NCBI RefSeq assembly: GCF_000973105.1
Contig: NC_015844.1
Coordinates: 3,592,501-3,656,500 of the forward strand
Origin: Zobellia galactanivorans
GTDB taxonomy: Bacteria > Bacteroidota > Bacteroidia > Flavobacteriales > Flavobacteriaceae
Reading direction: 5' to 3'
DNA: 64,000 nt
Below the pieces are notes generated by a model. That model saw only the letters and a list, made by a program, of their open reading frames with translations. It was not told the DNA's origin and did no database searches. Below, piece after piece: positions 1-64,000 of the stretch (its first letter is position 1; each line of letters starts with the position of its first letter). The position numbers and the translations under genes were made by a program.

Positions 1-2
1 TT

Positions 3-635
3 GTGAAAGTGAAACACATAGGAGGTGATTTTATAGAGAAAAATGAGGAGAAAAAGACAAATATTACCATAATTACTCAAGATGGAGATTATTATTCTAT
101 TCCTCTTTTTTTTGAAAGAGATATCACAAATACGACCTATAAATTAGACCACTCGCAGAACAACAACAACAATATCTTGATGAAAAATGAACAAAAGAAA
201 ATGGGAATATATGAGATGTGTCATTTTAGTAGAAAAGAGGTGAGTAACTATAACATAAAAGGAAACAGAGATTTACTGCTTTCAAAAGTTTCAGGAATAT
301 TTTATAGAGGTGATTATATAGCAATACGTCTGGAGATCAAAAACTTTTCTACTATTGATTTAAATATTGATCATTTTCTTTTTCGTTTCATTAAAGACAA
401 AAGATATGCTCAGGATATGGTTTATCAAGAAAGAGTTTTAAGGCCGGTTTTGATCTGTAATGAAACAGACAAAGTGAGGGGAACGGGAGGTATAGAAGTG
501 TTTTCATTTGTTTTTGAAAAATTCACACCCAATAATAACGAAAAGCTTCAAATAGATATTATTGAAAAAAATGGAGGTAGATCAACAACCATCGTTATTC
601 CCAGGAAAAAATTATTAAAGCCAAGAGTAATATAG
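3..635 (+). CDS. traN: Conjugative transfer protein TraN (DUF4138), C-terminal part, cut by window edge
   Basis: The last 210 residues resemble the C-terminal part of Bacteroidetes TraN (DUF4138), an outer-membrane-associated part of the conjugative type IV secretion channel. The similarity lies in the stretch with a run like IRLEIKNFS, then IDHFLFRFIKDKR and a downstream VYQERVLRP. These correspond to the family pattern of an R-L-x-x-K-N-x-S strand, a D-x-x-x-F-x-x-K-D-K turn and a Q-E-x-x-x-x-P strand. TraN proteins are usually longer (about 290-330 residues) and begin with a signal peptide that is absent here. The frame is open to the left edge, so the GTG at position 3 is probably internal. 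It starts a run of same-strand genes ending near 5.7 kb. The assignment rests on remembered family patterns. Confidence 0.6.
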   Translation: MKVKHIGGDFIEKNEEKKTNITIITQDGDYYSIPLFFERDITNTTYKLDHSQNNNNNILMKNEQKKMGIYEMCHFSRKEVSNYNIKGNRDLLLSKVSGIFYRGDYIAIRLEIKNFSTIDLNIDHFLFRFIKDKRYAQDMVYQERVLRPVLICNETDKVRGTGGIEVFSFVFEKFTPNNNEKLQIDIIEKNGGRSTTIVIPRKKLLKPRVI

Positions 636-674
636 ACCGATAAATTAGCTTTTGCTGTTCAAAAACCAAAAACT

Positions 675-1235
675 ATGATCCCATTATTATTAAGGATAGC
701 AGCGAGGCTTGCTCTACAGACAAAAAAGTCTATATCACAAGTGAGAAAAAAGCTGGTTTTGAAGAATATACCAAAGAGGCCATTGAATATTGATAAGCCA
801 AGCCTAATAGGAAATTCGAATAAACAAGGTAAAACAAAAACTAAGATAAAAAAAGAGCTTCGAAAGAATTTTATTGAAGAATTTTTTAAGGAAATTCTAA
901 AATTTAAAAGTCAAGACAAGCAAAAAGAAAAAAAAGATAAAGTAAAAAATAAAAAATCTCATAACATCTTTCAAGAGGTTTTTGAGGCCCTAGGCTTAAA
1001 AAAAACATTCGAACTTAGAAGTAGTAGAAGTAATAATATAAAAAGTAAAGATCAAGGTCCAGAATTAAAAACACCAGTAGTGCATAAAAAGAAAGCACAT
1101 AAGACGGTGGATTATTGGAATAGATTCGGGACTACATTGAATAAATTAAAACCTGGAGCAGAAATAGAACAAGGAGTTTCAAAACAAACAACTTTAAGTA
1201 GAAGCAGAAGTTCGTCTATATCTATGCGCAGATAG
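675..1235 (+). CDS. Unknown strongly basic protein in conjugation gene cluster
   Basis: I do not recognise this 186-residue protein. The first 15 residues are hydrophobic (IPLLLRIAARLAL). The rest is dominated by Lys and Arg, with low-complexity KKEKKDKVKNKK-type tracts at about residues 75-95 and an SRSRSSS tail. Such composition fits nucleic-acid contact or a disordered linker, but this is inference. It lies 39 bases after the TraN fragment and only 3 bases before the next gene, so it is probably in the same transcription unit. Very high A content and AAA/AAG use match the neighbouring transfer genes and differ from the chromosome-like DNA after 10 kb. Confidence 0.55.
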   Translation: MIPLLLRIAARLALQTKKSISQVRKKLVLKNIPKRPLNIDKPSLIGNSNKQGKTKTKIKKELRKNFIEEFFKEILKFKSQDKQKEKKDKVKNKKSHNIFQEVFEALGLKKTFELRSSRSNNIKSKDQGPELKTPVVHKKKAHKTVDYWNRFGTTLNKLKPGAEIEQGVSKQTTLSRSRSSSISMRR

Positions 1236-1238
1236 TTT

Positions 1239-1577
1239 ATGAGAACACTAGTAAACATATTGTCTTTGGTATCAATAATTTTTTGTATTGGATTTTTTGA
1301 CTCTTCTACACTAGATGAAAAATTGGATACCAATATATTGTTGATACAACAGCATTGCAATGTCGATACGACATCCACAAAACTAAATACTAAACTAGAC
1401 TTGGAATTAAATAGTTTTTATCAACATGAGTTTTGGTCCAAAAAAGCAATTGACAGTTGTGATCAAAAGGAGCTGCTGTTATTATTAGAACAAATCGTTG
1501 AGAACAATTTCTCTACACATAAGATAAATGCCGGTAGGCTTGCTACATTAAAAGAATCGTTAACCTGTAAAAATTAA
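1239..1577 (+). CDS. Small exported protein, function unknown
   Basis: This is a 112-residue protein with a clear hydrophobic N-terminal segment (about residues 4-20, VNILSLVSIIFCIGFF), which could be a signal peptide or a membrane anchor. The mature part is polar and predicted helical, with cysteines near positions 40, 74 and 110. It starts 3 bases after the previous stop and ends 6 bases before the next start, so translation is probably coupled. I recognise no family. It is the first of a series of small exported proteins between traN and the TraJ-like gene, and may be a periplasmic or surface component of the transfer apparatus. Confidence 0.55.
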   Translation: MRTLVNILSLVSIIFCIGFFDSSTLDEKLDTNILLIQQHCNVDTTSTKLNTKLDLELNSFYQHEFWSKKAIDSCDQKELLLLLEQIVENNFSTHKINAGRLATLKESLTCKN

Positions 1578-1583
1578 GAAACC

Positions 1584-2090
1584 ATGAGAAAGGTTTTAAT
1601 ACTTACTTTTTTGATAACTGTAACAAAAACAATGGCACAACTTCCATTGCCTTCTTCTTATGTAGATATTGGTCATAAGGTAGCATTAGAAATTGAAGCA
1701 AGTGCAGCGAATTCGGTGGATAAGTCCAAAAGAGAAACCAGCAAAAGCTGGGGTACAACAATTATAGGTTCAGGCGCAGAAAAAGCAGGCTTAACAAGCT
1801 TGGGTAAACCTGTGAGATATGTACACTTTATAAATTATGCCAATATGTGTGACTCTTATTCAAATGGTCGTCAAAAAAAGTTTTGCGAAGAAAGAGTAAA
1901 GTATCTAAAACATTCTCATGATGTGGTTTTTGAGCTGTTAAGTGTAAGTCCGAGACATAAAATGAGAAAAGGGGTAAGGGATTTGATTTGGGAAAAATAT
2001 GCGTCTATTTCTATTATGATCATTAAAGAATTAGAAATAATTAAACGCGAATCAGAAAAAGAAGACGGAGAAAGAGATATAAACTATTAA
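1584..2090 (+). CDS. Exported protein of conjugation cluster, function unknown
   Basis: The 168-residue product begins with a typical Sec signal peptide (MRKVLILTFLITVTKTMAQ, cleavage likely after TMA). The mature protein has two cysteines close together (MCDSYSNGRQKKFCEE), which could form a periplasmic disulfide, and a helical C-terminus rich in Glu and Lys. It is tightly spaced with the gene before it. No family is recognised. After its stop comes a 247-base gap that contains a hairpin and an inverted-repeat unit, so transcription may end or weaken here. Confidence 0.55.
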   Translation: MRKVLILTFLITVTKTMAQLPLPSSYVDIGHKVALEIEASAANSVDKSKRETSKSWGTTIIGSGAEKAGLTSLGKPVRYVHFINYANMCDSYSNGRQKKFCEERVKYLKHSHDVVFELLSVSPRHKMRKGVRDLIWEKYASISIMIIKELEIIKRESEKEDGERDINY

Positions 2091-2100
2091 GGATAATATA

Positions 2101-2305
2101 GGTAATAACCTGTTGTGCATTTAGAACTGGTTTTGACCAAAATTCGTCAGTTCGGCTACTTCGACCTTGGGAGAGTGTATCGAGAATAGAATCTTGGATA
2201 GAAAAAAGCTATTCTCGATACATTTTTTTTTCATTTCATTACAGAAAACCACGGATTGACGCTTTTTTATAACATTTTCCCTAAATGCACAATGGGTGGG
2301 TAATA
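2101..2305. repeat. MITE-like inverted-repeat unit with flanking direct repeats
   Basis: The arms ACCTGTTGTGCATTTAG (2108-2124) and CTAAATGCACAATGGGT (2281-2297) are inverted repeats: 12 perfect base pairs, then a 2-base mismatch and 3 further pairs. The heptamer GGTAATA occurs immediately before the left arm (2101-2107) and one base after the right arm (2299-2305), as a target-site duplication would. The interior has no open frame and carries a strong hairpin. The unit has the size and form of a non-autonomous insertion, but with only one copy in the window chance cannot be excluded. Confidence 0.4.
2177..2230 (+). terminator. Hairpin with T-run inside the inverted-repeat unit
   Basis: GTATCGAGAATAG (2177-2189) pairs perfectly with CTATTCTCGATAC (2209-2221) over 13 bases around a 19-base loop. 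Eight or more T residues follow. The shape fits a factor-independent terminator for the plus-strand genes ending at 2090. TATCGAGAA palindromes of this kind are also common dispersed repeats in flavobacterial genomes (recalled, not checked). Confidence 0.55.
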
Positions 2306-2337
2306 GTCATTATATATAATTTAATAAAAATATCATT

Positions 2338-2946
2338 ATGAAGTTTAGTAAGAATTTAATTTTCGCATGCATTATTACATTAACTACATACAACAGTTTT
2401 GCCCAATTAAAAATTCTAGGGCATACCCATGTAACGAATACAGATACAGAGGCTATGACAGAGTTAGGGAAATTAATTGTAGCTATAACCATCAGAAATG
2501 AAACAAATGAAAATATAAATAATGTGCTTAGAGCGCTTATCGAGAAAGAAAAACAACTTTTGAAAAGCAAATACGATGTATCACCTCATGATAGTAAAAG
2601 CGGTTTTATCGCTAAATCTGCCGGAACTTTACAATTAAGTATGGCAGAACAAGCCCTGTTGTCAAAATTTTCTAACGAAAGATACATGACCGAAAATAAA
2701 AAGACACTTATGAAGAATATGGCGCTGAGTAAGAGTTTGTTACCTTTTTTGCAGGTGTTGGATTCTAAAAATATTACGGCAGCAAATCGACAAGAAATAT
2801 ATAGGCTGCGTAGTGAAATAATCCGGCAATATTCAAATAATGATAAGCAGACTTTTGGTTTGATGGCATTACCAGCAATACGACTTGCAGCTGAGGGAGA
2901 TGAAGAGTTATTAAAATGGATATCTGAATTAGAGATCTTCTTGTAA
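2338..2946 (+). CDS. Exported helical protein of conjugation cluster, function unknown
   Basis: A 202-residue protein with a Sec signal peptide ending SFAQ (about residues 1-22). The mature part is mostly polar and helical, with a repeated KEKQLLK/ENKKTLMK character and no cysteines. Size, signal peptide and helical composition resemble VirB5/TraI-type exported components of type IV secretion, but I see no diagnostic motif and do not claim homology. Its start follows an AT-rich leader of 247 bases holding the inverted-repeat unit. The next gene begins 67 bases later. Confidence 0.55.
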   Translation: MKFSKNLIFACIITLTTYNSFAQLKILGHTHVTNTDTEAMTELGKLIVAITIRNETNENINNVLRALIEKEKQLLKSKYDVSPHDSKSGFIAKSAGTLQLSMAEQALLSKFSNERYMTENKKTLMKNMALSKSLLPFLQVLDSKNITAANRQEIYRLRSEIIRQYSNNDKQTFGLMALPAIRLAAEGDEELLKWISELEIFL

Positions 2947-3013
2947 TACGAATGCCTTCATCAACAAAGTTCAACATATTGCAAGCATTAACTATAAAAC
3001 AAATATTATAAAT

Positions 3014-3571
3014 ATGAAAAAAATAGTGATATTAATAGGACTAGTTTTGATTGGAACAACATGCCTAGCGCAACCTTTTAATTTTAATTATCTTCCTATA
3101 ACAGATATGCCTTTAGTTGTAGCAAGTGGAGCTGCTTCAGCTGAATATGGTATTATGAAATTTGAAGAGAACCAGCTTACAGATGCTGTAAGCTCTTATG
3201 CAAGTACCTACAATAAAAGAGCTACATATTATAGCGGGATCTTAATTATTTCTATGATTAATAATAACATCGATAAGAGTAGAAATAGGTATCTAAAACT
3301 AAAATTAGATAATAGTGAACTGGATGAAATCAAATACTATTCTAAAAGACCAGAAAATGATAAATTATTGGCAGAGATAAATGAAAATCTTGATATTCTT
3401 GAGAAAGAACTAGAGAGTCAGCATAAAATGGTGATTTATGGAGAAAAACTGAATTTGCTTCAAAATTCTATGCTTACCCTCACCAGAATTAATAGAAAAC
3501 TTGATTTTGTTAGAAAAAATATTCATCAAAGTGAACAAGCTAAAAAGGTAATCAAAATGATTATTGACTAA
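3014..3571 (+). CDS. Exported helical protein of conjugation cluster, function unknown
   Basis: The 185-residue product has a clear Sec signal peptide (MKKIVILIGLVLIGTTCLAQ). A segment near residues 35-50 (VVASGAASAEYGI) is followed by a long charged helical region of LDNSELDEIKYY / ENLDILEKELES type, suggestive of a coiled coil. It resembles the neighbours at 2338, 3595 and 4109 in size, signal peptide and position. No family was recognised. A role as a periplasmic or pilus-tip component of the transfer machine is inferred only from position. Confidence 0.55.
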   Translation: MKKIVILIGLVLIGTTCLAQPFNFNYLPITDMPLVVASGAASAEYGIMKFEENQLTDAVSSYASTYNKRATYYSGILIISMINNNIDKSRNRYLKLKLDNSELDEIKYYSKRPENDKLLAEINENLDILEKELESQHKMVIYGEKLNLLQNSMLTLTRINRKLDFVRKNIHQSEQAKKVIKMIID

Positions 3572-3594
3572 TTTTTATCGCTAAAAATGAACAT

Positions 3595-4122
3595 ATGGAG
3601 TCACATAAATTATTTTTAAAATGTACTATACTATCGGGTTTTTTAGTCTTGCTTGGTTTTATAGAAACAAAGGCACAAGTTTTTGGAGCTGTTACTGATG
3701 GATTAGGAAACCCTGTCTTAGGGCGTATTGCTAAAACAAATGGTAAGATGACAGCCACTGCAGTTTTAAATAAAGAGTTTTTGGAGGAAGTCGAAGATGT
3801 AATTTCGGAAGAATATTTATTCCTTACCAAATATAACGAGTTATATATAGGTGAAGGAATCAGGATTCAAAGATTTTTCAAAGAAAGCTATGATTTTGTT
3901 GAAGAAAAATATCCAATTGTTGAGCCAACTAGTAATATCAAATATATTGGAAACCCCAAGGCTATAAGGCTAAGGTATGGTATAATGTTAGGGAGAGAGT
4001 CTAAAAAAGTTAATTCCTACCTGGCTTTTGATAATTATATGAGTGAAGGAGACAGGATATTGTTGCTATTGTCTTCATTAGAAAAAGTAATTAAAACTTG
4101 CATAAAAAATGAAAAACTTTAA
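3595..4122 (+). CDS. Exported protein of conjugation cluster, function unknown
   Basis: A 175-residue protein with an N-terminal hydrophobic segment (about residues 9-26) ending IETKAQ, a plausible signal peptidase I site. The mature part begins VFGAVTDGLGNPVLGRIAKTN and continues as a mixed charged region. The ATG at 3595 lies 23 bases after the previous stop. Its last 14 bases overlap the start of the next gene in another frame, a strong sign of translational coupling. I do not recognise the family. Confidence 0.55.
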   Translation: MESHKLFLKCTILSGFLVLLGFIETKAQVFGAVTDGLGNPVLGRIAKTNGKMTATAVLNKEFLEEVEDVISEEYLFLTKYNELYIGEGIRIQRFFKESYDFVEEKYPIVEPTSNIKYIGNPKAIRLRYGIMLGRESKKVNSYLAFDNYMSEGDRILLLLSSLEKVIKTCIKNEKL

Positions 4123-4684
4123 ACTAATATTGATGGTTATCCTGTGTATAACATGGATATCTTCACAAGCACAAACATGGTCGATTACACATAATGTTGC
4201 AGCTGGGGAAAAAATCGCTGCGAATGTTTTATTAGGTGAAGAGATTAGTCTTATCAATGAGCAAAAACATCTTGTTGACGAATTGAGGGTAGTCGAACAA
4301 GATTATGATAGTAGAAGAAAGTTAAATTCAAATTTCAAATCACTACCTATGATGATTGCTACCATAGGGGCCATAGAATTTTCAGAAAAACAAATTAATG
4401 AAATAGAAGAAAAAATAAAAGATTTGAAAGGGAAAAGATTGTATACCAAATTACGGCTAAAAGAACATGAAGTAAACCTTACCGACGAAAAAAGATATTT
4501 ACAAGAGATTAAATCAGAGTATACATTTTTACTTACGGCAATCTCATTAAGTGGTGGTCCAGGGTATAACTATAGCGCCTTTTTAAAGGTGTTAATAAGA
4601 ACGTTAAAGATTAGACGAAATATACTACTCATAGAATATAAGGTAAATAATCTGATAACACAAAGTAACAATATTAAACGATAA
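4109..4684 (+). CDS. Exported coiled-coil protein upstream of TraJ-like gene, function unknown
   Basis: The 191-residue product has a Sec signal peptide (MKNFKLILMVILCITWISSQAQ) and long amphipathic helices rich in Glu, Lys and Leu at about residues 45-65 and 95-140 (EKQINEIEEKIKDLKGKR), consistent with a coiled coil. It overlaps the preceding gene by 14 bases and ends 5 bases before the TraJ-like gene. In CTnDOT-type elements an exported helical protein, TraI (DUF4141), sits just upstream of TraJ. This gene may occupy the same position, but the similarity is only of layout and secondary structure. Confidence 0.55.
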   Translation: MKNFKLILMVILCITWISSQAQTWSITHNVAAGEKIAANVLLGEEISLINEQKHLVDELRVVEQDYDSRRKLNSNFKSLPMMIATIGAIEFSEKQINEIEEKIKDLKGKRLYTKLRLKEHEVNLTDEKRYLQEIKSEYTFLLTAISLSGGPGYNYSAFLKVLIRTLKIRRNILLIEYKVNNLITQSNNIKR

Positions 4685-4689
4685 TAATT

Positions 4690-5565
4690 ATGGATTTTTA
4701 TGCGGTACTTACCGATTTTGAATCTACGCTGGAACCAAAAATTTTAGCTTTTGTAGATGCTATTTTACCTTCTGTAAGACTTTTGGCGGCAGCTATTATG
4801 GTTGTATTTGTGGGATACCATGTCATCAAATCATGGTTGGGAGAAAATGAGAAATTAGATGTCTCTACATTGGTTCGTCCATGTTTAATCTTGGCAGCAC
4901 TAGTTCTCTATACAGAGCTGGTTGTTTTACTAATAGAAAAACCAGTAGAGATTGTAAATGAAATCGTTCTTGATGGGGCAACTAAAGTAGGAGGTGCGAC
5001 ACCCGGTAGTATGAAATTATTTCGTGATAAAATGGCATATACCCAAGATACAGGAGGTGTAGATGGTGGCGGAGTTGATGATGTCATTCAGTTGCATCCA
5101 TTCCTTGAGCTTATACATCTTATTGTATTCTTTATCGCTTCTGTTGCTGGAGGATATATTCTTTTCAGGCAGCTCATTGTTAAGTGTATCTATCTAATAA
5201 TTGGACCCTTTGTGCTGGCCTTTTCACTTATTGTAGGAAACGAAAAAGTAATTGGCAGTTGGTATCAAGGCTTTATATCTGTTCTTTTATGGCTGCCTAT
5301 GCTTAGTATCGTACAAACAATTATCATATTACTCCCCGTAGAGACAACTTCATTTTCTGATAGTGATATTATATTCTCTATGGCTATGCAGGTAGTTATG
5401 ATATTTGTAGTATTTAAAGTTCCTCGTTATGCCAATATTTTAGTAGGTCAAGGGGCAGAAATGGGATCGCAGGCAGGAAATACAATTATGGGACAGGTTA
5501 AAGGTTTCCCAATGAGTGTGCTTAATAATAGGATGATGGGAAGATCTATGAAAGGTAAAAAATAA
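4690..5565 (+). CDS. TraJ/TrbL-like polytopic conjugation membrane protein
   Basis: This 291-residue protein has at least five to six hydrophobic segments (about residues 28-48, 64-86, 140-160, 166-186, 196-218 and 228-248). The inner loop is glycine-rich (DTGGVDGGGVDD) and the C-terminus is positively charged (MMGRSMKGKK). This is the architecture of VirB6/TrbL and Bacteroidetes TraJ proteins, inner-membrane channel parts of type IV secretion. CTnDOT TraJ is somewhat longer. It is the last large gene of the transfer cluster. The traK-traM genes that follow TraJ in CTnDOT are not seen, so the order is either different or truncated here. Confidence 0.55.
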   Translation: MDFYAVLTDFESTLEPKILAFVDAILPSVRLLAAAIMVVFVGYHVIKSWLGENEKLDVSTLVRPCLILAALVLYTELVVLLIEKPVEIVNEIVLDGATKVGGATPGSMKLFRDKMAYTQDTGGVDGGGVDDVIQLHPFLELIHLIVFFIASVAGGYILFRQLIVKCIYLIIGPFVLAFSLIVGNEKVIGSWYQGFISVLLWLPMLSIVQTIIILLPVETTSFSDSDIIFSMAMQVVMIFVVFKVPRYANILVGQGAEMGSQAGNTIMGQVKGFPMSVLNNRMMGRSMKGKK

Positions 5566-5574
5566 CAGGTAGGA

Positions 5575-5730
5575 ATGTTACTTGATAATGATATCAAAAA
5601 AATATTTATTAGCATAATATCAATTCTAGATAAAAGTAAATTAAACCAAAGTAATGGATTGGTTTTGATAGAAACACTAGGACGAATTGATATAGCAATG
5701 TCGAAGAGATTAAGAAGGCGTAACTCGTAA
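5575..5730 (+). CDS. Possible 51-residue ORF after the TraJ-like gene
   Basis: An ATG nine bases after the previous stop, preceded by a purine-rich AGGTAGGA, opens a 51-codon frame. It encodes a polar and hydrophobic peptide (starting MLLDNDIKKIFISIISILDK) with a basic end (SKRLRRRNS). It continues the strand and spacing of the cluster. It could be a real small protein or the N-terminal remnant of a truncated transfer gene. No homology is claimed. Confidence 0.35.
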   Translation: MLLDNDIKKIFISIISILDKSKLNQSNGLVLIETLGRIDIAMSKRLRRRNS

Positions 5731-6099
5731 TAACGTTAACTCCTTATTTTCTGTCAGGGATTATAGACTAGCGGTTAAACACAGGTTGCCGTATAAAAGC
5801 TACAACTAGTTTCTTGGATTTAGAGATTAAATTTCGTTTAGCTGTGTGATTCCGAAAAAGTAGATGTAATAGAAAACTATCATCAGAAAAGGGAAATGTT
5901 GTAAAATGTGACACTATCCCAAAAACTGTGTAAGTTAAAAATACAGAGGGTTTAGCTATTTTATAGTCCTACCTTTTTTTCATAATATGGTTAAGAACTG
6001 ATTGAGGATTATCCTCAATTTGTGATTGGCATAGACCATTTTTTGATTGCTATCAAAATAATTCAAAAAAAGAAAGACAAAATATATTGGTATAACCTA
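5731..6099. other. Gene-free stretch with a possible IS256-type end
   Basis: No convincing gene is seen in these 369 bases. At about 5908-5935 the sequence TGACACTATCCCAAAAACTG, followed by TGTAAG, resembles the terminal inverted repeats of IS256-family elements (CTGTCCCAAAAACTGTGTAA type, from memory). No transposase and no second end are visible, so this could be a solo remnant. The stretch separates plus-strand transfer genes from the minus-strand FecR gene. Confidence 0.3.
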
Positions 6100-7644
6100 T
6101 TAATTACGATTAAATTTTTGGTTTTTTAAAATAATTAGAGAACTGTCATCTTTGTCTTTTGAATACTCAATGCCCATGGTAAGAAATACGTTTTCTAAAG
6201 CATTATCTAAATTATTATGAGGAAAACTACCAGTATATAACATAGATAATTTATCTTCTATCCCTTTATAATCAATAGTAATTGGAAATTGTGATTCTAA
6301 CTGATTGATTACATGTTTAAGAGGAGTACTTTTAAAATTACTAATTCCAATAGTCCAGGTTGGTTTTTTATCAGAGGTATTTTTATCAAAAACCTCTTGT
6401 TTTTTAATGCCGTCTAAAAAACTTACTTTTTTCCCTGCAGTTAATATGGTGTTATCGTCGATAGTAGAAACTTGCACTTTACCTTCAAAACAAGCTGTTT
6501 CAAAAAAATTATCCCGTGACACTACATTAAATTTTGTTCCTAAGACATGTATATCGCCATTAGAAGTAGTCACAGTAAAATTGCTTCCTTTTTGAACTTC
6601 AAAAAATACTTCCCCATCCAGGTTTAACTTTCGATTAAAACTAAAAAGGTATTTATTATACGTTAATTTGGATAAGGCATTGACTGTAGCCAAAGAATTA
6701 TCTGGTAAAGTAACGTTTTGTTGTTGAGCAATAGAGGTTTCAATAACCGTATTTCCAAAGAAGAATAGGCTCAAACCAACTATAAATATAACACTAGCTG
6801 CATAACCTATATATCGTAAAACATTTAAATGGATTACCTTTCCTTTGCTTACAGTACTGTCTTGGAGTTTTTTCTGAAAATCAGAATAGGCTTCTTCCTC
6901 TGTTTGTTGCCCAGGGACCTTAAGTTTTGAAATTCCATCAATAATGGACTTGTAGCTTTTATAATCTTCAGAATGCTCCAACAATTCTTGCTCTTCTGCT
7001 GTGAGTTCCTTGTTAAGCCATTTTACTAAAAGTCTTTCGTAATCTGTATTATTGTTTTGAAGTTTTGCCTGAAAATCAGAATAGGCTTCTTCCTCTGTTT
7101 GTTGCCCAGGGACCTTAAGTTTTGAAATTCCATCAATAATGGACTTGTAGCTTTTATAATCTTCAGAATGCTCCAACAATTCTTGCTCTTCTGCTGTGAG
7201 TTCCTTGTTAAGCCATTTTACTAAAAGTCTTTCGTAATCTGTATTATTGTTTTGAAGTTTTGCCTGAAAATCAGAATAGGCTTCTTCCTCTGTTTGTTGC
7301 CCAGGGACCTTAAGCTTTGAAATTCCATCAATAATGGACTTGTAGCTTTTATAATCTTCAGAACGCTCCAACAATTCTTGCTCTTCTGCTGTGAGTTCCT
7401 TGTTAAGCCATTTTACTAAAAGTCTTTCGTAATCTGTATTATTGTTTTGAAGTTTTGCCTGAAAATCAGAATAGGCTTCTTCCTCTGTTTGTTGCCCAGG
7501 GACCTTAAGCTTTGAAACTCCATCAATAATGGACTTGTAGTAATTATAATCTTCAGAACGCTCGAATAACTCCTGTTCTTCTAGAGTTAATTCCCTATTC
7601 AGCCATTTTAATAAAAGCTTATTATAATTTTCTTCCATCAACAT
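6100..7644 (-). CDS. FecR-type anti-sigma regulator with four tandem N-terminal domains
   Basis: FecR proteins hold an ECF sigma factor through a short cytoplasmic N-terminal domain and receive a signal from a TonB receptor in the periplasm. Here residues 7-262 are four near-identical 65-residue copies of that N-terminal unit (LLVKWLNKELTAEEQELL, SEDYKSYKSIIDGISKLKVP). A single membrane helix follows at about 277-297, then a FecR domain at about 305-400 (VTLPDNSLATVNALSKL, LDGEVFFEVQKG, VLGTKFNV), then a DUF4974/STN-like C-terminus. Family members are usually about 320-390 residues with one N-terminal unit; this one has 514. No sigma factor or TonB receptor gene adjoins it: an IS3 element lies upstream and transfer genes lie downstream. 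Three of the four repeats are almost identical in DNA, showing recent expansion. A start at the second ATG (7638) is equally possible. Confidence 0.8.
   Translation of the reverse strand: MLMEENYNKLLLKWLNRELTLEEQELFERSEDYNYYKSIIDGVSKLKVPGQQTEEEAYSDFQAKLQNNNTDYERLLVKWLNKELTAEEQELLERSEDYKSYKSIIDGISKLKVPGQQTEEEAYSDFQAKLQNNNTDYERLLVKWLNKELTAEEQELLEHSEDYKSYKSIIDGISKLKVPGQQTEEEAYSDFQAKLQNNNTDYERLLVKWLNKELTAEEQELLEHSEDYKSYKSIIDGISKLKVPGQQTEEEAYSDFQKKLQDSTVSKGKVIHLNVLRYIGYAASVIFIVGLSLFFFGNTVIETSIAQQQNVTLPDNSLATVNALSKLTYNKYLFSFNRKLNLDGEVFFEVQKGSNFTVTTSNGDIHVLGTKFNVVSRDNFFETACFEGKVQVSTIDDNTILTAGKKVSFLDGIKKQEVFDKNTSDKKPTWTIGISNFKSTPLKHVINQLESQFPITIDYKGIEDKLSMLYTGSFPHNNLDNALENVFLTMGIEYSKDKDDSSLIILKNQKFNRN
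6859..7626 (-). repeat. Four-copy 195-bp tandem repeat inside the fecR-like gene
   Basis: The unit is 195 bp (65 codons, frame-preserving): the 5' ends of CTGAAAATCAGAATAGG lie at 6874, 7069, 7264 and 7459, exactly 195 apart. The blocks 6874-7068 and 7069-7263 are identical base for base as read. The block from 7264 differs at two positions. The promoter-proximal copy (about 7432-7626) is more diverged and probably ancestral. The exact period and identity imply recent unequal crossing-over or replication slippage, and copy number may vary between strains. Confidence 0.95.
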
Positions 7645-7850
7645 CCCTAATCAAACTCGATCAATATTAATAATATCTCTTCTGCCGTTTTGTAAAATTA
7701 AATTATTTTTATTTATTACCAGTTTCAAATCATCTTATTAACAAAAAAAATAAGATTCTTAAAAGATTGATGAAACTTTTACTAGTATTCTTTGTTTATA
7801 GTAACAAAAATAAGAGGTAGAACTTGTAAGCTCCCCCTAGATAGAACTGC

Positions 7851-8645
7851 TTAGTTTTCTAAAACTTCATTAAAGTTATTGTTTTTAATTCTTTTGGGGC
7901 TAGCCCCAAAAGAATTAAGTTCTGCGTATTTTACGGGCGGTATTTTACCCAAGGCATCGTGGGGCCTATGATGGTTATAATTGTTCATCCAGATCTGTGT
8001 CCGCTCCCTTACTTGGTCTAGGTTTTCAAAGATATATTTGTTCAGCACCCCACGTCTGTAGCTTCCGTTGAACCTTTCCACAAAAGCATTTTGGGGCGGC
8101 TTGCCCGGTTGGATATATTTGAACTCTATCCCGTGCATCTGGCTCCAATCATTGGTTATGTGGGCAATGAACTCCGGGCCGTTGTCCATTCTTATCTTTT
8201 TCGGCTTCCCCTTCCTATTGATGAGATGGTTGAGTACCCATACAACGCGATTGCTGGTCAAGGAAAAGTCGATTTCTATATGAAGTGCTTCTCGATTAAA
8301 ATCATCGATAACGTTGAACGACCTGAAGCGTCTCTTGTTTTTCAGGACATCGGTCACAAAGTCCATACTCCAAGTGTGGTTAAGTCCATCAGGCACCTCT
8401 AAGGGCTCTTTCACCCTTGCGGGCAAACGTTTCTTTACTTTTCTTCTCAAAGGCAGTCCAAGGGCCTTGTACACACGGTGGACCCGTTTATGGTTCCATG
8501 GCTTCCCTTCATTGCGCAAACGGTCGTAGGCCTTCCAGAAGCCTTCCTCCAAATGTTCTTTTGCCTTTTGCCGCAAGGCATCCTCTATTTCGGTATCGTC
8601 CTTTGGCAAAGGTTTATAATAATAGACGCTCTTGCTCATATTCAA
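7851..8645 (-). CDS. IS3-family transposase OrfB (DDE integrase domain)
   Basis: This is the catalytic half of an IS3 transposase, which cuts and joins DNA ends. The 264 residues shown start at a TTG. The frame stays open upstream to about 8726 and encodes a typical ALKP...ELV...GIS.RACRVL leader, so the active product is probably an OrfA-OrfB fusion. The rve core shows the DDE residues in [16 protein letters not shown] and [10 protein letters not shown], and ends with the usual [11 protein letters not shown] motif. No internal stop is seen. It overlaps the OrfA region in a different frame; the A6 run at 8721-8726 (minus strand) is the likely slippage point. Confidence 0.85.
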
Positions 8646-8700
8646 TACACGGCACGCCCTGCTGATACCGCAATGAACAAGTTCTTTGGCGATACTGCGC

Positions 8701-8979
8701 TTACGGCAAGGCTTCAGAGCTTTTTTCGATGATCTCTTTCGCCATTTGATGGTCCAAAGCCAAGTTGGCGTACATCTGCTTGAGCTTTCGGTTCTCTTCT
8801 TCCAGTTCCTTTATGCGCCTGAGCTCCTTGTCGCTCATTCCGGCGTACTTCGAACGCCACATGTAGAAAGCGGCCGAACTCACACCGTGTTCACGGGTTA
8901 TATCCGCAACGGTCTTGCCATTATCGAACTCGTTTAAAATCTTCGCGATCTGCGTGGGTGAAAATCTACTCTTCCTCAT
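8701..8979 (-). CDS. IS3-family transposase OrfA (helix-turn-helix)
   Basis: A 92-residue protein with an N-terminal HTH_Tnp_1-type helix-turn-helix ([10 protein letters not shown] ... [25 protein letters not shown]) and a C-terminal leucine-zipper-like helix ([21 protein letters not shown]). Both are standard for OrfA, which binds the element's ends. It ends SEALP just after an A6G run. OrfB lies in the +1 frame relative to OrfA, not the usual -1 frame. Loss of one A would fuse the two, so transcriptional slippage or a one-base change in this copy are both possible. Confidence 0.85.
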
Positions 8980-9043
8980 AATACTTTTTAAATTTAAGAT
9001 TATTATTCTACTTTTAAATAGTTCGGTTTTAAGGGAAGCTTAC

Positions 9044-10112
9044 AATGGCACTCGAATTGATTTGTTTTATAGGGTATACAATTTAGTATTGCAATGCTGA
9101 ACGCTACTGTTTTTTAAACACGAATAGATTTTGCTTTTAATATTTTTTTTGATCCAAAAACGCCAGAATACCTATTAAAATTTGATACCTTAGTTTGTTC
9201 ATAATGTTATTGTTTAAGAGATTTTTATATTCTTGCTTGCTTTTTTATTATGGTCTGATTAAGTCTTAAGCGTATTGATTATAATTCCGTTTTATTACTC
9301 TAATTGTATTAAAAATAACTTTTCTTACATTTTATGTGAGAATATATTATTGTGGTAAACTTATGGAAGTACTTAAGGAAATAATATCCTAAAAAAAACG
9401 ATTTTTATATCATGGTTTATAATGGTTAAATGTTGTGGTTTACCCTTATTTATTTTATAACACTTTTGGAAGTGTTTTTATTGGTGATTTTAAAAATAGA
9501 ATCCAAAAGAAACTATAACTAGAAAATTAAACTTTCATTTATAACCACATTCATTTACTTAAGACTTTAACCTTATAATTACCTCAATTTTGTAAAGAGC
9601 AAAAATGCTTCCCGTTGATGATCGTCTTGTATTCTTGGATGGAGTTTCCATTACAGAAGTAAATCGGCGCCTAATACAAGAAGAGAGAATAACAGGCTAA
9701 CTTGAGTTGGTGTAATAGATCATTTACAATTGCAATTGGATGATGACCATGATTATTGTCAAATGAGTATTTTTGACCTAAAGAGAAGAATTCTTATTAA
9801 CCTAGCTATTTCAAAGAAAGATTTCGATTGACCGACGTACACGGACACGTAATGAAGGATATTCTAACCTGATTTCTTCTGTGGTTGGAAAGGCTTAAGA
9901 CCGTATCATTGGGCTTAGGGGTTGCCGCGACCTAAGAAAGTGTAAGGGGCAATGCAAGACCATGTGGTTTTGCATTGCCCCTGTCTATTTGTACTGTCGA
10001 TGCTTCGCGCGGCCTGAATCGGTTTTTGCCTTGTTTACGGTAGTGGAAATACGGAAAGTATCCTTGTGCAAGTCAAAAGAACCCTAGTTTAAAACAACGA
10101 TTTTAAATTCCT
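9044..10112. other. About 1.07 kb without a recognisable gene; decayed DNA with hairpins
   Basis: This AT-rich stretch is broken by stops in all frames. A 31-codon frame from 9605 (MLPVDDRLVFLDGVSITEV) is the longest suggestive piece, and I cannot assign it. Two hairpins are visible: AACACTT/AAGTGTT at 9459-9476 followed by a few Ts, and a much stronger one at 9945-9982. Base composition becomes less AT-rich from about 9800, which may mark the edge of the accessory segment. I see no tRNA, integrase or attachment repeat. Confidence 0.5.
9945..9982. repeat. Strong perfect hairpin, 17-bp stem
   Basis: AGGGGCAATGCAA (9945-9957) pairs perfectly with TTGCATTGCCCCT (9970-9982). The inner G-ACC/GGT-T bases extend the stem to about 17 pairs, including one G-T, around an ATGT loop. 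No T-run follows on either strand, so it is not a classical terminator. It lies 131 bases beyond the stop of the ThuA gene, which is transcribed toward it, and could be a 3'-end stabiliser or a dispersed palindromic repeat. Confidence 0.7.
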
Positions 10113-11027
10113 TTATTTTCCGATAGGGGAGTCGTCACATTTTAAGTCGCCGACAACATACTGTAGGCCATCCAAGAAAAACTGAAGTAACTCTGGGTGG
10201 TCTAAACTTTGGGCGTTATGTGATGGGGAGCTATAGAAAACACGGCCTTTGCCATGTCTTTTGATCCAAGAAACATAGTTTACCTTTTCGTCGACTTCCT
10301 TTTTCATGCCTTCTAGCTTATCGATTTCAATGTAAAGTAAGGGTCTGAAGTTATAATCGAAATAGGCATTGTTGAAAAAGTAGGGTTCATCCACATGGGT
10401 AAGGCCATTTCCTTTAAAGGCTTGTACTAAGGGGTGCTTAGGGTCTACTTCCTTAACGTGCATTTCTTGCTGTCTCGGATGGTAGTCAAAGCTGCCGCCG
10501 GTCATTTGGCTGAACTCCTTAGAGTTGTTCTGAACGGTAATGGCGCCATGTAGGATCATAAGTCCGCCACCCTTGGCTACGTAGTTCATCAAATTGGTTT
10601 CGTACTGCTTTGATAGGGCGGTGATTTCTTGGTCTGGAAGATTTGAATTTTGCTGTAATAAATCCCAGAACAAATCTCGCTTCGGTCCTGAGGGATTGCA
10701 ATTGTTAAATACAACCGCATCATATTTTTTTAGGTTCTTTTTATCGAAGCTTTCAACGTCGTAAGCGATGTGGACTTCAAAGGCATCGGTTTTTGTGCCT
10801 AAAATCTTAAGCATTTCTGCGTTATGCGGAATGGTCCAATGGTCAAATCCCGTAGCTTTTGAAAAGACCAATATCTTTTTCTTGGATACGTTCTTTACCG
10901 TAGGTTCGGACGGGGCCATCCGTTCAATCTTGGCAAGCCATTCATCGGTAATCTTGAAATCTTCGGTTTGTTGTGCGAAAATGAAACCGGTAACAAGTAA
11001 AAATAAGGCGGTAATATTCTTTTTCAT
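10113..11027 (-). CDS. Exported ThuA-domain protein
   Basis: The 304-residue product has a Sec signal peptide (KKNITALFLLVTGFIFAQQ), then a ThuA domain (PF06283) across most of the protein. Family landmarks are KKILVFSKATGFDHWTIP, YDAVVFNNCNP, NYVAKGGGLMILHGA, the histidine-rich DYHPRQQEMHV and a terminal RVFYSSPSHN. ThuA proteins have a class I glutamine-amidotransferase-like fold. They recur in loci with Gfo/Idh oxidoreductases and sugar 3-keto chemistry; ThuA itself was linked to trehalose/3-keto-trehalose use in rhizobia. The exact reaction is not established. It lies 15 bases after the LacI gene on the same strand and is presumably co-transcribed with it. Confidence 0.8.
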   Translation of the reverse strand: MKKNITALFLLVTGFIFAQQTEDFKITDEWLAKIERMAPSEPTVKNVSKKKILVFSKATGFDHWTIPHNAEMLKILGTKTDAFEVHIAYDVESFDKKNLKKYDAVVFNNCNPSGPKRDLFWDLLQQNSNLPDQEITALSKQYETNLMNYVAKGGGLMILHGAITVQNNSKEFSQMTGGSFDYHPRQQEMHVKEVDPKHPLVQAFKGNGLTHVDEPYFFNNAYFDYNFRPLLYIEIDKLEGMKKEVDEKVNYVSWIKRHGKGRVFYSSPSHNAQSLDHPELLQFFLDGLQYVVGDLKCDDSPIGK

Positions 11028-11042
11028 GGGTAATACGAGTCT

Positions 11043-12059
11043 TTAGCGCTGGGTAGATTCCCTAGCTATTAATTTATGTTTAATGATGATTTGATCTGCG
11101 GATTGAATGTTGATAGAGCCGCTTAAGTGACTTATAATGCTCTCGCCTGCCAGAATTCCCATTTTGTACCCGGGATACTCTATGGTGGTTAAATTGGGGG
11201 AGATGACTTCCGATACCGGATCATTGTTGAATCCAATGATCTTTATGTCCTCGGGTATACGAAACCCTTCCTTTTTCAACTCAATGATACAATGTACGGC
11301 AAAGGTGTCGTTTGACACAAAAATACCGTCCACTTTGTGTTTGGAGTTTTTTATACGTTCCACAAAGGTCTTTGCATTGTCTATACTTAGGTCGCTTTCA
11401 TAAAGATTTTCTTCTTTGAAAGGAATGTTGTTTTTGTACAATGCCCTTTGATAGCCGTCAAATCTATCGGCATACACGTTACGCTTTAGGCTACCGCTTA
11501 TGTGTGCAATGTTTTTACAGCCCTGTTCAATTAAATGTTGGGTAGCGTCAAAACCTGCGGCGTGGTTATCTATGGAAATAGTGGGGCAGTTCGGTAGGTC
11601 ACAGACCCTATCAAAAAATAGAAGGGGGATTTTCCTGTCGGTATAAGTGGTGAAATGGTCGAAATTTTCGGTTTCGTAGGCAAGAGAAACCAATAAGGCA
11701 TCAACGCCGCTATCAAAAAGGGTTTTGGCGTTTAGCTTTTCTTTTTTCTCTGATTCCAAAGACTGGCTAATAATTAAGTTGTATCCAATATCATTGGCAA
11801 TCTTTTCTATACCGGATAAAACGGTAGACATAAAGTTGGAATTCAGTTTAGGAACGATAACCCCAATGGTGTTGGATTTCTGCTTACTGAGATTGGCGGC
11901 AAACTTGTTGGTTCTGTAACCGGTTTCCTTAGCTACCGACAATACTTTGTCTTTGGTCTTCTGGCTTATGGCCGGGTGGTCGTTTAGGCTACGGCTTACG
12001 GTAGCGGGAGAGATGTTCAGCTTCTGCGCTAAGTCGTATATGGTTATTTTCTTTGCCAT
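11043..12059 (-). CDS. LacI-family transcriptional regulator of the adjacent sugar locus
   Basis: A 338-residue regulator with a canonical N-terminal HTH and hinge helix (ITIYDLAQKLNISPATVSRSLND ... GYRTNKFAANL, residues 4-52). A periplasmic-binding-protein-like effector domain follows (NTIGVIVPKLNSNFMSTVLSGIE, VDGIFVSNDTFAVH, KIIGFNNDP). It lacks a signal peptide and acts on DNA. It is divergent from susC with a 248-bp shared intergenic region holding a near-perfect LacI-type operator at 12215-12234, so it very likely represses susC-uxuA and perhaps itself until a sugar ligand binds. Its own upstream region holds two CAATATTA(T)CGCAAC direct repeats. Confidence 0.9.
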   Translation of the reverse strand: MAKKITIYDLAQKLNISPATVSRSLNDHPAISQKTKDKVLSVAKETGYRTNKFAANLSKQKSNTIGVIVPKLNSNFMSTVLSGIEKIANDIGYNLIISQSLESEKKEKLNAKTLFDSGVDALLVSLAYETENFDHFTTYTDRKIPLLFFDRVCDLPNCPTISIDNHAAGFDATQHLIEQGCKNIAHISGSLKRNVYADRFDGYQRALYKNNIPFKEENLYESDLSIDNAKTFVERIKNSKHKVDGIFVSNDTFAVHCIIELKKEGFRIPEDIKIIGFNNDPVSEVISPNLTTIEYPGYKMGILAGESIISHLSGSINIQSADQIIIKHKLIARESTQR

Positions 12060-12069
12060 TTTTGTTTGT

Positions 12070-12098
12070 GCAATATTATCGCAACAATATTACGCAAC
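12070..12098. promoter_or_regulatory. Direct repeats upstream of the LacI gene
   Basis: Two copies of CAATATTATCGCAAC / CAATATTACGCAAC follow one another just upstream of the LacI start. Each carries a CGCAA half-site like the arms of the operator at 12215. This could be an autoregulatory site, though it lacks the palindromic symmetry expected of a full operator. Confidence 0.35.
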
Positions 12099-12214
12099 AA
12101 ATCGAAATATACAAGGATAATTTCTTTTTAATTGGAAAGTAGTGTCTGTTTTTGTGGTTTTAGGCAAATTTAAAGCCTGTATATTGGGTAATTATCAATT
12201 TTTATGTAATTAAT

Positions 12215-12234
12215 TTACGCAATCGGTTGCGTAA
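12215..12234 (+). promoter_or_regulatory. LacI-family operator
   Basis: TTACGCAATCGGTTGCGTAA is a 20-base palindrome with a central CG and only one mismatched pair (T12223/G12226). This is the GCAAnCGnTTGC pattern typical of LacI/GalR operators. It lies between a LacI-family gene and susC and overlaps the predicted -33 element of susC, so binding should block initiation. Confidence 0.8.
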
Positions 12235-12256
12235 TACATAAAATTTTATAGTTTTG
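12227..12256 (+). promoter_or_regulatory. Predicted susC promoter (Bacteroidetes type)
   Basis: TAGTTTTG at 12249-12256 fits the TAnnTTTG -7 box. TTG at 12227-12229 stands 19 bases upstream, as a -33 box should. The TTG is part of the right arm of the LacI operator. The leader to the ATG at 12308 is about 45 bases. Confidence 0.65.
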
Positions 12257-12307
12257 TTTCGAGTCAACTAGACCTAAATAATCAAACCCAATTTTAATAC
12301 ACTTTGT

Positions 12308-15300
12308 ATGAAACAACTATTAAGCGATTTTAAGCTATTTAAACGAACGCTATTTTTCTTGCTTCCTATGCTGCTTTTGTCTTATTCGGCATTAGCGCAA
12401 GATGATTTTACGGTTACGGGAACGGTAACGGATGAATACGATGCTCCCTTGCCAGGCGCTTCCGTCGTGGAGAAGGGCACTACAAATGGGGTGTCTACCG
12501 ATTTTGATGGGAATTATTCCATTTCGGTTTCCAATCAAAATGCAACTTTGGTAATAAGTTACATTGGTTACGCCGAACAAGAAATTGCCATTGAGGGCAA
12601 GTCTCAGATCAATACTTCTATGGAGCCAAGTGCTTCCACCCTTGACGAGGTAGTTCTTGTCGGCTACGGGGCGGTGAAGAAAAAAGACCTAACAGGTGCC
12701 ATCTCTCAAGTAGAGGCAGAAGATTTGGCCGACCAATCTACGAATTCCGTTACCGACGTTTTGCGTGGTAATGTTGCGGGTTTAAGTATTGGTTTGTCCT
12801 CTGGGCCTAAAGGGGTCAGTAATATTAGAATTAGGGGAAACAATGGTCTTTCGGCAGGGTCCAATCCTTTGATCGTAGTGGACGGTATCATATATAATGG
12901 CGACTTGTCAGATATTGCCCCATCAGATATTGACCGTTTGGATGTAATGAAAGATGCTAGTTCTGCTGCGGTTTATGGTGCTAGGGGCTCAAGTGGGGTG
13001 ATTTTGATTACGACCAAAAGAGGAACCAGCGATAAGCCTACTATTAATATCAATTCGAGTGTGGGTATAGCTACGGATGCCTATAAGGAAAGACCATATG
13101 GACCGGAAGGCTACGCCAACTGGAGAACTGATGTCTTCAAAAGTATCAACCCACAATTGACAAAAGATAATCCGGGCCGATATGATAATCCTAACAATTT
13201 ACCGGAAGGGGTTACTGTAGAGCAGTGGTTGGCATACGATGGTTCTGCGGGTGATCCTACACGGGCTTGGTTGAACCGTATCGGATTTCAAGATGTTGAA
13301 ATTAATAATTACTTGGAAGGAAAGTCTATTGATTGGTACGATCGTATCATTCAAACCGGTATCAGAAATGATATCAATACCAGTATTTCCGGAAGAAATA
13401 ACGGACTAAACTATTATTGGTCCGTAGGGCGTACTTCTAATGAAGGCATATACGATGGTGAAAAGTTTCAGACCTTACGTTCTAGGTTGAACCTTGACGC
13501 CGATATTAACGATTGGTTGACCGTGGGTATGAATACCCAATTTGCCAAACGTGATGAAGGGTTTATTGCGGCAGATAGGTTGCAGATAGAAAGGTCGTCT
13601 CCGTTTGGTTCCGAGTTCGATGATGATGGCAACCCTAGATTGAGTCCCCAAGACGACAGTGGGGCCGGGGCGACCAATGCTTTTTTATCTCAACAGTTTA
13701 CCGATTTGATAGATTTGGAACATACGTTCAATTCTCGAGTGTATGCCAAGGTAAAATTGCCCTTGGGATTTACTTATGAATTAGGGTATACCAACAGATT
13801 GGAATTTAGGGAGTACTACAGACATCTACAATCGGCAAGTCCTCGAAATGTTGTGGGTGAAGGTTCTAGGGCCAATAGAAGAATATCGGAATGGCAATTG
13901 GATAATATCTTAAGATGGAACAAGACCATAGACAAACATCAATTCGATTTGACCTTCTTGGCATATGCCGAAAAGTTCAGGTCTTATGAGACCATAGCGA
14001 ACGCCACTACATTTGAGCCCAATGATGCCTTAGGCTTCAGTAGTCTTGAATTGGGTACCGTTCCTACGGTAAGTAGTGAAGATGTAACCAGTACGGGCGA
14101 TGCGTTTATGACCCGCTTCAATTACAATTATGACTCCCGTTACCTTCTTACCTTGACGATGAGAAGAGATGGCTATTCGGCCTTTGGGGCAGGTAATAAG
14201 AGAGGGTACTTTCCTTCTATTGCGGGGGCTTGGACCATTTCGAATGAGAGCTTCTTTAATTCCGAGTTCGTAAACTTTTTAAAACTAAGGGCAACCTATG
14301 GTGAAAATGGAAATAGGGAAATTGGTCGCTTTGTGTCCCTATCCCAACTCAGGGCGGGTAAATACCTAAATGCCAATGCCGACGGGGAGGTCTTTACCGT
14401 ACCGACTTTTAACAATTTTACCCAAGAGAGTCCCGATTTAAAATGGGAAACTACAAAGGCGATAAACTTTGGTCTTGATTATAGTTTGGCCGATGGTATT
14501 GTAGAAGGATCGATCGAGGCCTACAGGAATATCACAACCGATCTTCTTGTTGAAAGAAGACTTCCAGATATTATTGGGTTTACATCCGTATTTACCAACC
14601 TTGGTGAGGTAGAGAACAAGGGAATTGAATTTAGTCTTTCTACCCTTAATTATGACAAAGAGAATTTTAACTGGACCACGAACTTCAATTTTTCGCTCAA
14701 CCGTAGTAAGATCAACGAACTGTACGGTGATTTAGATGAAAATGGAAAAGAGCTTGACGATATTTCAAACCGATGGTTTATCGGTGAGGCTTCCGATGTA
14801 ATCTGGGATTATGAGGTTCTTGGTGTTTTTCAGGAAGACGAGGCCGAAGCTGCTGCGGCAGTCGGACTTTCCCCAGGGGATTTCAAACTTAGGGATGTAA
14901 ATAACGATGGTTTGTTTACCGATGAGGATAAAAAGTTTATCGGCCATAGAACACCGAGATTCCAAGCGGCAATGTCCAATCGCTTTACCTTGTTCGAAAA
15001 CATCGACTTTTCTTTTGAGATGTATTCCAATTGGGGACAGAAACGTTTGTTCAACGAAGCCAAGAACAGAAATGGCTTTATTGACCGGACCAATTCCATT
15101 CAAACGCCATACTGGACCCCTGAGAACCCGACCAATGAATATGCGAGGTTGTTCTCAAGTGATGGTAGTGCGAGTTACGGTATATGGAGGGATGCTTCGT
15201 TCATAAGGTTGAACAATGTGACCATAGCCTATCGTTTTCCAACGGAATTCACTCAAAAATTTGCGGTTCAGAAATTACGGGTATATGCCAATGCAAGAAA

Positions 15301-15439
15301 CCTTGCTGTTTGGGCGCCACATTGGGATTTTTATGATCCGGAGCCGACCGATATAGAAGGAAGAAATTCTAACGGAAGCAATAACCCCACTTTGCCCACG
15401 CCTCGATTCTTTACGGTAGGGTTGGACATTAGCCTTTAA
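12308..15439 (+). CDS. susC: SusC-like TonB-dependent outer-membrane transporter
   Basis: The 1043-residue protein has an N-terminal signal segment ending SALAQ (about residues 1-30). A CarboxypepD_reg-like domain follows (VTGTVTDEYDAPLPGASVVEKGT ... at about 35-105), then a TonB-box-like LDEVVLVGYGAVKKKDLTGA. A plug domain follows (IRGNNGLSAGSNPLIVVDGI ... IDRLDVMKDASSAAVYGARGSSGVI), then a long beta-barrel ending FFTVGLDISL with a C-terminal aromatic pattern. This is the standard SusC architecture. It imports glycans or sugars across the outer membrane with the SusD lid encoded 19 bases downstream. It is the first gene of an operon probably controlled by the LacI operator. The substrate cannot be read from the sequence. 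Confidence 0.95.
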   Translation: MKQLLSDFKLFKRTLFFLLPMLLLSYSALAQDDFTVTGTVTDEYDAPLPGASVVEKGTTNGVSTDFDGNYSISVSNQNATLVISYIGYAEQEIAIEGKSQINTSMEPSASTLDEVVLVGYGAVKKKDLTGAISQVEAEDLADQSTNSVTDVLRGNVAGLSIGLSSGPKGVSNIRIRGNNGLSAGSNPLIVVDGIIYNGDLSDIAPSDIDRLDVMKDASSAAVYGARGSSGVILITTKRGTSDKPTININSSVGIATDAYKERPYGPEGYANWRTDVFKSINPQLTKDNPGRYDNPNNLPEGVTVEQWLAYDGSAGDPTRAWLNRIGFQDVEINNYLEGKSIDWYDRIIQTGIRNDINTSISGRNNGLNYYWSVGRTSNEGIYDGEKFQTLRSRLNLDADINDWLTVGMNTQFAKRDEGFIAADRLQIERSSPFGSEFDDDGNPRLSPQDDSGAGATNAFLSQQFTDLIDLEHTFNSRVYAKVKLPLGFTYELGYTNRLEFREYYRHLQSASPRNVVGEGSRANRRISEWQLDNILRWNKTIDKHQFDLTFLAYAEKFRSYETIANATTFEPNDALGFSSLELGTVPTVSSEDVTSTGDAFMTRFNYNYDSRYLLTLTMRRDGYSAFGAGNKRGYFPSIAGAWTISNESFFNSEFVNFLKLRATYGENGNREIGRFVSLSQLRAGKYLNANADGEVFTVPTFNNFTQESPDLKWETTKAINFGLDYSLADGIVEGSIEAYRNITTDLLVERRLPDIIGFTSVFTNLGEVENKGIEFSLSTLNYDKENFNWTTNFNFSLNRSKINELYGDLDENGKELDDISNRWFIGEASDVIWDYEVLGVFQEDEAEAAAAVGLSPGDFKLRDVNNDGLFTDEDKKFIGHRTPRFQAAMSNRFTLFENIDFSFEMYSNWGQKRLFNEAKNRNGFIDRTNSIQTPYWTPENPTNEYARLFSSDGSASYGIWRDASFIRLNNVTIAYRFPTEFTQKFAVQKLRVYANARNLAVWAPHWDFYDPEPTDIEGRNSNGSNNPTLPTPRFFTVGLDISL

Positions 15440-15458
15440 TATTCTAAATAAATAGACA

Positions 15459-17315
15459 ATGAATAAAGAATTATATAAATATCGAAAAACCTTATTAGGC
15501 CTGACTTTTGTCTTTGCCTTGGCCTTTATCTCGTGTGAGGAAGAATTTTTAGATGCGGAACCTCAATCCTTTTTTACCCCAGGTAATGCCCTGAATACGC
15601 CTGATGGATTGAGTAGCTTAAATAATAATGCATTGGCAAGACTTACTTCGGAATTCTACGGGGATGGGGCACCGATCATTACGGAGAATATATTTTCAGA
15701 GGTTGCCGTGGAAGGAACTACCGACAAATCGGGGCCGGCCCAAGATTTAAACTTGTTGATCCTGCCGGATGCCAACTTGAATAGCTCCGATAGCAATAGA
15801 ATTGGATGGTTCTGGAACCTCTTTTATGAAGGTATTAAGTTCAATAATACGGTAATTGGAAGAATCGACGATGCAGAATTTGAAAGTAACGAACAACGCG
15901 ATGAAATTCTCGGTAAAGCCTATTTTTTAAGGGCATATTTCTATTACAGGCTTACACAGCAGTTTGGCGATATACCTTTTGTACAGGAAGAGGTAAAAAC
16001 TCCTAAACTCGATTTTGTCAGTACGAGTCGAACGACTATTCTTGAGAAAATGAGGGATGATTTGAACGCCGCCGTTTCCATGGTGCCCGAAGTTTCTAAC
16101 AAGGGGGATGTTAATAAAGCCGCTGTCTTGCACTTACTGACCAAAGTAAACTTGGCATTGGCCGATTTTGATGCGGCCATTACATCGGCATCACAGGTTA
16201 TTGATGGCGGTCAGTTTAAATTAATGACCGATAGGTTCGGTTCTACGGCCGGCGATGCCACCAAAGATGTGACTTGGGACCTGCACAGGCCCCAGAACAA
16301 AAGTATACCTGGTAATACAGAGGGTATATTGATGTCGATCAGTCGCTTGGAATTTGAAGACAACGGTTCACGTGCCGCTACGACCGTACAACGTCAAGCC
16401 GTGCCTTTATGGTGGCGATTTATCAATACTCCCGATGGGCAGAACGGAATGTCCGATGCACCTGACGCTGAGATCAACCAGGTTTTTGAATATGGTAGAG
16501 GTATTGGTAGAAACCGTGGTACGGCCTATAGTACGGAGCAAATCTGGAAAGATGCCAATAGCGACCAAAGGTTTAAAGATGGCAACTGGGTTCAAATGGA
16601 AGATTTGGTGTATAATGCTCCAAGTTTGAAAGAAGCGGGTAATTCGTATTACGGTAAGAATTTAGAATTGTATCTTCCTGACGGTACGGCCTTATGTTCC
16701 GATACCATTCGTAACTGGTATGATTTTCCGCATTATAAATTTTCTATTCCAGATCCCTTGAACGTTAAACCTCAAGGTGGACATTCGGATTGGTACGTTT
16801 TTCGTATAGCGGAAACCCATTTATTGCGGGCCGAAGCTTATTTTTGGAAAGGAAACCTGGCAGAGGCGGCCAATGATATCAATGCCGTAAGAAGACGGGC
16901 CGAAGCCGACGATATAGCGGCCACAGATGTAAACATAGATGTTATACTTGATGAGCGCGCCCGTGAATTGTATTACGAAGAACCACGAAAGACGGAACTT
17001 ACGCGAATAGCCTACATTTTTGCTATGACCGGAAAAACCGCTTATAACGGGGAAAGCTATAGTATGGACAACTTCTCGCAAAAGAATTTCTGGTACGACC
17101 GAATTATGGAGGTTACCGATTTTTATAACAAAGGAGTTAAAACAATTCATGGCGATGAATATACCATGAGTCCCTACCACGTATTATGGCCCGTGCCTTC
17201 ATCGGCAATAAACGCCAATACCCAAGGGCGTATCAATCAAAATGAAGGCTACCCTGGTGCGGAACTGAACGTTGCTCCCCTGACCAGTATACCTGAAGCG
17301 GAGAGTGGTAGTTAA
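15459..17315 (+). CDS. susD: SusD/RagB-like glycan-binding outer-membrane lipoprotein
   Basis: A 618-residue lipoprotein. After a hydrophobic N-terminus, FISC at about residues 23-26 is the lipobox, with Cys26 as the lipid attachment site. It carries the SusD TPR-rich fold, with typical stretches LRAYFYYRLTQQFGDIPFV (about 155-173), AETHLLRAEAYFWKGN and DERARELYYEEPRKTELTR near the C-terminal third. SusD caps the SusC barrel and captures the substrate at the cell surface. Its place directly after susC makes the pairing certain. The mature protein begins with the acidic run EEEFLDAEPQ usual for surface-exported flavobacterial lipoproteins. Confidence 0.95.
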   Translation: MNKELYKYRKTLLGLTFVFALAFISCEEEFLDAEPQSFFTPGNALNTPDGLSSLNNNALARLTSEFYGDGAPIITENIFSEVAVEGTTDKSGPAQDLNLLILPDANLNSSDSNRIGWFWNLFYEGIKFNNTVIGRIDDAEFESNEQRDEILGKAYFLRAYFYYRLTQQFGDIPFVQEEVKTPKLDFVSTSRTTILEKMRDDLNAAVSMVPEVSNKGDVNKAAVLHLLTKVNLALADFDAAITSASQVIDGGQFKLMTDRFGSTAGDATKDVTWDLHRPQNKSIPGNTEGILMSISRLEFEDNGSRAATTVQRQAVPLWWRFINTPDGQNGMSDAPDAEINQVFEYGRGIGRNRGTAYSTEQIWKDANSDQRFKDGNWVQMEDLVYNAPSLKEAGNSYYGKNLELYLPDGTALCSDTIRNWYDFPHYKFSIPDPLNVKPQGGHSDWYVFRIAETHLLRAEAYFWKGNLAEAANDINAVRRRAEADDIAATDVNIDVILDERARELYYEEPRKTELTRIAYIFAMTGKTAYNGESYSMDNFSQKNFWYDRIMEVTDFYNKGVKTIHGDEYTMSPYHVLWPVPSSAINANTQGRINQNEGYPGAELNVAPLTSIPEAESGS

Positions 17316-17371
17316 TATGAAGTTTGTTTGAGTTAGTTTTTGTTAAAATTCCGTCATCTATACTGTTGCTT

Positions 17372-18628
17372 ATGCGTACAATTGCTCTTTTTTTTCTTAT
17401 TTCGACCTTTTGGTCTTGTAATACCAAAAAGTCAATGCGCTTTACATTGGTAGAAGGTGACGGGGTTTTTCTAACACGGCCGGTCAGTTTTGGTTTGACC
17501 GGGGCCCAAAAAGCTCAAATAGATATAGAAAAAGCTATGGTTCTTTTTCAGGAAGATGGAAAAGAAAGCATAGAGCTTCCTTTTCAGGTAGACCGGCAAC
17601 AACATAAAATCTGGTTCCTTCCGGTGATGGGAAACAATAATGAGGGTCTCTTAAACTTTCGTTTGGAGAACGGATTATCTTCGTTAAAATCTGAAAATGG
17701 TATTTCAGAAAAAAAGAAAAATGGTAGTTTACAGCTGGGCTTTCAAAATAAGCCTGCTGTTTCCTATCGCTATGAAATGACCTATCCGCCGAAAGGAGTG
17801 GATTCCATTTTTAAAAAATCCGGATATATTCATCCGATTATCACCCCAAAGGGCGATACGCTAACCCGAATCCAGCCTGAGGATCATTACCATCATTATG
17901 GACTATGGGGGCCATGGACCCATACCCAAGTCGATGGGGAACGCGTCGATTTTTGGAACTTGGGAGAAGGTATGGGAACGGTTCTGTTTAAGGAATTTAA
18001 AAATGTGGAATCGGGCGATGTCTATGCCTCGTTTACCGCAGCTCAAGAACATATTGATCTTAAGACCAAAAAAGAGCCCCAAGTGGCGTTGAACGAAGAT
18101 TTGCAGGTGCGTTTATGGAACTTGAACCGGCCTGACCGCTATATGCTCGATTACAAAAGCGAGTTCGGTACGCCCTTGAAAAACGGAATTTTGTTTGAGG
18201 CCTACCGCTATGGTGGTGGACTGGGGCTACGTTTTAACGAAAGGTGGAAGGCCGATAATTGTACGGTGCTGACTTCGGAGGGCAACGACCGTTTAACGGC
18301 GGACGGGACCAATGCCAGATGGTGTATTGTATCGGGAGCATCATCGGACGGGAAGGGGACAAATGGCATTTTATTTATGAGTCACCCTAACAACAGAAAA
18401 CATCCCGAACCCATGCGGATATGGCCTATAGATGCCAATGGGGGCAGGGGCGATATGTTCTTTGAATTTTGTCCGATACGGCATGAAGGATGGAAGATAG
18501 AACCGGGTCAAAAATATGAATTGAACTACCGAATGGTAGTTTTTGACGGAGCATTGAAAGCCGAGGAAGCCGAAGCGTACTGGCAATCGTTTGCCCAACA
18601 ACCCAATATAGATATAATCAATAATTAG
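17372..18628 (+). CDS. DUF6807 (PmoA-like) lipoprotein or exported protein
   Basis: The protein matches the DUF6807 / 'PmoA family' group, annotated by similarity to methane oxygenase but found in sugar-utilisation loci. Its function is unproven. Landmarks are the histidine-rich RIQPEDHYHHYGLWGPWTH (about residues 170-190), DFWNLGEGMGTV, LRFNERWKADNC and a final FEFCPIRHEGW. I choose the ATG at 17372, giving MRTIALFFLISTFWSC, a signal ending in a Cys that can serve as a lipobox, rather than one 48 bases upstream that lengthens the N-terminus without benefit. The product is about 418 residues. It sits 56 bases after susD and 17 bases before the Tat-exported oxidoreductase. The conserved His and Trp cluster looks like a substrate or metal site, by inference. 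Confidence 0.75.
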   Translation: MRTIALFFLISTFWSCNTKKSMRFTLVEGDGVFLTRPVSFGLTGAQKAQIDIEKAMVLFQEDGKESIELPFQVDRQQHKIWFLPVMGNNNEGLLNFRLENGLSSLKSENGISEKKKNGSLQLGFQNKPAVSYRYEMTYPPKGVDSIFKKSGYIHPIITPKGDTLTRIQPEDHYHHYGLWGPWTHTQVDGERVDFWNLGEGMGTVLFKEFKNVESGDVYASFTAAQEHIDLKTKKEPQVALNEDLQVRLWNLNRPDRYMLDYKSEFGTPLKNGILFEAYRYGGGLGLRFNERWKADNCTVLTSEGNDRLTADGTNARWCIVSGASSDGKGTNGILFMSHPNNRKHPEPMRIWPIDANGGRGDMFFEFCPIRHEGWKIEPGQKYELNYRMVVFDGALKAEEAEAYWQSFAQQPNIDIINN

Positions 18629-18645
18629 AAATACCAAATACAACG

Positions 18646-20022
18646 ATGGAGAGAAGAAAATTTATCAACAGAACAGCTTTAAGTACCGCCGCTTTGGTGG
18701 GGTTTCCTAGCATTGTACCGGCTCATGTACTGGGCAAGAATGCACCAAGTAATAAAATAAACATCGGGCAGATCGGTTGTGGCCGTATTGCTCGAAGTCA
18801 TGATATTCACGATACCATTCGTTTTGACCAAGCTAATTATTTGGCGGTGTGTGATGTTGACTCCAAAAGGGCGGCAGATGCGAAGCTTTTAGTTGATGGG
18901 TTTTATCAAAAAAAGACAGGCAAGGCCAAATATAACCGAACAAAAATATACGATGATTATCGCGAAATGCTCTTGAATAAAGATATTGATGCGGTAGTGA
19001 TCAGTACACCCGATCATTGGCATTCCCAACCGGCAATGGAAGCTGCCTTGGCCGGAAAGGACATCTACGTTCAAAAACCTACTTCCTTAACCGTTAGGGA
19101 AGGTCAACAATTGCGTGAGGTTGTTCAGAAAACAGGGGCCATTTTACAAGTCGGAACACAGCAACGTGCCATGCCGCAATTTAGGATTGCCGCAGAATTG
19201 GTAAGAAATGGTCGTATTGGTAAAATTCATACCGTTAAAATCGGTTTGCCGGGCGATCCTGCAGGTCCTGAAGCACCTGCAATGCCCGTACCTCCAAATT
19301 TGAATTTTGATATGTGGTTGGGTTCTACCCCAGAAGTACCGTATACCGAGATAGGGGTGCATCCCCAAGATGGGTATAGCAGACCGGGCTGGTTGCGTTC
19401 GCGTAATTATGGTGCCGGAATGATTACAGGCTGGGGACAGCACCACTATGATTCCGCGGCATGGGGTATGAATACCGAATTAAGTGGGCCTATTTCCGTA
19501 GAGGCTTTGGCCGAATTCCCAAAATCGGGTCTGTGGAACGTACATGGCGATTTCTTTGTAAAACACGAGTATGATAATGGTATTACGGTATACACCAGTG
19601 GAGGGTATACTAACGGTATCCGCTACGAAGGTACGGATGGATGGATTTTCGTTTCACGTGGTTCTTACCAAGCTTCCGCCACTGATCCAGTGGATAAGGA
19701 AAAGAGCAGTAAGGCCTTAAATGCTTCCGATCCCAAGATTTTGGAATCGGTAATCGGTGAAAATGAAATCCACCTAGAAAAAATTGATGACCAACATGGA
19801 AACTGGTTAGATTGTATCAAGACCCGAAAGGCTCCTATTTCACCAATAGAAAAAGGACATAAGGCTTGTACCATCTGCTTGATCAGTGACATCGCCATGC
19901 AGTTCGATAGAAAACTGGAATGGGATTATGATAAGGAAGTCTTTATCAATGACGCCGAGGCCAATGCCATGCTACACCGTGAGCAAAGAAAGCCCTACGG
20001 AACGGATTATGTAAAATACTAA
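18646..20022 (+). CDS. Tat-exported Gfo/Idh/MocA-family oxidoreductase
   Basis: A 458-residue NAD(P)-dependent oxidoreductase. The N-terminus is a twin-arginine signal (ERRKFINRTALSTAALVGFP), so the enzyme is exported folded with its nucleotide. The Rossmann motif is INIGQIGCGRIARSHD (about residues 38-53). The family EKP-type motif appears as YVQKPTSLTVREG (about 142-154), where the Lys is catalytic. The C-terminal Gfo/Idh domain includes GWGQHHYDSAAWGM, with a histidine typical of the active site. Family members oxidise or reduce sugar hydroxyls, often forming 3-keto-glycosides. With DUF6807 and ThuA in the same locus, this suggests periplasmic sugar oxidation. A terminator follows its stop. 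Confidence 0.85.
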   Translation: MERRKFINRTALSTAALVGFPSIVPAHVLGKNAPSNKINIGQIGCGRIARSHDIHDTIRFDQANYLAVCDVDSKRAADAKLLVDGFYQKKTGKAKYNRTKIYDDYREMLLNKDIDAVVISTPDHWHSQPAMEAALAGKDIYVQKPTSLTVREGQQLREVVQKTGAILQVGTQQRAMPQFRIAAELVRNGRIGKIHTVKIGLPGDPAGPEAPAMPVPPNLNFDMWLGSTPEVPYTEIGVHPQDGYSRPGWLRSRNYGAGMITGWGQHHYDSAAWGMNTELSGPISVEALAEFPKSGLWNVHGDFFVKHEYDNGITVYTSGGYTNGIRYEGTDGWIFVSRGSYQASATDPVDKEKSSKALNASDPKILESVIGENEIHLEKIDDQHGNWLDCIKTRKAPISPIEKGHKACTICLISDIAMQFDRKLEWDYDKEVFINDAEANAMLHREQRKPYGTDYVKY

Positions 20023-20031
20023 ACTCCAAAG

Positions 20032-20058
20032 AGCCCGTTCCTTTCGAACGGGCTTTTT
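20032..20058 (+). terminator. Factor-independent terminator after the Tat oxidoreductase gene
   Basis: AGCCCGTTC (20032-20040) pairs perfectly with GAACGGGCT (20046-20054) around a CTTTC loop and is followed by T5. It lies 10 bases after the stop and divides the susC operon from the following three-gene unit. Partial read-through may be needed, since no clear TAnnTTTG is seen in front of the next gene. Confidence 0.85.
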
Positions 20059-20143
20059 AAACAATTTCAACGTTTTTATTCAATAGAAAGAAAAAGACGC
20101 CTGAACCGGTTTTTGGTCTAGGGCGATACAAACAGGTGATTAC

Positions 20144-21523
20144 ATGAAAAATAAAATCGCATTTTTACTTTTACTGCTCAGCATCGCATGTGGCGAAAAA
20201 AAAACGGATACTAAAATGGTCGAAGCAAAGACAACGAACAGGGTGAAATTAATGACTTTAGATCCCGGTCATTTTCATGCTGCCTTGGTCCAGAAAAAAA
20301 TGTACCCCCAAGTTGATTCCACGATTTATCTTTTTGCCCCCGATGGTCTTGAAGTAAAAGATTTTTTGAACAAGATAAACAGTTATAATTCTCGCGAAGA
20401 GTCACCCACGGCCTGGAAAGTCGAAAAATACTTAGGCGATGACTATCTCGAAAAAATGATCGCCGATAAACCGGGTAATGTTATGATCGTTGCCGGTAAG
20501 AACAGTAAAAAAATAGATTACGTACTTGAGGCGGTAAAGGCAGGATTGAACGTGTATGCCGATAAGCCTTTGGTTATTAATCCTGAGGGATTCAAAAAAC
20601 TGCAACAGGCTTTTGATATCGCAGAGAAGAACGGGGTGTTGATCTACGATATTATGACCGAACGTTTCGAGTCTACCACATTAATGCAAAAAACTTTTTC
20701 CGCATTGCCCGATGTTTTCGGGGAATTAGTGGACGGTACGCCCGAAGAACCGGCTATTAGTAAGGAAAGTGTGCATCACTTTTTTAAGTATGTTTCCGGC
20801 CAGCCCCTAGTGCGTCCGGCTTGGTTTTTTGACGTAAACGAAGAGGGGGAAGGCATCGTTGATGTTACGACCCACTTGGTAGATTTGGTACAATGGGAAG
20901 CTTTCCCTAATCAAATTATAGATACCAATAATATTGAAATGGTAAAGGCCAAACGTTGGCCTACCGTACTTACCACCGACGAATTCCAGAAAGTCACAGG
21001 CCTTGATGGCTATCCTGAGTATTTAAAAAAGGATATAAAGGATGATAAACTGAATGTGTTCTGTAATGGTGAAATGGTCTATAAAATCAATGGCAAACAT
21101 GCCAAGGTATCGGTAATCTGGAACTATCAAGCACCTGAAGGCACGGGCGATACGCATTATAGTATCATGCGGGGCACCAAAAGCGACCTGATCATCAAAC
21201 AAGGAAAGGAAGAGGGCTACAAACCTACCTTGTACGTCGTACCCCATCAAAAAGACGGATTTGAAGAGGTGTTGAACAAGGCCATCGCCGATAAGATAAC
21301 AAGGCAGTTTCAAGGTACGACCATGGAGAGAATGGAAGACGGTAGCTATAAAATCAATATTCCCGATACTTTTAAAATCGGACATGAAGCCCATTTTGGC
21401 CAGGTTACCGAAAACTATTTGAAGTATATGGAAGCCGGGGAACTGCCTCAATGGGAAGTGCCCAACATGATCAGTAAATACTATACGACCACCAAGGCCT
21501 ACGAATTGGCCAAGAAAAACTAG
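20144..21523 (+). CDS. Gfo/Idh-like lipoprotein with atypical nucleotide site
   Basis: A 459-residue protein with a lipoprotein signal (FLLLLLSIACGEKK, Cys about residue 16), so it is probably anchored in the outer membrane and faces the periplasm. The fold resembles Gfo/Idh/MocA proteins with the 'putative oxidoreductase C-terminal' domain: a Rossmann-like N-terminal half, YADKPLVINPEGF in place of the EKP motif, and a C-terminal alpha/beta half. The usual GxGxxG is replaced by VKLMTLDPGHFHAAL, so nucleotide binding may be altered or lost. It heads a tight unit with the SDR (2-base gap) and uxuA genes. The role is inferred as sugar oxidation or binding. A Sec-exported enzyme would have to acquire its cofactor outside the cytoplasm. 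Confidence 0.75.
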   Translation: MKNKIAFLLLLLSIACGEKKTDTKMVEAKTTNRVKLMTLDPGHFHAALVQKKMYPQVDSTIYLFAPDGLEVKDFLNKINSYNSREESPTAWKVEKYLGDDYLEKMIADKPGNVMIVAGKNSKKIDYVLEAVKAGLNVYADKPLVINPEGFKKLQQAFDIAEKNGVLIYDIMTERFESTTLMQKTFSALPDVFGELVDGTPEEPAISKESVHHFFKYVSGQPLVRPAWFFDVNEEGEGIVDVTTHLVDLVQWEAFPNQIIDTNNIEMVKAKRWPTVLTTDEFQKVTGLDGYPEYLKKDIKDDKLNVFCNGEMVYKINGKHAKVSVIWNYQAPEGTGDTHYSIMRGTKSDLIIKQGKEEGYKPTLYVVPHQKDGFEEVLNKAIADKITRQFQGTTMERMEDGSYKINIPDTFKIGHEAHFGQVTENYLKYMEAGELPQWEVPNMISKYYTTTKAYELAKKN

Positions 21524-21525
21524 AT

Positions 21526-22344
21526 ATGACCGACCTTTTTGATTTAAAAGAAAAAACAATAGCCCTGTCCGGGGGCACTGGGGTCTTAGGGGGGTCCATA
21601 GCGGAATACCTTATACAAAATGGGGCCAAAGTAATTCTCTTGGGGCGGTCGGTTGAAAAATTAGACGCCAAACGTAAAGCCTTAAACGCCATTTCAGAAG
21701 GTAGTACCGCGGCTTATGTTGTGGATGTGATGGAGGAAAATGAACTGGTGCTTTTACGAAAGAAGATAAAGGAAGCCCATGGCAAGATCGATGGTTTGAT
21801 CAATTTGGCCGGGGGGAATTTGCCCGGTGCCACCATGCAACCAGATCAGACAATTTTTGACATCTCACTGGAAGACACCAAAGAAGTGGTAAACCTCAAT
21901 CTCTTTGGTAGTGTACTCCCCACAATTGTAATGAGCCAATTAATGGCGGAGCAGGGCTATGGTTCCATTATCAATATATCCTCCATGGCATCGAAGCAGT
22001 CTATAACTAGGGTCTTGGGCTATTCCATGGCCAAAGCGGGCATTGATATATTTACCAAATGGATGGCCGAAGAACTGGCTGCTAAATTCAATGATAAAAT
22101 TAGGGTGAATGCCATAGCTCCTGGTTTTTTTATAGGAAATCAAAACAGAAAGATTTTGATCAACGAAGATGGTTCCTATACGGAGCGAAGCAAAAAAATA
22201 CTGGCGAAAACCCCTATGAACCGATTTGGGGATGCGTCGGAACTCAATGGAATGGTGCATTACCTTTTGAGTGAAGCTTCCTCCTTTGTAACGGGAACCG
22301 TGTATGATGTAGACGGTGGTTTCAATTCATTTACCGGAGTTTGA
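21526..22344 (+). CDS. Short-chain dehydrogenase, probable fructuronate reductase-like (uronate) enzyme
   Basis: A 272-residue cytoplasmic SDR. The nucleotide motif is TIALSGGTGVLGGSIAEYL (about residues 10-28), NLAGG at about 92-96 is the NNAG-type motif, and the Ser-Tyr-Lys triad is visible as NISSMASKQ...VLGYSMAKAGID. The C-terminus has the usual DGGFNSFTGV. Proteins of this type occur next to uxuA in Bacteroidetes and are annotated as D-mannonate oxidoreductase-like, converting fructuronate to mannonate with NADH. It starts 2 bases after the preceding stop, and uxuA starts 1 base after its own stop, so they are co-translated. The specific substrate is inferred from uxuA. Confidence 0.8.
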   Translation: MTDLFDLKEKTIALSGGTGVLGGSIAEYLIQNGAKVILLGRSVEKLDAKRKALNAISEGSTAAYVVDVMEENELVLLRKKIKEAHGKIDGLINLAGGNLPGATMQPDQTIFDISLEDTKEVVNLNLFGSVLPTIVMSQLMAEQGYGSIINISSMASKQSITRVLGYSMAKAGIDIFTKWMAEELAAKFNDKIRVNAIAPGFFIGNQNRKILINEDGSYTERSKKILAKTPMNRFGDASELNGMVHYLLSEASSFVTGTVYDVDGGFNSFTGV

Positions 22345-22345
22345 T

Positions 22346-23545
22346 ATGGACTACCTAAAGAAGACTTACCGATGGTTCGGGCCCGATTTTGGGGTGACCT
22401 TGGGCGATATAGCACAATTGGGTGCCGAAGGTATCGTTACGGCTTGCCACAGTATACCTACGGGTGAGGTGTGGTCCGTAGAGGCCATTGCCGACGTAAA
22501 GAATCAAATCGTGCGGCATGGTATGGAATGGTCGGTGGTAGAGAGCGTTAACATCCACAATGCCATTAAATACGGCCTTCCGGAAAGGGATATGTATATA
22601 GGGAACTATATTCAAACCTTGAAGAACCTGGCGCAGCACAATATTTATACAATTTGCTATAATTTTATGCCGCTTATAGATTGGACGCGTACCGATCTCG
22701 ATTACCAATTGCCCAACGGAACATCAAGTTTACGTTATGACCCAATTGCCATTGCGGCCTTTGATCTCTATATCTTAAAAAGAAAGAATGCAGCTGAAGT
22801 ATATGGGGCGAGTGTGGTAGGTCAGGCGGAAGCGTATTTTAAAAGCTTGTCCGCCCAAGAAAAACAGGCACTGGAAAATGCTATTCTTGCGGGTATACCC
22901 GGAAGCAAAGAAGCTATTCAAATGTCCGCTTTCAAGGAGAATTTGGCAAGGGTAAGCCAAATTTCAAAAAGCGGGCTTCAAGAGAATTTGACCTACTTCC
23001 TTAAAGCCATATTGCCAGAGGCGGAAAAGTTGGGTATCCATATGGCCATTCACCCCGATGACCCCCCCTTTTCGGTTTTCGGGATTCCAAGAATAACTTC
23101 GACTTACGAGGATTTTAAGTCTATTCGCGATTGTTACCCCTCACTGCATAACGGTTTTACCTTTTGTTCGGGTTCCTTAGGTGCTTCGCCTAATAACGAT
23201 TTGGTGAAGGTCATTGAAGATTTTGGCGATCGTATTCATTTTATCCATTTAAGGAATGTACAATTGAGCCCGAGTGGCGCGTTTTACGAAGCCGAGCATC
23301 TCAATGGTTCGGTGATGATGGATGAGGTAATGGAAGCCCTTATAAAAGAGCAGTTGAAACGGGAAGGCTCCGGTAGAACCGATGTGGCCATTCCGCTACG
23401 GCCCGACCACGGTCATGTATTGTTGGATGATAAAAAACGGCAGGGTGATTTTTACCCGGGCTATTCACTTATCGGAAGGGCATTGGGCATGGCCCAACTT
23501 ACGGGCTTGGAGAAGGGACTTCGTCTCCGTATGAAGCTTTCTTGA
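22346..23545 (+). CDS. uxuA: Mannonate dehydratase
   Basis: UxuA dehydrates D-mannonate to 2-keto-3-deoxy-D-gluconate in hexuronate breakdown. The N-terminus YRWFGPDFGVTLGDIAQLGAEGIVTACHSIPTGEVW follows the UxuA signature closely, and MAIHPDDPP and LRPDHGHVLLDD carry the metal-binding Asp and His residues. The 399-residue length fits. I choose the ATG at 22346, one base after the SDR stop, because the family starts there; an upstream in-frame ATG at 22316 would overlap the SDR gene by 29 bases. No KDG kinase, KDPG aldolase or hexuronate isomerase follows here. KDG may feed the kinase and aldolase genes at 57-59 kb or others outside the window. Confidence 0.9.
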   Translation: MDYLKKTYRWFGPDFGVTLGDIAQLGAEGIVTACHSIPTGEVWSVEAIADVKNQIVRHGMEWSVVESVNIHNAIKYGLPERDMYIGNYIQTLKNLAQHNIYTICYNFMPLIDWTRTDLDYQLPNGTSSLRYDPIAIAAFDLYILKRKNAAEVYGASVVGQAEAYFKSLSAQEKQALENAILAGIPGSKEAIQMSAFKENLARVSQISKSGLQENLTYFLKAILPEAEKLGIHMAIHPDDPPFSVFGIPRITSTYEDFKSIRDCYPSLHNGFTFCSGSLGASPNNDLVKVIEDFGDRIHFIHLRNVQLSPSGAFYEAEHLNGSVMMDEVMEALIKEQLKREGSGRTDVAIPLRPDHGHVLLDDKKRQGDFYPGYSLIGRALGMAQLTGLEKGLRLRMKLS

Positions 23546-23547
23546 GC

Positions 23548-23976
23548 CTATTCGATAATTTCCCTGAAGTCTTGAAAGAACAGTTCTATTCGTGCCATGT
23601 GTTGGCTTAGAAAGATCATGGTTTCTTGCCAAGTGTTCTTGTTGTGGATCGACACGTTTTCCAAGGTGACGTATATTCTTGAAATTTCTTTTCCGTTCGA
23701 TAGAAAAAAGGCTTCATCGAAAACAGCGTCGGGAAGGTATTCTTCGGATTGGAGTAGGGATTGCAGGGATTGAAATTTCTCCCAAAGGGTGATACGCCTT
23801 TCTAGGTCATCGGTTTCGATATCTATGGAAACCATGGCTTTTTTCAGATCGAAATGAAATTTAAAGGCGAGGCCTTTCACCTTGGTGTTGTACAATATCC
23901 ATTTTCTGGGATACGATTTCCCAAAGGCGATCCAGAAGTCTTCCCGTAATTTTTTTGATTCCGCTTTGCTGAACAT
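23548..23976 (-). CDS. DUF4268 domain protein
   Basis: A 142-residue cytoplasmic protein of the DUF4268 family, common in Bacteroidetes. Its core has ESKKLREDFWIAFGKSYPRKWILYNTKVKGLAFKF and a later WQETMIFLSQHMARIELFF. DUF4268 domains also occur at the C-termini of nuclease-like proteins; this stand-alone form has no known function. The chosen start MFSKAESKK lies one base after the ZIP gene stop. An upstream in-frame ATG (24000) overlaps the ZIP gene and adds only eight residues. The gene converges with uxuA, with two bases between the stops. Confidence 0.75.
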   Translation of the reverse strand: MFSKAESKKLREDFWIAFGKSYPRKWILYNTKVKGLAFKFHFDLKKAMVSIDIETDDLERRITLWEKFQSLQSLLQSEEYLPDAVFDEAFFLSNGKEISRIYVTLENVSIHNKNTWQETMIFLSQHMARIELFFQDFREIIE

Positions 23977-23977
23977 C

Positions 23978-24649
23978 CTATAGAAAATATGCGATTGCAA
24001 TGCCGAAAATAATAGCGATTATCTTGCGAAGATTGAAGGTGTGGCCCTCAGAACTTTCAAAGAGTATAACCGTGGAAATATGCAAGAACACACCTATGAC
24101 CAGTGCATTGATATAGGCGAAGTAGGTCGTGGCCCATTCCGCGTGGTCGGCGATATAACTGCCCAAGGGGGTCATCAATGAAAATATGGTAATAAAGAAA
24201 AAGGCCTTGGGCAAGGGTATTTTTGAATTGAGTAAGAAGATGCTTAGAATTACGGCAATAGGTACTTTGTGAATCAATATCCCATAAAGGATGGTGTCGT
24301 GGTCGTGTATAGGAAATCCCTCTAGAAACGAATGAAGGCAGAGACTGCCGAACAATAACCATGGGAACAACTCTTTCTCGGCATCTAGATGAACATGGCC
24401 GTGTTCGGCCCCTTTGGAAAAGAACTCCAAAAAAATCTGGAACAAAATCCCCAGCATAACAAATAGGCCCACATCTTTAGGGTTGCCATACTCGTACACC
24501 GACGGAAACAGTTCGAACAAGGTCAAGGCCAGCAAAAACGCGCCACTAAAGGCAAGAAGTAGCTTAAAATGACTTCGGTTCGTGGGTTTTACGATGTAAA
24601 CAAAGGCAAAACTCAGTAGAACGGCAAAAATGGGTAAGGCGTAATTCAT
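23978..24649 (-). CDS. ZIP-family metal transporter
   Basis: The 223-residue membrane protein has about eight hydrophobic segments and the ZIP transmembrane signature. HSFLEGF (about residues 107-113) in TM4 and HKVPIA (about 128-133) in TM5 provide the metal-binding His and Glu. A short His-rich loop (AEHGHVHLDAE) precedes them. ZIP proteins import Zn2+ or other divalent metals into the cytoplasm. It is shorter than many ZIPs but within the range of bacterial ones. It is the first gene of a two-gene unit with DUF4268 on the minus strand. Confidence 0.85.
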   Translation of the reverse strand: MNYALPIFAVLLSFAFVYIVKPTNRSHFKLLLAFSGAFLLALTLFELFPSVYEYGNPKDVGLFVMLGILFQIFLEFFSKGAEHGHVHLDAEKELFPWLLFGSLCLHSFLEGFPIHDHDTILYGILIHKVPIAVILSIFLLNSKIPLPKAFFFITIFSLMTPLGSYIADHAEWATTYFAYINALVIGVFLHISTVILFESSEGHTFNLRKIIAIIFGIAIAYFL

Positions 24650-24826
24650 TAACGGAAAATCATTTTTATCGAGGCTCTTAGTCTTAGAATTGTGGTACTA
24701 ATTACACTGACGAAACCAACTTTTTTTAATTTTCTGAAATACGATTTTTATCCTTCCGATAACGAAAGGGCGAACGGCATTTTAGAAAGCAGAGGGCGGG
24801 TTCGTATTTCTCCGGCTAAAATACTG

Positions 24827-24834
24827 TATTTTTG
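24827..24834 (+). promoter_or_regulatory. -7 promoter element of the THUMP methyltransferase gene
   Basis: TATTTTTG fits TAnnTTTG and lies 20 bases before the ATG at 24855. No clear TTG -33 box is seen at the expected distance. Confidence 0.45.
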
Positions 24835-24854
24835 CGGCAACTTTAGAATAAGAC

Positions 24855-26027
24855 ATGGGTAAAAATTTTAAAATGGTCGCCAAGACCCTCTTTGGTTTCG
24901 AAGAGATTTTGGCCAAGGAAATCCGTAACCTCGGTGGCGGCAATGTAGTAGAAGGGGTAAGAAACGTAGCTTTCGAAGGCGACACCGGCTTTATGTACAA
25001 GGCCAATCTATGTTTGCGTACGGCTATAAAGATCATTAAACCTATTCATTCTTTTTCGGTTCGTAACGAAAATGAACTTTATAAAAAGATCTATGCAATG
25101 GATTGGGCCGAGTACCTTTCGGTCGATACCACCTTTGCTATAGACTCTACGGTCAATTCCGATAACTTTACACATTCACTCTACGTGTCGCAAAAGGTTA
25201 AAGATGCGATTGTAGATAAGTTTAGGGATATGGACGGCAGTCGACCCAATGTTGATGTCAAGTTTCCTGATGTACGGATCAACATTCACATCCATAACGA
25301 GCATTGTAATGTGTCTTTAGATAGCTCGGGAAGGTCTTTGCACCAAAGGGGTTATCGTACCGCTACCAATATAGCACCGATCAACGAAGTGTTGGCGGCA
25401 GGTCTTTTACTCATGAGTGGATGGGACGGGCAATGCGATTTTCTAGACCCCATGTGTGGTAGTGGTACCATGCTTACCGAGGCGGCTATGATCGCCTGTA
25501 ACATTCCGGTAAATATCAATAGAAAGGAATTTGCCTTTGAAAAATGGCATGATTTTGATCAAGACCTGTTCGACAAGATCGTTGAGGTAAGCTTGAACAA
25601 GGTTCGCGAATTCCACTATAAGATTGTCGGTTACGATAAGGCGCCATCGGCGGTCCGTAAGGCCATTGATAATGTAGAGAATGCCAACCTCTCTGAATAT
25701 ATAAGCATCGAACGAAAGAATTTTTTCGATACGGAAAAGTTCACCGAAGGTAAATTGCACATGGTTTTCAATCCTCCTTATGGAGAGCGATTGAGCTTAG
25801 ATATGGAAGATTTTTACGCTTCTATAGGTGATACCTTAAAGCAAAAATATCCCGGTACTGAAGCTTGGTTCATCACCTCCAATATGGAGGCCCTCAAATA
25901 TGTAGGATTACGCCCCTCACGAAAAATAAAGGTATTCAACAGCCACCTTGAGTCACGCTTGGTAAAGTATGTCATGTACGAAGGCAGTAAGAAGGCCAAG
26001 TATATGAACAAGAATAAGGAAGAGTAG
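24855..26027 (+). CDS. THUMP-domain class I rRNA/tRNA methyltransferase (RlmL N-terminal-like)
   Basis: A 390-residue SAM-dependent RNA methyltransferase. The N-terminal ferredoxin-like and THUMP parts (KTLFGFEEILAKEIRNLGG, about 9-27; INIHIHNEHCNVSLDSSGRSLHQRGYR, about 138-164) bind RNA. The catalytic half has CDFLDPMCGSGTMLTEAAMIA (SAM motif I) and MVFNPPYGERL (NPPY, N2-guanine methylation). It corresponds to the N-terminal half of E. coli RlmL, or to the YpsC group, which modifies 23S rRNA guanosine N2. Translation could also begin at Met7. It is convergent with the DUF6048 gene. Confidence 0.85.
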   Translation: MGKNFKMVAKTLFGFEEILAKEIRNLGGGNVVEGVRNVAFEGDTGFMYKANLCLRTAIKIIKPIHSFSVRNENELYKKIYAMDWAEYLSVDTTFAIDSTVNSDNFTHSLYVSQKVKDAIVDKFRDMDGSRPNVDVKFPDVRINIHIHNEHCNVSLDSSGRSLHQRGYRTATNIAPINEVLAAGLLLMSGWDGQCDFLDPMCGSGTMLTEAAMIACNIPVNINRKEFAFEKWHDFDQDLFDKIVEVSLNKVREFHYKIVGYDKAPSAVRKAIDNVENANLSEYISIERKNFFDTEKFTEGKLHMVFNPPYGERLSLDMEDFYASIGDTLKQKYPGTEAWFITSNMEALKYVGLRPSRKIKVFNSHLESRLVKYVMYEGSKKAKYMNKNKEE

Positions 26028-26054
26028 GGCAGGGCTTCCCTACAATGCTTAAAA

Positions 26055-26903
26055 CTATTGTCTTTTCGGACGTTCCTTGGCTTCGGGCTTCGGCTCAGGT
26101 TCGGGCTGTACCTCTTTCTTTTTTGGCTCGTTCTTCTTTTTGTAGAGCGGGATCAGGTAACTAATGGAGTAATTATAGCCTACGCCAAAACGACTGCCAT
26201 CGGTAACTTTGTTGAAGCCGGGTATAAAAAGGTCATCAAGCTCGTTTTCGGGGCGTTTGTTGGTTATTAAGATGCCTAGGCGGGCACTCGCCCCAAAAAA
26301 GAGGTTTCGCAATACTTCAGCCTTGAGGCCAACAACAAACTCCAACCAAGACTTATTGCGGCCTTCGTATTTGCCAAGGGCATCGGTGCCAACGGCAAAA
26401 TCGTCAGGGTTCCAATAACGGTTGGTGTCAAAAATCTTATAAGCGTTCAATTCTTGGCTAAACGTACTGAAAGCGTAACGCCCGCCAATGTATATCATGT
26501 TTTGTTCACCGTACCAATTGCCATAGGTGTTATAGTCTATCCCTAGTTTGATGTAACTACCCGATGTGGTAAAGTTGTACAGGTCGCCATCTTCACTATC
26601 GACCAATGCGCCGAGGGGGGTGCCTATCGTTTTTTTCTCATTCCCTAGTTCAGCGGCCAAATAAAGGTTTTGGGTAAGTCGGTAATCCCCGACCAATTCG
26701 AGTCCCGTATAATTGTCTTCGAAAAAGGAAACCACAAGCCTGCTCAAGTCGGCTCCGACCCTAAGGCCGTAACGTTGCTTGTAGACCGTGGTGTCTTTTT
26801 TGTTCAGGTCTATAGGCTCGCTCTGTGAGGATCCCACAGCGATAACCAAAAGAAAAAAGAGACTAGTGAAATATCTTAACATGGGCAGAAGCTGTGTTTT
26901 CAA
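26055..26903 (-). CDS. DUF6048 outer-membrane-like protein
   Basis: A 282-residue exported protein matching the DUF6048 group of Bacteroidetes. After a signal (LRYFTSLFFLLVIAVGSSQS) comes a series of amphipathic strands (YGLRVGADLSRLVVSFF, NLYLAAELGNEKK, MIYIGGRYAF, FGVGYNYSISYLIPLY). This suggests a small outer-membrane beta-barrel with a highly charged Pro/Glu/Lys tail (EPEPKPEAKERPKRQ). A start at Met8 (26882) gives a cleaner signal peptide. It overlaps the end of the DUF6452 gene by 41 bases or less, and the two are normally neighbours. No role is established. Confidence 0.75.
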   Translation of the reverse strand: MKTQLLPMLRYFTSLFFLLVIAVGSSQSEPIDLNKKDTTVYKQRYGLRVGADLSRLVVSFFEDNYTGLELVGDYRLTQNLYLAAELGNEKKTIGTPLGALVDSEDGDLYNFTTSGSYIKLGIDYNTYGNWYGEQNMIYIGGRYAFSTFSQELNAYKIFDTNRYWNPDDFAVGTDALGKYEGRNKSWLEFVVGLKAEVLRNLFFGASARLGILITNKRPENELDDLFIPGFNKVTDGSRFGVGYNYSISYLIPLYKKKNEPKKKEVQPEPEPKPEAKERPKRQ

Positions 26904-27351
26904 TAAGTGCGTTATCTACATCTATGGTCTGGATCCAGACCGAGTCGTCTTGTTTTACGGTTACGGTTAAGTTCTCGAAATTGGCGATGTAGCCACAGGC
27001 CCGAGATTTGTACAGTTCCGTTACATCGTAATTAAAGGTTAGGGTATCTACATTGATGTCATCGATGCTAAGCTGTCGTGAAAGGGCAAAGGACGTATTG
27101 TCGGCATCGACGCGCAAGGGCAAGACAATGGAGTCTAAAGCCACATTGGCTATGGTGTCTTTTCCACCAGAGGGCAAAATACCCCAGACAATAAGGTTTT
27201 GTACATCCTTGAATTCCGTGGGGTTTAAGACATCGTAAAAACGAATGACCAGTTGGGGCGTATCATAATCGGTACAGATGTCGTCTTTTTCGCAGGCGGA
27301 AAAAGAAAGAATACCCAATAGGATGATAAAAATTATTTTGAATCTGTTCAT
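26863..27351 (-). CDS. DUF6452 lipoprotein
   Basis: A 162-residue lipoprotein of the DUF6452 type. The signal IIFILLGILSFSACEKDD has Cys about 20 as the lipid site, and the mature part starts DICTDYDTPQLVIRFYD. The body is predicted mostly beta-strand. In flavobacteria it sits between rlmD and a DUF6048 gene, as here. It starts 4 bases downstream of the rlmD stop and overlaps the next gene, forming an rlmD-DUF6452-DUF6048 operon. Function unknown, probably cell-envelope. Confidence 0.75.
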   Translation of the reverse strand: MNRFKIIFIILLGILSFSACEKDDICTDYDTPQLVIRFYDVLNPTEFKDVQNLIVWGILPSGGKDTIANVALDSIVLPLRVDADNTSFALSRQLSIDDINVDTLTFNYDVTELYKSRACGYIANFENLTVTVKQDDSVWIQTIDVDNALIENTASAHVKIFH

Positions 27352-27355
27352 AAAG

Positions 27356-28765
27356 CTATAGCTTTTTCAAAAGTACGATATTTTCAACATGATGTGTTTG
27401 CGGAAACATATCTACCGGTTGTACTTTTATTACTTGGTAAGTATCTTTCATTAAGGCTAGGTCGCGGGCTTGCGTAGCACTATTACAACTGACGTAAACT
27501 ACTTTATCAGGAGCTATGTTCAAGATCTGTTGAACCACATCTTTATGCATCCCGTCCCTTGGGGGGTCGGTAATGATAACGTCGGGCGTACCGTTGGCCT
27601 CTATGAATTCTTGGTTGAAGACATTCTTCATATCGCCCACAAAGAAGTCTACATTGTCGATTTCGTTACGTTCGGCATTGGCCTTTGCATCGGCGATAGC
27701 TTCGGGTACCGATTCTATTCCTACGACTTTCTTGGCCTTTTTGGCCACGAATTGGGCAATGGTTCCAGTGCCGGTATATAGGTCGTAAACGAGTTCGTCT
27801 CCCTTTAAATCGGCGAACTCACGGGTGAGTTTGTACAGTTCATAGGCCTGGGCCGAGTTCGTTTGGTAAAATGATTTCGCGTTGATTTTGAACTTCAGGC
27901 CTTCCATTTCCTCAAAAATATGGTCACGACCGGAGAAGCAGACAATTTCTTGATCGTAAATGGTATCGTTCTGTTTTTGGTTGATTACATACAAAAGCGA
28001 AGTAATTTCGGGAAAAGTTGCTTTGAGGTGGTTCAACAGAAGTTCACGTTTTGCTTTGTCGTCTTCGTAAAACTGTATCATGACCATTAGTTCCCCTGTC
28101 GAGGCCGTGCGTATCATAAGGGTGCGCAATTGCCCGTGCTGATTCCTCGGGTTGAAAAATGTGAGTCCGTTTTTAATGGCAAAATCACGGGTCTCCAATC
28201 GAATGGCATTGGAGGGATCTTGCTGTAGGTGACATTTTTTTATGTCTAGGATCTTGTCCCACATTCCGGGAATGTGAAATCCGAGCGCGTTCTTGTCCGT
28301 AAAATTATTGTCCGATTGTATTTCCTTAAGGGTAAGCCAGCGGCTATCTGAAAAGGAAAACTCCATCTTGTTACGGTAGAAATACTGCTCTTTTGAACCC
28401 GATATAGGTGTAATTTCGGGTAGTTCTAAATGTCCGATCCGTCTTAGGTTGTTTTCTACTTCCTTTTGTTTGTAGAAAAGTTGGTGCTCATAGCCCATAT
28501 TTTGCCATTTGCATCCCCCGCAAACCCCAAAATGTTCACATTGCGGTTCTACACGTTTGTCGGAAAAGTTGTGAAAAGTGGTAGCGACACCTTCAAAGTA
28601 AGCCTTGCGCTTTTTTGTGGTCTGTACGTCTACAATGTCCCCAGGTACGGCGTTGGTCAAAAAAATAACCCTTCCGTCGGGCGCTTTACCAATAGTTTTT
28701 CCTTTTGCACCGGCATCTACAACCTCTACGTTTTCGAATACCTGTCGCTTGTTCTTTCTTCGCAT
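27356..28765 (-). CDS. rlmD: 23S rRNA (uracil1939-C5)-methyltransferase RlmD
   Basis: The protein uses SAM to methylate a uracil of 23S rRNA. It has an N-terminal TRAM domain (residues about 5-65), then the [4Fe-4S] cysteines CEHFGVCGGCKW with a later Cys (KKCHLQQD). Catalytic motifs are VYDLYTGTGTIAQFVAKKA (SAM), ITDPPRDG and VYVSCNSATQARDLA with the nucleophilic Cys. The length of about 469 residues suits the RumA/RlmD group. I prefer the ATG at 28765 (MRRKNKRQVFENVEV) over one 27 bases upstream, since the family begins there. It leads the DUF6452-DUF6048 operon. Confidence 0.9.
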   Translation of the reverse strand: MRRKNKRQVFENVEVVDAGAKGKTIGKAPDGRVIFLTNAVPGDIVDVQTTKKRKAYFEGVATTFHNFSDKRVEPQCEHFGVCGGCKWQNMGYEHQLFYKQKEVENNLRRIGHLELPEITPISGSKEQYFYRNKMEFSFSDSRWLTLKEIQSDNNFTDKNALGFHIPGMWDKILDIKKCHLQQDPSNAIRLETRDFAIKNGLTFFNPRNQHGQLRTLMIRTASTGELMVMIQFYEDDKAKRELLLNHLKATFPEITSLLYVINQKQNDTIYDQEIVCFSGRDHIFEEMEGLKFKINAKSFYQTNSAQAYELYKLTREFADLKGDELVYDLYTGTGTIAQFVAKKAKKVVGIESVPEAIADAKANAERNEIDNVDFFVGDMKNVFNQEFIEANGTPDVIITDPPRDGMHKDVVQQILNIAPDKVVYVSCNSATQARDLALMKDTYQVIKVQPVDMFPQTHHVENIVLLKKL

Positions 28766-28981
28766 GCCGCAAAAGTAAGCATCCCGATGCATTTATTATA
28801 ACTATCGTTACGATCGGACTTATTAAAAATAGTTAAATATGACTTTTGTCTTGTCCGTACCGTATAAATCAGGTCCGTAGGGGAGGCTAGATTAGTGGGG
28901 ATAAAGACTTAATGCAGGTGTAAAGACTTGATAAGGAAACATTTGGTCGCTTTTTACAAGGTTCTTTTTAAAACTGCCAAC

Positions 28982-28989
28982 TAATTTTG
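28982..28989 (+). promoter_or_regulatory. -7 promoter element of rocD, in a 311-base gap
   Basis: TAATTTTG fits TAnnTTTG, giving a transcript leader of about 110 bases before the ATG at 29104. The rest of the 28793-29103 gap shows no gene. It holds only a repeated TAAAGACTT (two copies near 28921 and 28941) and an imperfect TTCGAA-centred palindrome near 29037-29051 in the leader. Confidence 0.5.
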
Positions 28990-29103
28990 TTAAGTTTGCA
29001 GCTCTACAAGGATGATTTCTCTCCTACGCTGAATTTTCGAATCTTCGAAAGGAAAAAGGTATAGAAGGAATTACTGAAGTTTTATTTAAAAGTAATTTTT
29101 ATC

Positions 29104-30348
29104 ATGTCAGTTTTAGAAAAAATCACTTCTGAAGGTGCTATTGCATTGGAGGATAAGTACGGAGCACACAACTATCACCCATTGCCAGTGGTACTCACTA
29201 AGGGAGAAGGGGTTTATGTTTGGGATGTTGAAGGGAAAAAATATTATGATTTCCTTTCGGCCTACTCCGCAGTAAACCAGGGGCATTGCCACCCGAAAAT
29301 TGTCAAGGCCATGACCGATCAGGCGCATACCTTGACCCTTACCTCAAGGGCGTTTTACAACGATATGCTCGGAAAGTATGAAAAGTATGCCACGGAAACT
29401 TTCGGCTTTGACAAGTTGTTGCCTATGAACACAGGTGCCGAGGCCGTTGAGACCGCATTGAAAGTGTGCCGAAAGTGGGCCTATGAGAAAAAAGGCTTGA
29501 ACGAGAACGAGGCACAGATCGTTGTTTGTGAAAACAATTTTCATGGAAGAACCACCACAATCATTTCGTTTTCGAACGACCCGGTGGCCCGTAAGAATTT
29601 CGGACCCTATACGGCCGGATTTATTAAAATAGAATATGATAACCTAGAGGCTTTGGCCGAGGTGCTTGAACAAAACCATAACATAGCTGGTTTTTTGGTC
29701 GAGCCTATTCAAGGGGAGGCGGGAGTATACGTTCCTTCTGAAGGTTATTTAAGGAAAGCCAAGGCATTGTGCGAAAAGCACAACGTACTTTTTATAGCCG
29801 ATGAGGTCCAGACCGGAATAGCCCGAACAGGTAAGATGCTGGCAGTAGACCATGAGAACGTAAAGCCTGATATCTTGATATTGGGAAAAGCGCTTTCTGG
29901 AGGAGCTTACCCCGTTTCCGCTGTTTTGGCCAACGATGAAGTTATGGGGGTGATCAAACCTGGAAACCACGGCAGTACTTTTGGCGGGAACCCTATTGCT
30001 GCGGCCGTGGCCATTGCGGCATTAGAGGTAGTCAAAAATGAGGAGTTGGCGCAAAATGCCGAGACACTCGGACTACTGTTCAGGGATGAGTTGAACAAAT
30101 TTATACCGAACTGCAATGTGGTGAACGGCGTAAGGGGTAAAGGGTTGTTGAATGCAATTCTTATCAATGATACGGAAGACAGTTCGACCGCATGGGATAT
30201 TTGTATGGCCCTAAAGGAAAACGGACTTTTGGCCAAACCTACCCATGGCAACATTATTCGCTTTGCACCGCCCCTGGTAATGAACAGGGAGCAACTGTTA
30301 GATTGCGTTGAGATCATAACAACAACATTGAAACGGTTCGAGAAATAA
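29104..30348 (+). CDS. rocD: Ornithine aminotransferase
   Basis: A 414-residue PLP enzyme that converts ornithine and 2-oxoglutarate to glutamate-5-semialdehyde and glutamate. Family features are the N-terminal [13 protein letters not shown] and [29 protein letters not shown] (phosphate-binding), [26 protein letters not shown] with the PLP-ring Asp, and the Schiff-base lysine in [17 protein letters not shown]. The length is normal and no motif is broken. It is monocistronic, with its own -7 box and a strong terminator. Confidence 0.95.
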
Positions 30349-30353
30349 AAAAA

Positions 30354-30382
30354 AGCCTGAAACTAAGTTTCAGGCTTTTTTT
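30354..30382. terminator. Bidirectional terminator between rocD and the CCC-motif genes
   Basis: AGCCTGAAAC (30354-30363) and GTTTCAGGCT (30367-30376) form a perfect 10-bp stem flanked by A-rich and T-rich tracts on both sides. It can serve the convergent plus- and minus-strand transcripts. Confidence 0.9.
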
Positions 30383-30401
30383 GTACATCTATCTTTCGGG
30401 T

Positions 30402-30713
30402 TTAGAAATCGCCGTTTGTGGCGGCCGCTACAATAATGGCGGCAATGGCGCCAAAGTATATAATGGCTATTAGCAGGTAAATGGCTGCTAAGATCAAGCC
30501 TACATATGATAGGGTCTTTCCGGTCTTTACGTTTTCGATTCCCGTGTACTGACCATTACTTTGGTCATAGGTTCGCTGTGCGGTTTTCGCGTTAGACAGG
30601 CCTATAAAGCTGAAAATAGCGCCAAAGGGTCCGCAGCAAAGAAGCGTCAATACTATGGAAAGAATTCCAAAAGTTAAGGCGTTACTAGCGCCCGGTAGGG
30701 TTTGTTGTGTCAT
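30402..30713 (-). CDS. CCC-motif / DUF4190-like small membrane protein
   Basis: A 103-residue membrane protein with two hydrophobic hairpins. The first contains FGILSIVLTLLCCGPFGAIFSFIGL with adjacent cysteines, the second YVGLILAAIYLLIAIIYFGAIAAI. Between them is a charged loop with a YTGIENVKTGKTLSY motif. It is paralogous to the next gene upstream (same layout, same NVKTGK loop) and belongs to the 'CCC motif membrane protein' group of Bacteroidetes. Function unknown. It lies 3 bases after the preceding gene in a three-gene unit with DUF2752. Confidence 0.75.
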   Translation of the reverse strand: MTQQTLPGASNALTFGILSIVLTLLCCGPFGAIFSFIGLSNAKTAQRTYDQSNGQYTGIENVKTGKTLSYVGLILAAIYLLIAIIYFGAIAAIIVAAATNGDF

Positions 30714-30716
30714 TTC

Positions 30717-31046
30717 TTATCCAAAAAGTTCTTCCATTTTTTCACGTATCATTTCAGGGTCTTGCATATCTTCAAACCCGAAGAAAGCAATCATACCTAT
30801 GGTCATCATTAGATAAAGAACGCTGAGTACGATACCGATAATAGCAAGAATTTTTCCCGTTTTTACGTTGCCGTAATCCGTATAGTTTTCTGGGTTTTCC
30901 TGATAGATGGAGGTGGCTTTGTTCGCTAAGACCAAGGCAACGATACCGAATATAAGACCAAGAATACCATAACAGCAACAGGTGACTATCGAAAGAATTC
31001 CGAATACAAGAATTAAAGTAGCATTGGGTAATTTGTGTTGTTCCAT
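30717..31046 (-). CDS. CCC-motif membrane protein
   Basis: A 109-residue paralogue of the downstream gene. FGILSIVTCCCYGILGLIFGIVALVLANKA carries three adjacent cysteines in the first transmembrane segment. A YTDYGNVKTGKILAIIGIVLS loop and second segment follow, with a short acidic C-terminus (MIREKMEELFG). The Cys cluster within a membrane helix suggests metal binding or acylation, but this is inference. It lies 3 bases from each neighbour, so the three genes are surely co-transcribed. Confidence 0.75.
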   Translation of the reverse strand: MEQHKLPNATLILVFGILSIVTCCCYGILGLIFGIVALVLANKATSIYQENPENYTDYGNVKTGKILAIIGIVLSVLYLMMTIGMIAFFGFEDMQDPEMIREKMEELFG

Positions 31047-31049
31047 TTT

Positions 31050-31361
31050 TTAGTGGGTTAGGTGAGTCATTTTAAGAATATAGTTAACTATAATAATAGA
31101 GCCGCTTAGTATACCAAGGGCCATTTTTATATGGGTGTCAAAACGAAATCGGATAAATTGACTTGCAAAGGCGAACATTACAAGTGGTATAAGGGTGAAA
31201 ATTGCCGGATACATATCAAAGGCCGCACTGAAATCCCCCTTAAAAAAAAGTACAATGGAACGCTGAAGACCACAGCCCGGACAGTCGATGCCGAAGAGCT
31301 TTTTGTTCAGGCAGGGTAGCATATAATCTTCAAGAGTCAATAAAAAAGTAGCTAACTGCAT
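31050..31361 (-). CDS. DUF2752 membrane protein
   Basis: A 103-residue protein with the DUF2752 signature CPGCGLQRSIVLFFKGDFSAAF (about residues 28-49), preceded by an acidic N-terminus and followed by two transmembrane helices (AIFTLIPLVMFAFASQFI and LGILSGSIIIVNYIL). DUF2752 proteins are small inner-membrane proteins of unknown role, usually beside CCC-motif or DUF4190 proteins as here. It is the first gene of the unit and divergent from the Smr-domain gene. Confidence 0.8.
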   Translation of the reverse strand: MQLATFLLTLEDYMLPCLNKKLFGIDCPGCGLQRSIVLFFKGDFSAAFDMYPAIFTLIPLVMFAFASQFIRFRFDTHIKMALGILSGSIIIVNYILKMTHLTH

Positions 31362-31398
31362 TTTTACGGTTTAGCAATTCTATCACGAAAATTACCAT

Positions 31399-31406
31399 TA
31401 TTTTTG
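31399..31406 (+). promoter_or_regulatory. -7 promoter element of the Smr-domain gene
   Basis: TATTTTTG fits TAnnTTTG. Its position makes the upstream in-frame GTG at 31406 part of the promoter, which supports the ATG at 31424 as the true start. Confidence 0.5.
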
Positions 31407-31423
31407 TGGATACAAAACAAATT

Positions 31424-31969
31424 ATGGCCGTTTTTCAAATAGGGGATAAGGTTGAGACTATAGATGATGTCATCTCGGGTAGGGTTACTAAGCTTTCCGG
31501 GGCTACGGTAACTATTGAAACCAATGACGGGTTTGAGCTCGATTTTGAGGCGAACGAGCTGGTTCGGATCGATACGGGGGATATCCGGGTCAGCAATTAC
31601 GAGATAAGCCAGGTGAAGGCCGAAAAAGAACTTCCGAAGAAAAGAAGAACCCAAGTCTTAAAGCCCAAAGAACGCAACGCCCCCAAGATGGAAGTGGATC
31701 TGCACATTCATCAGTTGACAAAGTCAAGCAAGGGCATGAGCAATTATGATATGCTGAACCTTCAGTTGGATGCGGCCAGACGTCAGTTGGAATTCGCTAT
31801 GAGAAAGCGGATCCAAAAAGTGGTATTCATTCACGGGGTAGGGGAAGGCGTGCTCAAAGAAGAGCTCTATTACCTTTTTAGACGCTACGACAATGTAAAA
31901 TACTACGATGCCGATTACCAAAAATACGGCCTGGGCGCTACCGAGGTCTATATTTACCAGAATACTTAG
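31424..31969 (+). CDS. Smr-domain protein (MutS2 C-terminal-like, DUF2027 type)
   Basis: A protein of about 181 residues. The N-terminal SH3-like part (MAVFQIGDKVETIDDVISGRV ... FEANELVRID, about 1-58) is joined by a basic linker to a C-terminal Smr domain (about 95-181). The domain has DLHIHQL and IHGVGEGVLKEEL, then YGLGATEVYI. Smr domains are nucleic-acid nicking or RNA-endonuclease modules, with the DLHxH and HGxGxG motifs at the active site. The role of this stand-alone form in Bacteroidetes is not known. It is convergent with the next gene, overlapping by 4 bases. Confidence 0.85.
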   Translation: MAVFQIGDKVETIDDVISGRVTKLSGATVTIETNDGFELDFEANELVRIDTGDIRVSNYEISQVKAEKELPKKRRTQVLKPKERNAPKMEVDLHIHQLTKSSKGMSNYDMLNLQLDAARRQLEFAMRKRIQKVVFIHGVGEGVLKEELYYLFRRYDNVKYYDADYQKYGLGATEVYIYQNT

Positions 31970-32979
31970 TCGGCTACCGTTGTATAGGTGCCCAGCACAA
32001 AGTTGTCGATGGCCGATAGCGTTACATCGGCGACATCTTCACCGTCACCTTTTAGGACAAGTAGTAAATTGTTGATCGAAATAGTGTGCGTATAGGTAAT
32101 GGCACCAGTTCCATCCGCGGCGTTTGCAACGGTCTCAACACTAATGGCTCCGCTCGAAGACGTAAAATCAAAACTTATGATATCTTCTGAAAGCGCTGCG
32201 TCGGTGCAGATCATGTCATCGGTTACTATAGTGTTTAATACGGTGTACTTGAACGCTCCGTTTTCCAAGGTCGAGGTTCGGGGTTCTCCTGCCGTGGTGG
32301 CCGCATTGGCTATGGTTGTGAGCGGTATATCCAAGGAAACGTATTCGTCGTTTATCTTTTTGTACAACCTTAGGCTACCGTCTACAAAGGCATTTTCGCA
32401 TTCGGAAAAATCGGCAATGGCTTCATAATTTGAAAACGGCACATCAAGTCTGGCACTTATTGGTGTGGTCGTCTTAAAGGTTCCGTAGGTCATGGTCGAC
32501 GAATCGGTTATGCTTTCGTTTTGCTCGTTGGCCAAGGAAAGGCCGGTAATGGAAATGGTGTGCGCATAGGTCTTGGTATCTTTTGAGACCGTACTCACAT
32601 GCGTTTCTATGTCGATATCACCTGCCGTTGCCGTGTTTTCTTTGGTTACGGATGGTTCTAGTGCGGGTATGGTAGAACAGAAATAATCTTTGGAAACGTC
32701 ATCGTCGAATAGCCTGTAAATGAGGCTTGATGCCGAAGGTAAACTCGATTGAAGCTCATCGGCCTCAGAAGTCTCGTTTTTGAGTAGGCCACTGGCCAAG
32801 TTGAGCAATAGGGCCTCGTCACCGTCTATTTTAAAGAAAAACGTGGTTTCCAGCGGATCGTCAAGGTCTCCGCACGTCTGAACATCTACAGCGTCAAAAT
32901 CTACCCGTTCAATTTGTAGATCGCCATCGTCACAGGCGCATAAAAGGGTCAGTATACCTAAAAGTAGCGTTTTCTTCAT
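31966..32979 (-). CDS. Putative lipoprotein with internal duplication, function unknown
   Basis: A 337-residue protein with a lipoprotein signal (LLLGILTLLCACDDGD, lipid Cys about 14-16). The mature part appears to hold two related units of about 150 residues. Each has a Cys-containing segment (DYFCSTIPAL and DDMICTDAAL), a run of Ala/Thr/Ser beta-strands and an end motif YxHTISIxxL followed by GTxTT (YAHTISITGLSL...TYGTFKTT; YTHTISINNLLL...GTYTTV). No family was recognised. It is probably a surface or periplasmic protein. It overlaps the Smr gene tail by 4 bases on the opposite strand. Confidence 0.7.
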   Translation of the reverse strand: MKKTLLLGILTLLCACDDGDLQIERVDFDAVDVQTCGDLDDPLETTFFFKIDGDEALLLNLASGLLKNETSEADELQSSLPSASSLIYRLFDDDVSKDYFCSTIPALEPSVTKENTATAGDIDIETHVSTVSKDTKTYAHTISITGLSLANEQNESITDSSTMTYGTFKTTTPISARLDVPFSNYEAIADFSECENAFVDGSLRLYKKINDEYVSLDIPLTTIANAATTAGEPRTSTLENGAFKYTVLNTIVTDDMICTDAALSEDIISFDFTSSSGAISVETVANAADGTGAITYTHTISINNLLLVLKGDGEDVADVTLSAIDNFVLGTYTTVAD

Positions 32980-33047
32980 GTGCCAAATTTAATGGAAATA
33001 AAGGACAAGTTTATTGGGAATTAGGGAGAAATTAACTTTAATTCCGC

Positions 33048-33055
33048 TAATTTTG
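33048..33055 (+). promoter_or_regulatory. -7 promoter element of the cysteine desulfurase gene
   Basis: TAATTTTG fits TAnnTTTG and lies 26 bases before the ATG at 33082. No TTG is found at the normal -33 distance. Confidence 0.45.
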
Positions 33056-33081
33056 ACCGCTCTTAATTGAATTTTTAGGTG

Positions 33082-34230
33082 ATGAAAAAGGTTTATTTAG
33101 ATAATGCGGCCACTACTCAAGTACGGGAAAATGTAATCGCAAAGATGCAAGATGCCTTGGCCAATTTTTACGGCAATCCTTCTTCTACCCATAGTTTTGG
33201 CCGTTCGGCAAAGACAGCGGTAGAGAGTGCCAGAAAAACGATTGCGAAATATATGAACGCCCATCCTTCGGAAATTATTTTTACTTCTGGGGGGACCGAG
33301 GCCGATAACATGATTTTACGCTGTGCCGTTCGCGACCTGAAAGTAGAAACGATCATTACTTCTAAAATAGAACACCATGCCGTACTTCATACGGTTGAAG
33401 ACTTGGCGAGTGAAAAGGGTATCAAGGTTTTGTATGTTGATCTTGACGTATTCGGCAACCCCGACCTTTTGCATCTGGAAAGCTTGTTGAAGCAAGACGA
33501 TTCTAAAAAGTTGGTGAGTTTAATGCATGTAAACAATGAAATTGGCAATAAGATCGATATTGCAGCGGTTTGTGAACTTTGTCATTCCCACGGGGCGCTT
33601 TTTCATTCGGATACGGTGCAGTCTATCGGACACTATCTCTGGGATGTAAAAGCCGTTCCGGTCGATTTTCTTACGGCCGCGGCCCATAAATTCCATGGTC
33701 CAAAAGGAATAGGGTTTGCCTATATCAAGAAGAATTCAGGACTCAAACCTATGATAGCGGGCGGTGCGCAAGAGCGTGGTTACCGCGCGGGAACCGAGTC
33801 GTTTCACAATATTGTAGGGCTCGAAATGGCCTTTGTGGAGGCATACGATAATCTAGAGGCCGAGACGGCTTATGTTACCGAACTGAAATCTTACTTTATT
33901 GATCGAATGAAGGAGGAGATTCCTGATGTAAAATTTAACGGTCATTCGGGCGACTTGGAAAAAAGCACCTTTACCTTGGTGAATGCCTGCTTGCCCATAG
34001 ATTCACAGAAAGCGTTGATGCTTTTGTTCCATTTGGATATGAAGGGGATAGCGTGTTCAAAAGGAAGTGCTTGCCAATCGGGAAGCGACCTAGGGTCACA
34101 CGTGCTTGCCGAGATTCTGTCGGAAGACGATTTTAGGAAGCCTTCGCTACGGTTTTCTTTTTCAAAATACAACACCAAAGAAGAATTGGACTATACCGTT
34201 CAGGTGCTCAAGGAGTTCGTGGAAAAATAA
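33082..34230 (+). CDS. Cysteine desulfurase (NifS/IscS-type)
   Basis: A 382-residue class V PLP aminotransferase that releases sulfur from cysteine for Fe-S clusters and thio-modified RNA. Visible features are VYLDNAATTQV (residues 3-13), FTSGGTEADNM, KIEHHAVLH with the PLP-stacking His, HSDTVQSIGH, the Schiff-base Lys203 in TAAAHKFHGPKGIG, RAGTES and the catalytic-loop cysteine in CSKGSACQSGS. The short loop around that Cys resembles group I (IscS/NifS) but is not followed by a clear IscU-type gene. I choose the ATG at 33082 over the adjacent GTG. Confidence 0.9.
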   Translation: MKKVYLDNAATTQVRENVIAKMQDALANFYGNPSSTHSFGRSAKTAVESARKTIAKYMNAHPSEIIFTSGGTEADNMILRCAVRDLKVETIITSKIEHHAVLHTVEDLASEKGIKVLYVDLDVFGNPDLLHLESLLKQDDSKKLVSLMHVNNEIGNKIDIAAVCELCHSHGALFHSDTVQSIGHYLWDVKAVPVDFLTAAAHKFHGPKGIGFAYIKKNSGLKPMIAGGAQERGYRAGTESFHNIVGLEMAFVEAYDNLEAETAYVTELKSYFIDRMKEEIPDVKFNGHSGDLEKSTFTLVNACLPIDSQKALMLLFHLDMKGIACSKGSACQSGSDLGSHVLAEILSEDDFRKPSLRFSFSKYNTKEELDYTVQVLKEFVEK

Positions 34231-34255
34231 AAACTCCCTTTTCTAGAGGGAGTTT
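34231..34255. terminator. Terminator hairpin after the cysteine desulfurase gene
   Basis: AAACTCCCT (34231-34239) pairs perfectly with AGGGAGTTT (34247-34255) around a 7-base loop. It directly follows the stop and lies between convergent genes, so it may serve both. Confidence 0.75.
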
Positions 34256-34261
34256 CAATGT

Positions 34262-34915
34262 TTATTTTTGCTTTCGGTCTTTTCGTTTTTCCCGGTCGTA
34301 CGGAAACTTACGCGCCGCGAGTTTCATCATACGGTCGATAAGGTCGGTCGTATTTTTCCCTGATTTTTTATTGATTTTCTTTTCGTATTTCCAGAGAAGC
34401 TTTCCGGTATTGCCATCGCTAATTTTTACACCGATACGGCCATAGTCTGCATTTCCCGAGAAATAATCCATAAAGCTGAACTCCGTAGGTATACCTTTTG
34501 AAAGCAGTACGTTGAGGTCCATATTTCCACTAATGATGCCATCTACCCCCAAAATTTCACTGAGCTGTTTGGTGGTGTATACGTCAATGTTATTGTAATC
34601 TATATTGTTTTGGGCCAGTATGGCATTGGTATTCTTTACGTCTTGAAACTCTACCGAGAATTTCTTTTTCTTTTTGCGCCTTGAAAAATAGGTCTCTAGG
34701 GCGTTCTGTACGGCGTAGCCTTCCTTTTGTTCTAGGGTGCTTAATTCTTCCTTTGAAATATCGTCCTTTAACTCAAGATTCGCCAAAAAGGGAATGATGG
34801 CCAAAACTTGGTGGCTGTCGCTCAGGTCATCAAATTTGTCACTTTCGTATATATTCTTTTGAGCGTTGGCAAGAACAGTGGTCAATAGTAGTACGGCAAA
34901 AAAAATCTTCTTCAT
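34262..34915 (-). CDS. Exported protein of unknown function
   Basis: A 217-residue protein with a Sec signal peptide (KKIFFAVLLLTTVLANAQ). The mature part begins NIYESDKFDDLSDSHQVLAIIPF and includes LSEILGVDGIISGNMDLNVLLSKG and GRIGVKISDGNTGKLLWKYEKK. This pattern recalls TolB-N or GNA1162-like periplasmic proteins, in which strand pairs frame an 'alpha-D-x-x-x-x-G' turn. The family assignment is tentative. The C-terminus is very basic (YDREKRKDRKQK). It lies 11 bases after the TonB receptor gene and is probably in its operon. Confidence 0.55.
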   Translation of the reverse strand: MKKIFFAVLLLTTVLANAQKNIYESDKFDDLSDSHQVLAIIPFLANLELKDDISKEELSTLEQKEGYAVQNALETYFSRRKKKKKFSVEFQDVKNTNAILAQNNIDYNNIDVYTTKQLSEILGVDGIISGNMDLNVLLSKGIPTEFSFMDYFSGNADYGRIGVKISDGNTGKLLWKYEKKINKKSGKNTTDLIDRMMKLAARKFPYDREKRKDRKQK

Positions 34916-34926
34916 CAGTTTGTCTT

Positions 34927-37395
34927 CTAAAAGCGCATGCGGAGCTTTAGGTTCAGCACACGACTTGTCATGAAATTAGGAACGGCAAATTGTTGTTTGC
35001 TGTCAACATCCCGGACCCATGTATTTGTAATTGAATTTTGATTGTTGAACAAATTAAAAATCTCAACGCCAGCGCTCAGTTCTTTAAACCGGTGCAACCA
35101 GTGGTTTTTTTGATAGGTTCTGTTTCCGCCTACAAAAATATGCGAAATTCCCAAATCGGCACGCTTATAATCGCGTAATCTGGTGTTGTAGAGATATGGG
35201 TCGGAATAATTTGGCGAACCATCGGGTACGCCAGTGTTGTATACCAGGTTGAGGTACATTTTGAAATTGGGGAATTCGGGGATGTAATCTTGAAAGAGAA
35301 TACCGAATTTCAATCGCTGGTCCGAAGGTCTGGCTATATATCCGCGGTCGTTACTGTTTTCCTCTGTTTTTAAAAAGCCGATGCTTACCCAAGATTCGGT
35401 GCCGGGTACAAAGGCCCCGTTTAACCTTAGATCGGCGCCATATGCATAGGCCTCGGCATCGGTATTGGCCGCGTAGCGTATACGAACGTCTTCTAGGGTG
35501 TAGGTGTTGACGTGGTTCAATTTTTTATAATAGACCTCGCTTATGAGGGTAAAGGGGCGCTGCCAAAGGTTGAACGAATATTCGTTGCCTCCCACAATAT
35601 GAAGTGATTCTTGAGCCTTTACATTGGGGTTGACCGTGCCCGTTCGGTCACGGAGTTCTCGGTAAAACGGGGGTTGGTGGTATAGGCCGCCGGAAAGCCG
35701 AAAAAGCATATCCCTTTTCCAATCGGGTTTTAAGGATATTTGGGCACGTGGACTCACGACGGTCTGTGACGAACTTGAAATTTCTGCCCCGGAAACCGTC
35801 CAATGTTGGGCCCGTAGCCCAAGATTGTAATGCAGGGCGTGTGATGCTAGGTCTAATCGGTCGCTAAATTGCACATATCCTGAAAAACGGTCGGTCTTTA
35901 CAAAATTTCTGGCGTTTACCCCTGAATAGGCCTCGAGGGGGGCTTCAAAGGGGGTTTCGGGCTGATCGTTGATGAATTCGGCTCTTGGCGGACGAACGAA
36001 ATACCCCGCAGAATCGATAAACTCCGATTCCCGCAATTGGTCGCGAATATCTTCATGGGTGTATTTGATGCCCCATTCCAATAATTGGTTTTTCCTTGTA
36101 AAGCTTCCTTTATACGATAGGTTGAATATCAGGGCGTCAAGCTCGTTCCTGGCGCGCTTATACTGACTGCCTACGCCTCGTATGTCGGTAGGGGCGCCAA
36201 AGGAATCGCTAAAGGGGTCGGTGTTGACGTTGCCTAGATAGTATTGGGCGATGACATCGGAATATTCTTCTTCCGTGGTATGGTAGAGCGAGGCTATTAA
36301 TTTCATCGTAACATCCTCGTTCACGAAATAATTGGCCTTTAAGGCGCCAAGGATGGTGTTATAGCGATTGTGCTCTTCTCCTTGATAATAGATTTGAAGC
36401 GATTTGGGCTCGGCTATTGTTCCAAAATTCGTTTGCCTGTCACGCGGTTCGTTTTGATAATCGTTGATTGAAACGTTGCCCAAAAAATCGAGGTGGAACT
36501 TTCTTGAAAACTGGTAGGTCGTAAAGGTCTGGAAATCGGCAAAAGTGGGGTTGAAGTTGGTGTTGATATCTTGACTGTTGACGAATAGGCTGTTGTTCCG
36601 ATAGCGGATACCGTTGATGGTGCTCAGTTTTTTGTCTTTGGAAACGGCTTCGGCCGTTGCGCTGGCCCCTAAAAAGCTAAGGTCGAGCTGGGCACCGTTC
36701 TCGGAGGGCTTTTTGTAGGTGATGTCCAATACGGAAGACAGTTTGTCGCCGTACTTGGCCTGAAAACCCCCAGAGGAAAAACGTATGTTACGAACCATTT
36801 CGCTGTTGATAAAGCTCATACCTTCCTGTTGGGCAGCGCGTACTAAAAACGGTCGGTAAACTTCTATTTCGTTTACATAGACCAAGTTTTCATCGTAATT
36901 GCCGCCACGTACGTTGTACTGGGTACTCAGTTCATTGCTCGAAGACACTCCGGGCAGTAGTTTTAGAATGTTCTCCACACCGGCATTGGCACCGGGTATG
37001 TTGTGGGCCATATCCTGACTTACCGTAGTCACCCCTTCAATGTTTCTTTTGCCCGTAGGCGAAACGGTGACACCGGCAATTTGTATAATATCCGATCGTA
37101 ATACCGGACTGAACTCATAGGTTTCGTTGGTGTTGAGAACAAGGTCGCGCAATACCACGTTTTTATGGCCTATATGTGAAAAGGTCAGGGTTATGGGCTC
37201 GTCGGCGGTTACTTGAAGCGAATAATATCCGTTTTGGTCTGAAATAGTGCCTTTGCTTGCTGTGCTGATATTTACCTCCTCTAAGGGCTCGTTGGCCTTA
37301 TTGAACACGATACCGGTCACGGTAGCGGTTTGGGCGCTCATACTAAGGGTAGCACCTAGGAACGCAAGAAGGAGAATAAGTTTAGGGCACTTCAA
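34927..37395 (-). CDS. TonB-dependent receptor with carboxypeptidase-regulatory-like domain
   Basis: An outer-membrane receptor of about 823 residues. After a signal peptide (LILLLAFLGATLSMSAQ) comes a CarboxypepD_reg-like domain (VTGIVFNKANEPLEEVNIST ..., about 22-100). A plug follows (NILKLLPGVSSSNELSTQYNVRGGNYDENLVYVNEIEV), then a long barrel ending VLNLKLRMRF with C-terminal Phe. It is not SusC-like and has no SusD partner, so the ligand may be a siderophore, peptide or other small molecule. No ATG lies at the signal peptide. A TTG at 37395, 7 bases after the M23 gene stop, gives the right N-terminus; the next upstream ATG (37449) overlaps that gene by 47 bases. Confidence 0.85.
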   Translation of the reverse strand: MKCPKLILLLAFLGATLSMSAQTATVTGIVFNKANEPLEEVNISTASKGTISDQNGYYSLQVTADEPITLTFSHIGHKNVVLRDLVLNTNETYEFSPVLRSDIIQIAGVTVSPTGKRNIEGVTTVSQDMAHNIPGANAGVENILKLLPGVSSSNELSTQYNVRGGNYDENLVYVNEIEVYRPFLVRAAQQEGMSFINSEMVRNIRFSSGGFQAKYGDKLSSVLDITYKKPSENGAQLDLSFLGASATAEAVSKDKKLSTINGIRYRNNSLFVNSQDINTNFNPTFADFQTFTTYQFSRKFHLDFLGNVSINDYQNEPRDRQTNFGTIAEPKSLQIYYQGEEHNRYNTILGALKANYFVNEDVTMKLIASLYHTTEEEYSDVIAQYYLGNVNTDPFSDSFGAPTDIRGVGSQYKRARNELDALIFNLSYKGSFTRKNQLLEWGIKYTHEDIRDQLRESEFIDSAGYFVRPPRAEFINDQPETPFEAPLEAYSGVNARNFVKTDRFSGYVQFSDRLDLASHALHYNLGLRAQHWTVSGAEISSSSQTVVSPRAQISLKPDWKRDMLFRLSGGLYHQPPFYRELRDRTGTVNPNVKAQESLHIVGGNEYSFNLWQRPFTLISEVYYKKLNHVNTYTLEDVRIRYAANTDAEAYAYGADLRLNGAFVPGTESWVSIGFLKTEENSNDRGYIARPSDQRLKFGILFQDYIPEFPNFKMYLNLVYNTGVPDGSPNYSDPYLYNTRLRDYKRADLGISHIFVGGNRTYQKNHWLHRFKELSAGVEIFNLFNNQNSITNTWVRDVDSKQQFAVPNFMTSRVLNLKLRMRF

Positions 37396-37402
37396 AAAGG
37401 TG

Positions 37403-39094
37403 TCATTTTCTATAGAAAGTACTGGTAAAGGTATTGGTGTTACCCACATTATCGGTTACGGTAACTTCAAGGTGACATTCTTTTTCGTTAAGGATGACAT
37501 CGTCGAAATTATAGGTAATCGTGTTGGTTTTAGGCTCGTATTCCATTAAGATCCATTTACCGTTCAAGGTGGCCGAATAGGTGTCTATACCACTGAGGTC
37601 ATCGGTAATGCGCAGACTAAGATAATGGTAATTGTTCAGCCATTGTTTTTCCTTGAAATTCTTTGGTCGGATCTTTGGGGCCACCGTGTCTTTGGCCAAG
37701 GTATAGGTGCCAAGGTAGCGCGTGCGCGTTGTAAAGGTATTTCCCCGTTTGTACGTAGAGGTATGTGATGGACGCAATCTACTGTCAAGTCGGGCAATGA
37801 ACATTTGTTTTTTTTCGGCTTCGCTGTATTTTGAGACATCGAAGGTTATGGTGAAATTACGGTGTGCCGGTACACGGTTGTTGTGTATGGTTACCGTATC
37901 TTCGCCCTTCTTCAGGTCGATATAGAAATTGTCGTAAAAGGTATTTGCGGGAAAGTAGACCTTGGCGCCCCCTAAATCGTAATTGTTCGGCTTTTTGGCA
38001 ATGACGTAGTTTTCTGTTTTTTCTTCGTCTTTGTCGATTTTTGTAGGCTCGGTTTTTCCCTCTATCGGAATGATGGCCTTGGTTTCATTGCCGGCGTAAT
38101 CTTTTATCAATAGCTCGACCTTGTAGCTCAATCCTTCCTTGACTTCTATTTTTCCATCGTTCTCAAGCTTGTTGTAAATGCTCAGGCGGTTACCCGGGGC
38201 CTTGTACAAGCGTTGTATGCGTTGACGGTATTTTCCGTAATGGTAGTAATCGATCAGGGTGTTGATATATCGGGTTTCCCCGAAAGAGAACGATTCGAAG
38301 TCGTAGTCGGTATATACTTTTCCGTTGACAAGCTGCTGAACCGAATAAACGCCATTGTGGTTGGCCGCAAGATCTTGTCTGTCATATCCTACAAAGCCCA
38401 AGCCAATGGTTCCTGTGGCACTGACCGGGTCGGCCAGAAAAGTACCGTCTTGCTGTCGGGTAAAATTAATGGCCGTGGTATTTTTGTTTTGGTTGATCTG
38501 TGCGTCATCCGATAAGGGAAAACCATAGAGTTTCAATAAGGTAGGGTTGGTTGCGTCCCTTACATCAAACCCGTAAAGTAAAGGGTTTGTCGGCTTTTCG
38601 GAAATACTGCTTCGAATTTCAAAATGGAGGTGGGGTCCTGAAGAACCTCCGGTATTTCCGCCATAGGCGATGATTTCACCTTTTTTGACCTTTATCTCGG
38701 CATAATCGGGAAAATCCTCTACTTCGTACGCTTGTTTCTTGTATTGTAGTTTTTTTACAAATTCCTGAATCTTAGGGGCAAATTTCTGTAGGTGCCCATA
38801 AACCGAGGTGTATCCGTTCGGATGGGCTATATAGAGTACCTTTCCGTAGCCCCAAAGGGAAACCTTGATGCGGGTTACGCTGCCGTCGGCAACCGCATAA
38901 ATGGGTAAGCCCTCGCGTTGCTGGGTCTTGATGTCTATACCTGAATGGAAATGGTTCGAGCGCAACTCCCCAAAGGTACCGGCGAGTACCATGGGTATAT
39001 CAATGGGCGAACGGAACGCATCTTGTGGATACTTTTCCTGGGAAAAGCCAAAAACAGAAAATAAAAATGAAAGACCGACAAAAAGTTTTCTCAT
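37403..39094 (-). CDS. Exported M23-family peptidoglycan peptidase
   Basis: A 563-residue protein with a Sec signal (KLFVGLSFLFSVFGFSQ) and an LytM/M23 metallopeptidase domain at about 40-180. The zinc ligands are in NHFHSGIDIKT (His and Asp) and GPHLHFEI (His). It should cleave peptide cross-links in peptidoglycan or act as an envelope regulator. The remaining 380 residues are beta-rich, Ig-like segments, as in the large flavobacterial M23 group. It lies upstream of and tightly linked to the TonB receptor gene and is likely co-transcribed with it. Confidence 0.85.
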   Translation of the reverse strand: MRKLFVGLSFLFSVFGFSQEKYPQDAFRSPIDIPMVLAGTFGELRSNHFHSGIDIKTQQREGLPIYAVADGSVTRIKVSLWGYGKVLYIAHPNGYTSVYGHLQKFAPKIQEFVKKLQYKKQAYEVEDFPDYAEIKVKKGEIIAYGGNTGGSSGPHLHFEIRSSISEKPTNPLLYGFDVRDATNPTLLKLYGFPLSDDAQINQNKNTTAINFTRQQDGTFLADPVSATGTIGLGFVGYDRQDLAANHNGVYSVQQLVNGKVYTDYDFESFSFGETRYINTLIDYYHYGKYRQRIQRLYKAPGNRLSIYNKLENDGKIEVKEGLSYKVELLIKDYAGNETKAIIPIEGKTEPTKIDKDEEKTENYVIAKKPNNYDLGGAKVYFPANTFYDNFYIDLKKGEDTVTIHNNRVPAHRNFTITFDVSKYSEAEKKQMFIARLDSRLRPSHTSTYKRGNTFTTRTRYLGTYTLAKDTVAPKIRPKNFKEKQWLNNYHYLSLRITDDLSGIDTYSATLNGKWILMEYEPKTNTITYNFDDVILNEKECHLEVTVTDNVGNTNTFTSTFYRK

Positions 39095-39232
39095 AGTTCT
39101 TTAGAAAGAGATACGAAATTAGCCAAACGATTTGAATTCTTGAAAATATAGAGGACCAAAAATATCGTTAGGTGTTTCAACAACGTTTTTTAAGGCGTTA
39201 AAGTATTACTTTAAGAATAATTGAAAAAAGTA

Positions 39233-39263
39233 TTGCTAGGTAAGGGCAGGTATGTTAACTTTG
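39233..39263 (+). promoter_or_regulatory. Promoter of the coiled-coil/zapA unit
   Basis: TTG at 39233-39235 and TAACTTTG at 39256-39263 fit the -33 and -7 boxes of Bacteroidetes promoters with a 20-base spacer. The start codon is 25 bases further downstream. Confidence 0.6.
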
Positions 39264-39287
39264 TGTAAAATGCATTGCGTTTGATTT

Positions 39288-39578
39288 ATGAGTGAATTGG
39301 TCAAAGTTGTCGACTCTTTAGAGAATAAAATAAGCAAGCTTTTGCATAAGTTGGAGGTGCTGAACCAAGCCAATGCCAAATTGCAGGAAGAGATTGCCGT
39401 ACTGAAGGAAGATAAAGACCACGTGTTGAATTCGGTTTCCGTTTGGGAAGAAAAATACAACTCGTTGAAACTTGCAAACTCAATGCTTGGCAGTAATACA
39501 AATAAAACTGAAGCTAAGCTTAAAATAAACACATTGATCAGGGAGTTGGACTATTGTATAGCACAACTTTCGGAATAA
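39288..39578 (+). CDS. Small coiled-coil protein upstream of zapA
   Basis: A 96-residue protein that is almost entirely a coiled coil in its first 60 residues (VVDSLENKISKLLHKLEVLNQ, LQEEIAVLKEDKDHVLNS), followed by a short helical tail (INTLIRELDYCIAQL). It has no signal or membrane segment. Its place 15 bases before zapA, with the same promoter, and its ZapB-like size suggest a cell-division partner of ZapA/FtsZ. This is inference from context; sequence homology to ZapB is not demonstrated. Confidence 0.75.
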   Translation: MSELVKVVDSLENKISKLLHKLEVLNQANAKLQEEIAVLKEDKDHVLNSVSVWEEKYNSLKLANSMLGSNTNKTEAKLKINTLIRELDYCIAQLSE

Positions 39579-39593
39579 TGTTCAAAAGATAAA

Positions 39594-39890
39594 ATGTCAG
39601 AAAAGCTAAAAATAAAGCTTTCTATTGCCGATAGGGTGTACCCTTTGACCATTGATCCAAGCCAAGAAGAAGGCTTGCGAAAGGCGGCGAAGAACATCGA
39701 GCAATTGGCGAAAAAGTTTGAACAGAGTTATGCCGTAAGAGACAAGCAAGATGTATTGGCCATGTGTGCCCTGCAATTTGCCTCTAAAATTGAGCAACGC
39801 GGTATCGATCAATCGGAAGGGACCCAAAATGCGACCGAACGCCTTAAAGCGTTGGACGAATTGATAACTTCAAAGCTTGGCGTCAAATAA
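39594..39890 (+). CDS. zapA: Cell division protein ZapA
   Basis: A 98-residue ZapA protein, which bundles FtsZ filaments at the division ring. The N-terminal KIKLSIADRVYPLTIDPSQEEGLRKAAKNIEQL (about 6-38) is the characteristic beta-hairpin and helix. The C-terminal helix (QDVLAMCALQFASKIEQ) forms the tetramer coiled coil. Length is typical. It is followed directly by a 6S-type RNA, the classic zapA-ssrS neighbourhood. Confidence 0.9.
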   Translation: MSEKLKIKLSIADRVYPLTIDPSQEEGLRKAAKNIEQLAKKFEQSYAVRDKQDVLAMCALQFASKIEQRGIDQSEGTQNATERLKALDELITSKLGVK

Positions 39891-39918
39891 AAAACGTTCT
39901 TTAAAATAACATAAGTTA

Positions 39919-40089
39919 CTGCCCACATTGGTATTACCTTTTGACAAACTCAACATTAATTTTGTTTAAAAAGGGTGAGTTTAGATTGTAAAAGCAGGCC
40001 CTACCCGTATAGGGATCCTTGATCAGTCTTGTAGCCCTAAACCTGTTTATTGGAGTTTGTACAAAACTTCGCTAATGTGGGCTTTTTTT
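39919..40089 (+). ncRNA. ssrS: 6S RNA (6S-Flavo type)
   Basis: The 290-base gap between zapA and rny has no ORF. It carries a closing stem GCCCACATT (39921-39929) / AATGTGGGC (40074-40082) followed by seven or more Ts. In between lie about 145 bases of imperfect pairing expected of 6S RNA, a long rod that mimics open promoter DNA and sequesters RNA polymerase. Flavobacterial 6S RNA (Rfam 6S-Flavo, from memory) occupies this place after zapA. The exact 5' end is not defined by the sequence; the terminator is part of the 3' end. Confidence 0.8.
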
Positions 40090-40181
40090 ATGAATTGGTT
40101 TGAGCGCCCAGGGTCGGTACCCCCTATTTTTTACGTACCACTTTGAACGCTTAGGTCGATTCGAACCTAAATATTTGATAT

Positions 40182-41750
40182 ATGGATAGTGCAACACTTA
40201 TAATAGCCGGTATTATCGGCCTTGCAATTGGCTTCGCCATTGCAAAATTTATGGAAAAGGGCAAAGCCTCAAAAACCCTTTTAAACGCCAAGAACGAGGC
40301 TAACTCTATAATTAATGCGGCCAAAGTAGAAGGTGAGAACATTAAAAAAGATAAAATCTTTCAGGCCAAGGAGAAGTTCTTGGAACTTAAGGCCGAGCAT
40401 GAAAAGGTAATTATCAGCAAGGACAAAAAAATCGGGGAAGCCGAAAAACGTACACGTGACAAAGAGTCGCAAGTAAGTAACGAGTTGGCCCGAAGCAAGA
40501 AATTGAACAGTCAGCTCGATAGTAAATTGAAGGAAGTCGCCCATAAGGAGGAGTATCTTGAAAAGAAACAAAGCGAACTGGAAAAGCTTCATAAGAACCA
40601 AGTACAACAGCTAGAGGTTATTTCAGGACTTTCGGCCGATGATGCCAAAGGGCAGTTGATGGAATCGTTGAAGGAAACGGCAAAGACCGATGCTATGGCC
40701 TATATTCAAACTACTGTGGAAGAGGCCAAATTAACCGCACAGCAAGAGGCTAAGAAAATCGTGATCAATACCATACAACGTATCGGTACGGAAGAGGCCG
40801 TAGAGAATTGCGTTTCGGTTTTCAACCTTGAATCCGACGATGTAAAAGGTAGGATTATCGGTAGGGAAGGACGAAACATTCGTGCTCTCGAATCGGCTAC
40901 TGGTGTTGAAATTATTGTAGACGATACACCGGAAGCTATTATTCTTTCTTGTTTTGATTCGGTCCGTCGTGAAGTCGCACGCCTTTCGTTGCACAAATTG
41001 GTAACGGACGGCAGGATACATCCGGCACGAATCGAGGAAATCGTTAAAAAGACAGAGAAGCAGATCGAACAAGAAATCGTTGAGGTCGGTAAACGTACCG
41101 TAATCGATTTGGGTATTCATGGGCTGCACCCTGAATTGGTCCGCGCTATAGGTCGAATGAAATACCGTTCGTCTTACGGACAAAACCTATTGCAACACTC
41201 TAGGGAGGTTGCCAAATTATGTGGTGTGATGGCCGCCGAACTTGGGTTGAACCCCAAATTGGCAAAACGTGCCGGACTTTTACATGATATAGGTAAAGTA
41301 CCGAATACCGAAGCGGAAGTAGAAACCCCGCATGCTATTTTAGGGATGCAGTGGGCTGAGAAATATGGCGAAAAGCCTGATGTCTGCAACGCTATAGGGG
41401 CTCACCATGATGAAATTGAAATGAAGACGCTTATTGCGCCCATCGTTCAGGTCTGTGATGCTATTAGCGGTGCAAGGCCAGGAGCTCGTAGACAGGTGTT
41501 GGATTCTTACATTCAACGTTTAAAAGACCTTGAGGAAGTGGCCTTCAGTTTTGGCGGGGTTCAAAAAGCCTACGCTATTCAAGCGGGTCGTGAACTAAGG
41601 GTAATTGTCGAAAGCGAAAAGGTGAACGACGAAAAAGCGGCACAGTTGTCTTTTGAGATTTCACAGAAAATACAGACCGATATGACCTATCCGGGTCAGG
41701 TAAAGGTCACCGTAATTCGGGAAACCCGTTCGGTAAACGTAGCAAAGTAA
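40182..41750 (+). CDS. rny: Ribonuclease Y
   Basis: A 522-residue membrane-anchored endoribonuclease that starts mRNA decay. The N-terminal membrane segment is [19 protein letters not shown] (about 5-23). A long coiled coil follows (about 30-190), then a KH domain ([33 protein letters not shown], about 222-254), then the HD domain with [16 protein letters not shown] and HHDE motifs (about 335-410). All catalytic HD residues are present and the length is standard. It follows the 6S RNA gene and has a strong terminator. Confidence 0.95.
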
Positions 41751-41774
41751 CATACCGTATACTTTATAATAAAC

Positions 41775-41806
41775 AAAAAGGGCCCCGTACATACGGGGCC
41801 CTTTTT
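41775..41806. terminator. Bidirectional terminator between rny and the sulfatase gene
   Basis: AAAAAGGGCCCCGT and ACGGGGCCCTTTTT form a GC-rich stem with A/T tails on both sides, 25 bases after rny and 19 bases before the convergent sulfatase stop. It marks the boundary between housekeeping genes and the carrageenan-type cluster. Confidence 0.9.
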
Positions 41807-41824
41807 ATTTGGTACCTATAATTT

Positions 41825-43306
41825 TTATTTGTGATAAGGACTGTCGACTAGTTTGTCTACTTCAAAAGTAGCCTCATAATTCGGCATTTGGCCGCTCTCC
41901 CAGAGTTCCTTGTCCTTCACCGAATAAACCCACAGGGGTTTTACAAAGCTTTTGGTCCACTCTTGGGTCTTTGCTATCATTTCCTTTAGGCGGTCGGGGT
42001 ATCGGCCTGCTAGGTTTTTCTTTTCGCCTATATCTTGGGTGATATTATGTAGACGCCAAGGTTCGTTGCCCATACGTGTAATTTTCCAATCGCCCATTCG
42101 GGCGCCCACATCGTTATAGCCCTCGCGATAGCGCAATGAATAGATCATTTCATCTTTATAGGGTTCGGTGTTTTTCAAGACATCGTCCATGATATTTTTA
42201 CCGTCAAGTTGCTTTCCTTTCGGAAGTTTTGCTTCGGCAAGGCCTGTGAAGGTAGGGTAGAGGTCAAGGGAGGAAACAGGAAAATCGAAACGCTGGTCTT
42301 TTTTGATTTTTTTAGGCCAATGAAAGAACATGGGCACACGATAGCCACCCTCCCAAGTATCTCCTTTGGTACCTTTTAGGGGATAATTGTTCGCACCGTG
42401 ATTAAAATTCCCTCCGTTATCGCTTAAAAACACAATAAGGGTGTTGTCAAATTGCTTGGTTTCTTTTAAGGTCTGAACAATTTTGCCGACACCACGGTCT
42501 ACGGCATATACCATTGCGGCATAGGTTCTTCGGTCTTTATCCTTTATATGGGCGAACTTGGCCACGTCCTCGGCCTTGGCCTGAAGCGGAACGTGGGGGG
42601 CGTTGTAGGCTAGATATATAAAGAAGGGTTGTTTTTTTGCCGCGGCAATTTTGATGTTTTTGATGGCTTCCCGTGAAAAACCATCCGTTATGTATTCGGT
42701 TTCGTTGGCGGGCTTCCCGTTGTGTTCCATGGGAAAGACATAGTCCCTGATATTTGGGTTGCCGGCTTTCTTTTGCGCTTTATAGGTCTTTTGGTACTCG
42801 GAAGGAAAATAGTCATGTCCTCCTCCTAAAAAACCATAAAAATCGTCGAATCCTCTTTTGTTGGGGTGGAATTTCGGGGCGGCTCCTAAGTGCCACTTAC
42901 CGATGGCGCTTGTATAGTAACCTGCGTTTTGAAGTACTTTGGACATATAGGTCTCTTCAACGGGAACGCCCATATTGTCTTTGTCATCTTCACTACTATT
43001 GTGGAAAAGGTTGTAGGCCGTACCGGTGAGGTGTGGATATCGTCCGGTTAAAATGGCGGAGCGACTAGGGCCACAGAAGGGGTGGGCCACATAGGCCGAT
43101 GTGAAAATGCTACCGTTTTGCGCCAAGTTGTCCAGTTCGGGCGTAAGGATATCCGTAGAACCGTTAAAACCAACGTCGGCATAACCGAGGTCGTCACATA
43201 AGACCACAAGGATGTTCGGACGTGTTTCTTGCGCCAGTCCGATGTTCGCAACCGACAGGACGGCAGCGTATAGAAATAGTTTAAAATGATTAAAGTGAAT
43301 TGCCAT
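41825..43306 (-). CDS. S1-family sulfatase (probable S1_19, carrageenan-type)
   Basis: An exported formylglycine sulfatase. With the start at 43306 the protein has a clear Sec signal (FKLFLYAAVLSVANIGLAQ) and about 493 residues. An upstream ATG (43360) overlapping the previous stop as TAATG is an alternative. LVVLCDDLGYADVGF gives the metal Asp pair, and FCGPSRSAILTGRYP is the C-x-P-S-R maturation signature (Cys about 78). GKWHLG and FLSDNGGN supply the remaining calcium and active-site residues. In the Z. galactanivorans carrageenan locus, as I recall, an S1_19 enzyme removes 4-O-sulfate from kappa-carrageenan; here this is inferred from gene order. It is the last gene of the GH127-sulfatase-sulfatase unit. 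Confidence 0.85.
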   Translation of the reverse strand: MAIHFNHFKLFLYAAVLSVANIGLAQETRPNILVVLCDDLGYADVGFNGSTDILTPELDNLAQNGSIFTSAYVAHPFCGPSRSAILTGRYPHLTGTAYNLFHNSSEDDKDNMGVPVEETYMSKVLQNAGYYTSAIGKWHLGAAPKFHPNKRGFDDFYGFLGGGHDYFPSEYQKTYKAQKKAGNPNIRDYVFPMEHNGKPANETEYITDGFSREAIKNIKIAAAKKQPFFIYLAYNAPHVPLQAKAEDVAKFAHIKDKDRRTYAAMVYAVDRGVGKIVQTLKETKQFDNTLIVFLSDNGGNFNHGANNYPLKGTKGDTWEGGYRVPMFFHWPKKIKKDQRFDFPVSSLDLYPTFTGLAEAKLPKGKQLDGKNIMDDVLKNTEPYKDEMIYSLRYREGYNDVGARMGDWKITRMGNEPWRLHNITQDIGEKKNLAGRYPDRLKEMIAKTQEWTKSFVKPLWVYSVKDKELWESGQMPNYEATFEVDKLVDSPYHK

Positions 43307-43359
43307 AACTATAAATTTTAATGTTGATATTTTTTTAAAATGATGTTTTTCTTTTTTCA

Positions 43360-45003
43360 TTAGTTTAGGGAATGTTGCTCTTTTTCTTTTTTGAATTGGG
43401 CCATTAGACGTGCTACAAGTTGAGGATTACTAGAGGCGATGTTTACCGTTTCCCCGGGATCCTTTTTGTGGTCGTAAAGTTCAAAATAAAGGGGTGACGC
43501 TTGCGTTAGTGTACGGTCTTTCCAGACAATAAAACGATATTGGTCGGTTCGCATGGCGTACCCCATTATCTTGTTTTCAAACAGGTTTCGGTCCCATTTC
43601 TCTTTTTGTTGTGCTTTGATCTTTAATTCGACCTCCTCGAGTAAGGGGCCGAAGTAGGTTTCCCGCATGGCGGGCCGCAATGGGTATGAGCCCCATTCCC
43701 GTAAGGCGGGTGAGGGAAATTGACTGAATACCGCTGTTTTCCAATCTTGTTCAGGGTGTTTTAAAAGGGGGGCAAAACTTTGCCCTTCTAAGTGTACCGG
43801 TTTTTCAATTCCGGCGAGTTCGCAAAGGGTAGGGTACATATCGATCAATTCTACCAGTGCTTCCGTTTGGACACCTCTATTGCTGTCGGGCATATCAGGG
43901 GTCCATATCATCAGTGGTACCCTTGTAGCAATTTCATAATTGGTGGCCTTGCCCCAAATACCCATATCGCCTAAATGCCAACCGTGGTCGCTCCAAACGA
44001 TGATGATGGTATTATCGCGTATGCCGGCCTCTTCCAAGGCTTGTATGGCACGGCCGATCTGGGCATCTACATAGCTGATACAAGCTAGGTAGGCGTGTTT
44101 TAAGGTTCGGGCAAGTTCAGGGGGTAATTTTCCTGTTTTGGGTATGCCTGAACGGACCCGTAATTCAAATGAGGGGTGAAGCCCCATGGCGGCCCCATCT
44201 TTTGGCGGAGTACTGTCAGAGGCCATGGGAATCTTGCTTTCATCGTATAAATCCCAATACTTTTTAGGGGCTACCCAATTGAGATGAGGTTTGTGAAAAC
44301 CGAGTCCTAAAAAGAAGGGTTGGTCACTCTTTTTGGCCATCTTCTTTATATCGGCAATGGCTAAGTCGGTATTATAGCCGTCGGCGTAGGTATTATCGGG
44401 AACCTTGGCAGATTCGTACGCGGGCCCCATGGCTAAACCATATTTGGCCACATCACCATACTTTGAGAACATTTCCTTTCGGGTTTCTTCTCGTAATTGT
44501 TGGTTTTCAGGAAGGGCGAAACCCACTACCGATTTGGGTTGTGGGCCCGGTACGCGACTCCATGATAAAGAATCGTCCAAATCGCCATGATGGAAAATTT
44601 TTCCGTAATACACCGATTCGTACCCATTGTTTTTGAAGTGTTGGGGCAAGGTAACAATATCGGGATGCAGCTCCCGTATTTTTAGATAATTATGGAAAAT
44701 ACCACTGGTCTCTGGCCTCAGTCCCGTAAGAACACTGGCCCGAGAAGGACCGCAGATGGCTTGTTGACAATAGGCCCTGTTGAATTGCAAGCCTTCACTT
44801 GCGAGCTTGTCTAAATTAGGGCTCCGGGCTATTTCCGAACCATACGACCCTAGTTCGGGCCTAAGGTCGTCTATGGCTATAAACAGAATATTCGGTTTTT
44901 TGCTTTCTTTTTTAGGGATACTGTTTTGTGCCGAGCTGCAGCCTACCGCTTGTCCGAGCAGAAAAAGAATACCGATAAATTTTGATAGGCTCATCTCTTT
45001 CAA
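43360..45003 (-). CDS. S1-family sulfatase lipoprotein (probable S1_7)
   Basis: A 547-residue sulfatase with a lipoprotein signal (FIGILFLLGQAVGC, lipid Cys about 22), so it is probably anchored in the outer membrane or periplasm. NILFIAIDDLRPELGSYG resembles iduronate-2-sulfatase. ICGPSRASVLTGLRP (Cys84) is the formylglycine signature, and VWSDHGWHLGDMGIWGKATNYE completes the active site. This iduronate-sulfatase-like pattern matches SulfAtlas S1_7, a carrageenan-active class in marine flavobacteria (from memory). The gene lies 32 bases after the first GH127 gene, and the next sulfatase follows immediately, forming one operon. Confidence 0.85.
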   Translation of the reverse strand: MKEMSLSKFIGILFLLGQAVGCSSAQNSIPKKESKKPNILFIAIDDLRPELGSYGSEIARSPNLDKLASEGLQFNRAYCQQAICGPSRASVLTGLRPETSGIFHNYLKIRELHPDIVTLPQHFKNNGYESVYYGKIFHHGDLDDSLSWSRVPGPQPKSVVGFALPENQQLREETRKEMFSKYGDVAKYGLAMGPAYESAKVPDNTYADGYNTDLAIADIKKMAKKSDQPFFLGLGFHKPHLNWVAPKKYWDLYDESKIPMASDSTPPKDGAAMGLHPSFELRVRSGIPKTGKLPPELARTLKHAYLACISYVDAQIGRAIQALEEAGIRDNTIIIVWSDHGWHLGDMGIWGKATNYEIATRVPLMIWTPDMPDSNRGVQTEALVELIDMYPTLCELAGIEKPVHLEGQSFAPLLKHPEQDWKTAVFSQFPSPALREWGSYPLRPAMRETYFGPLLEEVELKIKAQQKEKWDRNLFENKIMGYAMRTDQYRFIVWKDRTLTQASPLYFELYDHKKDPGETVNIASSNPQLVARLMAQFKKEKEQHSLN

Positions 45004-45035
45004 TCTTTTAGATTTTCATTTCCCTGTAATTTGAA

Positions 45036-47081
45036 TCAATATTGTAAAGGCAACCAAACGGACATATCATTGACACCTCTATTTGCCCAAGCAAAATAGG
45101 GTATCATTTTAATTGGGGTTTTCTTAAGTTCGGTTTTTACCAATGGCTTGTATAATTGCTTTGACCAATCTTCATTTGGTAATATTTTGGCTTCGCCTTC
45201 CAAGACTGTGACCCCGGACAAAAGATCGGCTTCGTATTTTGGTTGAAGCTTTATATCTGAAGGAAGCACGATATCCTTGATATTGCTACCTGCCGCTAAG
45301 TCTTTACTTTCCAAACAATACACAATAGGGCCTCGTTTTACCGCTACTTGGTTTCGTGTTTCTTCAACGTTCGGGTCGGCGGTAATCAGACGAGGGGCCA
45401 TTGGTAGTTCAAGCTCGACCACATCGCCTTTTTTCCATTTGCGGTTGACTTCTGCGTAGGACCCTGCTTTTGGTGATTGGTCTTGCTTCTCTCCGTTTAC
45501 TTTTATATTGGCACCCTCGGCCCAAGCGGGAATTCGTAGCATGAGGGCATATTCTTTTTTCTTTTTGGAATCAATGGTGATTTTGATGTTTCCGTCCCAA
45601 GGATAATTGCTTTCTTGTGTTAGTTTGATGTTACTGCCATCGGCTAAATCGGTATCAAGGACATTGCTTCCGTATAGGTTTACCCAGATGCCTTTTTCCG
45701 AAGTGCTATAGGCATAGGTGTGCATTTTGGCGATGGTGCGTATGATGTTGGGAGGGCAGCAGAAAACCGACATAAATTCCCCGCGTTTGCCTTCGTCTTT
45801 GGTATTTTGGGGATGCCCCTCAATAAAACGTAAGGGGTTGGTGTAAAAGAAATGCTCACCGTCCAAAGAGATTCCTGAAATGGCGCTGTTGTAAAAAATG
45901 AGTTCCATGATATCGGCAAAACGTCCTTCGCCATTCATCAAGAACATACGCCAGTTCCACATGGCGTTTCCTATATTGGCACAGGTTTCATTGTAGGCTT
46001 TGATATTGGGTAACTCATAGTCTTGCCCATAGGCCTCGGCAACAATGGCATGATTTGAAATCCCGAAGTGATGCGGGCCTGTAGCTCCCGTTATGTACAT
46101 CTTTTGGGTGCTTACGTTGGTCCAAATACGTTCTAGGGCATCCTTTAGGGCCTGGTCTCCGGTTTCGGCATATAGATCGGCAACACCGGCATAGAGGTAA
46201 TTAGCGTGACCTGCATGGCCAACGGCTTTCGATTCTTCCCTTATTGCGGTTCCCCTTTGGCTATGATCCATGCCACGGTGGTCTAGGCGATCTTTTGGCG
46301 CCGTACCCAACATATCTACAAATGTTTCCGTGAGCTCAAGGTATTTTTTGTCGCCCGTGGTACGGTACATCTCAATAAGGCCCATGTAGTGGGGCGGGTT
46401 CCAGTCAATACGTGCAAGTTCTGGAGAAGGTTCTTTAAAGTGGTCGTAAATATTGTCGCTTGCCTTGATGGCGATATCGAGAAAGTTCTTTTTCCCTGTA
46501 ATTCTATAGTGTACGCAAGCGGCCGTCATCAGATGGCCAAAGTTGTAGAATTCGTGTGAAGGACCATTGGTATAGGGTTTTTCATCACTTTTAAAAGGAT
46601 GTGCCGACTCGTGCAGAAAACCGGCAATACCATGGCCTATTTGAATTTTTGTGTGGATATAGCCGTCAGGGCGCTGTGCTTTGGCAATTACCGCGATAAT
46701 CTCGTCCATCTGTTGGTTGATCTTTTCGTCTTTGGTCATCGCGTATTCGTAGGCCAAGGCCTCAGCATACTTGTAAAAGTCCCCATCGGTAAAAGACCAC
46801 CCCCTGAATTCGCCTTCCTCTAAACCGGCGGCTACTTTAAAATTGGAGTAGGCATGAATGATTTCGGGGTCGTCCATCAATCGGCCTAAGTTTGGGATCA
46901 TAACCTCGTGCGCCTGCTTTAGTTTTTCGGCCCAGAAACCGTCTGTCCATCGACAGTCGTCGATATCTATGGTCTTTAGGTTCATATGAGGGGTTTTGGC
47001 GTTGTTTAATACCCCGTGTTCTTGCGCAAAGCTGCAAATGGATAATAATAGGGTGCTGGCAAGTGCAATTGTTCTTTTCAT
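45036..47081 (-). CDS. GH127 glycosidase, exported (predicted 3,6-anhydro-D-galactosidase)
   Basis: A 681-residue GH127 enzyme with a Sec signal (RTIALASTLLLSICSFAQ). GH127 retains configuration using a cysteine nucleophile with a zinc site. Glu365 and Cys367 in YNETCANIGNAMWNW and the Cys441-Cys442 pair in VFCCPPNIIRTIA match the Glu and three Cys of the founding beta-L-arabinofuranosidase. The name family is arabinofuranosidase, but related flavobacterial enzymes release 3,6-anhydro-D-galactose from carrageenan oligosaccharides, which fits this locus. It leads the unit with two sulfatases, about 70 bases downstream of a promoter shared in motif with the GH127 gene at 50890. It is the most divergent of the three GH127 paralogues here. 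Confidence 0.85.
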   Translation of the reverse strand: MKRTIALASTLLLSICSFAQEHGVLNNAKTPHMNLKTIDIDDCRWTDGFWAEKLKQAHEVMIPNLGRLMDDPEIIHAYSNFKVAAGLEEGEFRGWSFTDGDFYKYAEALAYEYAMTKDEKINQQMDEIIAVIAKAQRPDGYIHTKIQIGHGIAGFLHESAHPFKSDEKPYTNGPSHEFYNFGHLMTAACVHYRITGKKNFLDIAIKASDNIYDHFKEPSPELARIDWNPPHYMGLIEMYRTTGDKKYLELTETFVDMLGTAPKDRLDHRGMDHSQRGTAIREESKAVGHAGHANYLYAGVADLYAETGDQALKDALERIWTNVSTQKMYITGATGPHHFGISNHAIVAEAYGQDYELPNIKAYNETCANIGNAMWNWRMFLMNGEGRFADIMELIFYNSAISGISLDGEHFFYTNPLRFIEGHPQNTKDEGKRGEFMSVFCCPPNIIRTIAKMHTYAYSTSEKGIWVNLYGSNVLDTDLADGSNIKLTQESNYPWDGNIKITIDSKKKKEYALMLRIPAWAEGANIKVNGEKQDQSPKAGSYAEVNRKWKKGDVVELELPMAPRLITADPNVEETRNQVAVKRGPIVYCLESKDLAAGSNIKDIVLPSDIKLQPKYEADLLSGVTVLEGEAKILPNEDWSKQLYKPLVKTELKKTPIKMIPYFAWANRGVNDMSVWLPLQY

Positions 47082-47150
47082 AGTTGAGTCTTAAAAAGAT
47101 GAGTGTTTTATTTAAGTTGATAAGGCCGGTGTATCGGTACCGGAACCTTA

Positions 47151-47210
47151 CAAATAAAGCACTAAAAGGAGTCTTTCCTTCTGCGTGGATTAACTGCCAT
47201 TGGCACTATT
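47151..47210 (-). promoter_or_regulatory. Promoter region of the GH127-sulfatase unit with two shared boxes
   Basis: On the minus strand, AATAGTGCC (47210-47202) precedes TTTATTTG (47158-47151). Both boxes recur with identical 51-base spacing upstream of the GH127 gene ending at 50890. TTTATTTG resembles the TAnnTTTG -7 box with one mismatch, and no TTG -33 box is present. This fits a weak promoter needing an activator bound near AATAGTGCC. The gap 47082-47262 shows nothing else. Confidence 0.55.
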
Positions 47211-47262
47211 CTATCTTTTTGGTATGGTCTGGTCTGTTTTTTTAATTTTTTAGTTTTGTTAT

Positions 47263-49236
47263 CTAATCGTTCCAAATTACAGGCATAAATACGGTCATTT
47301 CCGCTTGGCCGCGATTACTCCATGCGTAATAGGGTATAAGTTGGGTTTTATAGGGCATCCATTCCGGTTTTTGAACCGGTCTGTAGATGCCATCACCCTT
47401 GTCTTTTCGAATAAAAATTTCTCCATCCAGCGTAGTGATCCCCCCTAAAAAATCGGGTCGATAAGTGGGGTCAAGTTTTTTGTTCCCATTGAAATAAACA
47501 TCTAGAATGTCGGTATCCTTAGGTAGGTCGGGAGACTCTATACAGTAGACTATCGGTCCGCGTTTTATGGCTATTTGGTTACGTACTTCCTCAATTCTAG
47601 GATGGCCTTCTATAAATTCAGCTTCCATGGGCATATCAAGAATGAGCACATCGCCTTTTTTCCAATTGCGTTCAATATGGGCAAAGCTTCCGGGTTCTAA
47701 AAGCATGGTCAATTCTTCACCGTTCAGTGTGAGTTTTGAATTCTTGGCCCATTTCGGAATACGTAAACTAATGGAGAAAGCTTCCGTTTTACACTCTTCA
47801 ATATTCAATTTCACCCTTCCTTCCCAAGGATATGCCGTTTCTTGGGAAACCTTAATAGGGGAATCATCTAGTAGACGCGTGTCTAGATGATTGGCCCCGT
47901 AGAGGTTAACACTTATTCCGTTTTCCGAAAGGCTATAGGCCCATTCCGAAACGGTAGCAATGGTGCGGACTAAATTTGGAGGGCAGCAGAAACAGCTTAG
48001 ATACGGTTCCCTGTTGGGGGTCTCGGTGACATTTTCATGTGCGTTGTAGTCTCTGGTATTGTTGAGCATCCGTAACGGATTCGCGTAAAAGTATTCCTTC
48101 CCGCTTACGCTGATACCGGAGAGGGCACTATTGTAGAGCACCAATTCAACGATATCGGCATATTTGGCCTCGGCCTTCAGGTTCAGCATGCGATAGCTGA
48201 ACATGGCGTTACATAAATTGGCGCAGGTTTCGTTATAGGCGGTCATATTGGGCATCATATAGGCATCGATAAAGCCCTCTTCGATCATATCGCGATTTAC
48301 CGAAGCCCCATAATGGGCCTGGCCCACGGCACCGGTTACGTACATTTTTTTGGTCGTCACATTTTTCCATAAGCGGTCCAAGGCGTCAATGAGGGCCTTT
48401 TCTCCTGTTTCGGCATAGACGTCGGCAGCACCGGCGTAATAGTATAAAGCAAGCACGGCATGGCCTACGGCTTCATGCGATTCACGTAAAGGCGTACGCT
48501 CCTGTACCATATCGCCAATAGGATATCCCTCGGTGGTCGGGTGGTGTTTTACTTCGTATTTTCCGCGGTTATCGATGAACTTTTCGGCCAAGGCCAAATA
48601 CTTTTTGTCGCCCACCGTACGGTACAGTTCTACCAAGCCCATTATTTGGGTCTGATTGAAGCCGAAGCGGCCGTAATGTTTGGTGTCGGGCATAAAAATG
48701 GTGTACAGTAAATCGGCATGCTTGATGGCAATATCGAGGAAATTACCTTGCCCGGTAACCCTGTGGTGAATGCAGGCGCTGATAAGCAAATGCCCGGTAT
48801 TGTACATTTCGTGGTACTTTCGGTTTTCGTAACGGTCTACGTCTTTCCGAAGCTGTACTTGGGTCTGAAGGTATCCGTCGTTTTCTTGGGCTTTGGCGAT
48901 GATGTCTATGTATTCGTCCAATTCCTTTAATAATGCTTTATCCTTGGTATGGGCGTAAACGTAGGTTTTGGCTTCCATGAATTTGTAGAAATCACCGTCA
49001 TGCCAAAACATGCCTTGGTGTTCCCCTTCCTTTTCACCGGCCGCTATTTTAAAATTGTTAAGGGCATGGCCTACATCCCCACACAGTACATCGCCCATGT
49101 AAGGGACCATGGCATTGGTACAAAGTTGGAATTTATCGGCCCAAAAACCAGAGGTCCACTGGCAATCGCCGATGTTCAAGCTTTTTAGTTGGGTATACGG
49201 ACTGTTCCTATTGGCAGGGGTGGCTTGTTTCATCAA
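47263..49236 (-). CDS. GH127 glycosidase without signal peptide
   Basis: A 657-residue GH127 enzyme, close paralogue of the one at 50890 (shared SLNIGDCQWTSGFWADKF / SIDIGDCRWTEGFWAEKW starts). It keeps YNETCANLCNAMFSYRM and FCCPPNLVRT, the Glu and Cys residues of the zinc-thiolate catalytic site. Unlike its two relatives it has no signal peptide (it starts MMKQATPANRNSPYTQLK), so it is expected in the cytoplasm, where it could split disaccharides brought in by the MFS porter encoded 33 bases upstream. It is the last gene of the GH127-MFS-GH127 unit. Confidence 0.85.
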   Translation of the reverse strand: MMKQATPANRNSPYTQLKSLNIGDCQWTSGFWADKFQLCTNAMVPYMGDVLCGDVGHALNNFKIAAGEKEGEHQGMFWHDGDFYKFMEAKTYVYAHTKDKALLKELDEYIDIIAKAQENDGYLQTQVQLRKDVDRYENRKYHEMYNTGHLLISACIHHRVTGQGNFLDIAIKHADLLYTIFMPDTKHYGRFGFNQTQIMGLVELYRTVGDKKYLALAEKFIDNRGKYEVKHHPTTEGYPIGDMVQERTPLRESHEAVGHAVLALYYYAGAADVYAETGEKALIDALDRLWKNVTTKKMYVTGAVGQAHYGASVNRDMIEEGFIDAYMMPNMTAYNETCANLCNAMFSYRMLNLKAEAKYADIVELVLYNSALSGISVSGKEYFYANPLRMLNNTRDYNAHENVTETPNREPYLSCFCCPPNLVRTIATVSEWAYSLSENGISVNLYGANHLDTRLLDDSPIKVSQETAYPWEGRVKLNIEECKTEAFSISLRIPKWAKNSKLTLNGEELTMLLEPGSFAHIERNWKKGDVLILDMPMEAEFIEGHPRIEEVRNQIAIKRGPIVYCIESPDLPKDTDILDVYFNGNKKLDPTYRPDFLGGITTLDGEIFIRKDKGDGIYRPVQKPEWMPYKTQLIPYYAWSNRGQAEMTVFMPVIWND

Positions 49237-49269
49237 GGTAAAAAATGTTTGATATTATAAGTTCGATAT

Positions 49270-50850
49270 CTAAGGCTGTGGTTTTGGTTTAGGGGCCAAG
49301 GCCAGTTGCACTTCTTCAATGGACATGTTTTTGGTTTCCTTTAAATAGAAATACAGGATTACCATCCCGATGGTCACTATAATGGCATAGAACAATAATG
49401 TTAAGCTTATGCCCATGGTCGCCAATTGCCAAGGGAAAAATTTCTGTACCAGGTAACTCACAAAACTCGTGATCAAGGTGAAAAACGGAATGGCGATACC
49501 TCTGAGCGAAATAGGGAAAATCTCGGAAAACAAGACCCACATTACGGGTCCTACCGAAAAATGAAAGGCCCCGATAAAACTGAGTATGCCCAACAAAATA
49601 AGAAGGGCGTTTATATCTGCCGCTTTTTGTAGCAGTAGACCGGAGTAATTTCTGGCGTCCTTTTCCCCCAAGGTCTCGATCAGGGCCGACTTAAAACTGA
49701 TGTCGTTATCAAAGGGCACATCGATCAGGGGGGTCAATCTTTCTGCATTGGGTATGGAAGACATTTCGGTAATAGCACTTTCGGTTATGGTGTAATTGGC
49801 GGTATTAAATCCGTAATAACAAACGCCAAGACTCAGCACGATCCATAACATCCCCCATATGATCATGGGTCTTCGGCCCATTCTGTCTACTAAAAGTAGG
49901 CCTAAAACAGTAAAGACGATACTGGTCAGGCCTATATAAATGGCCTGTGCAAAAGCGGCATCGGTTCCGATGCCCAACTGTTCGAATACGGTAGGGGCAT
50001 AGAAAAGAATGGCGTTGATGCCGGTGGCCTGTTGTGCTATCGCAATGGTCATGGCAATAATCATGGTCACCCGCATCGGCTTTGCAAAAATTTCTTTCAA
50101 TTGCGTAAGCATAGAACGATCTTGGTTGCTATTTTCGATACTGTACCGCATTTCTTGAATTTTCTGGGCAATCTCAGTTTCTGGTGTAACTTTCAGAAGC
50201 ATTTGTTTTGCTTCTTCTTCCCTCCCTTGATAGAGTAACCAAGCCGGGGATCGAGGAATGAAAAACAAAAGAACGAACCACAAGAGGGCAAAAATCACTT
50301 CGGTTGCCAACATCCACCGCCAAGTGTATTCGTTAATCCCTAGGGCAGCTACCCAATGGGCATCGGAATCTGCAAGGCCAAGGATCATATAATTGATGAA
50401 ATAGGCGGCCGATAAGCCCACAACGATGTTGATCTGGGTCATCGATACCAATTTACCCCGCCATTTGGGAGGTGCTATTTCACCGATATACATTGATGCC
50501 AATGAAATTGAACTAAAAGCGAGTCCGCCCAAGAAGCGTGCAGCGATAAGGGTCGAGTATGTAGGTGCCAAAGAGGAACAGGCCGCTGAAATAAGATAAA
50601 GGGTGGCAGCAATCATCAGGGTGGTTCTTCGTCCATATTTATTACAGGCGTGTCCTACAAAGACTAGGGCCAAAAGCACCCCCATGGCAGGAGCCCCCAC
50701 AACCGACCCAAGTTCTAGGTCGGTAAGTGAGAATTCCTGTGTAATAAACTTTACCGTCCCCGATATTAAAGCGGCATCCAGCCCGAAGACAAAACCACCC
50801 ATTGCCACAATGGTTGCATACGTAAAAGCATTCCTTTTATAAGAACCCAT
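49270..50850 (-). CDS. Sugar porter family MFS transporter
   Basis: A 526-residue inner-membrane proton symporter of the sugar porter group. YATIVAMGGFVFGLDAALISG is helix 1, VGHACNKYGRRTTLM and DRMGRRPMI are the two RxGRR-type loop motifs, and PRSPAWLLYQGREEEA follows helix 6. QQATGINAILFYAP is helix 7 and FHFSVGPVMWVLFSEIFPISLRG is helix 10. Helices 9 and 10 are separated by an unusually long polar loop (about residues 355-420) facing the periplasm. It lies between two GH127 genes (39 and 33 bases) and probably imports desulfated carrageenan-derived disaccharides or anhydrogalactose. Confidence 0.9.
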   Translation of the reverse strand: MGSYKRNAFTYATIVAMGGFVFGLDAALISGTVKFITQEFSLTDLELGSVVGAPAMGVLLALVFVGHACNKYGRRTTLMIAATLYLISAACSSLAPTYSTLIAARFLGGLAFSSISLASMYIGEIAPPKWRGKLVSMTQINIVVGLSAAYFINYMILGLADSDAHWVAALGINEYTWRWMLATEVIFALLWFVLLFFIPRSPAWLLYQGREEEAKQMLLKVTPETEIAQKIQEMRYSIENSNQDRSMLTQLKEIFAKPMRVTMIIAMTIAIAQQATGINAILFYAPTVFEQLGIGTDAAFAQAIYIGLTSIVFTVLGLLLVDRMGRRPMIIWGMLWIVLSLGVCYYGFNTANYTITESAITEMSSIPNAERLTPLIDVPFDNDISFKSALIETLGEKDARNYSGLLLQKAADINALLILLGILSFIGAFHFSVGPVMWVLFSEIFPISLRGIAIPFFTLITSFVSYLVQKFFPWQLATMGISLTLLFYAIIVTIGMVILYFYLKETKNMSIEEVQLALAPKPKPQP

Positions 50851-50889
50851 AAATTGTTTAAGTTAAGTTATGGCCAAGCAGGGGCGGTC

Positions 50890-52974
50890 TTAATCCCAGA
50901 TTACCGGTAAGAAAACCGTCATTTCACCTTGGCCTCTATTGCTCCAAGCATAGTAAGGTATAAAATTGGTTTTAAAAGATTCGAATTCGGGAGCACTGAC
51001 TTCTTGGTACATTTGACCGATTTTGTCCTTACGGATAAGAACATTGCCCTCAAGGGTAGTTATACCTCCTAGAAAATCGGGTCTAAAGGTAGGGGTAAGT
51101 TGTTTTTTCGAGGAGAGGTAAACATTGGTGATATCGGTTTTTTCGGGTAGGTCGGCCGATTCAATGCAGTACACTACAGGTCCTCGTTTCAAGGCAACTT
51201 GATTACGGACTTCCTCGATGCGCGGGTGCCCTTCTATGAACTTGGTCTCCATGGGCATATCAATAGTGATTTCATCCCCCTCGGCCCATTGTCTTTCTAT
51301 TTTGGCGAACGTACCGGGTTGCGCCTTGGCTACCTTTGTACCGTTCACTTTAATTTGGGTACCCTTTGCCCAACTGGGTATACGAAGGAGAACCTCAAAA
51401 GCCTCGGCTTTACATTCGTCAACGGTAATTTTTACGGCGCCGTCCCATGGGTAATCGGTTTTTTGGGTCAGTTTAAGGGGAGAGCCGTCTAAAAGTGTCG
51501 TTTTTAATTCGTTGCCTCCATAAAGGTTGACGGCAATTCCGTTTTCTGATTTGCTATAGGCCCATCCCGGCGATTTGGCAATGGTACGCACTAGGTTTGG
51601 AGGACAGCAGAAACATTTAAGGTAGGGTTGTCTTTCGGGGAATTCAACGTTCATTTTTTCATAATCCAAGGCCCCGTCAATTTTCCGAAGCGGATTGGAG
51701 TAATAGTAGTTCTTGCCATCAAGGCTGATGCCCGAGAGCCCACTGTTGTGCAGTACAAGCTCCATAATATCGCCATGTTTGGCATCGCCCGTTAGGGTGA
51801 GCATTCGGTAATTAAACATGGAATTACAGATATTGGCGCAGGTTTCGTTATAAGCCGTCATGTTGGGCATCATGTATTCATCGATAAAACCTTCTTCAAT
51901 TTTATCGAGACGGGAAGATCTTCCATAATGGGTTTGGCCGATAGCCCCGGTAATGTACATTTTTTTGTTCGTTACGTTGTCCCATAATCGCTCTAGGGCA
52001 TCGATCAGTGCCTTTTCCCCGGTTTCGGCATATACATCGGCAGCACCGGCATAATAATACAAGGCCAGTACGGCATGTCCTACGGCTTCGGTCTCCTCTC
52101 GAAGCGGAACGCGCTCTTGTACCATGTCGCCAATAGGATAGCCCACCGTGGTCTCGTCATCCTCAATTTTATAGGTACCGCGCATGTTTATAAATTGCTC
52201 CGCCAACTCTAGGTAACGCTTGTCTTTGGTTGTACGGTATAGTTCTACCAGTCCCATAATCTGGGTCTGATTGAAACCAAAACGTTTAAGGTGGTCGGGT
52301 TTCGGGGAAAAGAGTTTGTACAGATAATCGGCATGTTTTACGGCAATATCAAGAAAATTGGTTTTCCCGGTCAGGCGGTAATGAATACATGCACTGGTAA
52401 GCAAGTGGCCACTGTTGTACAGTTCGTGATATTTTCTATTCGTAAAGGGCTCTATATCATCTCTAATGATGGCGGGTGTGGATAAGTATCCATCGTCTTG
52501 CTGGGCTTGTGCGATAACGCTTATGATCTCATCTATTTCCTCAACAATTTTTTCGTCTTTATTTACACCGTAAAGGTACATTTTGGCTTCCATCCATTTA
52601 TAGAAGTCCCCATCATGCCACCAAAAGCCTTTGTGCTCGCCTTCTTTGAGTCCTGCCGCAATTTTAAAGTTATTGTAACCATGGCCAATATCGCCTTTTA
52701 GAATCTCGCCCATATGGGGTATCATGGTTTCTTCGGCAACTTTCCACTTTTCGGCCCAAAAGCCTTCGGTCCACCGGCAGTCTCCGATATCGATACTTTT
52801 TAATTTGACATGTGGACTGTTGGTATTGTTGATAATTCCACTTCCGGAATCTAAATGGGCCGCATAGTCTTTTGAAGCCGGTTTTTCGTGTTTTAAGGCG
52901 TCCGGATTTGTCGTGTTTTGTTTACATGAAAGTACAGCGAGCAGCGTGCAGAGCGAAAGGGTTAATTTTTTCAT
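50890..52974 (-). CDS. GH127 glycosidase, lipoprotein (predicted 3,6-anhydro-D-galactosidase)
   Basis: A 694-residue GH127 enzyme with a lipoprotein signal (LTLSLCTLLAVLSCKQ, lipid Cys about 17), so it should sit in the outer membrane or face the periplasm. Catalytic residues are in YNETCANICNSMFNYRM and FCCPPNLVRTIA. It is very similar along its length to the cytoplasmic GH127 at 47263, indicating a duplication followed by relocation. It is the first gene of the GH127-MFS-GH127 operon. Its promoter, 157 bases upstream, shares boxes with the one at 47151. Confidence 0.85.
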   Translation of the reverse strand: MKKLTLSLCTLLAVLSCKQNTTNPDALKHEKPASKDYAAHLDSGSGIINNTNSPHVKLKSIDIGDCRWTEGFWAEKWKVAEETMIPHMGEILKGDIGHGYNNFKIAAGLKEGEHKGFWWHDGDFYKWMEAKMYLYGVNKDEKIVEEIDEIISVIAQAQQDDGYLSTPAIIRDDIEPFTNRKYHELYNSGHLLTSACIHYRLTGKTNFLDIAVKHADYLYKLFSPKPDHLKRFGFNQTQIMGLVELYRTTKDKRYLELAEQFINMRGTYKIEDDETTVGYPIGDMVQERVPLREETEAVGHAVLALYYYAGAADVYAETGEKALIDALERLWDNVTNKKMYITGAIGQTHYGRSSRLDKIEEGFIDEYMMPNMTAYNETCANICNSMFNYRMLTLTGDAKHGDIMELVLHNSGLSGISLDGKNYYYSNPLRKIDGALDYEKMNVEFPERQPYLKCFCCPPNLVRTIAKSPGWAYSKSENGIAVNLYGGNELKTTLLDGSPLKLTQKTDYPWDGAVKITVDECKAEAFEVLLRIPSWAKGTQIKVNGTKVAKAQPGTFAKIERQWAEGDEITIDMPMETKFIEGHPRIEEVRNQVALKRGPVVYCIESADLPEKTDITNVYLSSKKQLTPTFRPDFLGGITTLEGNVLIRKDKIGQMYQEVSAPEFESFKTNFIPYYAWSNRGQGEMTVFLPVIWD

Positions 52975-53130
52975 AGTCAGTTTCTTAAATAGTACTAGAT
53001 TTTCCCGTTAGGAAAACAAGCTTGTTTATAGCTACGGTTTGGTGTTTTATATCGTCAAAGGTTGTCGGCCAAGGAGGATATGAACTAATTACCTTGCAAA
53101 TTACCGCGTACGGCAAAGCAATGTAGCCTA

Positions 53131-53190
53131 CAAATAAAACATAATTGTAATGGAGGTAATTTGTAGATTTTATCTAGTTAAGGCACTATT
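53131..53190 (-). promoter_or_regulatory. Promoter region of the GH127-MFS-GH127 unit, in a 315-base gap
   Basis: Minus strand AATAGTGCC (53190-53182) and TTTATTTG (53138-53131) repeat the arrangement at 47151-47210 with exactly the same 51-base offset. The leader to the ATG at 52974 is unusually long, about 150 bases. The remainder of 52975-53289 shows no gene and no clear terminator for the upstream sulfatase. Confidence 0.55.
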
Positions 53191-53289
53191 TTACCCCAAA
53201 TTGTTAAATTAAGGAATGGAATATGTTACTTGAGTGTGGATTGTTGGGGTGAAACAGACTTGTTTACAATGCCCTTGAAATGGGGGCGA

Positions 53290-55080
53290 TTATAGGTCCA
53301 ATCGCTCAACATCCACAAAAACAGGACCTGTAGCGAGCCGTTCGAACTTTAGATAGGCATGAAAATTACCCCTTCCTTCAGGAAGTTCTACATCGTTAAA
53401 AGTTATGGTCTTTTGGTCTTTCTTTATGGGAAGGGTGAGATGTACGTCTTTGTACTTTAGATGGGCAACCCCGTCCACTTTCGACGGGGGAAGGCTTAGC
53501 CGAATCTTATAAGTGCCGGCTTCCGTTTTTACACGCCAATAGCCGAGGTCGTTTTTTGATAAAACCCTAGGGCCGCCCCAATCAAATTGGGAGAGGTTTA
53601 CCTCGGGTTGCCGCTCACTACCGAGATAGATGCGCTGAATGCCTTTGGCGTCCCTTTCCTCGGTAACCTCGTCGAACCAATTTTCATAGCGGGCGAGAAG
53701 GTCTTCTACGATTTCCGGGTGGTCTTTCGCTAAATTAATACGCTCGCTGGGGTCTTTCTCAACATCGTACAGTTCGAGGTTGGCAAGTACTTCTTTTAAT
53801 TCTTCGTCTTTAGGTTGGTAGAGGATATGGTGGGGGTCGTCATGCGGACTTACCAGTTTATATTTTTGGGTTCTAACGGCAAAATGCATGTATTTGAAAA
53901 CTGTGGGGCCGTAGTGCATTTGAGTTATAAATTCCCTATCGTTAAAATCGATAGGTCTACCCTGCCACAATGGCAACAATGAGCGGCCGTCTAGTTTAAC
54001 TTCTTTCGGGGCTTTAATGTCACAAACATCCAAAATGGTCGGTAGTATATCGATTACCGCTCCCATGGTACTGCTTTTTTGTCCTTTTTTCAATTGCGTG
54101 GGCCACTTCACAAAGAAGGGAACGCGAATACCGCATTCGTACACACTGGTTTTGGTGCCCCTTAAGTTCGATACCCATCTGCCTGGGTAAACGTCATTTT
54201 TAGTACGTCTGTGCCTAGGGCCGTTGTCCGATAGAAATATAACAAGGGTATTGTCGGCAATACCCAAATCTTTTAACCGCTTTAATACGCGGCCCACATT
54301 GGCATCGATATTGTCGATCATGCCGTAGGTTCGGGCATTATCTTCATGCAAACCCAATTTTCTGTATGGTTCGGCTTTTTCATCGGGCACTTCCAACGGA
54401 AAATGCGGCAAGTTGGTGGCCAAATAGGTGAAAAATGGTTTTTCGCTTTTAGTGCTTATAAAATCCAAGGCCGCATCGGTAAATATATCATCGCAATAGC
54501 CTTCGTATTTTTTTGATTCATTGTTGTGTTCAAGAATGGGGTCGAAATAGGTGTTGCCCGCGGGGCCGGCTGCCTGCCCAATTCCTCCGCCTTTATGGAC
54601 CAAGGCTTCCTGAAACCCTTGGTCGGTAGGGCGCATGGGAGCATTGTCGCCTAAGTGCCACTTGCCGAAAATTCCAGTGCGATAGCCGTTTTTGGACAAA
54701 ATTTCCGCGAGGGTTTCTTCCGAAGTGTTCATCAAATGGTCTACTTGTGTCACTCCGGTAACCCCGGTCCGATAAGGATACCTTCCGGTTAATATGGCGG
54801 CACGGGTAGCGGAACAGTTGGGATAGGAGAAGAAATGCGTCATTTCGAGTCCTTCTTTTCCTATCTTTTCAATGTTAGGCGTTTTTAAATAAGGGTTGCC
54901 GTGAGAACCTAGGTCGCCATAACCTTGGTCGTCGGTGAGCATGATCAATACATTGGGGCGATCTTGTGCCCAAAGGTAAGTAGTACTGCAGAGAAGCAAA
55001 CAAAGAAGGGGGACGACGAAAATACTGTTGAACCTGTTTTTCTTAGTGTTTGATTTAAATTGCGTTGCAGTATATTTCAT
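53290..55080 (-). CDS. S1-family sulfatase with variant C-S-A-T-R site (probable S1_17) and C-terminal beta domain
   Basis: An exported sulfatase of about 596 residues from the ATG at 55080 (the ATG 9 bases upstream is less likely). The signal ends TTYLWAQ. NVLIMLTDDQGYGDLGSHG gives the metal Asp pair. The maturation motif is NCSATRAAILTGRYP: the usual C-x-P-S-R Pro and Ser are Ala and Thr (C-x-A-T-R), a known minor variant. GKWHLGDNAP and FLSDNGPRHRRT complete the site. The last 100 residues form an extra beta-rich domain (GYWRVKTEAGTYKIRLSL). In the matching locus I recall an S1_17 enzyme acting on 2-sulfated anhydrogalactose; function is inferred. It ends the long unit starting at the RhaT-like gene. 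Confidence 0.85.
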   Translation of the reverse strand: MKYTATQFKSNTKKNRFNSIFVVPLLCLLLCSTTYLWAQDRPNVLIMLTDDQGYGDLGSHGNPYLKTPNIEKIGKEGLEMTHFFSYPNCSATRAAILTGRYPYRTGVTGVTQVDHLMNTSEETLAEILSKNGYRTGIFGKWHLGDNAPMRPTDQGFQEALVHKGGGIGQAAGPAGNTYFDPILEHNNESKKYEGYCDDIFTDAALDFISTKSEKPFFTYLATNLPHFPLEVPDEKAEPYRKLGLHEDNARTYGMIDNIDANVGRVLKRLKDLGIADNTLVIFLSDNGPRHRRTKNDVYPGRWVSNLRGTKTSVYECGIRVPFFVKWPTQLKKGQKSSTMGAVIDILPTILDVCDIKAPKEVKLDGRSLLPLWQGRPIDFNDREFITQMHYGPTVFKYMHFAVRTQKYKLVSPHDDPHHILYQPKDEELKEVLANLELYDVEKDPSERINLAKDHPEIVEDLLARYENWFDEVTEERDAKGIQRIYLGSERQPEVNLSQFDWGGPRVLSKNDLGYWRVKTEAGTYKIRLSLPPSKVDGVAHLKYKDVHLTLPIKKDQKTITFNDVELPEGRGNFHAYLKFERLATGPVFVDVERLDL

Positions 55081-55121
55081 AATGACCACTTGTTTTGATT
55101 GTATTCTGGAGAATACGTCTG

Positions 55122-57203
55122 TTAATCCATATGTAAACTCACTTGGAAATGACCGGTTTTAAGACTGCCATCCTTCATTTGTATTCGATAGCCGTAGCCA
55201 GGAATGCTAATGCCTCCTTCGATTTTTTGGGCTACGGGACCTAAATTTGCAATGACTTCGGTTCCGCTGGAAAAACGGCTTCGTTGTACCTTGTAATCGG
55301 CGCTGAGGTATTCATGGCTTTTTAACTCTGAATAAAAGGTTTCTTTGTGAACCGGACTTACTAAGTCCCTTGCCATTTCTATCATGGGGCGCATGCCTTC
55401 AAATTCATAGGGAGCAAAGAAGATTGTTGTGCCCCTGCCAAATAACATGCTTCTCAAGGCTTTGATTCTAAAATCACCGTTAGCGGTAACCTCATTATCG
55501 GGGTCTTGGATCTTACCGAAATTGGCAATCGCTTCATGGTACACTAAATTGAAAAGCGGGGCAGGGTGTGAGATGACCGAAAGTGGGCGGTCTTCCAAAT
55601 AGGTCATTCCTTCGAACATATCAAAGTAGGGGATCCATTGCTCTTGGCCGTGCTCGGTTCCGTTGACAAGGTTGAAACTATCGATGTATTTGGCCAGTTC
55701 AATACGACCTTCTTTTCCGTTCTCACGATACGCGGCAAAGGTAATATCGGTTATATCTGCCTCTAGGCCCAAGTATGAAATTTCCTTTTCAATATTTTTC
55801 TGGGCCAATCCTTTTTGGAATTTAGGGTCAACACGTGCCCAACGGCTACCGGTATTCATCAGTTTTCCTTCGGCATCGCGTTGCATGAGGTCCGTTGTGA
55901 AATTCGGGTCGTTCTCCAGCATGGGCGAATAGGCGTGGTAAGACGAATACAAATACCCGTAAGATTTAGCCAAATCTACCGCAGCTTTCAATTTTTCAGG
56001 ACCTCCCAAGGCTTCGCTAATAGGGTAGTTGTGAGGAACGAAATTCGAAAAAGTGCCCCACGCATGAACAAAGGCCTTGTCTACCCTTAAATCATCGTGA
56101 ATGGTTTTTATGATGTTTTTTAATTCGTCGAAAGTAAAGGCCATGCCGGGCATGTTCACGTAATGCGGATACCCTCCGTAAATGCCGAAATAGATAGCGC
56201 CGGGAAGTTTGTTGACGTTTGGGTTTCGCTTTAATTTTTCTTGGAGCGAAACAAAGTGGCCACGTGCCTTGGCCTCTTTTTGGTAAACTTTGGCCATGTC
56301 AACGTAATCACCTCCGGGAATAAAATGGTAGCTTATTCTCATTTTTCCCTTTTCTTGGTCCAATTTCCAAATGGGATCAAGAAATACAATACGCTGGTAG
56401 GGAGACATTACTCCCTTGGCATTGAAAAGGTATTGTCCGTTATTGTTGATGTTGTATTGCATGTGCGGACGGGCCGAAACATCTACAATGCCCATAACGG
56501 CCGATTTTTCATTATAGGTACCCCACCAAGGCATGGTGAGTCCGGTACCGTTGTTGAACAGTTCTAAAGAACCTTGCGATTTGTTGTTGTAGGTGGCGTC
56601 GTCCCATTTGCAAAAACGTCCCCCGTTCATGGGAAAGATGTATGAAGGACAAATAACGCCCTGCTTTTGTGGGATTACCGCCGCCCCTTTGTCCTCATCG
56701 GTTTTTAAACTGAAGGCCCTGGCGGGATAACGCAGGTCGTAGAGGGTAAAATTGCCCGAACGGTGTTCCGTCACTTCAACGTCTAATTGGGCGTTGTTGG
56801 GGTCTAGCCTCAATTCCGTAGCGATAGAGACGCCTTTTGCAACGGAGCCGTCTTCAAAAACCGGGTCGATAAATTTTAGGGATACCGTATTTTTTGCGGT
56901 TTTGGAAACCTCGATTTTTTTGCTCTTTGAAATATTGACGGTCTGCTTTTTTCCTTTGGAATCGGTCAGGGTCAGTAAACCGGCCGCATTTTCCCATGGG
57001 TCTGATTTCCAAACGTGGCCCGAAGTTTTTTCGGTAACCGAAAAGCATCCTGTTTTAGAATCGATGTTGATATTCAATTTTCCGTTCTCCAAAACAATAG
57101 GGTCTGGGCTAATGGAGTCAAAGGCAAGGCCTTTGAATGCGGTCAAACAGGTGACAACCAAGAGTACAAGGGTGCTTTTAGCTACTGTGCTATTGTTTTT
57201 CAT
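55122..57203 (-). CDS. GH129 glycosidase, exported (predicted 3,6-anhydro-D-galactosidase)
   Basis: A 693-residue enzyme with a signal peptide (STLVLLVVTCLTAFKGLAF). A beta-sandwich-like N-terminal half (about 30-300) precedes a TIM-barrel half with KAFVHAWGTFSNFVPHNYP, LGLEADITDITFAA and NLVNGTEHGQEQWIPYFD. The Asp of ADITD and the Glu of TEHGQE suit the nucleophile and acid/base of GH129. The founding GH129 enzymes are alpha-N-acetylgalactosaminidases; the homologue in the Zobellia carrageenan locus is reported to release 3,6-anhydro-D-galactose (recalled). It follows the pathway genes by 61 bases and precedes the sulfatase by 32. Confidence 0.8.
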   Translation of the reverse strand: MKNNSTVAKSTLVLLVVTCLTAFKGLAFDSISPDPIVLENGKLNINIDSKTGCFSVTEKTSGHVWKSDPWENAAGLLTLTDSKGKKQTVNISKSKKIEVSKTAKNTVSLKFIDPVFEDGSVAKGVSIATELRLDPNNAQLDVEVTEHRSGNFTLYDLRYPARAFSLKTDEDKGAAVIPQKQGVICPSYIFPMNGGRFCKWDDATYNNKSQGSLELFNNGTGLTMPWWGTYNEKSAVMGIVDVSARPHMQYNINNNGQYLFNAKGVMSPYQRIVFLDPIWKLDQEKGKMRISYHFIPGGDYVDMAKVYQKEAKARGHFVSLQEKLKRNPNVNKLPGAIYFGIYGGYPHYVNMPGMAFTFDELKNIIKTIHDDLRVDKAFVHAWGTFSNFVPHNYPISEALGGPEKLKAAVDLAKSYGYLYSSYHAYSPMLENDPNFTTDLMQRDAEGKLMNTGSRWARVDPKFQKGLAQKNIEKEISYLGLEADITDITFAAYRENGKEGRIELAKYIDSFNLVNGTEHGQEQWIPYFDMFEGMTYLEDRPLSVISHPAPLFNLVYHEAIANFGKIQDPDNEVTANGDFRIKALRSMLFGRGTTIFFAPYEFEGMRPMIEMARDLVSPVHKETFYSELKSHEYLSADYKVQRSRFSSGTEVIANLGPVAQKIEGGISIPGYGYRIQMKDGSLKTGHFQVSLHMD

Positions 57204-57264
57204 CGTTGCGAATGGTTTGGGTTGAACTTTATAATTGAGAATCGATAGGGTTTAGGTGAAAGGC

Positions 57265-57912
57265 TTATTCTTTTATAAAATCACGTATTTCATTTTTCAT
57301 TTTTAAAAAGTGCTTTTCAAGGTCGGCGTAATTACCCTCACGGATCATTTTTTTGTCAAAAAGGGAACTGGCCAAACCGGCGCCAACGGCTCCGGCTTCA
57401 AAGAAGGATTTTATGTTTTCTACTGACACGCCTCCCGTAGGCAATAGTTTTATTTCGTTCAGTGGGGCCAATACGTCTTTGATGTATTGAGTGCCCAATT
57501 GGGTGGCCGGAAATACTTTGACCGCCGAAGCCCCCAAAGACCACGCCCTATAAATTTCGGTGGGTGTATATGCCCCTGGAAAAATGGGGATATCATGGGC
57601 TACACAATGTTTGATGACCTCTTCGTCGATAATAGGGGTTACGATAAACTGAGCTCCCGCCTCCAAGGCTACGGTCAAATCTTTCATGTTGCAAACCGTA
57701 CCGGCACCTACATTGAGCTCGGGGTATTGTTTGGCCAAAGTAGCTATGGTCTGTGAGACCTCGGGCGAGTTCATGGTTATTTCAATGGTGTAGTAACCGC
57801 TGCTTACATATGGGGGGATGATCTTAAGAACCTCTTCGGTAGTTAGGCCCCGTAAAATGCCGACGATGGGGTTTTGATTGTATTTTTTCCAAGAAAATGA
57901 ATTATTCTGCAT
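57265..57912 (-). CDS. 2-keto-3-deoxy-6-phosphogalactonate (KDPGal) aldolase
   Basis: A 215-residue class I aldolase of the KDPG/KDPGal family, splitting KDPGal into pyruvate and glyceraldehyde-3-phosphate. The Schiff-base lysine is Lys132 in LGASAVKVFPA, and Glu44 in YYTIEITMNSP is the general base. GAGTVCN and LLPTGGVSVENI form the phosphate site. Length and motifs match E. coli Eda/DgoA. It overlaps the kinase gene by 11 bases. In anhydrogalactose catabolism this is the last step (DauD role), which agrees with the neighbours. Stereospecificity for the galacto over the gluco form cannot be read from motifs. Confidence 0.9.
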   Translation of the reverse strand: MQNNSFSWKKYNQNPIVGILRGLTTEEVLKIIPPYVSSGYYTIEITMNSPEVSQTIATLAKQYPELNVGAGTVCNMKDLTVALEAGAQFIVTPIIDEEVIKHCVAHDIPIFPGAYTPTEIYRAWSLGASAVKVFPATQLGTQYIKDVLAPLNEIKLLPTGGVSVENIKSFFEAGAVGAGLASSLFDKKMIREGNYADLEKHFLKMKNEIRDFIKE

Positions 57913-58855
57913 AGGTCTCCAGTATTTTTTTTTGTCCTTTAAGTAGTGCTTTTTCTAGTATCCGCTCTTCAAAACAAATAATTTTTTCCGTTGGTAAGAA
58001 CGAGGCTAGGGCTAGTTTGTATAGGGTATTGTATATTCCGCTTGCAGCGAGAAAAACGGTTTCGTCCCTGCGTTGCAAATTTGTTATCTCGGCACCGATC
58101 AAAAGGCCCGATAGGTAAAAGTAATTATCATGGCCCGGGCTATCGTTAAGCAAGGTGTTGGCCCTGATGGAGAATAACGATGGCATGCATTGGTTGGCAA
58201 GGCCTTTTTCAACACCGCTCAAAAAACTGTTTTGGTAAGCGGGGCTCCACTGGGCCGGTTCAAGCGAGGCCGATAAAATGCTATGTTTGCTTATGATTTC
58301 AAATAGTTCACCGGTCATAAAAGTGGTAAAACCTTTAAAGTTTCCCTTTTCAAAACGGATATGCTTGCTGTGGGTACCCGGTAACAATAGGGTTCCCGAT
58401 TTGTGAACGGTGAGTTCTTCAGCTAGACCAACGGCTTGGATTTCTTCCCCCCGCATAACATCGGCTTCGGAGCAAACACCGGACACGAGCAGCACATCGG
58501 GCATGGAATCAAAAGCGATGAGTTCACTTCGCAAATCCATTCCATCAAAGGAAAAGGGTATGGGCGCATAATTTAACTCTTTCATGCCTATGGAGGATGA
58601 AAGCATACCCGAAGCCACGATCAGTGAATCGTCGTCTTCGGGTATGTTCAATATTTTAAGTTGTTCTTTAAGGTATGCCGCGAAAAACTGGTCTTGCCCG
58701 AGTTCCGATTGAGACTTGAATTGTAGAAAACACTTCTTTATGCCCATATCTGTAGTATGTTCGGAAAGGACATCCAGGGTTTCTGTATTTATCAAGCGCA
58801 ATCTGAAATTAGAGGTACCCCAATCACAACTAATAAAAGTATTCGGTATTTTCAT
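57902..58855 (-). CDS. 2-keto-3-deoxygalactonate kinase (DgoK-type)
   Basis: A 317-residue sugar-acid kinase of the ASKHA fold, phosphorylating 2-keto-3-deoxygalactonate (DauC role). FISCDWGTSNFRLRLIN (residues 7-23) is the phosphate-1 motif and the family signature. LLLPGTHSKHIRFEKGNFKGFTTFMTGELFEIIS is the typical DgoK core with GTHSKH. It starts within the last codons of the dehydrogenase gene (4-base overlap) and its end overlaps the aldolase gene by 11 bases, so the three are tightly coupled. Confidence 0.9.
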   Translation of the reverse strand: MKIPNTFISCDWGTSNFRLRLINTETLDVLSEHTTDMGIKKCFLQFKSQSELGQDQFFAAYLKEQLKILNIPEDDDSLIVASGMLSSSIGMKELNYAPIPFSFDGMDLRSELIAFDSMPDVLLVSGVCSEADVMRGEEIQAVGLAEELTVHKSGTLLLPGTHSKHIRFEKGNFKGFTTFMTGELFEIISKHSILSASLEPAQWSPAYQNSFLSGVEKGLANQCMPSLFSIRANTLLNDSPGHDNYFYLSGLLIGAEITNLQRRDETVFLAASGIYNTLYKLALASFLPTEKIICFEERILEKALLKGQKKILETYAE

Positions 58856-60303
58856 TGGCGCAATAAGGCTTTGGTTACTCTTTTTTTCGCAAGATAGTCA
58901 TCTAGCGCGTAAGTAGAGCAGTCAACCCCTATACCGCTATTCTTTACCCCACCATGGGGTAGGTATATGTCGTATTTTACGCCGTTCAGTTGTACTTCCC
59001 CGAATTCTAGGCGCTTCGCGAAGAAATCAAGGGTTTCGTTATTTTTTGAAAAGACATAAGAAGCTAGTCCCGCATCGGTATTATTGGCCAAAACAATAAC
59101 TTCTTCTTTTGTTTTAAATGGAACAATTAGTGCTACAGGGCCAAAAATTTCATGCTGAAGCACTTCGACTTCGTTGCTATCGAAAGTAATTACCGTAGGT
59201 TCAAAATAATAACCCGTGCCGTCTAAAGCCTTTCCTCCATATCGTAAATTGCCTCCTTGTTCAATGGCTTTGTTTACGATATGCTGTACTTTTTTCACCG
59301 AAGCCTTGTTGGCCAAGGGGCCCATGTCGGGCTGGTTTTCCCGGCCAAAACCTACTTTGGTGCCACTAAATTTTTCTACCATGCCCGCGGTAAAGTCCTC
59401 TACAAGCGATTCGTGAACAAAAAAGCGGTTAGGTGCCACGCATATTTGACCGCTATTTCCGGTTTTTAGGGCTGCCCCGATGTTTATGGCCAGTTCTAGG
59501 TCGGCATCTTCACAGACGATGAAGGGGGCGTTTCCGCCACATTCCATACTGTATCTTTTGATCGAGGTCTTGGCGCTTTGTGCAATCAATTTCTGTGCCG
59601 TCTCGGTAGAGCCTATCATCGTGATGAGTTTAGGTATCGTGCTCTCGCATAAGGGGATGCCAACCTCCTTGACATCGCCACAAAGCACGGTTATTACCCC
59701 TGCGGGGAAATTGATTTCAGCACATAATTCACCTATAATATAAGCGGACAAGGGGGAGAATTCAGAGGGTTTTAAAATGATGCTGGAACCGGCGGCCAAG
59801 GCGGGGCCTAGTTTGAATCCAAGATTTAGTAGCGGAAAGTTATATGCCAAAAAAGCGACCGCGACCCCTAGGGGCTGTGATATAAAATGGTGTTCGTGCG
59901 TACCCTCTTTGTCCTCAAGGGGAATGTCGGAACGTTTCTTGATTTCTTCCGAATAGTACTTCAGTGAATCGGTAATGCTGGTGAGGTCTTCTTCTGTACC
60001 TTCCCAGGTCTTGCCCATTTCATACATGATACTTTCGCGGAGGCGGTCTTTATTGTCGAGAATTTTGTTTCTGAGCTTGTCGATCCAATCCAAACGTTCA
60101 TTCAGGGGAAGGGCCGACCAAGTTTTGAATCCTCTTTGCGCACTTTCAAGGGCCCTTTCGGTGTCTTCGCGACTGGCCCAGGCAATTGTAGCGGTAGGTC
60201 TCTCATCTGCAGGGCAGATGACTTCAAACGTTTTATTGTTAGAGGCTTCTACAAGCTTTCCATCGATGTAAAGTTTTTTATGACCGAATTTTAGTTGCTC
60301 CAT
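58852..60303 (-). CDS. 3,6-anhydro-D-galactose dehydrogenase (aldehyde dehydrogenase family)
   Basis: A 483-residue NAD(P)-dependent aldehyde dehydrogenase. Catalytic residues are Cys288 in TGNSGQICVAPNRFF, Glu254 in YSMECGGNAPF and Asn155 in LAYNFPLLN. The nucleotide fold shows ILKPSEFSPLSA and GSTETAQ. The length is canonical. By gene order it oxidises 3,6-anhydro-D-galactose to the anhydrogalactonate (DauA role), the first cytoplasmic step. It overlaps the cycloisomerase gene by 26 bases and the kinase gene by 4. The substrate is inferred from the locus, since ALDH motifs do not reveal it. Confidence 0.85.
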   Translation of the reverse strand: MEQLKFGHKKLYIDGKLVEASNNKTFEVICPADERPTATIAWASREDTERALESAQRGFKTWSALPLNERLDWIDKLRNKILDNKDRLRESIMYEMGKTWEGTEEDLTSITDSLKYYSEEIKKRSDIPLEDKEGTHEHHFISQPLGVAVAFLAYNFPLLNLGFKLGPALAAGSSIILKPSEFSPLSAYIIGELCAEINFPAGVITVLCGDVKEVGIPLCESTIPKLITMIGSTETAQKLIAQSAKTSIKRYSMECGGNAPFIVCEDADLELAINIGAALKTGNSGQICVAPNRFFVHESLVEDFTAGMVEKFSGTKVGFGRENQPDMGPLANKASVKKVQHIVNKAIEQGGNLRYGGKALDGTGYYFEPTVITFDSNEVEVLQHEIFGPVALIVPFKTKEEVIVLANNTDAGLASYVFSKNNETLDFFAKRLEFGEVQLNGVKYDIYLPHGGVKNSGIGVDCSTYALDDYLAKKRVTKALLRQ

Positions 60304-61444
60304 CTTTGTGTATTTCTTTATCTAAATAATGTTCTAGTTTATCCATATCGACATCAACGCCTAGACCGGGAGTGCATGGTACTTCCAAATGGCCGTTTTC
60401 TAATTTGATCTTATGAAGCGTGACCTCGTCGCGCAGGGCGTTTTCGGTTCTGTCAAGTTCCATGGTGGGCAAATCGTTGTACATTCGGCCTGGATTTTTA
60501 TCTAGGTTGGCGACCAAGTGTACGGCGGCACTAATGGCGATCCAAGTGCCCCAAGTATGTGGTACCAGGTCAACGTTATAGGTCTGGGCCAAGGTTGCTA
60601 TTTTCTTGACTTCCGTAAGTCCGCCAGCGGCACAGATGTCGGGTTGGGCAATGTCTACGCAATCTTTATCGAAAAGGCGTTTAAAGCCATATTTTAAATA
60701 CTCACATTCGCCGCCCGATATGGGTATGGTCGTATTTTGCCTTAATCGCTTATAGCCGTCATAATCTTCGGGTGATACGGGTTCTTCAAACCACGAAATA
60801 TCAAATTTCTCGGCTTTTCTGGCCAGTTCGATGGCTTCTTTATAGCAATAGGCGTGGTTGGAATCGATCATTAGTCGCATATCGGGACCAATGGCCTTGC
60901 GGATCGCGGCAATATATTTTAGGTCTTGCTCTATGCCTAGGCCTACTTTCATTTTCGTGGCCTTGAACCCTTGGGATTTATACAATAGTGCTTCTTCGAC
61001 CAATAGCTCTTCAAGGTTTTCGGTTCGGGTAAAATAGAGTCCCGTAGCGTAGGGTTCTATGATCGGATTTTTAACCCCGCCCAAAAGGACGGATACCGGT
61101 AGATTCAATAATTTACCCTTGATATCCCACAAGGCTACATCAATGGCACTGATGGCGGCTTGAAGCACACCGCTTCTCGCGTAATCCATAGACCTTCTGT
61201 ACATTTCCTGCCACAAGACCTCATGTCCTATAGCTTCCTTTCCCAGTAGGAAGGGGGTAAAGAAATCAATTCCCGATTTAATGACCGCGGCAGGTCCGTA
61301 GCCTTCTCCCCATCCATAGGTGCCATCATCCAAGGTAATCTTCACGATACATATTTTTCGAGTGTCGTACTGCCATTGCGAAAAATAGAAAGGCGTGTCT
61401 AGTTTATGGCTGATGACATAGGGTTCTATCTTTTTAATTTTCAT
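60278..61444 (-). CDS. Enolase-superfamily 3,6-anhydro-D-galactonate cycloisomerase
   Basis: A 388-residue mandelate racemase/muconate-lactonising enzyme. Metal ligands are Asp194 (MIDSNHAY), Glu220 (WFEEP) and Glu246 (GGECE). The K-x-K bases are Lys164 and Lys166 (TKMKVGLG), and the Asp269/His296 dyad (AQPDI, PHTWG) serves as the other base. These positions differ by at most one from mandelate racemase. In this pathway it opens the 3,6-anhydro ring of anhydrogalactonate to give 2-keto-3-deoxygalactonate (DauB role). It starts 35 bases after the permease gene. All catalytic residues are intact. Confidence 0.85.
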   Translation of the reverse strand: MKIKKIEPYVISHKLDTPFYFSQWQYDTRKICIVKITLDDGTYGWGEGYGPAAVIKSGIDFFTPFLLGKEAIGHEVLWQEMYRRSMDYARSGVLQAAISAIDVALWDIKGKLLNLPVSVLLGGVKNPIIEPYATGLYFTRTENLEELLVEEALLYKSQGFKATKMKVGLGIEQDLKYIAAIRKAIGPDMRLMIDSNHAYCYKEAIELARKAEKFDISWFEEPVSPEDYDGYKRLRQNTTIPISGGECEYLKYGFKRLFDKDCVDIAQPDICAAGGLTEVKKIATLAQTYNVDLVPHTWGTWIAISAAVHLVANLDKNPGRMYNDLPTMELDRTENALRDEVTLHKIKLENGHLEVPCTPGLGVDVDMDKLEHYLDKEIHKDGATKIRS

Positions 61445-61479
61445 AATTTAAAAGGCTTATAGTTAATGAAATGGTTGGT

Positions 61480-62487
61480 TTAATAGTTGGCATAACCTAA
61501 GATACATATGGCAACGATGAGAACGGTAAGACCGCCCAATAAAACTTTGAAGGGCCTGTCCGCGTTTTTCCATTCACCTTCCCTATAGCCCCAAATATTG
61601 CTGATGATCAAGGCCAGTCCCAAAAGAATCGGCCATCCTACCACGGGACCCAGGTTTCCCATTAGGGCGGCACCTTGTCCGTATACACCTAGGGCGGCGA
61701 ACCAGAAAATGCCCGCTAAAATTGCCCAGCCAAGGGCTTTACGCTTGTTGGGCACGCGATAGGCATTCCACGATTTATTCTTGATAAATAGATAGAGTGC
61801 ATACCCGCCGTTCATCGCAAAGGCCCCTAAGAGCACGACGACCCATGAGGCCAAGCTCGCATTTTGGGCATCTACCCCATATTGGGTTACGGCAACACTG
61901 GCTACCGGTGCGGCATTGGAAAAACCAATATTCAAAAATGCGGAAAGCACCCCTGATGCAACGGCGATCAGTACTCCCAGTTTTATAGATTTACTTGTAG
62001 TGGAGGAATTGCTGTGGAGCTTGTCCCGTTGTACCCCGGCCACTGCCGTAATGGCCACTCCCACAAGAAGAAGGGCTACGCCCAACATGATTATGGGAAA
62101 GGAAGGCTGTTCAAATGCGCCTTCAATCTGAAAAAGCGGAATGATCGAACCCACCGATGCGGCAAGGCCCATTACAATACCGTATGTTATGGATATACCG
62201 GTTTTTTCCACACTTACGCCAAAGAGAATGCCGCCGATACCCCAAAGAAAACCATAAAATGCGGCCAAGAACAAAGTGTTGCCCTCGGTTTGCGAAATGA
62301 TCTCAAAAAGGTTAGGTATGACTATAAGAGCCCAAAGTATTGGAAATAATATCATAGCCGTAAAGGCGTGAACCAACCACCATGCTTCCCATTTAAGGGG
62401 GGCTATATGCTTCATGCCCAATCCGAAGGTTCCTTGAAAAAAACTCGCGAATACGATTAAAACGATAGCCAAAATATAGGTGTCCAT
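61480..62487 (-). CDS. RhaT-like sugar:proton symporter
   Basis: A 335-residue membrane protein with about ten transmembrane helices, of the L-rhamnose-proton symporter (RhaT) family in the DMT superfamily. The N-terminus DTYILAIVLIVFASFFQGTFGLGMKHIAPLKWEAWWLVHAF is typical, and a second half begins IKLGVLIAVASGVLSAFLNIGFSNAAPV. I choose the ATG at 62487; an upstream ATG adds 23 polar residues that the family lacks. It leads the operon with the anhydrogalactose genes and is likely an inner-membrane importer for a product of the pathway, such as 3,6-anhydro-D-galactose or galactose. Confidence 0.85.
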   Translation of the reverse strand: MDTYILAIVLIVFASFFQGTFGLGMKHIAPLKWEAWWLVHAFTAMILFPILWALIVIPNLFEIISQTEGNTLFLAAFYGFLWGIGGILFGVSVEKTGISITYGIVMGLAASVGSIIPLFQIEGAFEQPSFPIIMLGVALLLVGVAITAVAGVQRDKLHSNSSTTSKSIKLGVLIAVASGVLSAFLNIGFSNAAPVASVAVTQYGVDAQNASLASWVVVLLGAFAMNGGYALYLFIKNKSWNAYRVPNKRKALGWAILAGIFWFAALGVYGQGAALMGNLGPVVGWPILLGLALIISNIWGYREGEWKNADRPFKVLLGGLTVLIVAICILGYANY

Positions 62488-62509
62488 GTATGGTTTTGTT
62501 TGAAGTTTA

Positions 62510-62594
62510 CAAATAAAAAGTGAGGTAGAACGGTTAAAACCTTTTAAGTGATACAAAGAAAAATCAATAAGAAGCAGGTAGATTGGCCAATTTT
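62510..62594 (-). promoter_or_regulatory. Promoter region of the RhaT-anhydrogalactose operon
   Basis: Minus strand TTTATTTG (62517-62510) is the same -7-like box as at 47151 and 53131, 23 bases before the ATG. A diverged AATTGGCC (62590-62583) lies further upstream, about 22 bases farther than the AATAGTGCC box of the other two, so the second box is doubtful here. Confidence 0.4.
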
Positions 62595-62622
62595 ACCTTA
62601 GTATAACATTATTTTATCCGTG

Positions 62623-63924
62623 TTATAACTCACTCAAATAATATAATGCCAGAACCAATAATCCGCCACTTAGGGCTACTACGCCCGATAACAGGCTGAA
62701 CGATTTTAGCAATCGGGAAACGGAAACGTCGTGGACTTCCTTGAACAGCCAGAAAAAACTGCTGTTTACATGGATGACGCCTAGGGAACCTGCGCCGATA
62801 GCGGCTGCGGTAAAGGTGGGGTGCAATGTTCCGTTGGAAACCAAGGGTGCTACAATGGAGGCCGTGGTTATAAGGGAAACGGTAATGGAACCCGTAACCG
62901 TGGTGAACAATAGGCTCAATAAAAAGGGGATGACAATGCCCATGGCGGCAATATCCCCCATGTCGGAAAACATGGAGCCCACAATTTCGGTGTCTTTTAT
63001 GACCTGGCCAAAGGCACCTCCCGTTCCGGTAATAAGAATGACAATGGCCGATTTCTCTCCCGATGATTGAAAATATGTGTTCAATAGGGTAGAAAAGTTT
63101 TTCCTTGGTAATAAGGGAAGGGCAAACAGAACGCCTATAAGAAGGGCCCATACAGGGTTTTTAATGAAAGATATGATTTCGTTTTCAAAGGGGTAAATAG
63201 TGCCTATGGACATTAAGAACAAGGGAACCAATAAGGCTGCAAACGGAAGGATCCGCTTAGGGCCTTTTAGTATAGCAATCGGAGCGGCTTCCCCTTCGGT
63301 TTGTGAAAGGGTATCAAGACTAAGGTTTTTCTTGTTGAACCGTATAAATACCAAGCCCCCGATAATGGCGGCTATGGCCACGGCAATGTTTATCGGTATC
63401 ATTTCACCGATGTTGATTTCAAGAATGGCGGCCACGGCAAGCGGACCTGGGGTAGGGGGGATTAAAGCATGGGCAACGGTTAGGCTTATGGCCAATGATA
63501 GGCCCAGTGTAAGCACCGAATGGCCCGATTTTTTCGACAGAACGAATATGGTGGGCAGCAAGGTCAGGTAAGCGACATCCATAAAAACGGGGATACCTAT
63601 CAAAAAACCAATAACCGCCATACTTAAGGGGAGGTATTTGGTGCCAAAAAGGCCAATGATACTATTGGCGATTACATCGGCCCCGCCTGTACGTGCGAGA
63701 ATTTCTCCTAATAGCGTGCCGAACAAAATGATCAGTCCGATCCACTTGAGGGTATTTCCGAAACCGCTGAGCAGACTTTCGGTAACGACTTCTACCGAAC
63801 TCCCCGTCGCCAATCCTAAAATAAGGCCGCAAACCAAGAGGGCCGGTATAGGGTGCACCTTAAACACGGTAACGGCAACAATCAGTAAGATGATGCAAAA
63901 AAGTAAGAACAATAAACTGGTCAC
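62623..63924 (-). CDS. GntP-family gluconate/sugar-acid:proton symporter
   Basis: A 433-residue membrane protein with about 12 hydrophobic segments. The N-terminus VTVFKVHPIPALLVCGLILGLATG and GLIILFGTLLGEILARTGGADVIA match GntP permeases, as do HALIPPTPGPLAVAAIL and GTGGAFGQVIKDT. GntP proteins import gluconate and other aldonates. Beside the anhydrogalactose genes it may move a sugar acid of the pathway. The preceding 76 bases to the window edge hold part of its promoter region; no TAnnTTTG is evident there. A separate AraC regulator is expected beyond the edge from memory of the homologous locus. Confidence 0.9.
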   Translation of the reverse strand: MTSLLFLLFCIILLIVAVTVFKVHPIPALLVCGLILGLATGSSVEVVTESLLSGFGNTLKWIGLIILFGTLLGEILARTGGADVIANSIIGLFGTKYLPLSMAVIGFLIGIPVFMDVAYLTLLPTIFVLSKKSGHSVLTLGLSLAISLTVAHALIPPTPGPLAVAAILEINIGEMIPINIAVAIAAIIGGLVFIRFNKKNLSLDTLSQTEGEAAPIAILKGPKRILPFAALLVPLFLMSIGTIYPFENEIISFIKNPVWALLIGVLFALPLLPRKNFSTLLNTYFQSSGEKSAIVILITGTGGAFGQVIKDTEIVGSMFSDMGDIAAMGIVIPFLLSLLFTTVTGSITVSLITTASIVAPLVSNGTLHPTFTAAAIGAGSLGVIHVNSSFFWLFKEVHDVSVSRLLKSFSLLSGVVALSGGLLVLALYYLSEL

Positions 63925-64000
63925 TCGTTCGTATTTAAGTTAGGTCGCTTCTTCTTCGTACGCTCAAAAATAACCTAAAGCCCTTAGGGGGAAGACACGT

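Follow-up and report, generated by a model that had tools for sequence, protein, structure and literature searches.

How a switch that is usually pictured as a 1:1 complex of sigma and anti-sigma factor would behave when a single regulator carries four sigma-binding-type domains is the question raised by a fecR-like gene of Zobellia galactanivorans. We analysed a window of 64,000 nucleotides (the whole stretch of DNA considered here) from a genome that consists of one contig of 5,521,712 bases with a completeness of 100. The gene lies at positions 6100..7644 of the window on the minus strand, and encodes a protein of 514 residues with four N-terminal domains, a predicted membrane helix, a FecR domain and a FecR_C domain. 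The preliminary description of this DNA had listed one FecR and one DUF4974-type domain, and both score above the Pfam cut-off. The FecR domain PF04773 (residues 300-391, 6472..6747, minus strand; E 5.7e-16) reaches 59.2 bits compared with a gathering score of 24, and the Bacteroidota-type C-terminal domain FecR_C PF16344 (residues 436-500, 6145..6339, minus strand; E 1.1e-8) reaches 35.4 bits compared with 24.4. The FecR part also matches PDB entries 4m0n and 4m0h in a sequence search, and a Gly-Thr pair at residues 369-370 inside this domain is kept in the ortholog from G143, a genome of another genus. The membrane helix (residues 276-294, 6763..6819, minus strand) is predicted from a low-confidence model and a hydrophobic stretch recognized by eye. 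With four N-terminal copies the protein departs from the pattern of one such domain per protein; the FecR and FecR_C domains and the type of N-terminal domain agree with the family, and the gene is a variant of the FecR family.

The four copies are all on the minus strand and in frame, at start-to-start spacings of 195, 195 and 195 bp. Copy 1, the most diverged one, covers residues 7-71 (7432..7626), copy 2 residues 72-136 (7237..7431), copy 3 residues 137-201 (7042..7236) and copy 4, which adjoins the membrane helix, residues 202-266 (6847..7041). TRF describes the array as a period of 195 with 3.9 copies, 95% matches and 0% indels over 6858-7617. The spacing, the TRF result and the four copies within residues 7-266 confirm that the domain is repeated four times in tandem, as first described. 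The statement that two blocks are identical base for base is also correct for the cores of copies 3 and 4, which differ at none of 165 nucleotides and share an exact run of 186 nt. Copy 1 differs from copies 2-4 at 23-25 of the 165 core positions. The longest exact direct repeat within the array measures 246 nt, while elsewhere in the window there is one exact direct repeat of 20 nt and none of 25 nt, which excludes a chance repeat.

Tandem repeats that are nearly identical are easily misassembled, and the true gene could then be single-copy. The copies carry diagnostic bases, however, and the fecR gene of Zobellia uliginosa DSM 2061 (match 302-1843 on NZ_FTOB01000016.1) also has four copies in a separate assembly, with species-specific differences between the two records. 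An assembly artefact is therefore very improbable. The same two genomes bear on the earlier proposal that copy number varies and acts as a dial: both comparable genomes, and there are only two, have four copies, which lends it no support.

In order to determine how widespread this arrangement is, a tandem two-domain profile was searched against overlapping samples of 397 genomes of the family, 395 of the order, 395 of the phylum and 9 of the genus, giving at least one match in 274, 61, 38 and 9 genomes, respectively. Among the matches listed, the two-domain span occurs in one uninterrupted frame only in the window genome and in Z. uliginosa, with two matches each. The family matches listed reach about E 1e-14, so that a tandem gene with weaker domains could escape in that sample; the order, phylum and genus matches show no such limit. 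The profile represents the flavobacterial domain type and would overlook other types of domain in tandem. Within Zobellia the tandem gene is present in 2 of the 9 genomes, and a single-domain match occurs at least once in every one of the 9. Matches with a longer DNA span in G591, G338, G353 and G152 were rejected because each reads as a single N-terminal domain preceded by a sigma gene or by sequence rich in stops. Two further matches, in G228 and G019, span profile positions 1-125 and 1-124 with just 62 and 61 DNA codons.

A full-protein search of 397 genomes, in which no more than three candidates were scored for each genome, gave matches in 305. Among the matches listed, the other uninterrupted frames do not exceed 341 residues, and the frames of 481-524 residues (G214, G028, G029 and G096) carry internal stops. 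Among the matches listed, uninterrupted frames above the length of 480 residues suggested beforehand are those of the window and of Z. uliginosa. A Pfam FecR search of 380 genomes of the class found matches in 147 and a longest frame of 431 residues among the matches listed; this survey is weak evidence, as the window's own gene is absent among them. When a genome collection was searched with two short patterns, the sole close relative was again that of Z. uliginosa. The 123 pattern matches in viral contigs included no relative, and the 49 matching records among 72,556 plasmid records were all below 60% identity, none covering more than 80% of the query. Among the literature titles and abstract openings listed, none describes a tandem, duplicated or multivalent anti-sigma domain, and the available part of PMC7406223 makes no mention of tandem, duplicated, two or multiple ASD. 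The four-copy fecR is real, occurs in just two of the genomes surveyed and is undescribed in the publications listed by the searches; the initial impression that no multivalent FecR is known agrees with the surveys, where no other tandem case appears among the matches listed.

The window copies align with the N-terminal domain found in the usual, single-copy FecR proteins of this family. The fecR ortholog of G143 is single-copy (315 residues, 68% identical over the shared part), and when its N-terminal domain was artificially doubled it was 62% identical to a two-copy stretch of the window protein, which upholds the original assignment of the repeats to the FecR N-terminal domain. The W, L and E positions that are invariant over 14 aligned rows are all kept in the window copies; the nearly invariant F position is L in copies 2-4. 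The conserved core announced earlier does recur in each copy, but as EQELLE or EQELFE and not as EELLE, and copy 1 reads SEDYNYYKSIIDG. These comparisons support the view that the repeats are copies of a FecR-type N-terminal domain of the sigma-binding type. Some Pfam side-matches of the repeat part were discarded because no single stretch passes on its own: PTEN2_C2, RFX_DNA_binding and DUF6711 exceed the whole-protein cut-offs with a score summed over the repeats, and FtsH_ext and TPR_DENND3 are below cut-off, copy 1 alone giving only FtsH_ext at E 0.086.

In class I anti-sigma domains, according to the available part of PMC7406223, a three-helix bundle binds sigma4 and is joined by a flexible linker to a fourth helix, which binds sigma2. 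The model of copy 1, calculated from an alignment of the eight repeat sequences, contains helices 4-15, 21-28, 31-45 and 54-68, with a mean pLDDT of 78 but a pTM of only 0.47. At a pLDDT of 39 the model of the complete protein is unreliable, though this helix order recurs in it four times and is followed by a further helix at 276-294. Comparison of copy 1 with 350,542 PDB chains using Foldseek listed six matches at an E of 10 or less. The first three, 5wuq_D, 6in7_A and 5wuq_C, belong to the SigW/RsiW and AlgU/MucA complexes and, being 69-79 residues long, are probably the anti-sigma chains; ranks 4-6 are unrelated proteins. As for the agreement of the repeats with the FecR N-terminal fold, the predicted helix order of copy 1 fits that of class I, while the fold matches are non-significant (E 4.0-5.7). 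A PDB sequence search with the N-terminal domain returned nothing credible (two matches, E 1.2). In the part of PMC7406223 that is available, E. coli FecR is assigned to group AS243, which aligns poorly with other groups, and class I domains are said to adjoin only 6% of Bacteroidetes ECF genes.

Copy 1 stands apart from copies 2-4 in the window, and the eight copies of the two Zobellia species differ from the G143 domain at 39-46 of 165 core positions. This suggests that a duplication came first and was followed by a later expansion of the second copy. A possible alternative source of the divergence between copies 1 and 2 is recombination of two diverged alleles that predated the array. In Z. 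uliginosa, copies 2 and 4 are 1 nt apart and both carry a three-base block of copy-1 type, showing that the copies exchange sequence.

We then compared the surroundings of fecR with those of its ortholog. The order in G143 is TraJ-like gene, ECF sigma, fecR (convergent to sigma), susD and susC. A TraJ-like conjugative transposon gene (4690..5565, plus strand; TIGR03782, E 4.1e-6, 26 bits, far below cut-off) is the neighbour of fecR in the window as well, but the interval between the two (5566..6099), which is occupied by the ECF sigma gene in G143, contains none here. Before the TraJ-like gene, the window genome encodes a TraG-family ATPase that exceeds its cut-off (TIGR03783, 516 bits), as well as MobC-, TraK- and TraM-like proteins that are below theirs, and the G143 counterparts of these conjugative genes are 69-93% identical. 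From its gene content, the region around the TraJ-like gene and fecR is a conjugative element. A 690-residue ORF on this element (L086 4592-6664, minus strand) has a match to the defence ATP-binding family NF047742 that is below cut-off (82.7 bits compared with 175). Two of the 9 Zobellia genomes have the TraJ-like gene, and they are the two with the four-copy fecR.

The nearest of 36 Sigma70_r2 matches in the window genome is about 51 kb from fecR. This match is the ortholog of the sigma gene that neighbours fecR in G143, and is located on the same chromosome at G000:C1:3546808-3547317 (L083 8809-9321); it is intact and 80% identical to the G143 sigma. The SusC, SusD and GH18 genes lie at about 3553.4-3559.8 kb, and the sigma, SusC and SusD orthologs are about 40-51 kb from fecR. 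The GH18 gene (L085 1470-2831), which has a PKD-like domain and directly follows SusC/SusD, is a possible clue to the substrate. The receptor is SusC-type (TIGR04056 over cut-off), and the match of its N-terminus to STN is below cut-off (E 0.0046, 17.2 bits compared with 28.4). The orthologs of ECF sigma and of SusC are intact in both Zobellia species (98% for SusC in Z. uliginosa), and that of SusD is intact in the window genome. Since sigma is not adjacent to fecR, their pairing rests on orthology. In Z. uliginosa, fecR and sigma are on separate contigs, each with the neighbours known from the window genome. Because both arrangements are shared, the separation of sigma from fecR and the amplification of the copies both appear to predate the divergence of the two species.

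Two IS3-type ORFs lie about 200 bp upstream of fecR on the minus strand: an orfB-like transposase ORF with an integrase core (7851..8645) and an orfA-like ORF with an HTH_Tnp_1 domain (8701..8979), both identified with Pfam. IS-derived sequence begins at the same point upstream of fecR in Z. uliginosa, and the contig ends there. The IS3-type stretch 7820-8990 is matched a second time over its full queried length (97%), at G000:C1:558779-559949, and over part of it at 3563228-3563567. A perfect 17-nt inverted repeat without spacer, possibly a terminator, is located at 7885-7918 near the end of orfB. Compared with G143, the region is rearranged, and fragments of genes and IS elements are repeated in it. 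A ThuA gene fragment (PF06283) of 366 bp is present in the same orientation at G000:C1:3543156-3543521 and at 3602604-3602969 (window 10104-10469), with 96% identity, and these two pieces flank the conjugative-element region on both sides. Farther along the window, a group of ORFs at 45036-52974 comprises three of GH127 type (PF07944) and, in their midst, one for a sugar transporter (PF00083).

Substitutions were counted within the array and between the two species. Copies 1 and 2 of the window differ by 10 synonymous and 13 nonsynonymous changes, corresponding to a dN/dS of 0.26 (P 0.008, simple binomial), and copies 1 and 3 of Z. uliginosa give 0.35. Between species, the array shows 4 synonymous and 13 nonsynonymous differences; neutrality is not rejected (P 0.42), although exchange tracts inflate the nonsynonymous count. 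The rest of fecR (3 synonymous, 5 nonsynonymous, dN/dS 0.43) and the TraJ-like gene (9 synonymous, 16 nonsynonymous, dN/dS 0.52) show few differences, and the sigma gene has 5 synonymous and 4 nonsynonymous ones (dN/dS 0.17, P 0.012). Nucleotide differences between species amount to 17 of 780 in the array compared with 8 of 747 in the rest of fecR (P 0.11).

We propose, with about even confidence, that the gene encodes a FecR-type sigma regulator whose sigma-holding N-terminal domain was amplified from one to four copies, and that it stayed intact while being split from its sigma gene. The initial suggestion that such a protein could bind several sigma factors at once is plausible. In this proposal the protein would span the membrane once, and the SusC-type receptor, with its weakly STN-like N-terminus, would touch the periplasmic part of FecR. 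When there is no signal, the cytoplasmic copies would hold the ECF sigma factor, one sigma per copy and thus up to four per molecule, so that fewer molecules, about one quarter of the amount of regulator, would keep the system silent. Upon signalling, proteolysis would free the whole bound set at once. According to the available part of PMC9249621, FecR-type proteins are proteolysed in steps once the receptor has signalled, and they also cleave themselves at a Gly-Thr bond. The amplification may even compensate for the co-expression that was lost when the sigma and regulator genes separated. The complete picture, a natural multivalent anti-sigma factor that holds up to four sigma factors per anchor, needs less regulator for silence, releases them in one burst and arose in the lineage of the sigma/regulator split on a conjugative element, is more tentative, and we consider it possible but short of probable. 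If true, a tetravalent regulator would alter the threshold, steepness and burst size of the switch and, as a natural case confined to one gene, would allow a test of how a sequestration switch is set by the stoichiometry of binding, while a split pair on a mobile element would be a possible route to rewired cell-surface signalling modules.

The array could instead have expanded neutrally: once sigma had moved off and an IS3-type element had come to lie upstream, the role of the protein would have been lost, and slippage or unequal crossing-over would have amplified the 195-bp unit in frame. The distance of 51 kb to the nearest sigma match and the IS3-type ORFs next to fecR make such a neutral or decaying state more serious, and the rearranged region and the 13 nonsynonymous and 4 synonymous differences between the arrays of the two species are consistent with it. 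The low dN/dS between copies 1 and 2 argues against it, as do the frame of 514 codons, uninterrupted in the two species, and the number of copies, which stays at four in both despite sequence exchange between the copies. Since fecR, sigma and SusC are intact in two species, a functional role appears favoured by a modest margin, and we regard neutral expansion as a less probable but serious rival. A further explanation is that the domains pair within one chain or act as a pro-sigma tail, so that what changes is the response to the signal and not how many sigma factors are kept silent. Going by the title of Jensen et al. 2015, PupR reportedly has a dimerising cytoplasmic domain, which would fit pairing; the full-length model (pLDDT 39) shows no confident contacts between copies. 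FecR-type N-termini can have pro-sigma activity: according to the available part of PMC9249621, cleavage frees sigma in the anti-sigma type, whereas in the pro-sigma type, to which E. coli FecR belongs, it produces a fragment that activates, and the N-terminal part of E. coli FecR activates FecI. With such pro-sigma activity known for part of the family, the window protein may activate its sigma factor instead of holding it. We consider this explanation unlikely.

The proposed tetravalent regulator can be compared with several known systems. It resembles FecR-type regulators, both E. coli FecR and the Bacteroidota FecR/FecR_C proteins, in its sigma-binding-type N-terminal domain, its FecR and FecR_C domains and, probably, its membrane helix, and the ancestral module likewise includes an ECF sigma factor together with a TonB-dependent receptor; it differs from them by its four N-terminal domains and its non-adjacent sigma gene. 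The 315-residue ortholog of G143 (L012) resides on a related conjugative element with the same TraJ-like neighbour and the same sigma, SusC and SusD relatives. In contrast to the window gene, it has one N-terminal domain, an adjacent convergent sigma gene, and susC-susD directly upstream of fecR. An adjacent sigma-fecR pair in the window genome itself (G000:C1:3021602-3023161) combines a single-domain FecR that is 34% identical to the window protein with a neighbouring sigma gene whose product is 47% identical to the G143 sigma, and a single-domain match like that of this pair is found in 9 of 9 Zobellia genomes. Finally, copy 1 is similar to the class I anti-sigma domains of RsiW and MucA in its predicted three helices, linker and fourth helix, and these are its best-ranked, though statistically weak, fold matches in the PDB. 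To our knowledge, the known class I anti-sigma proteins have one such domain each, compared with four in the window protein.
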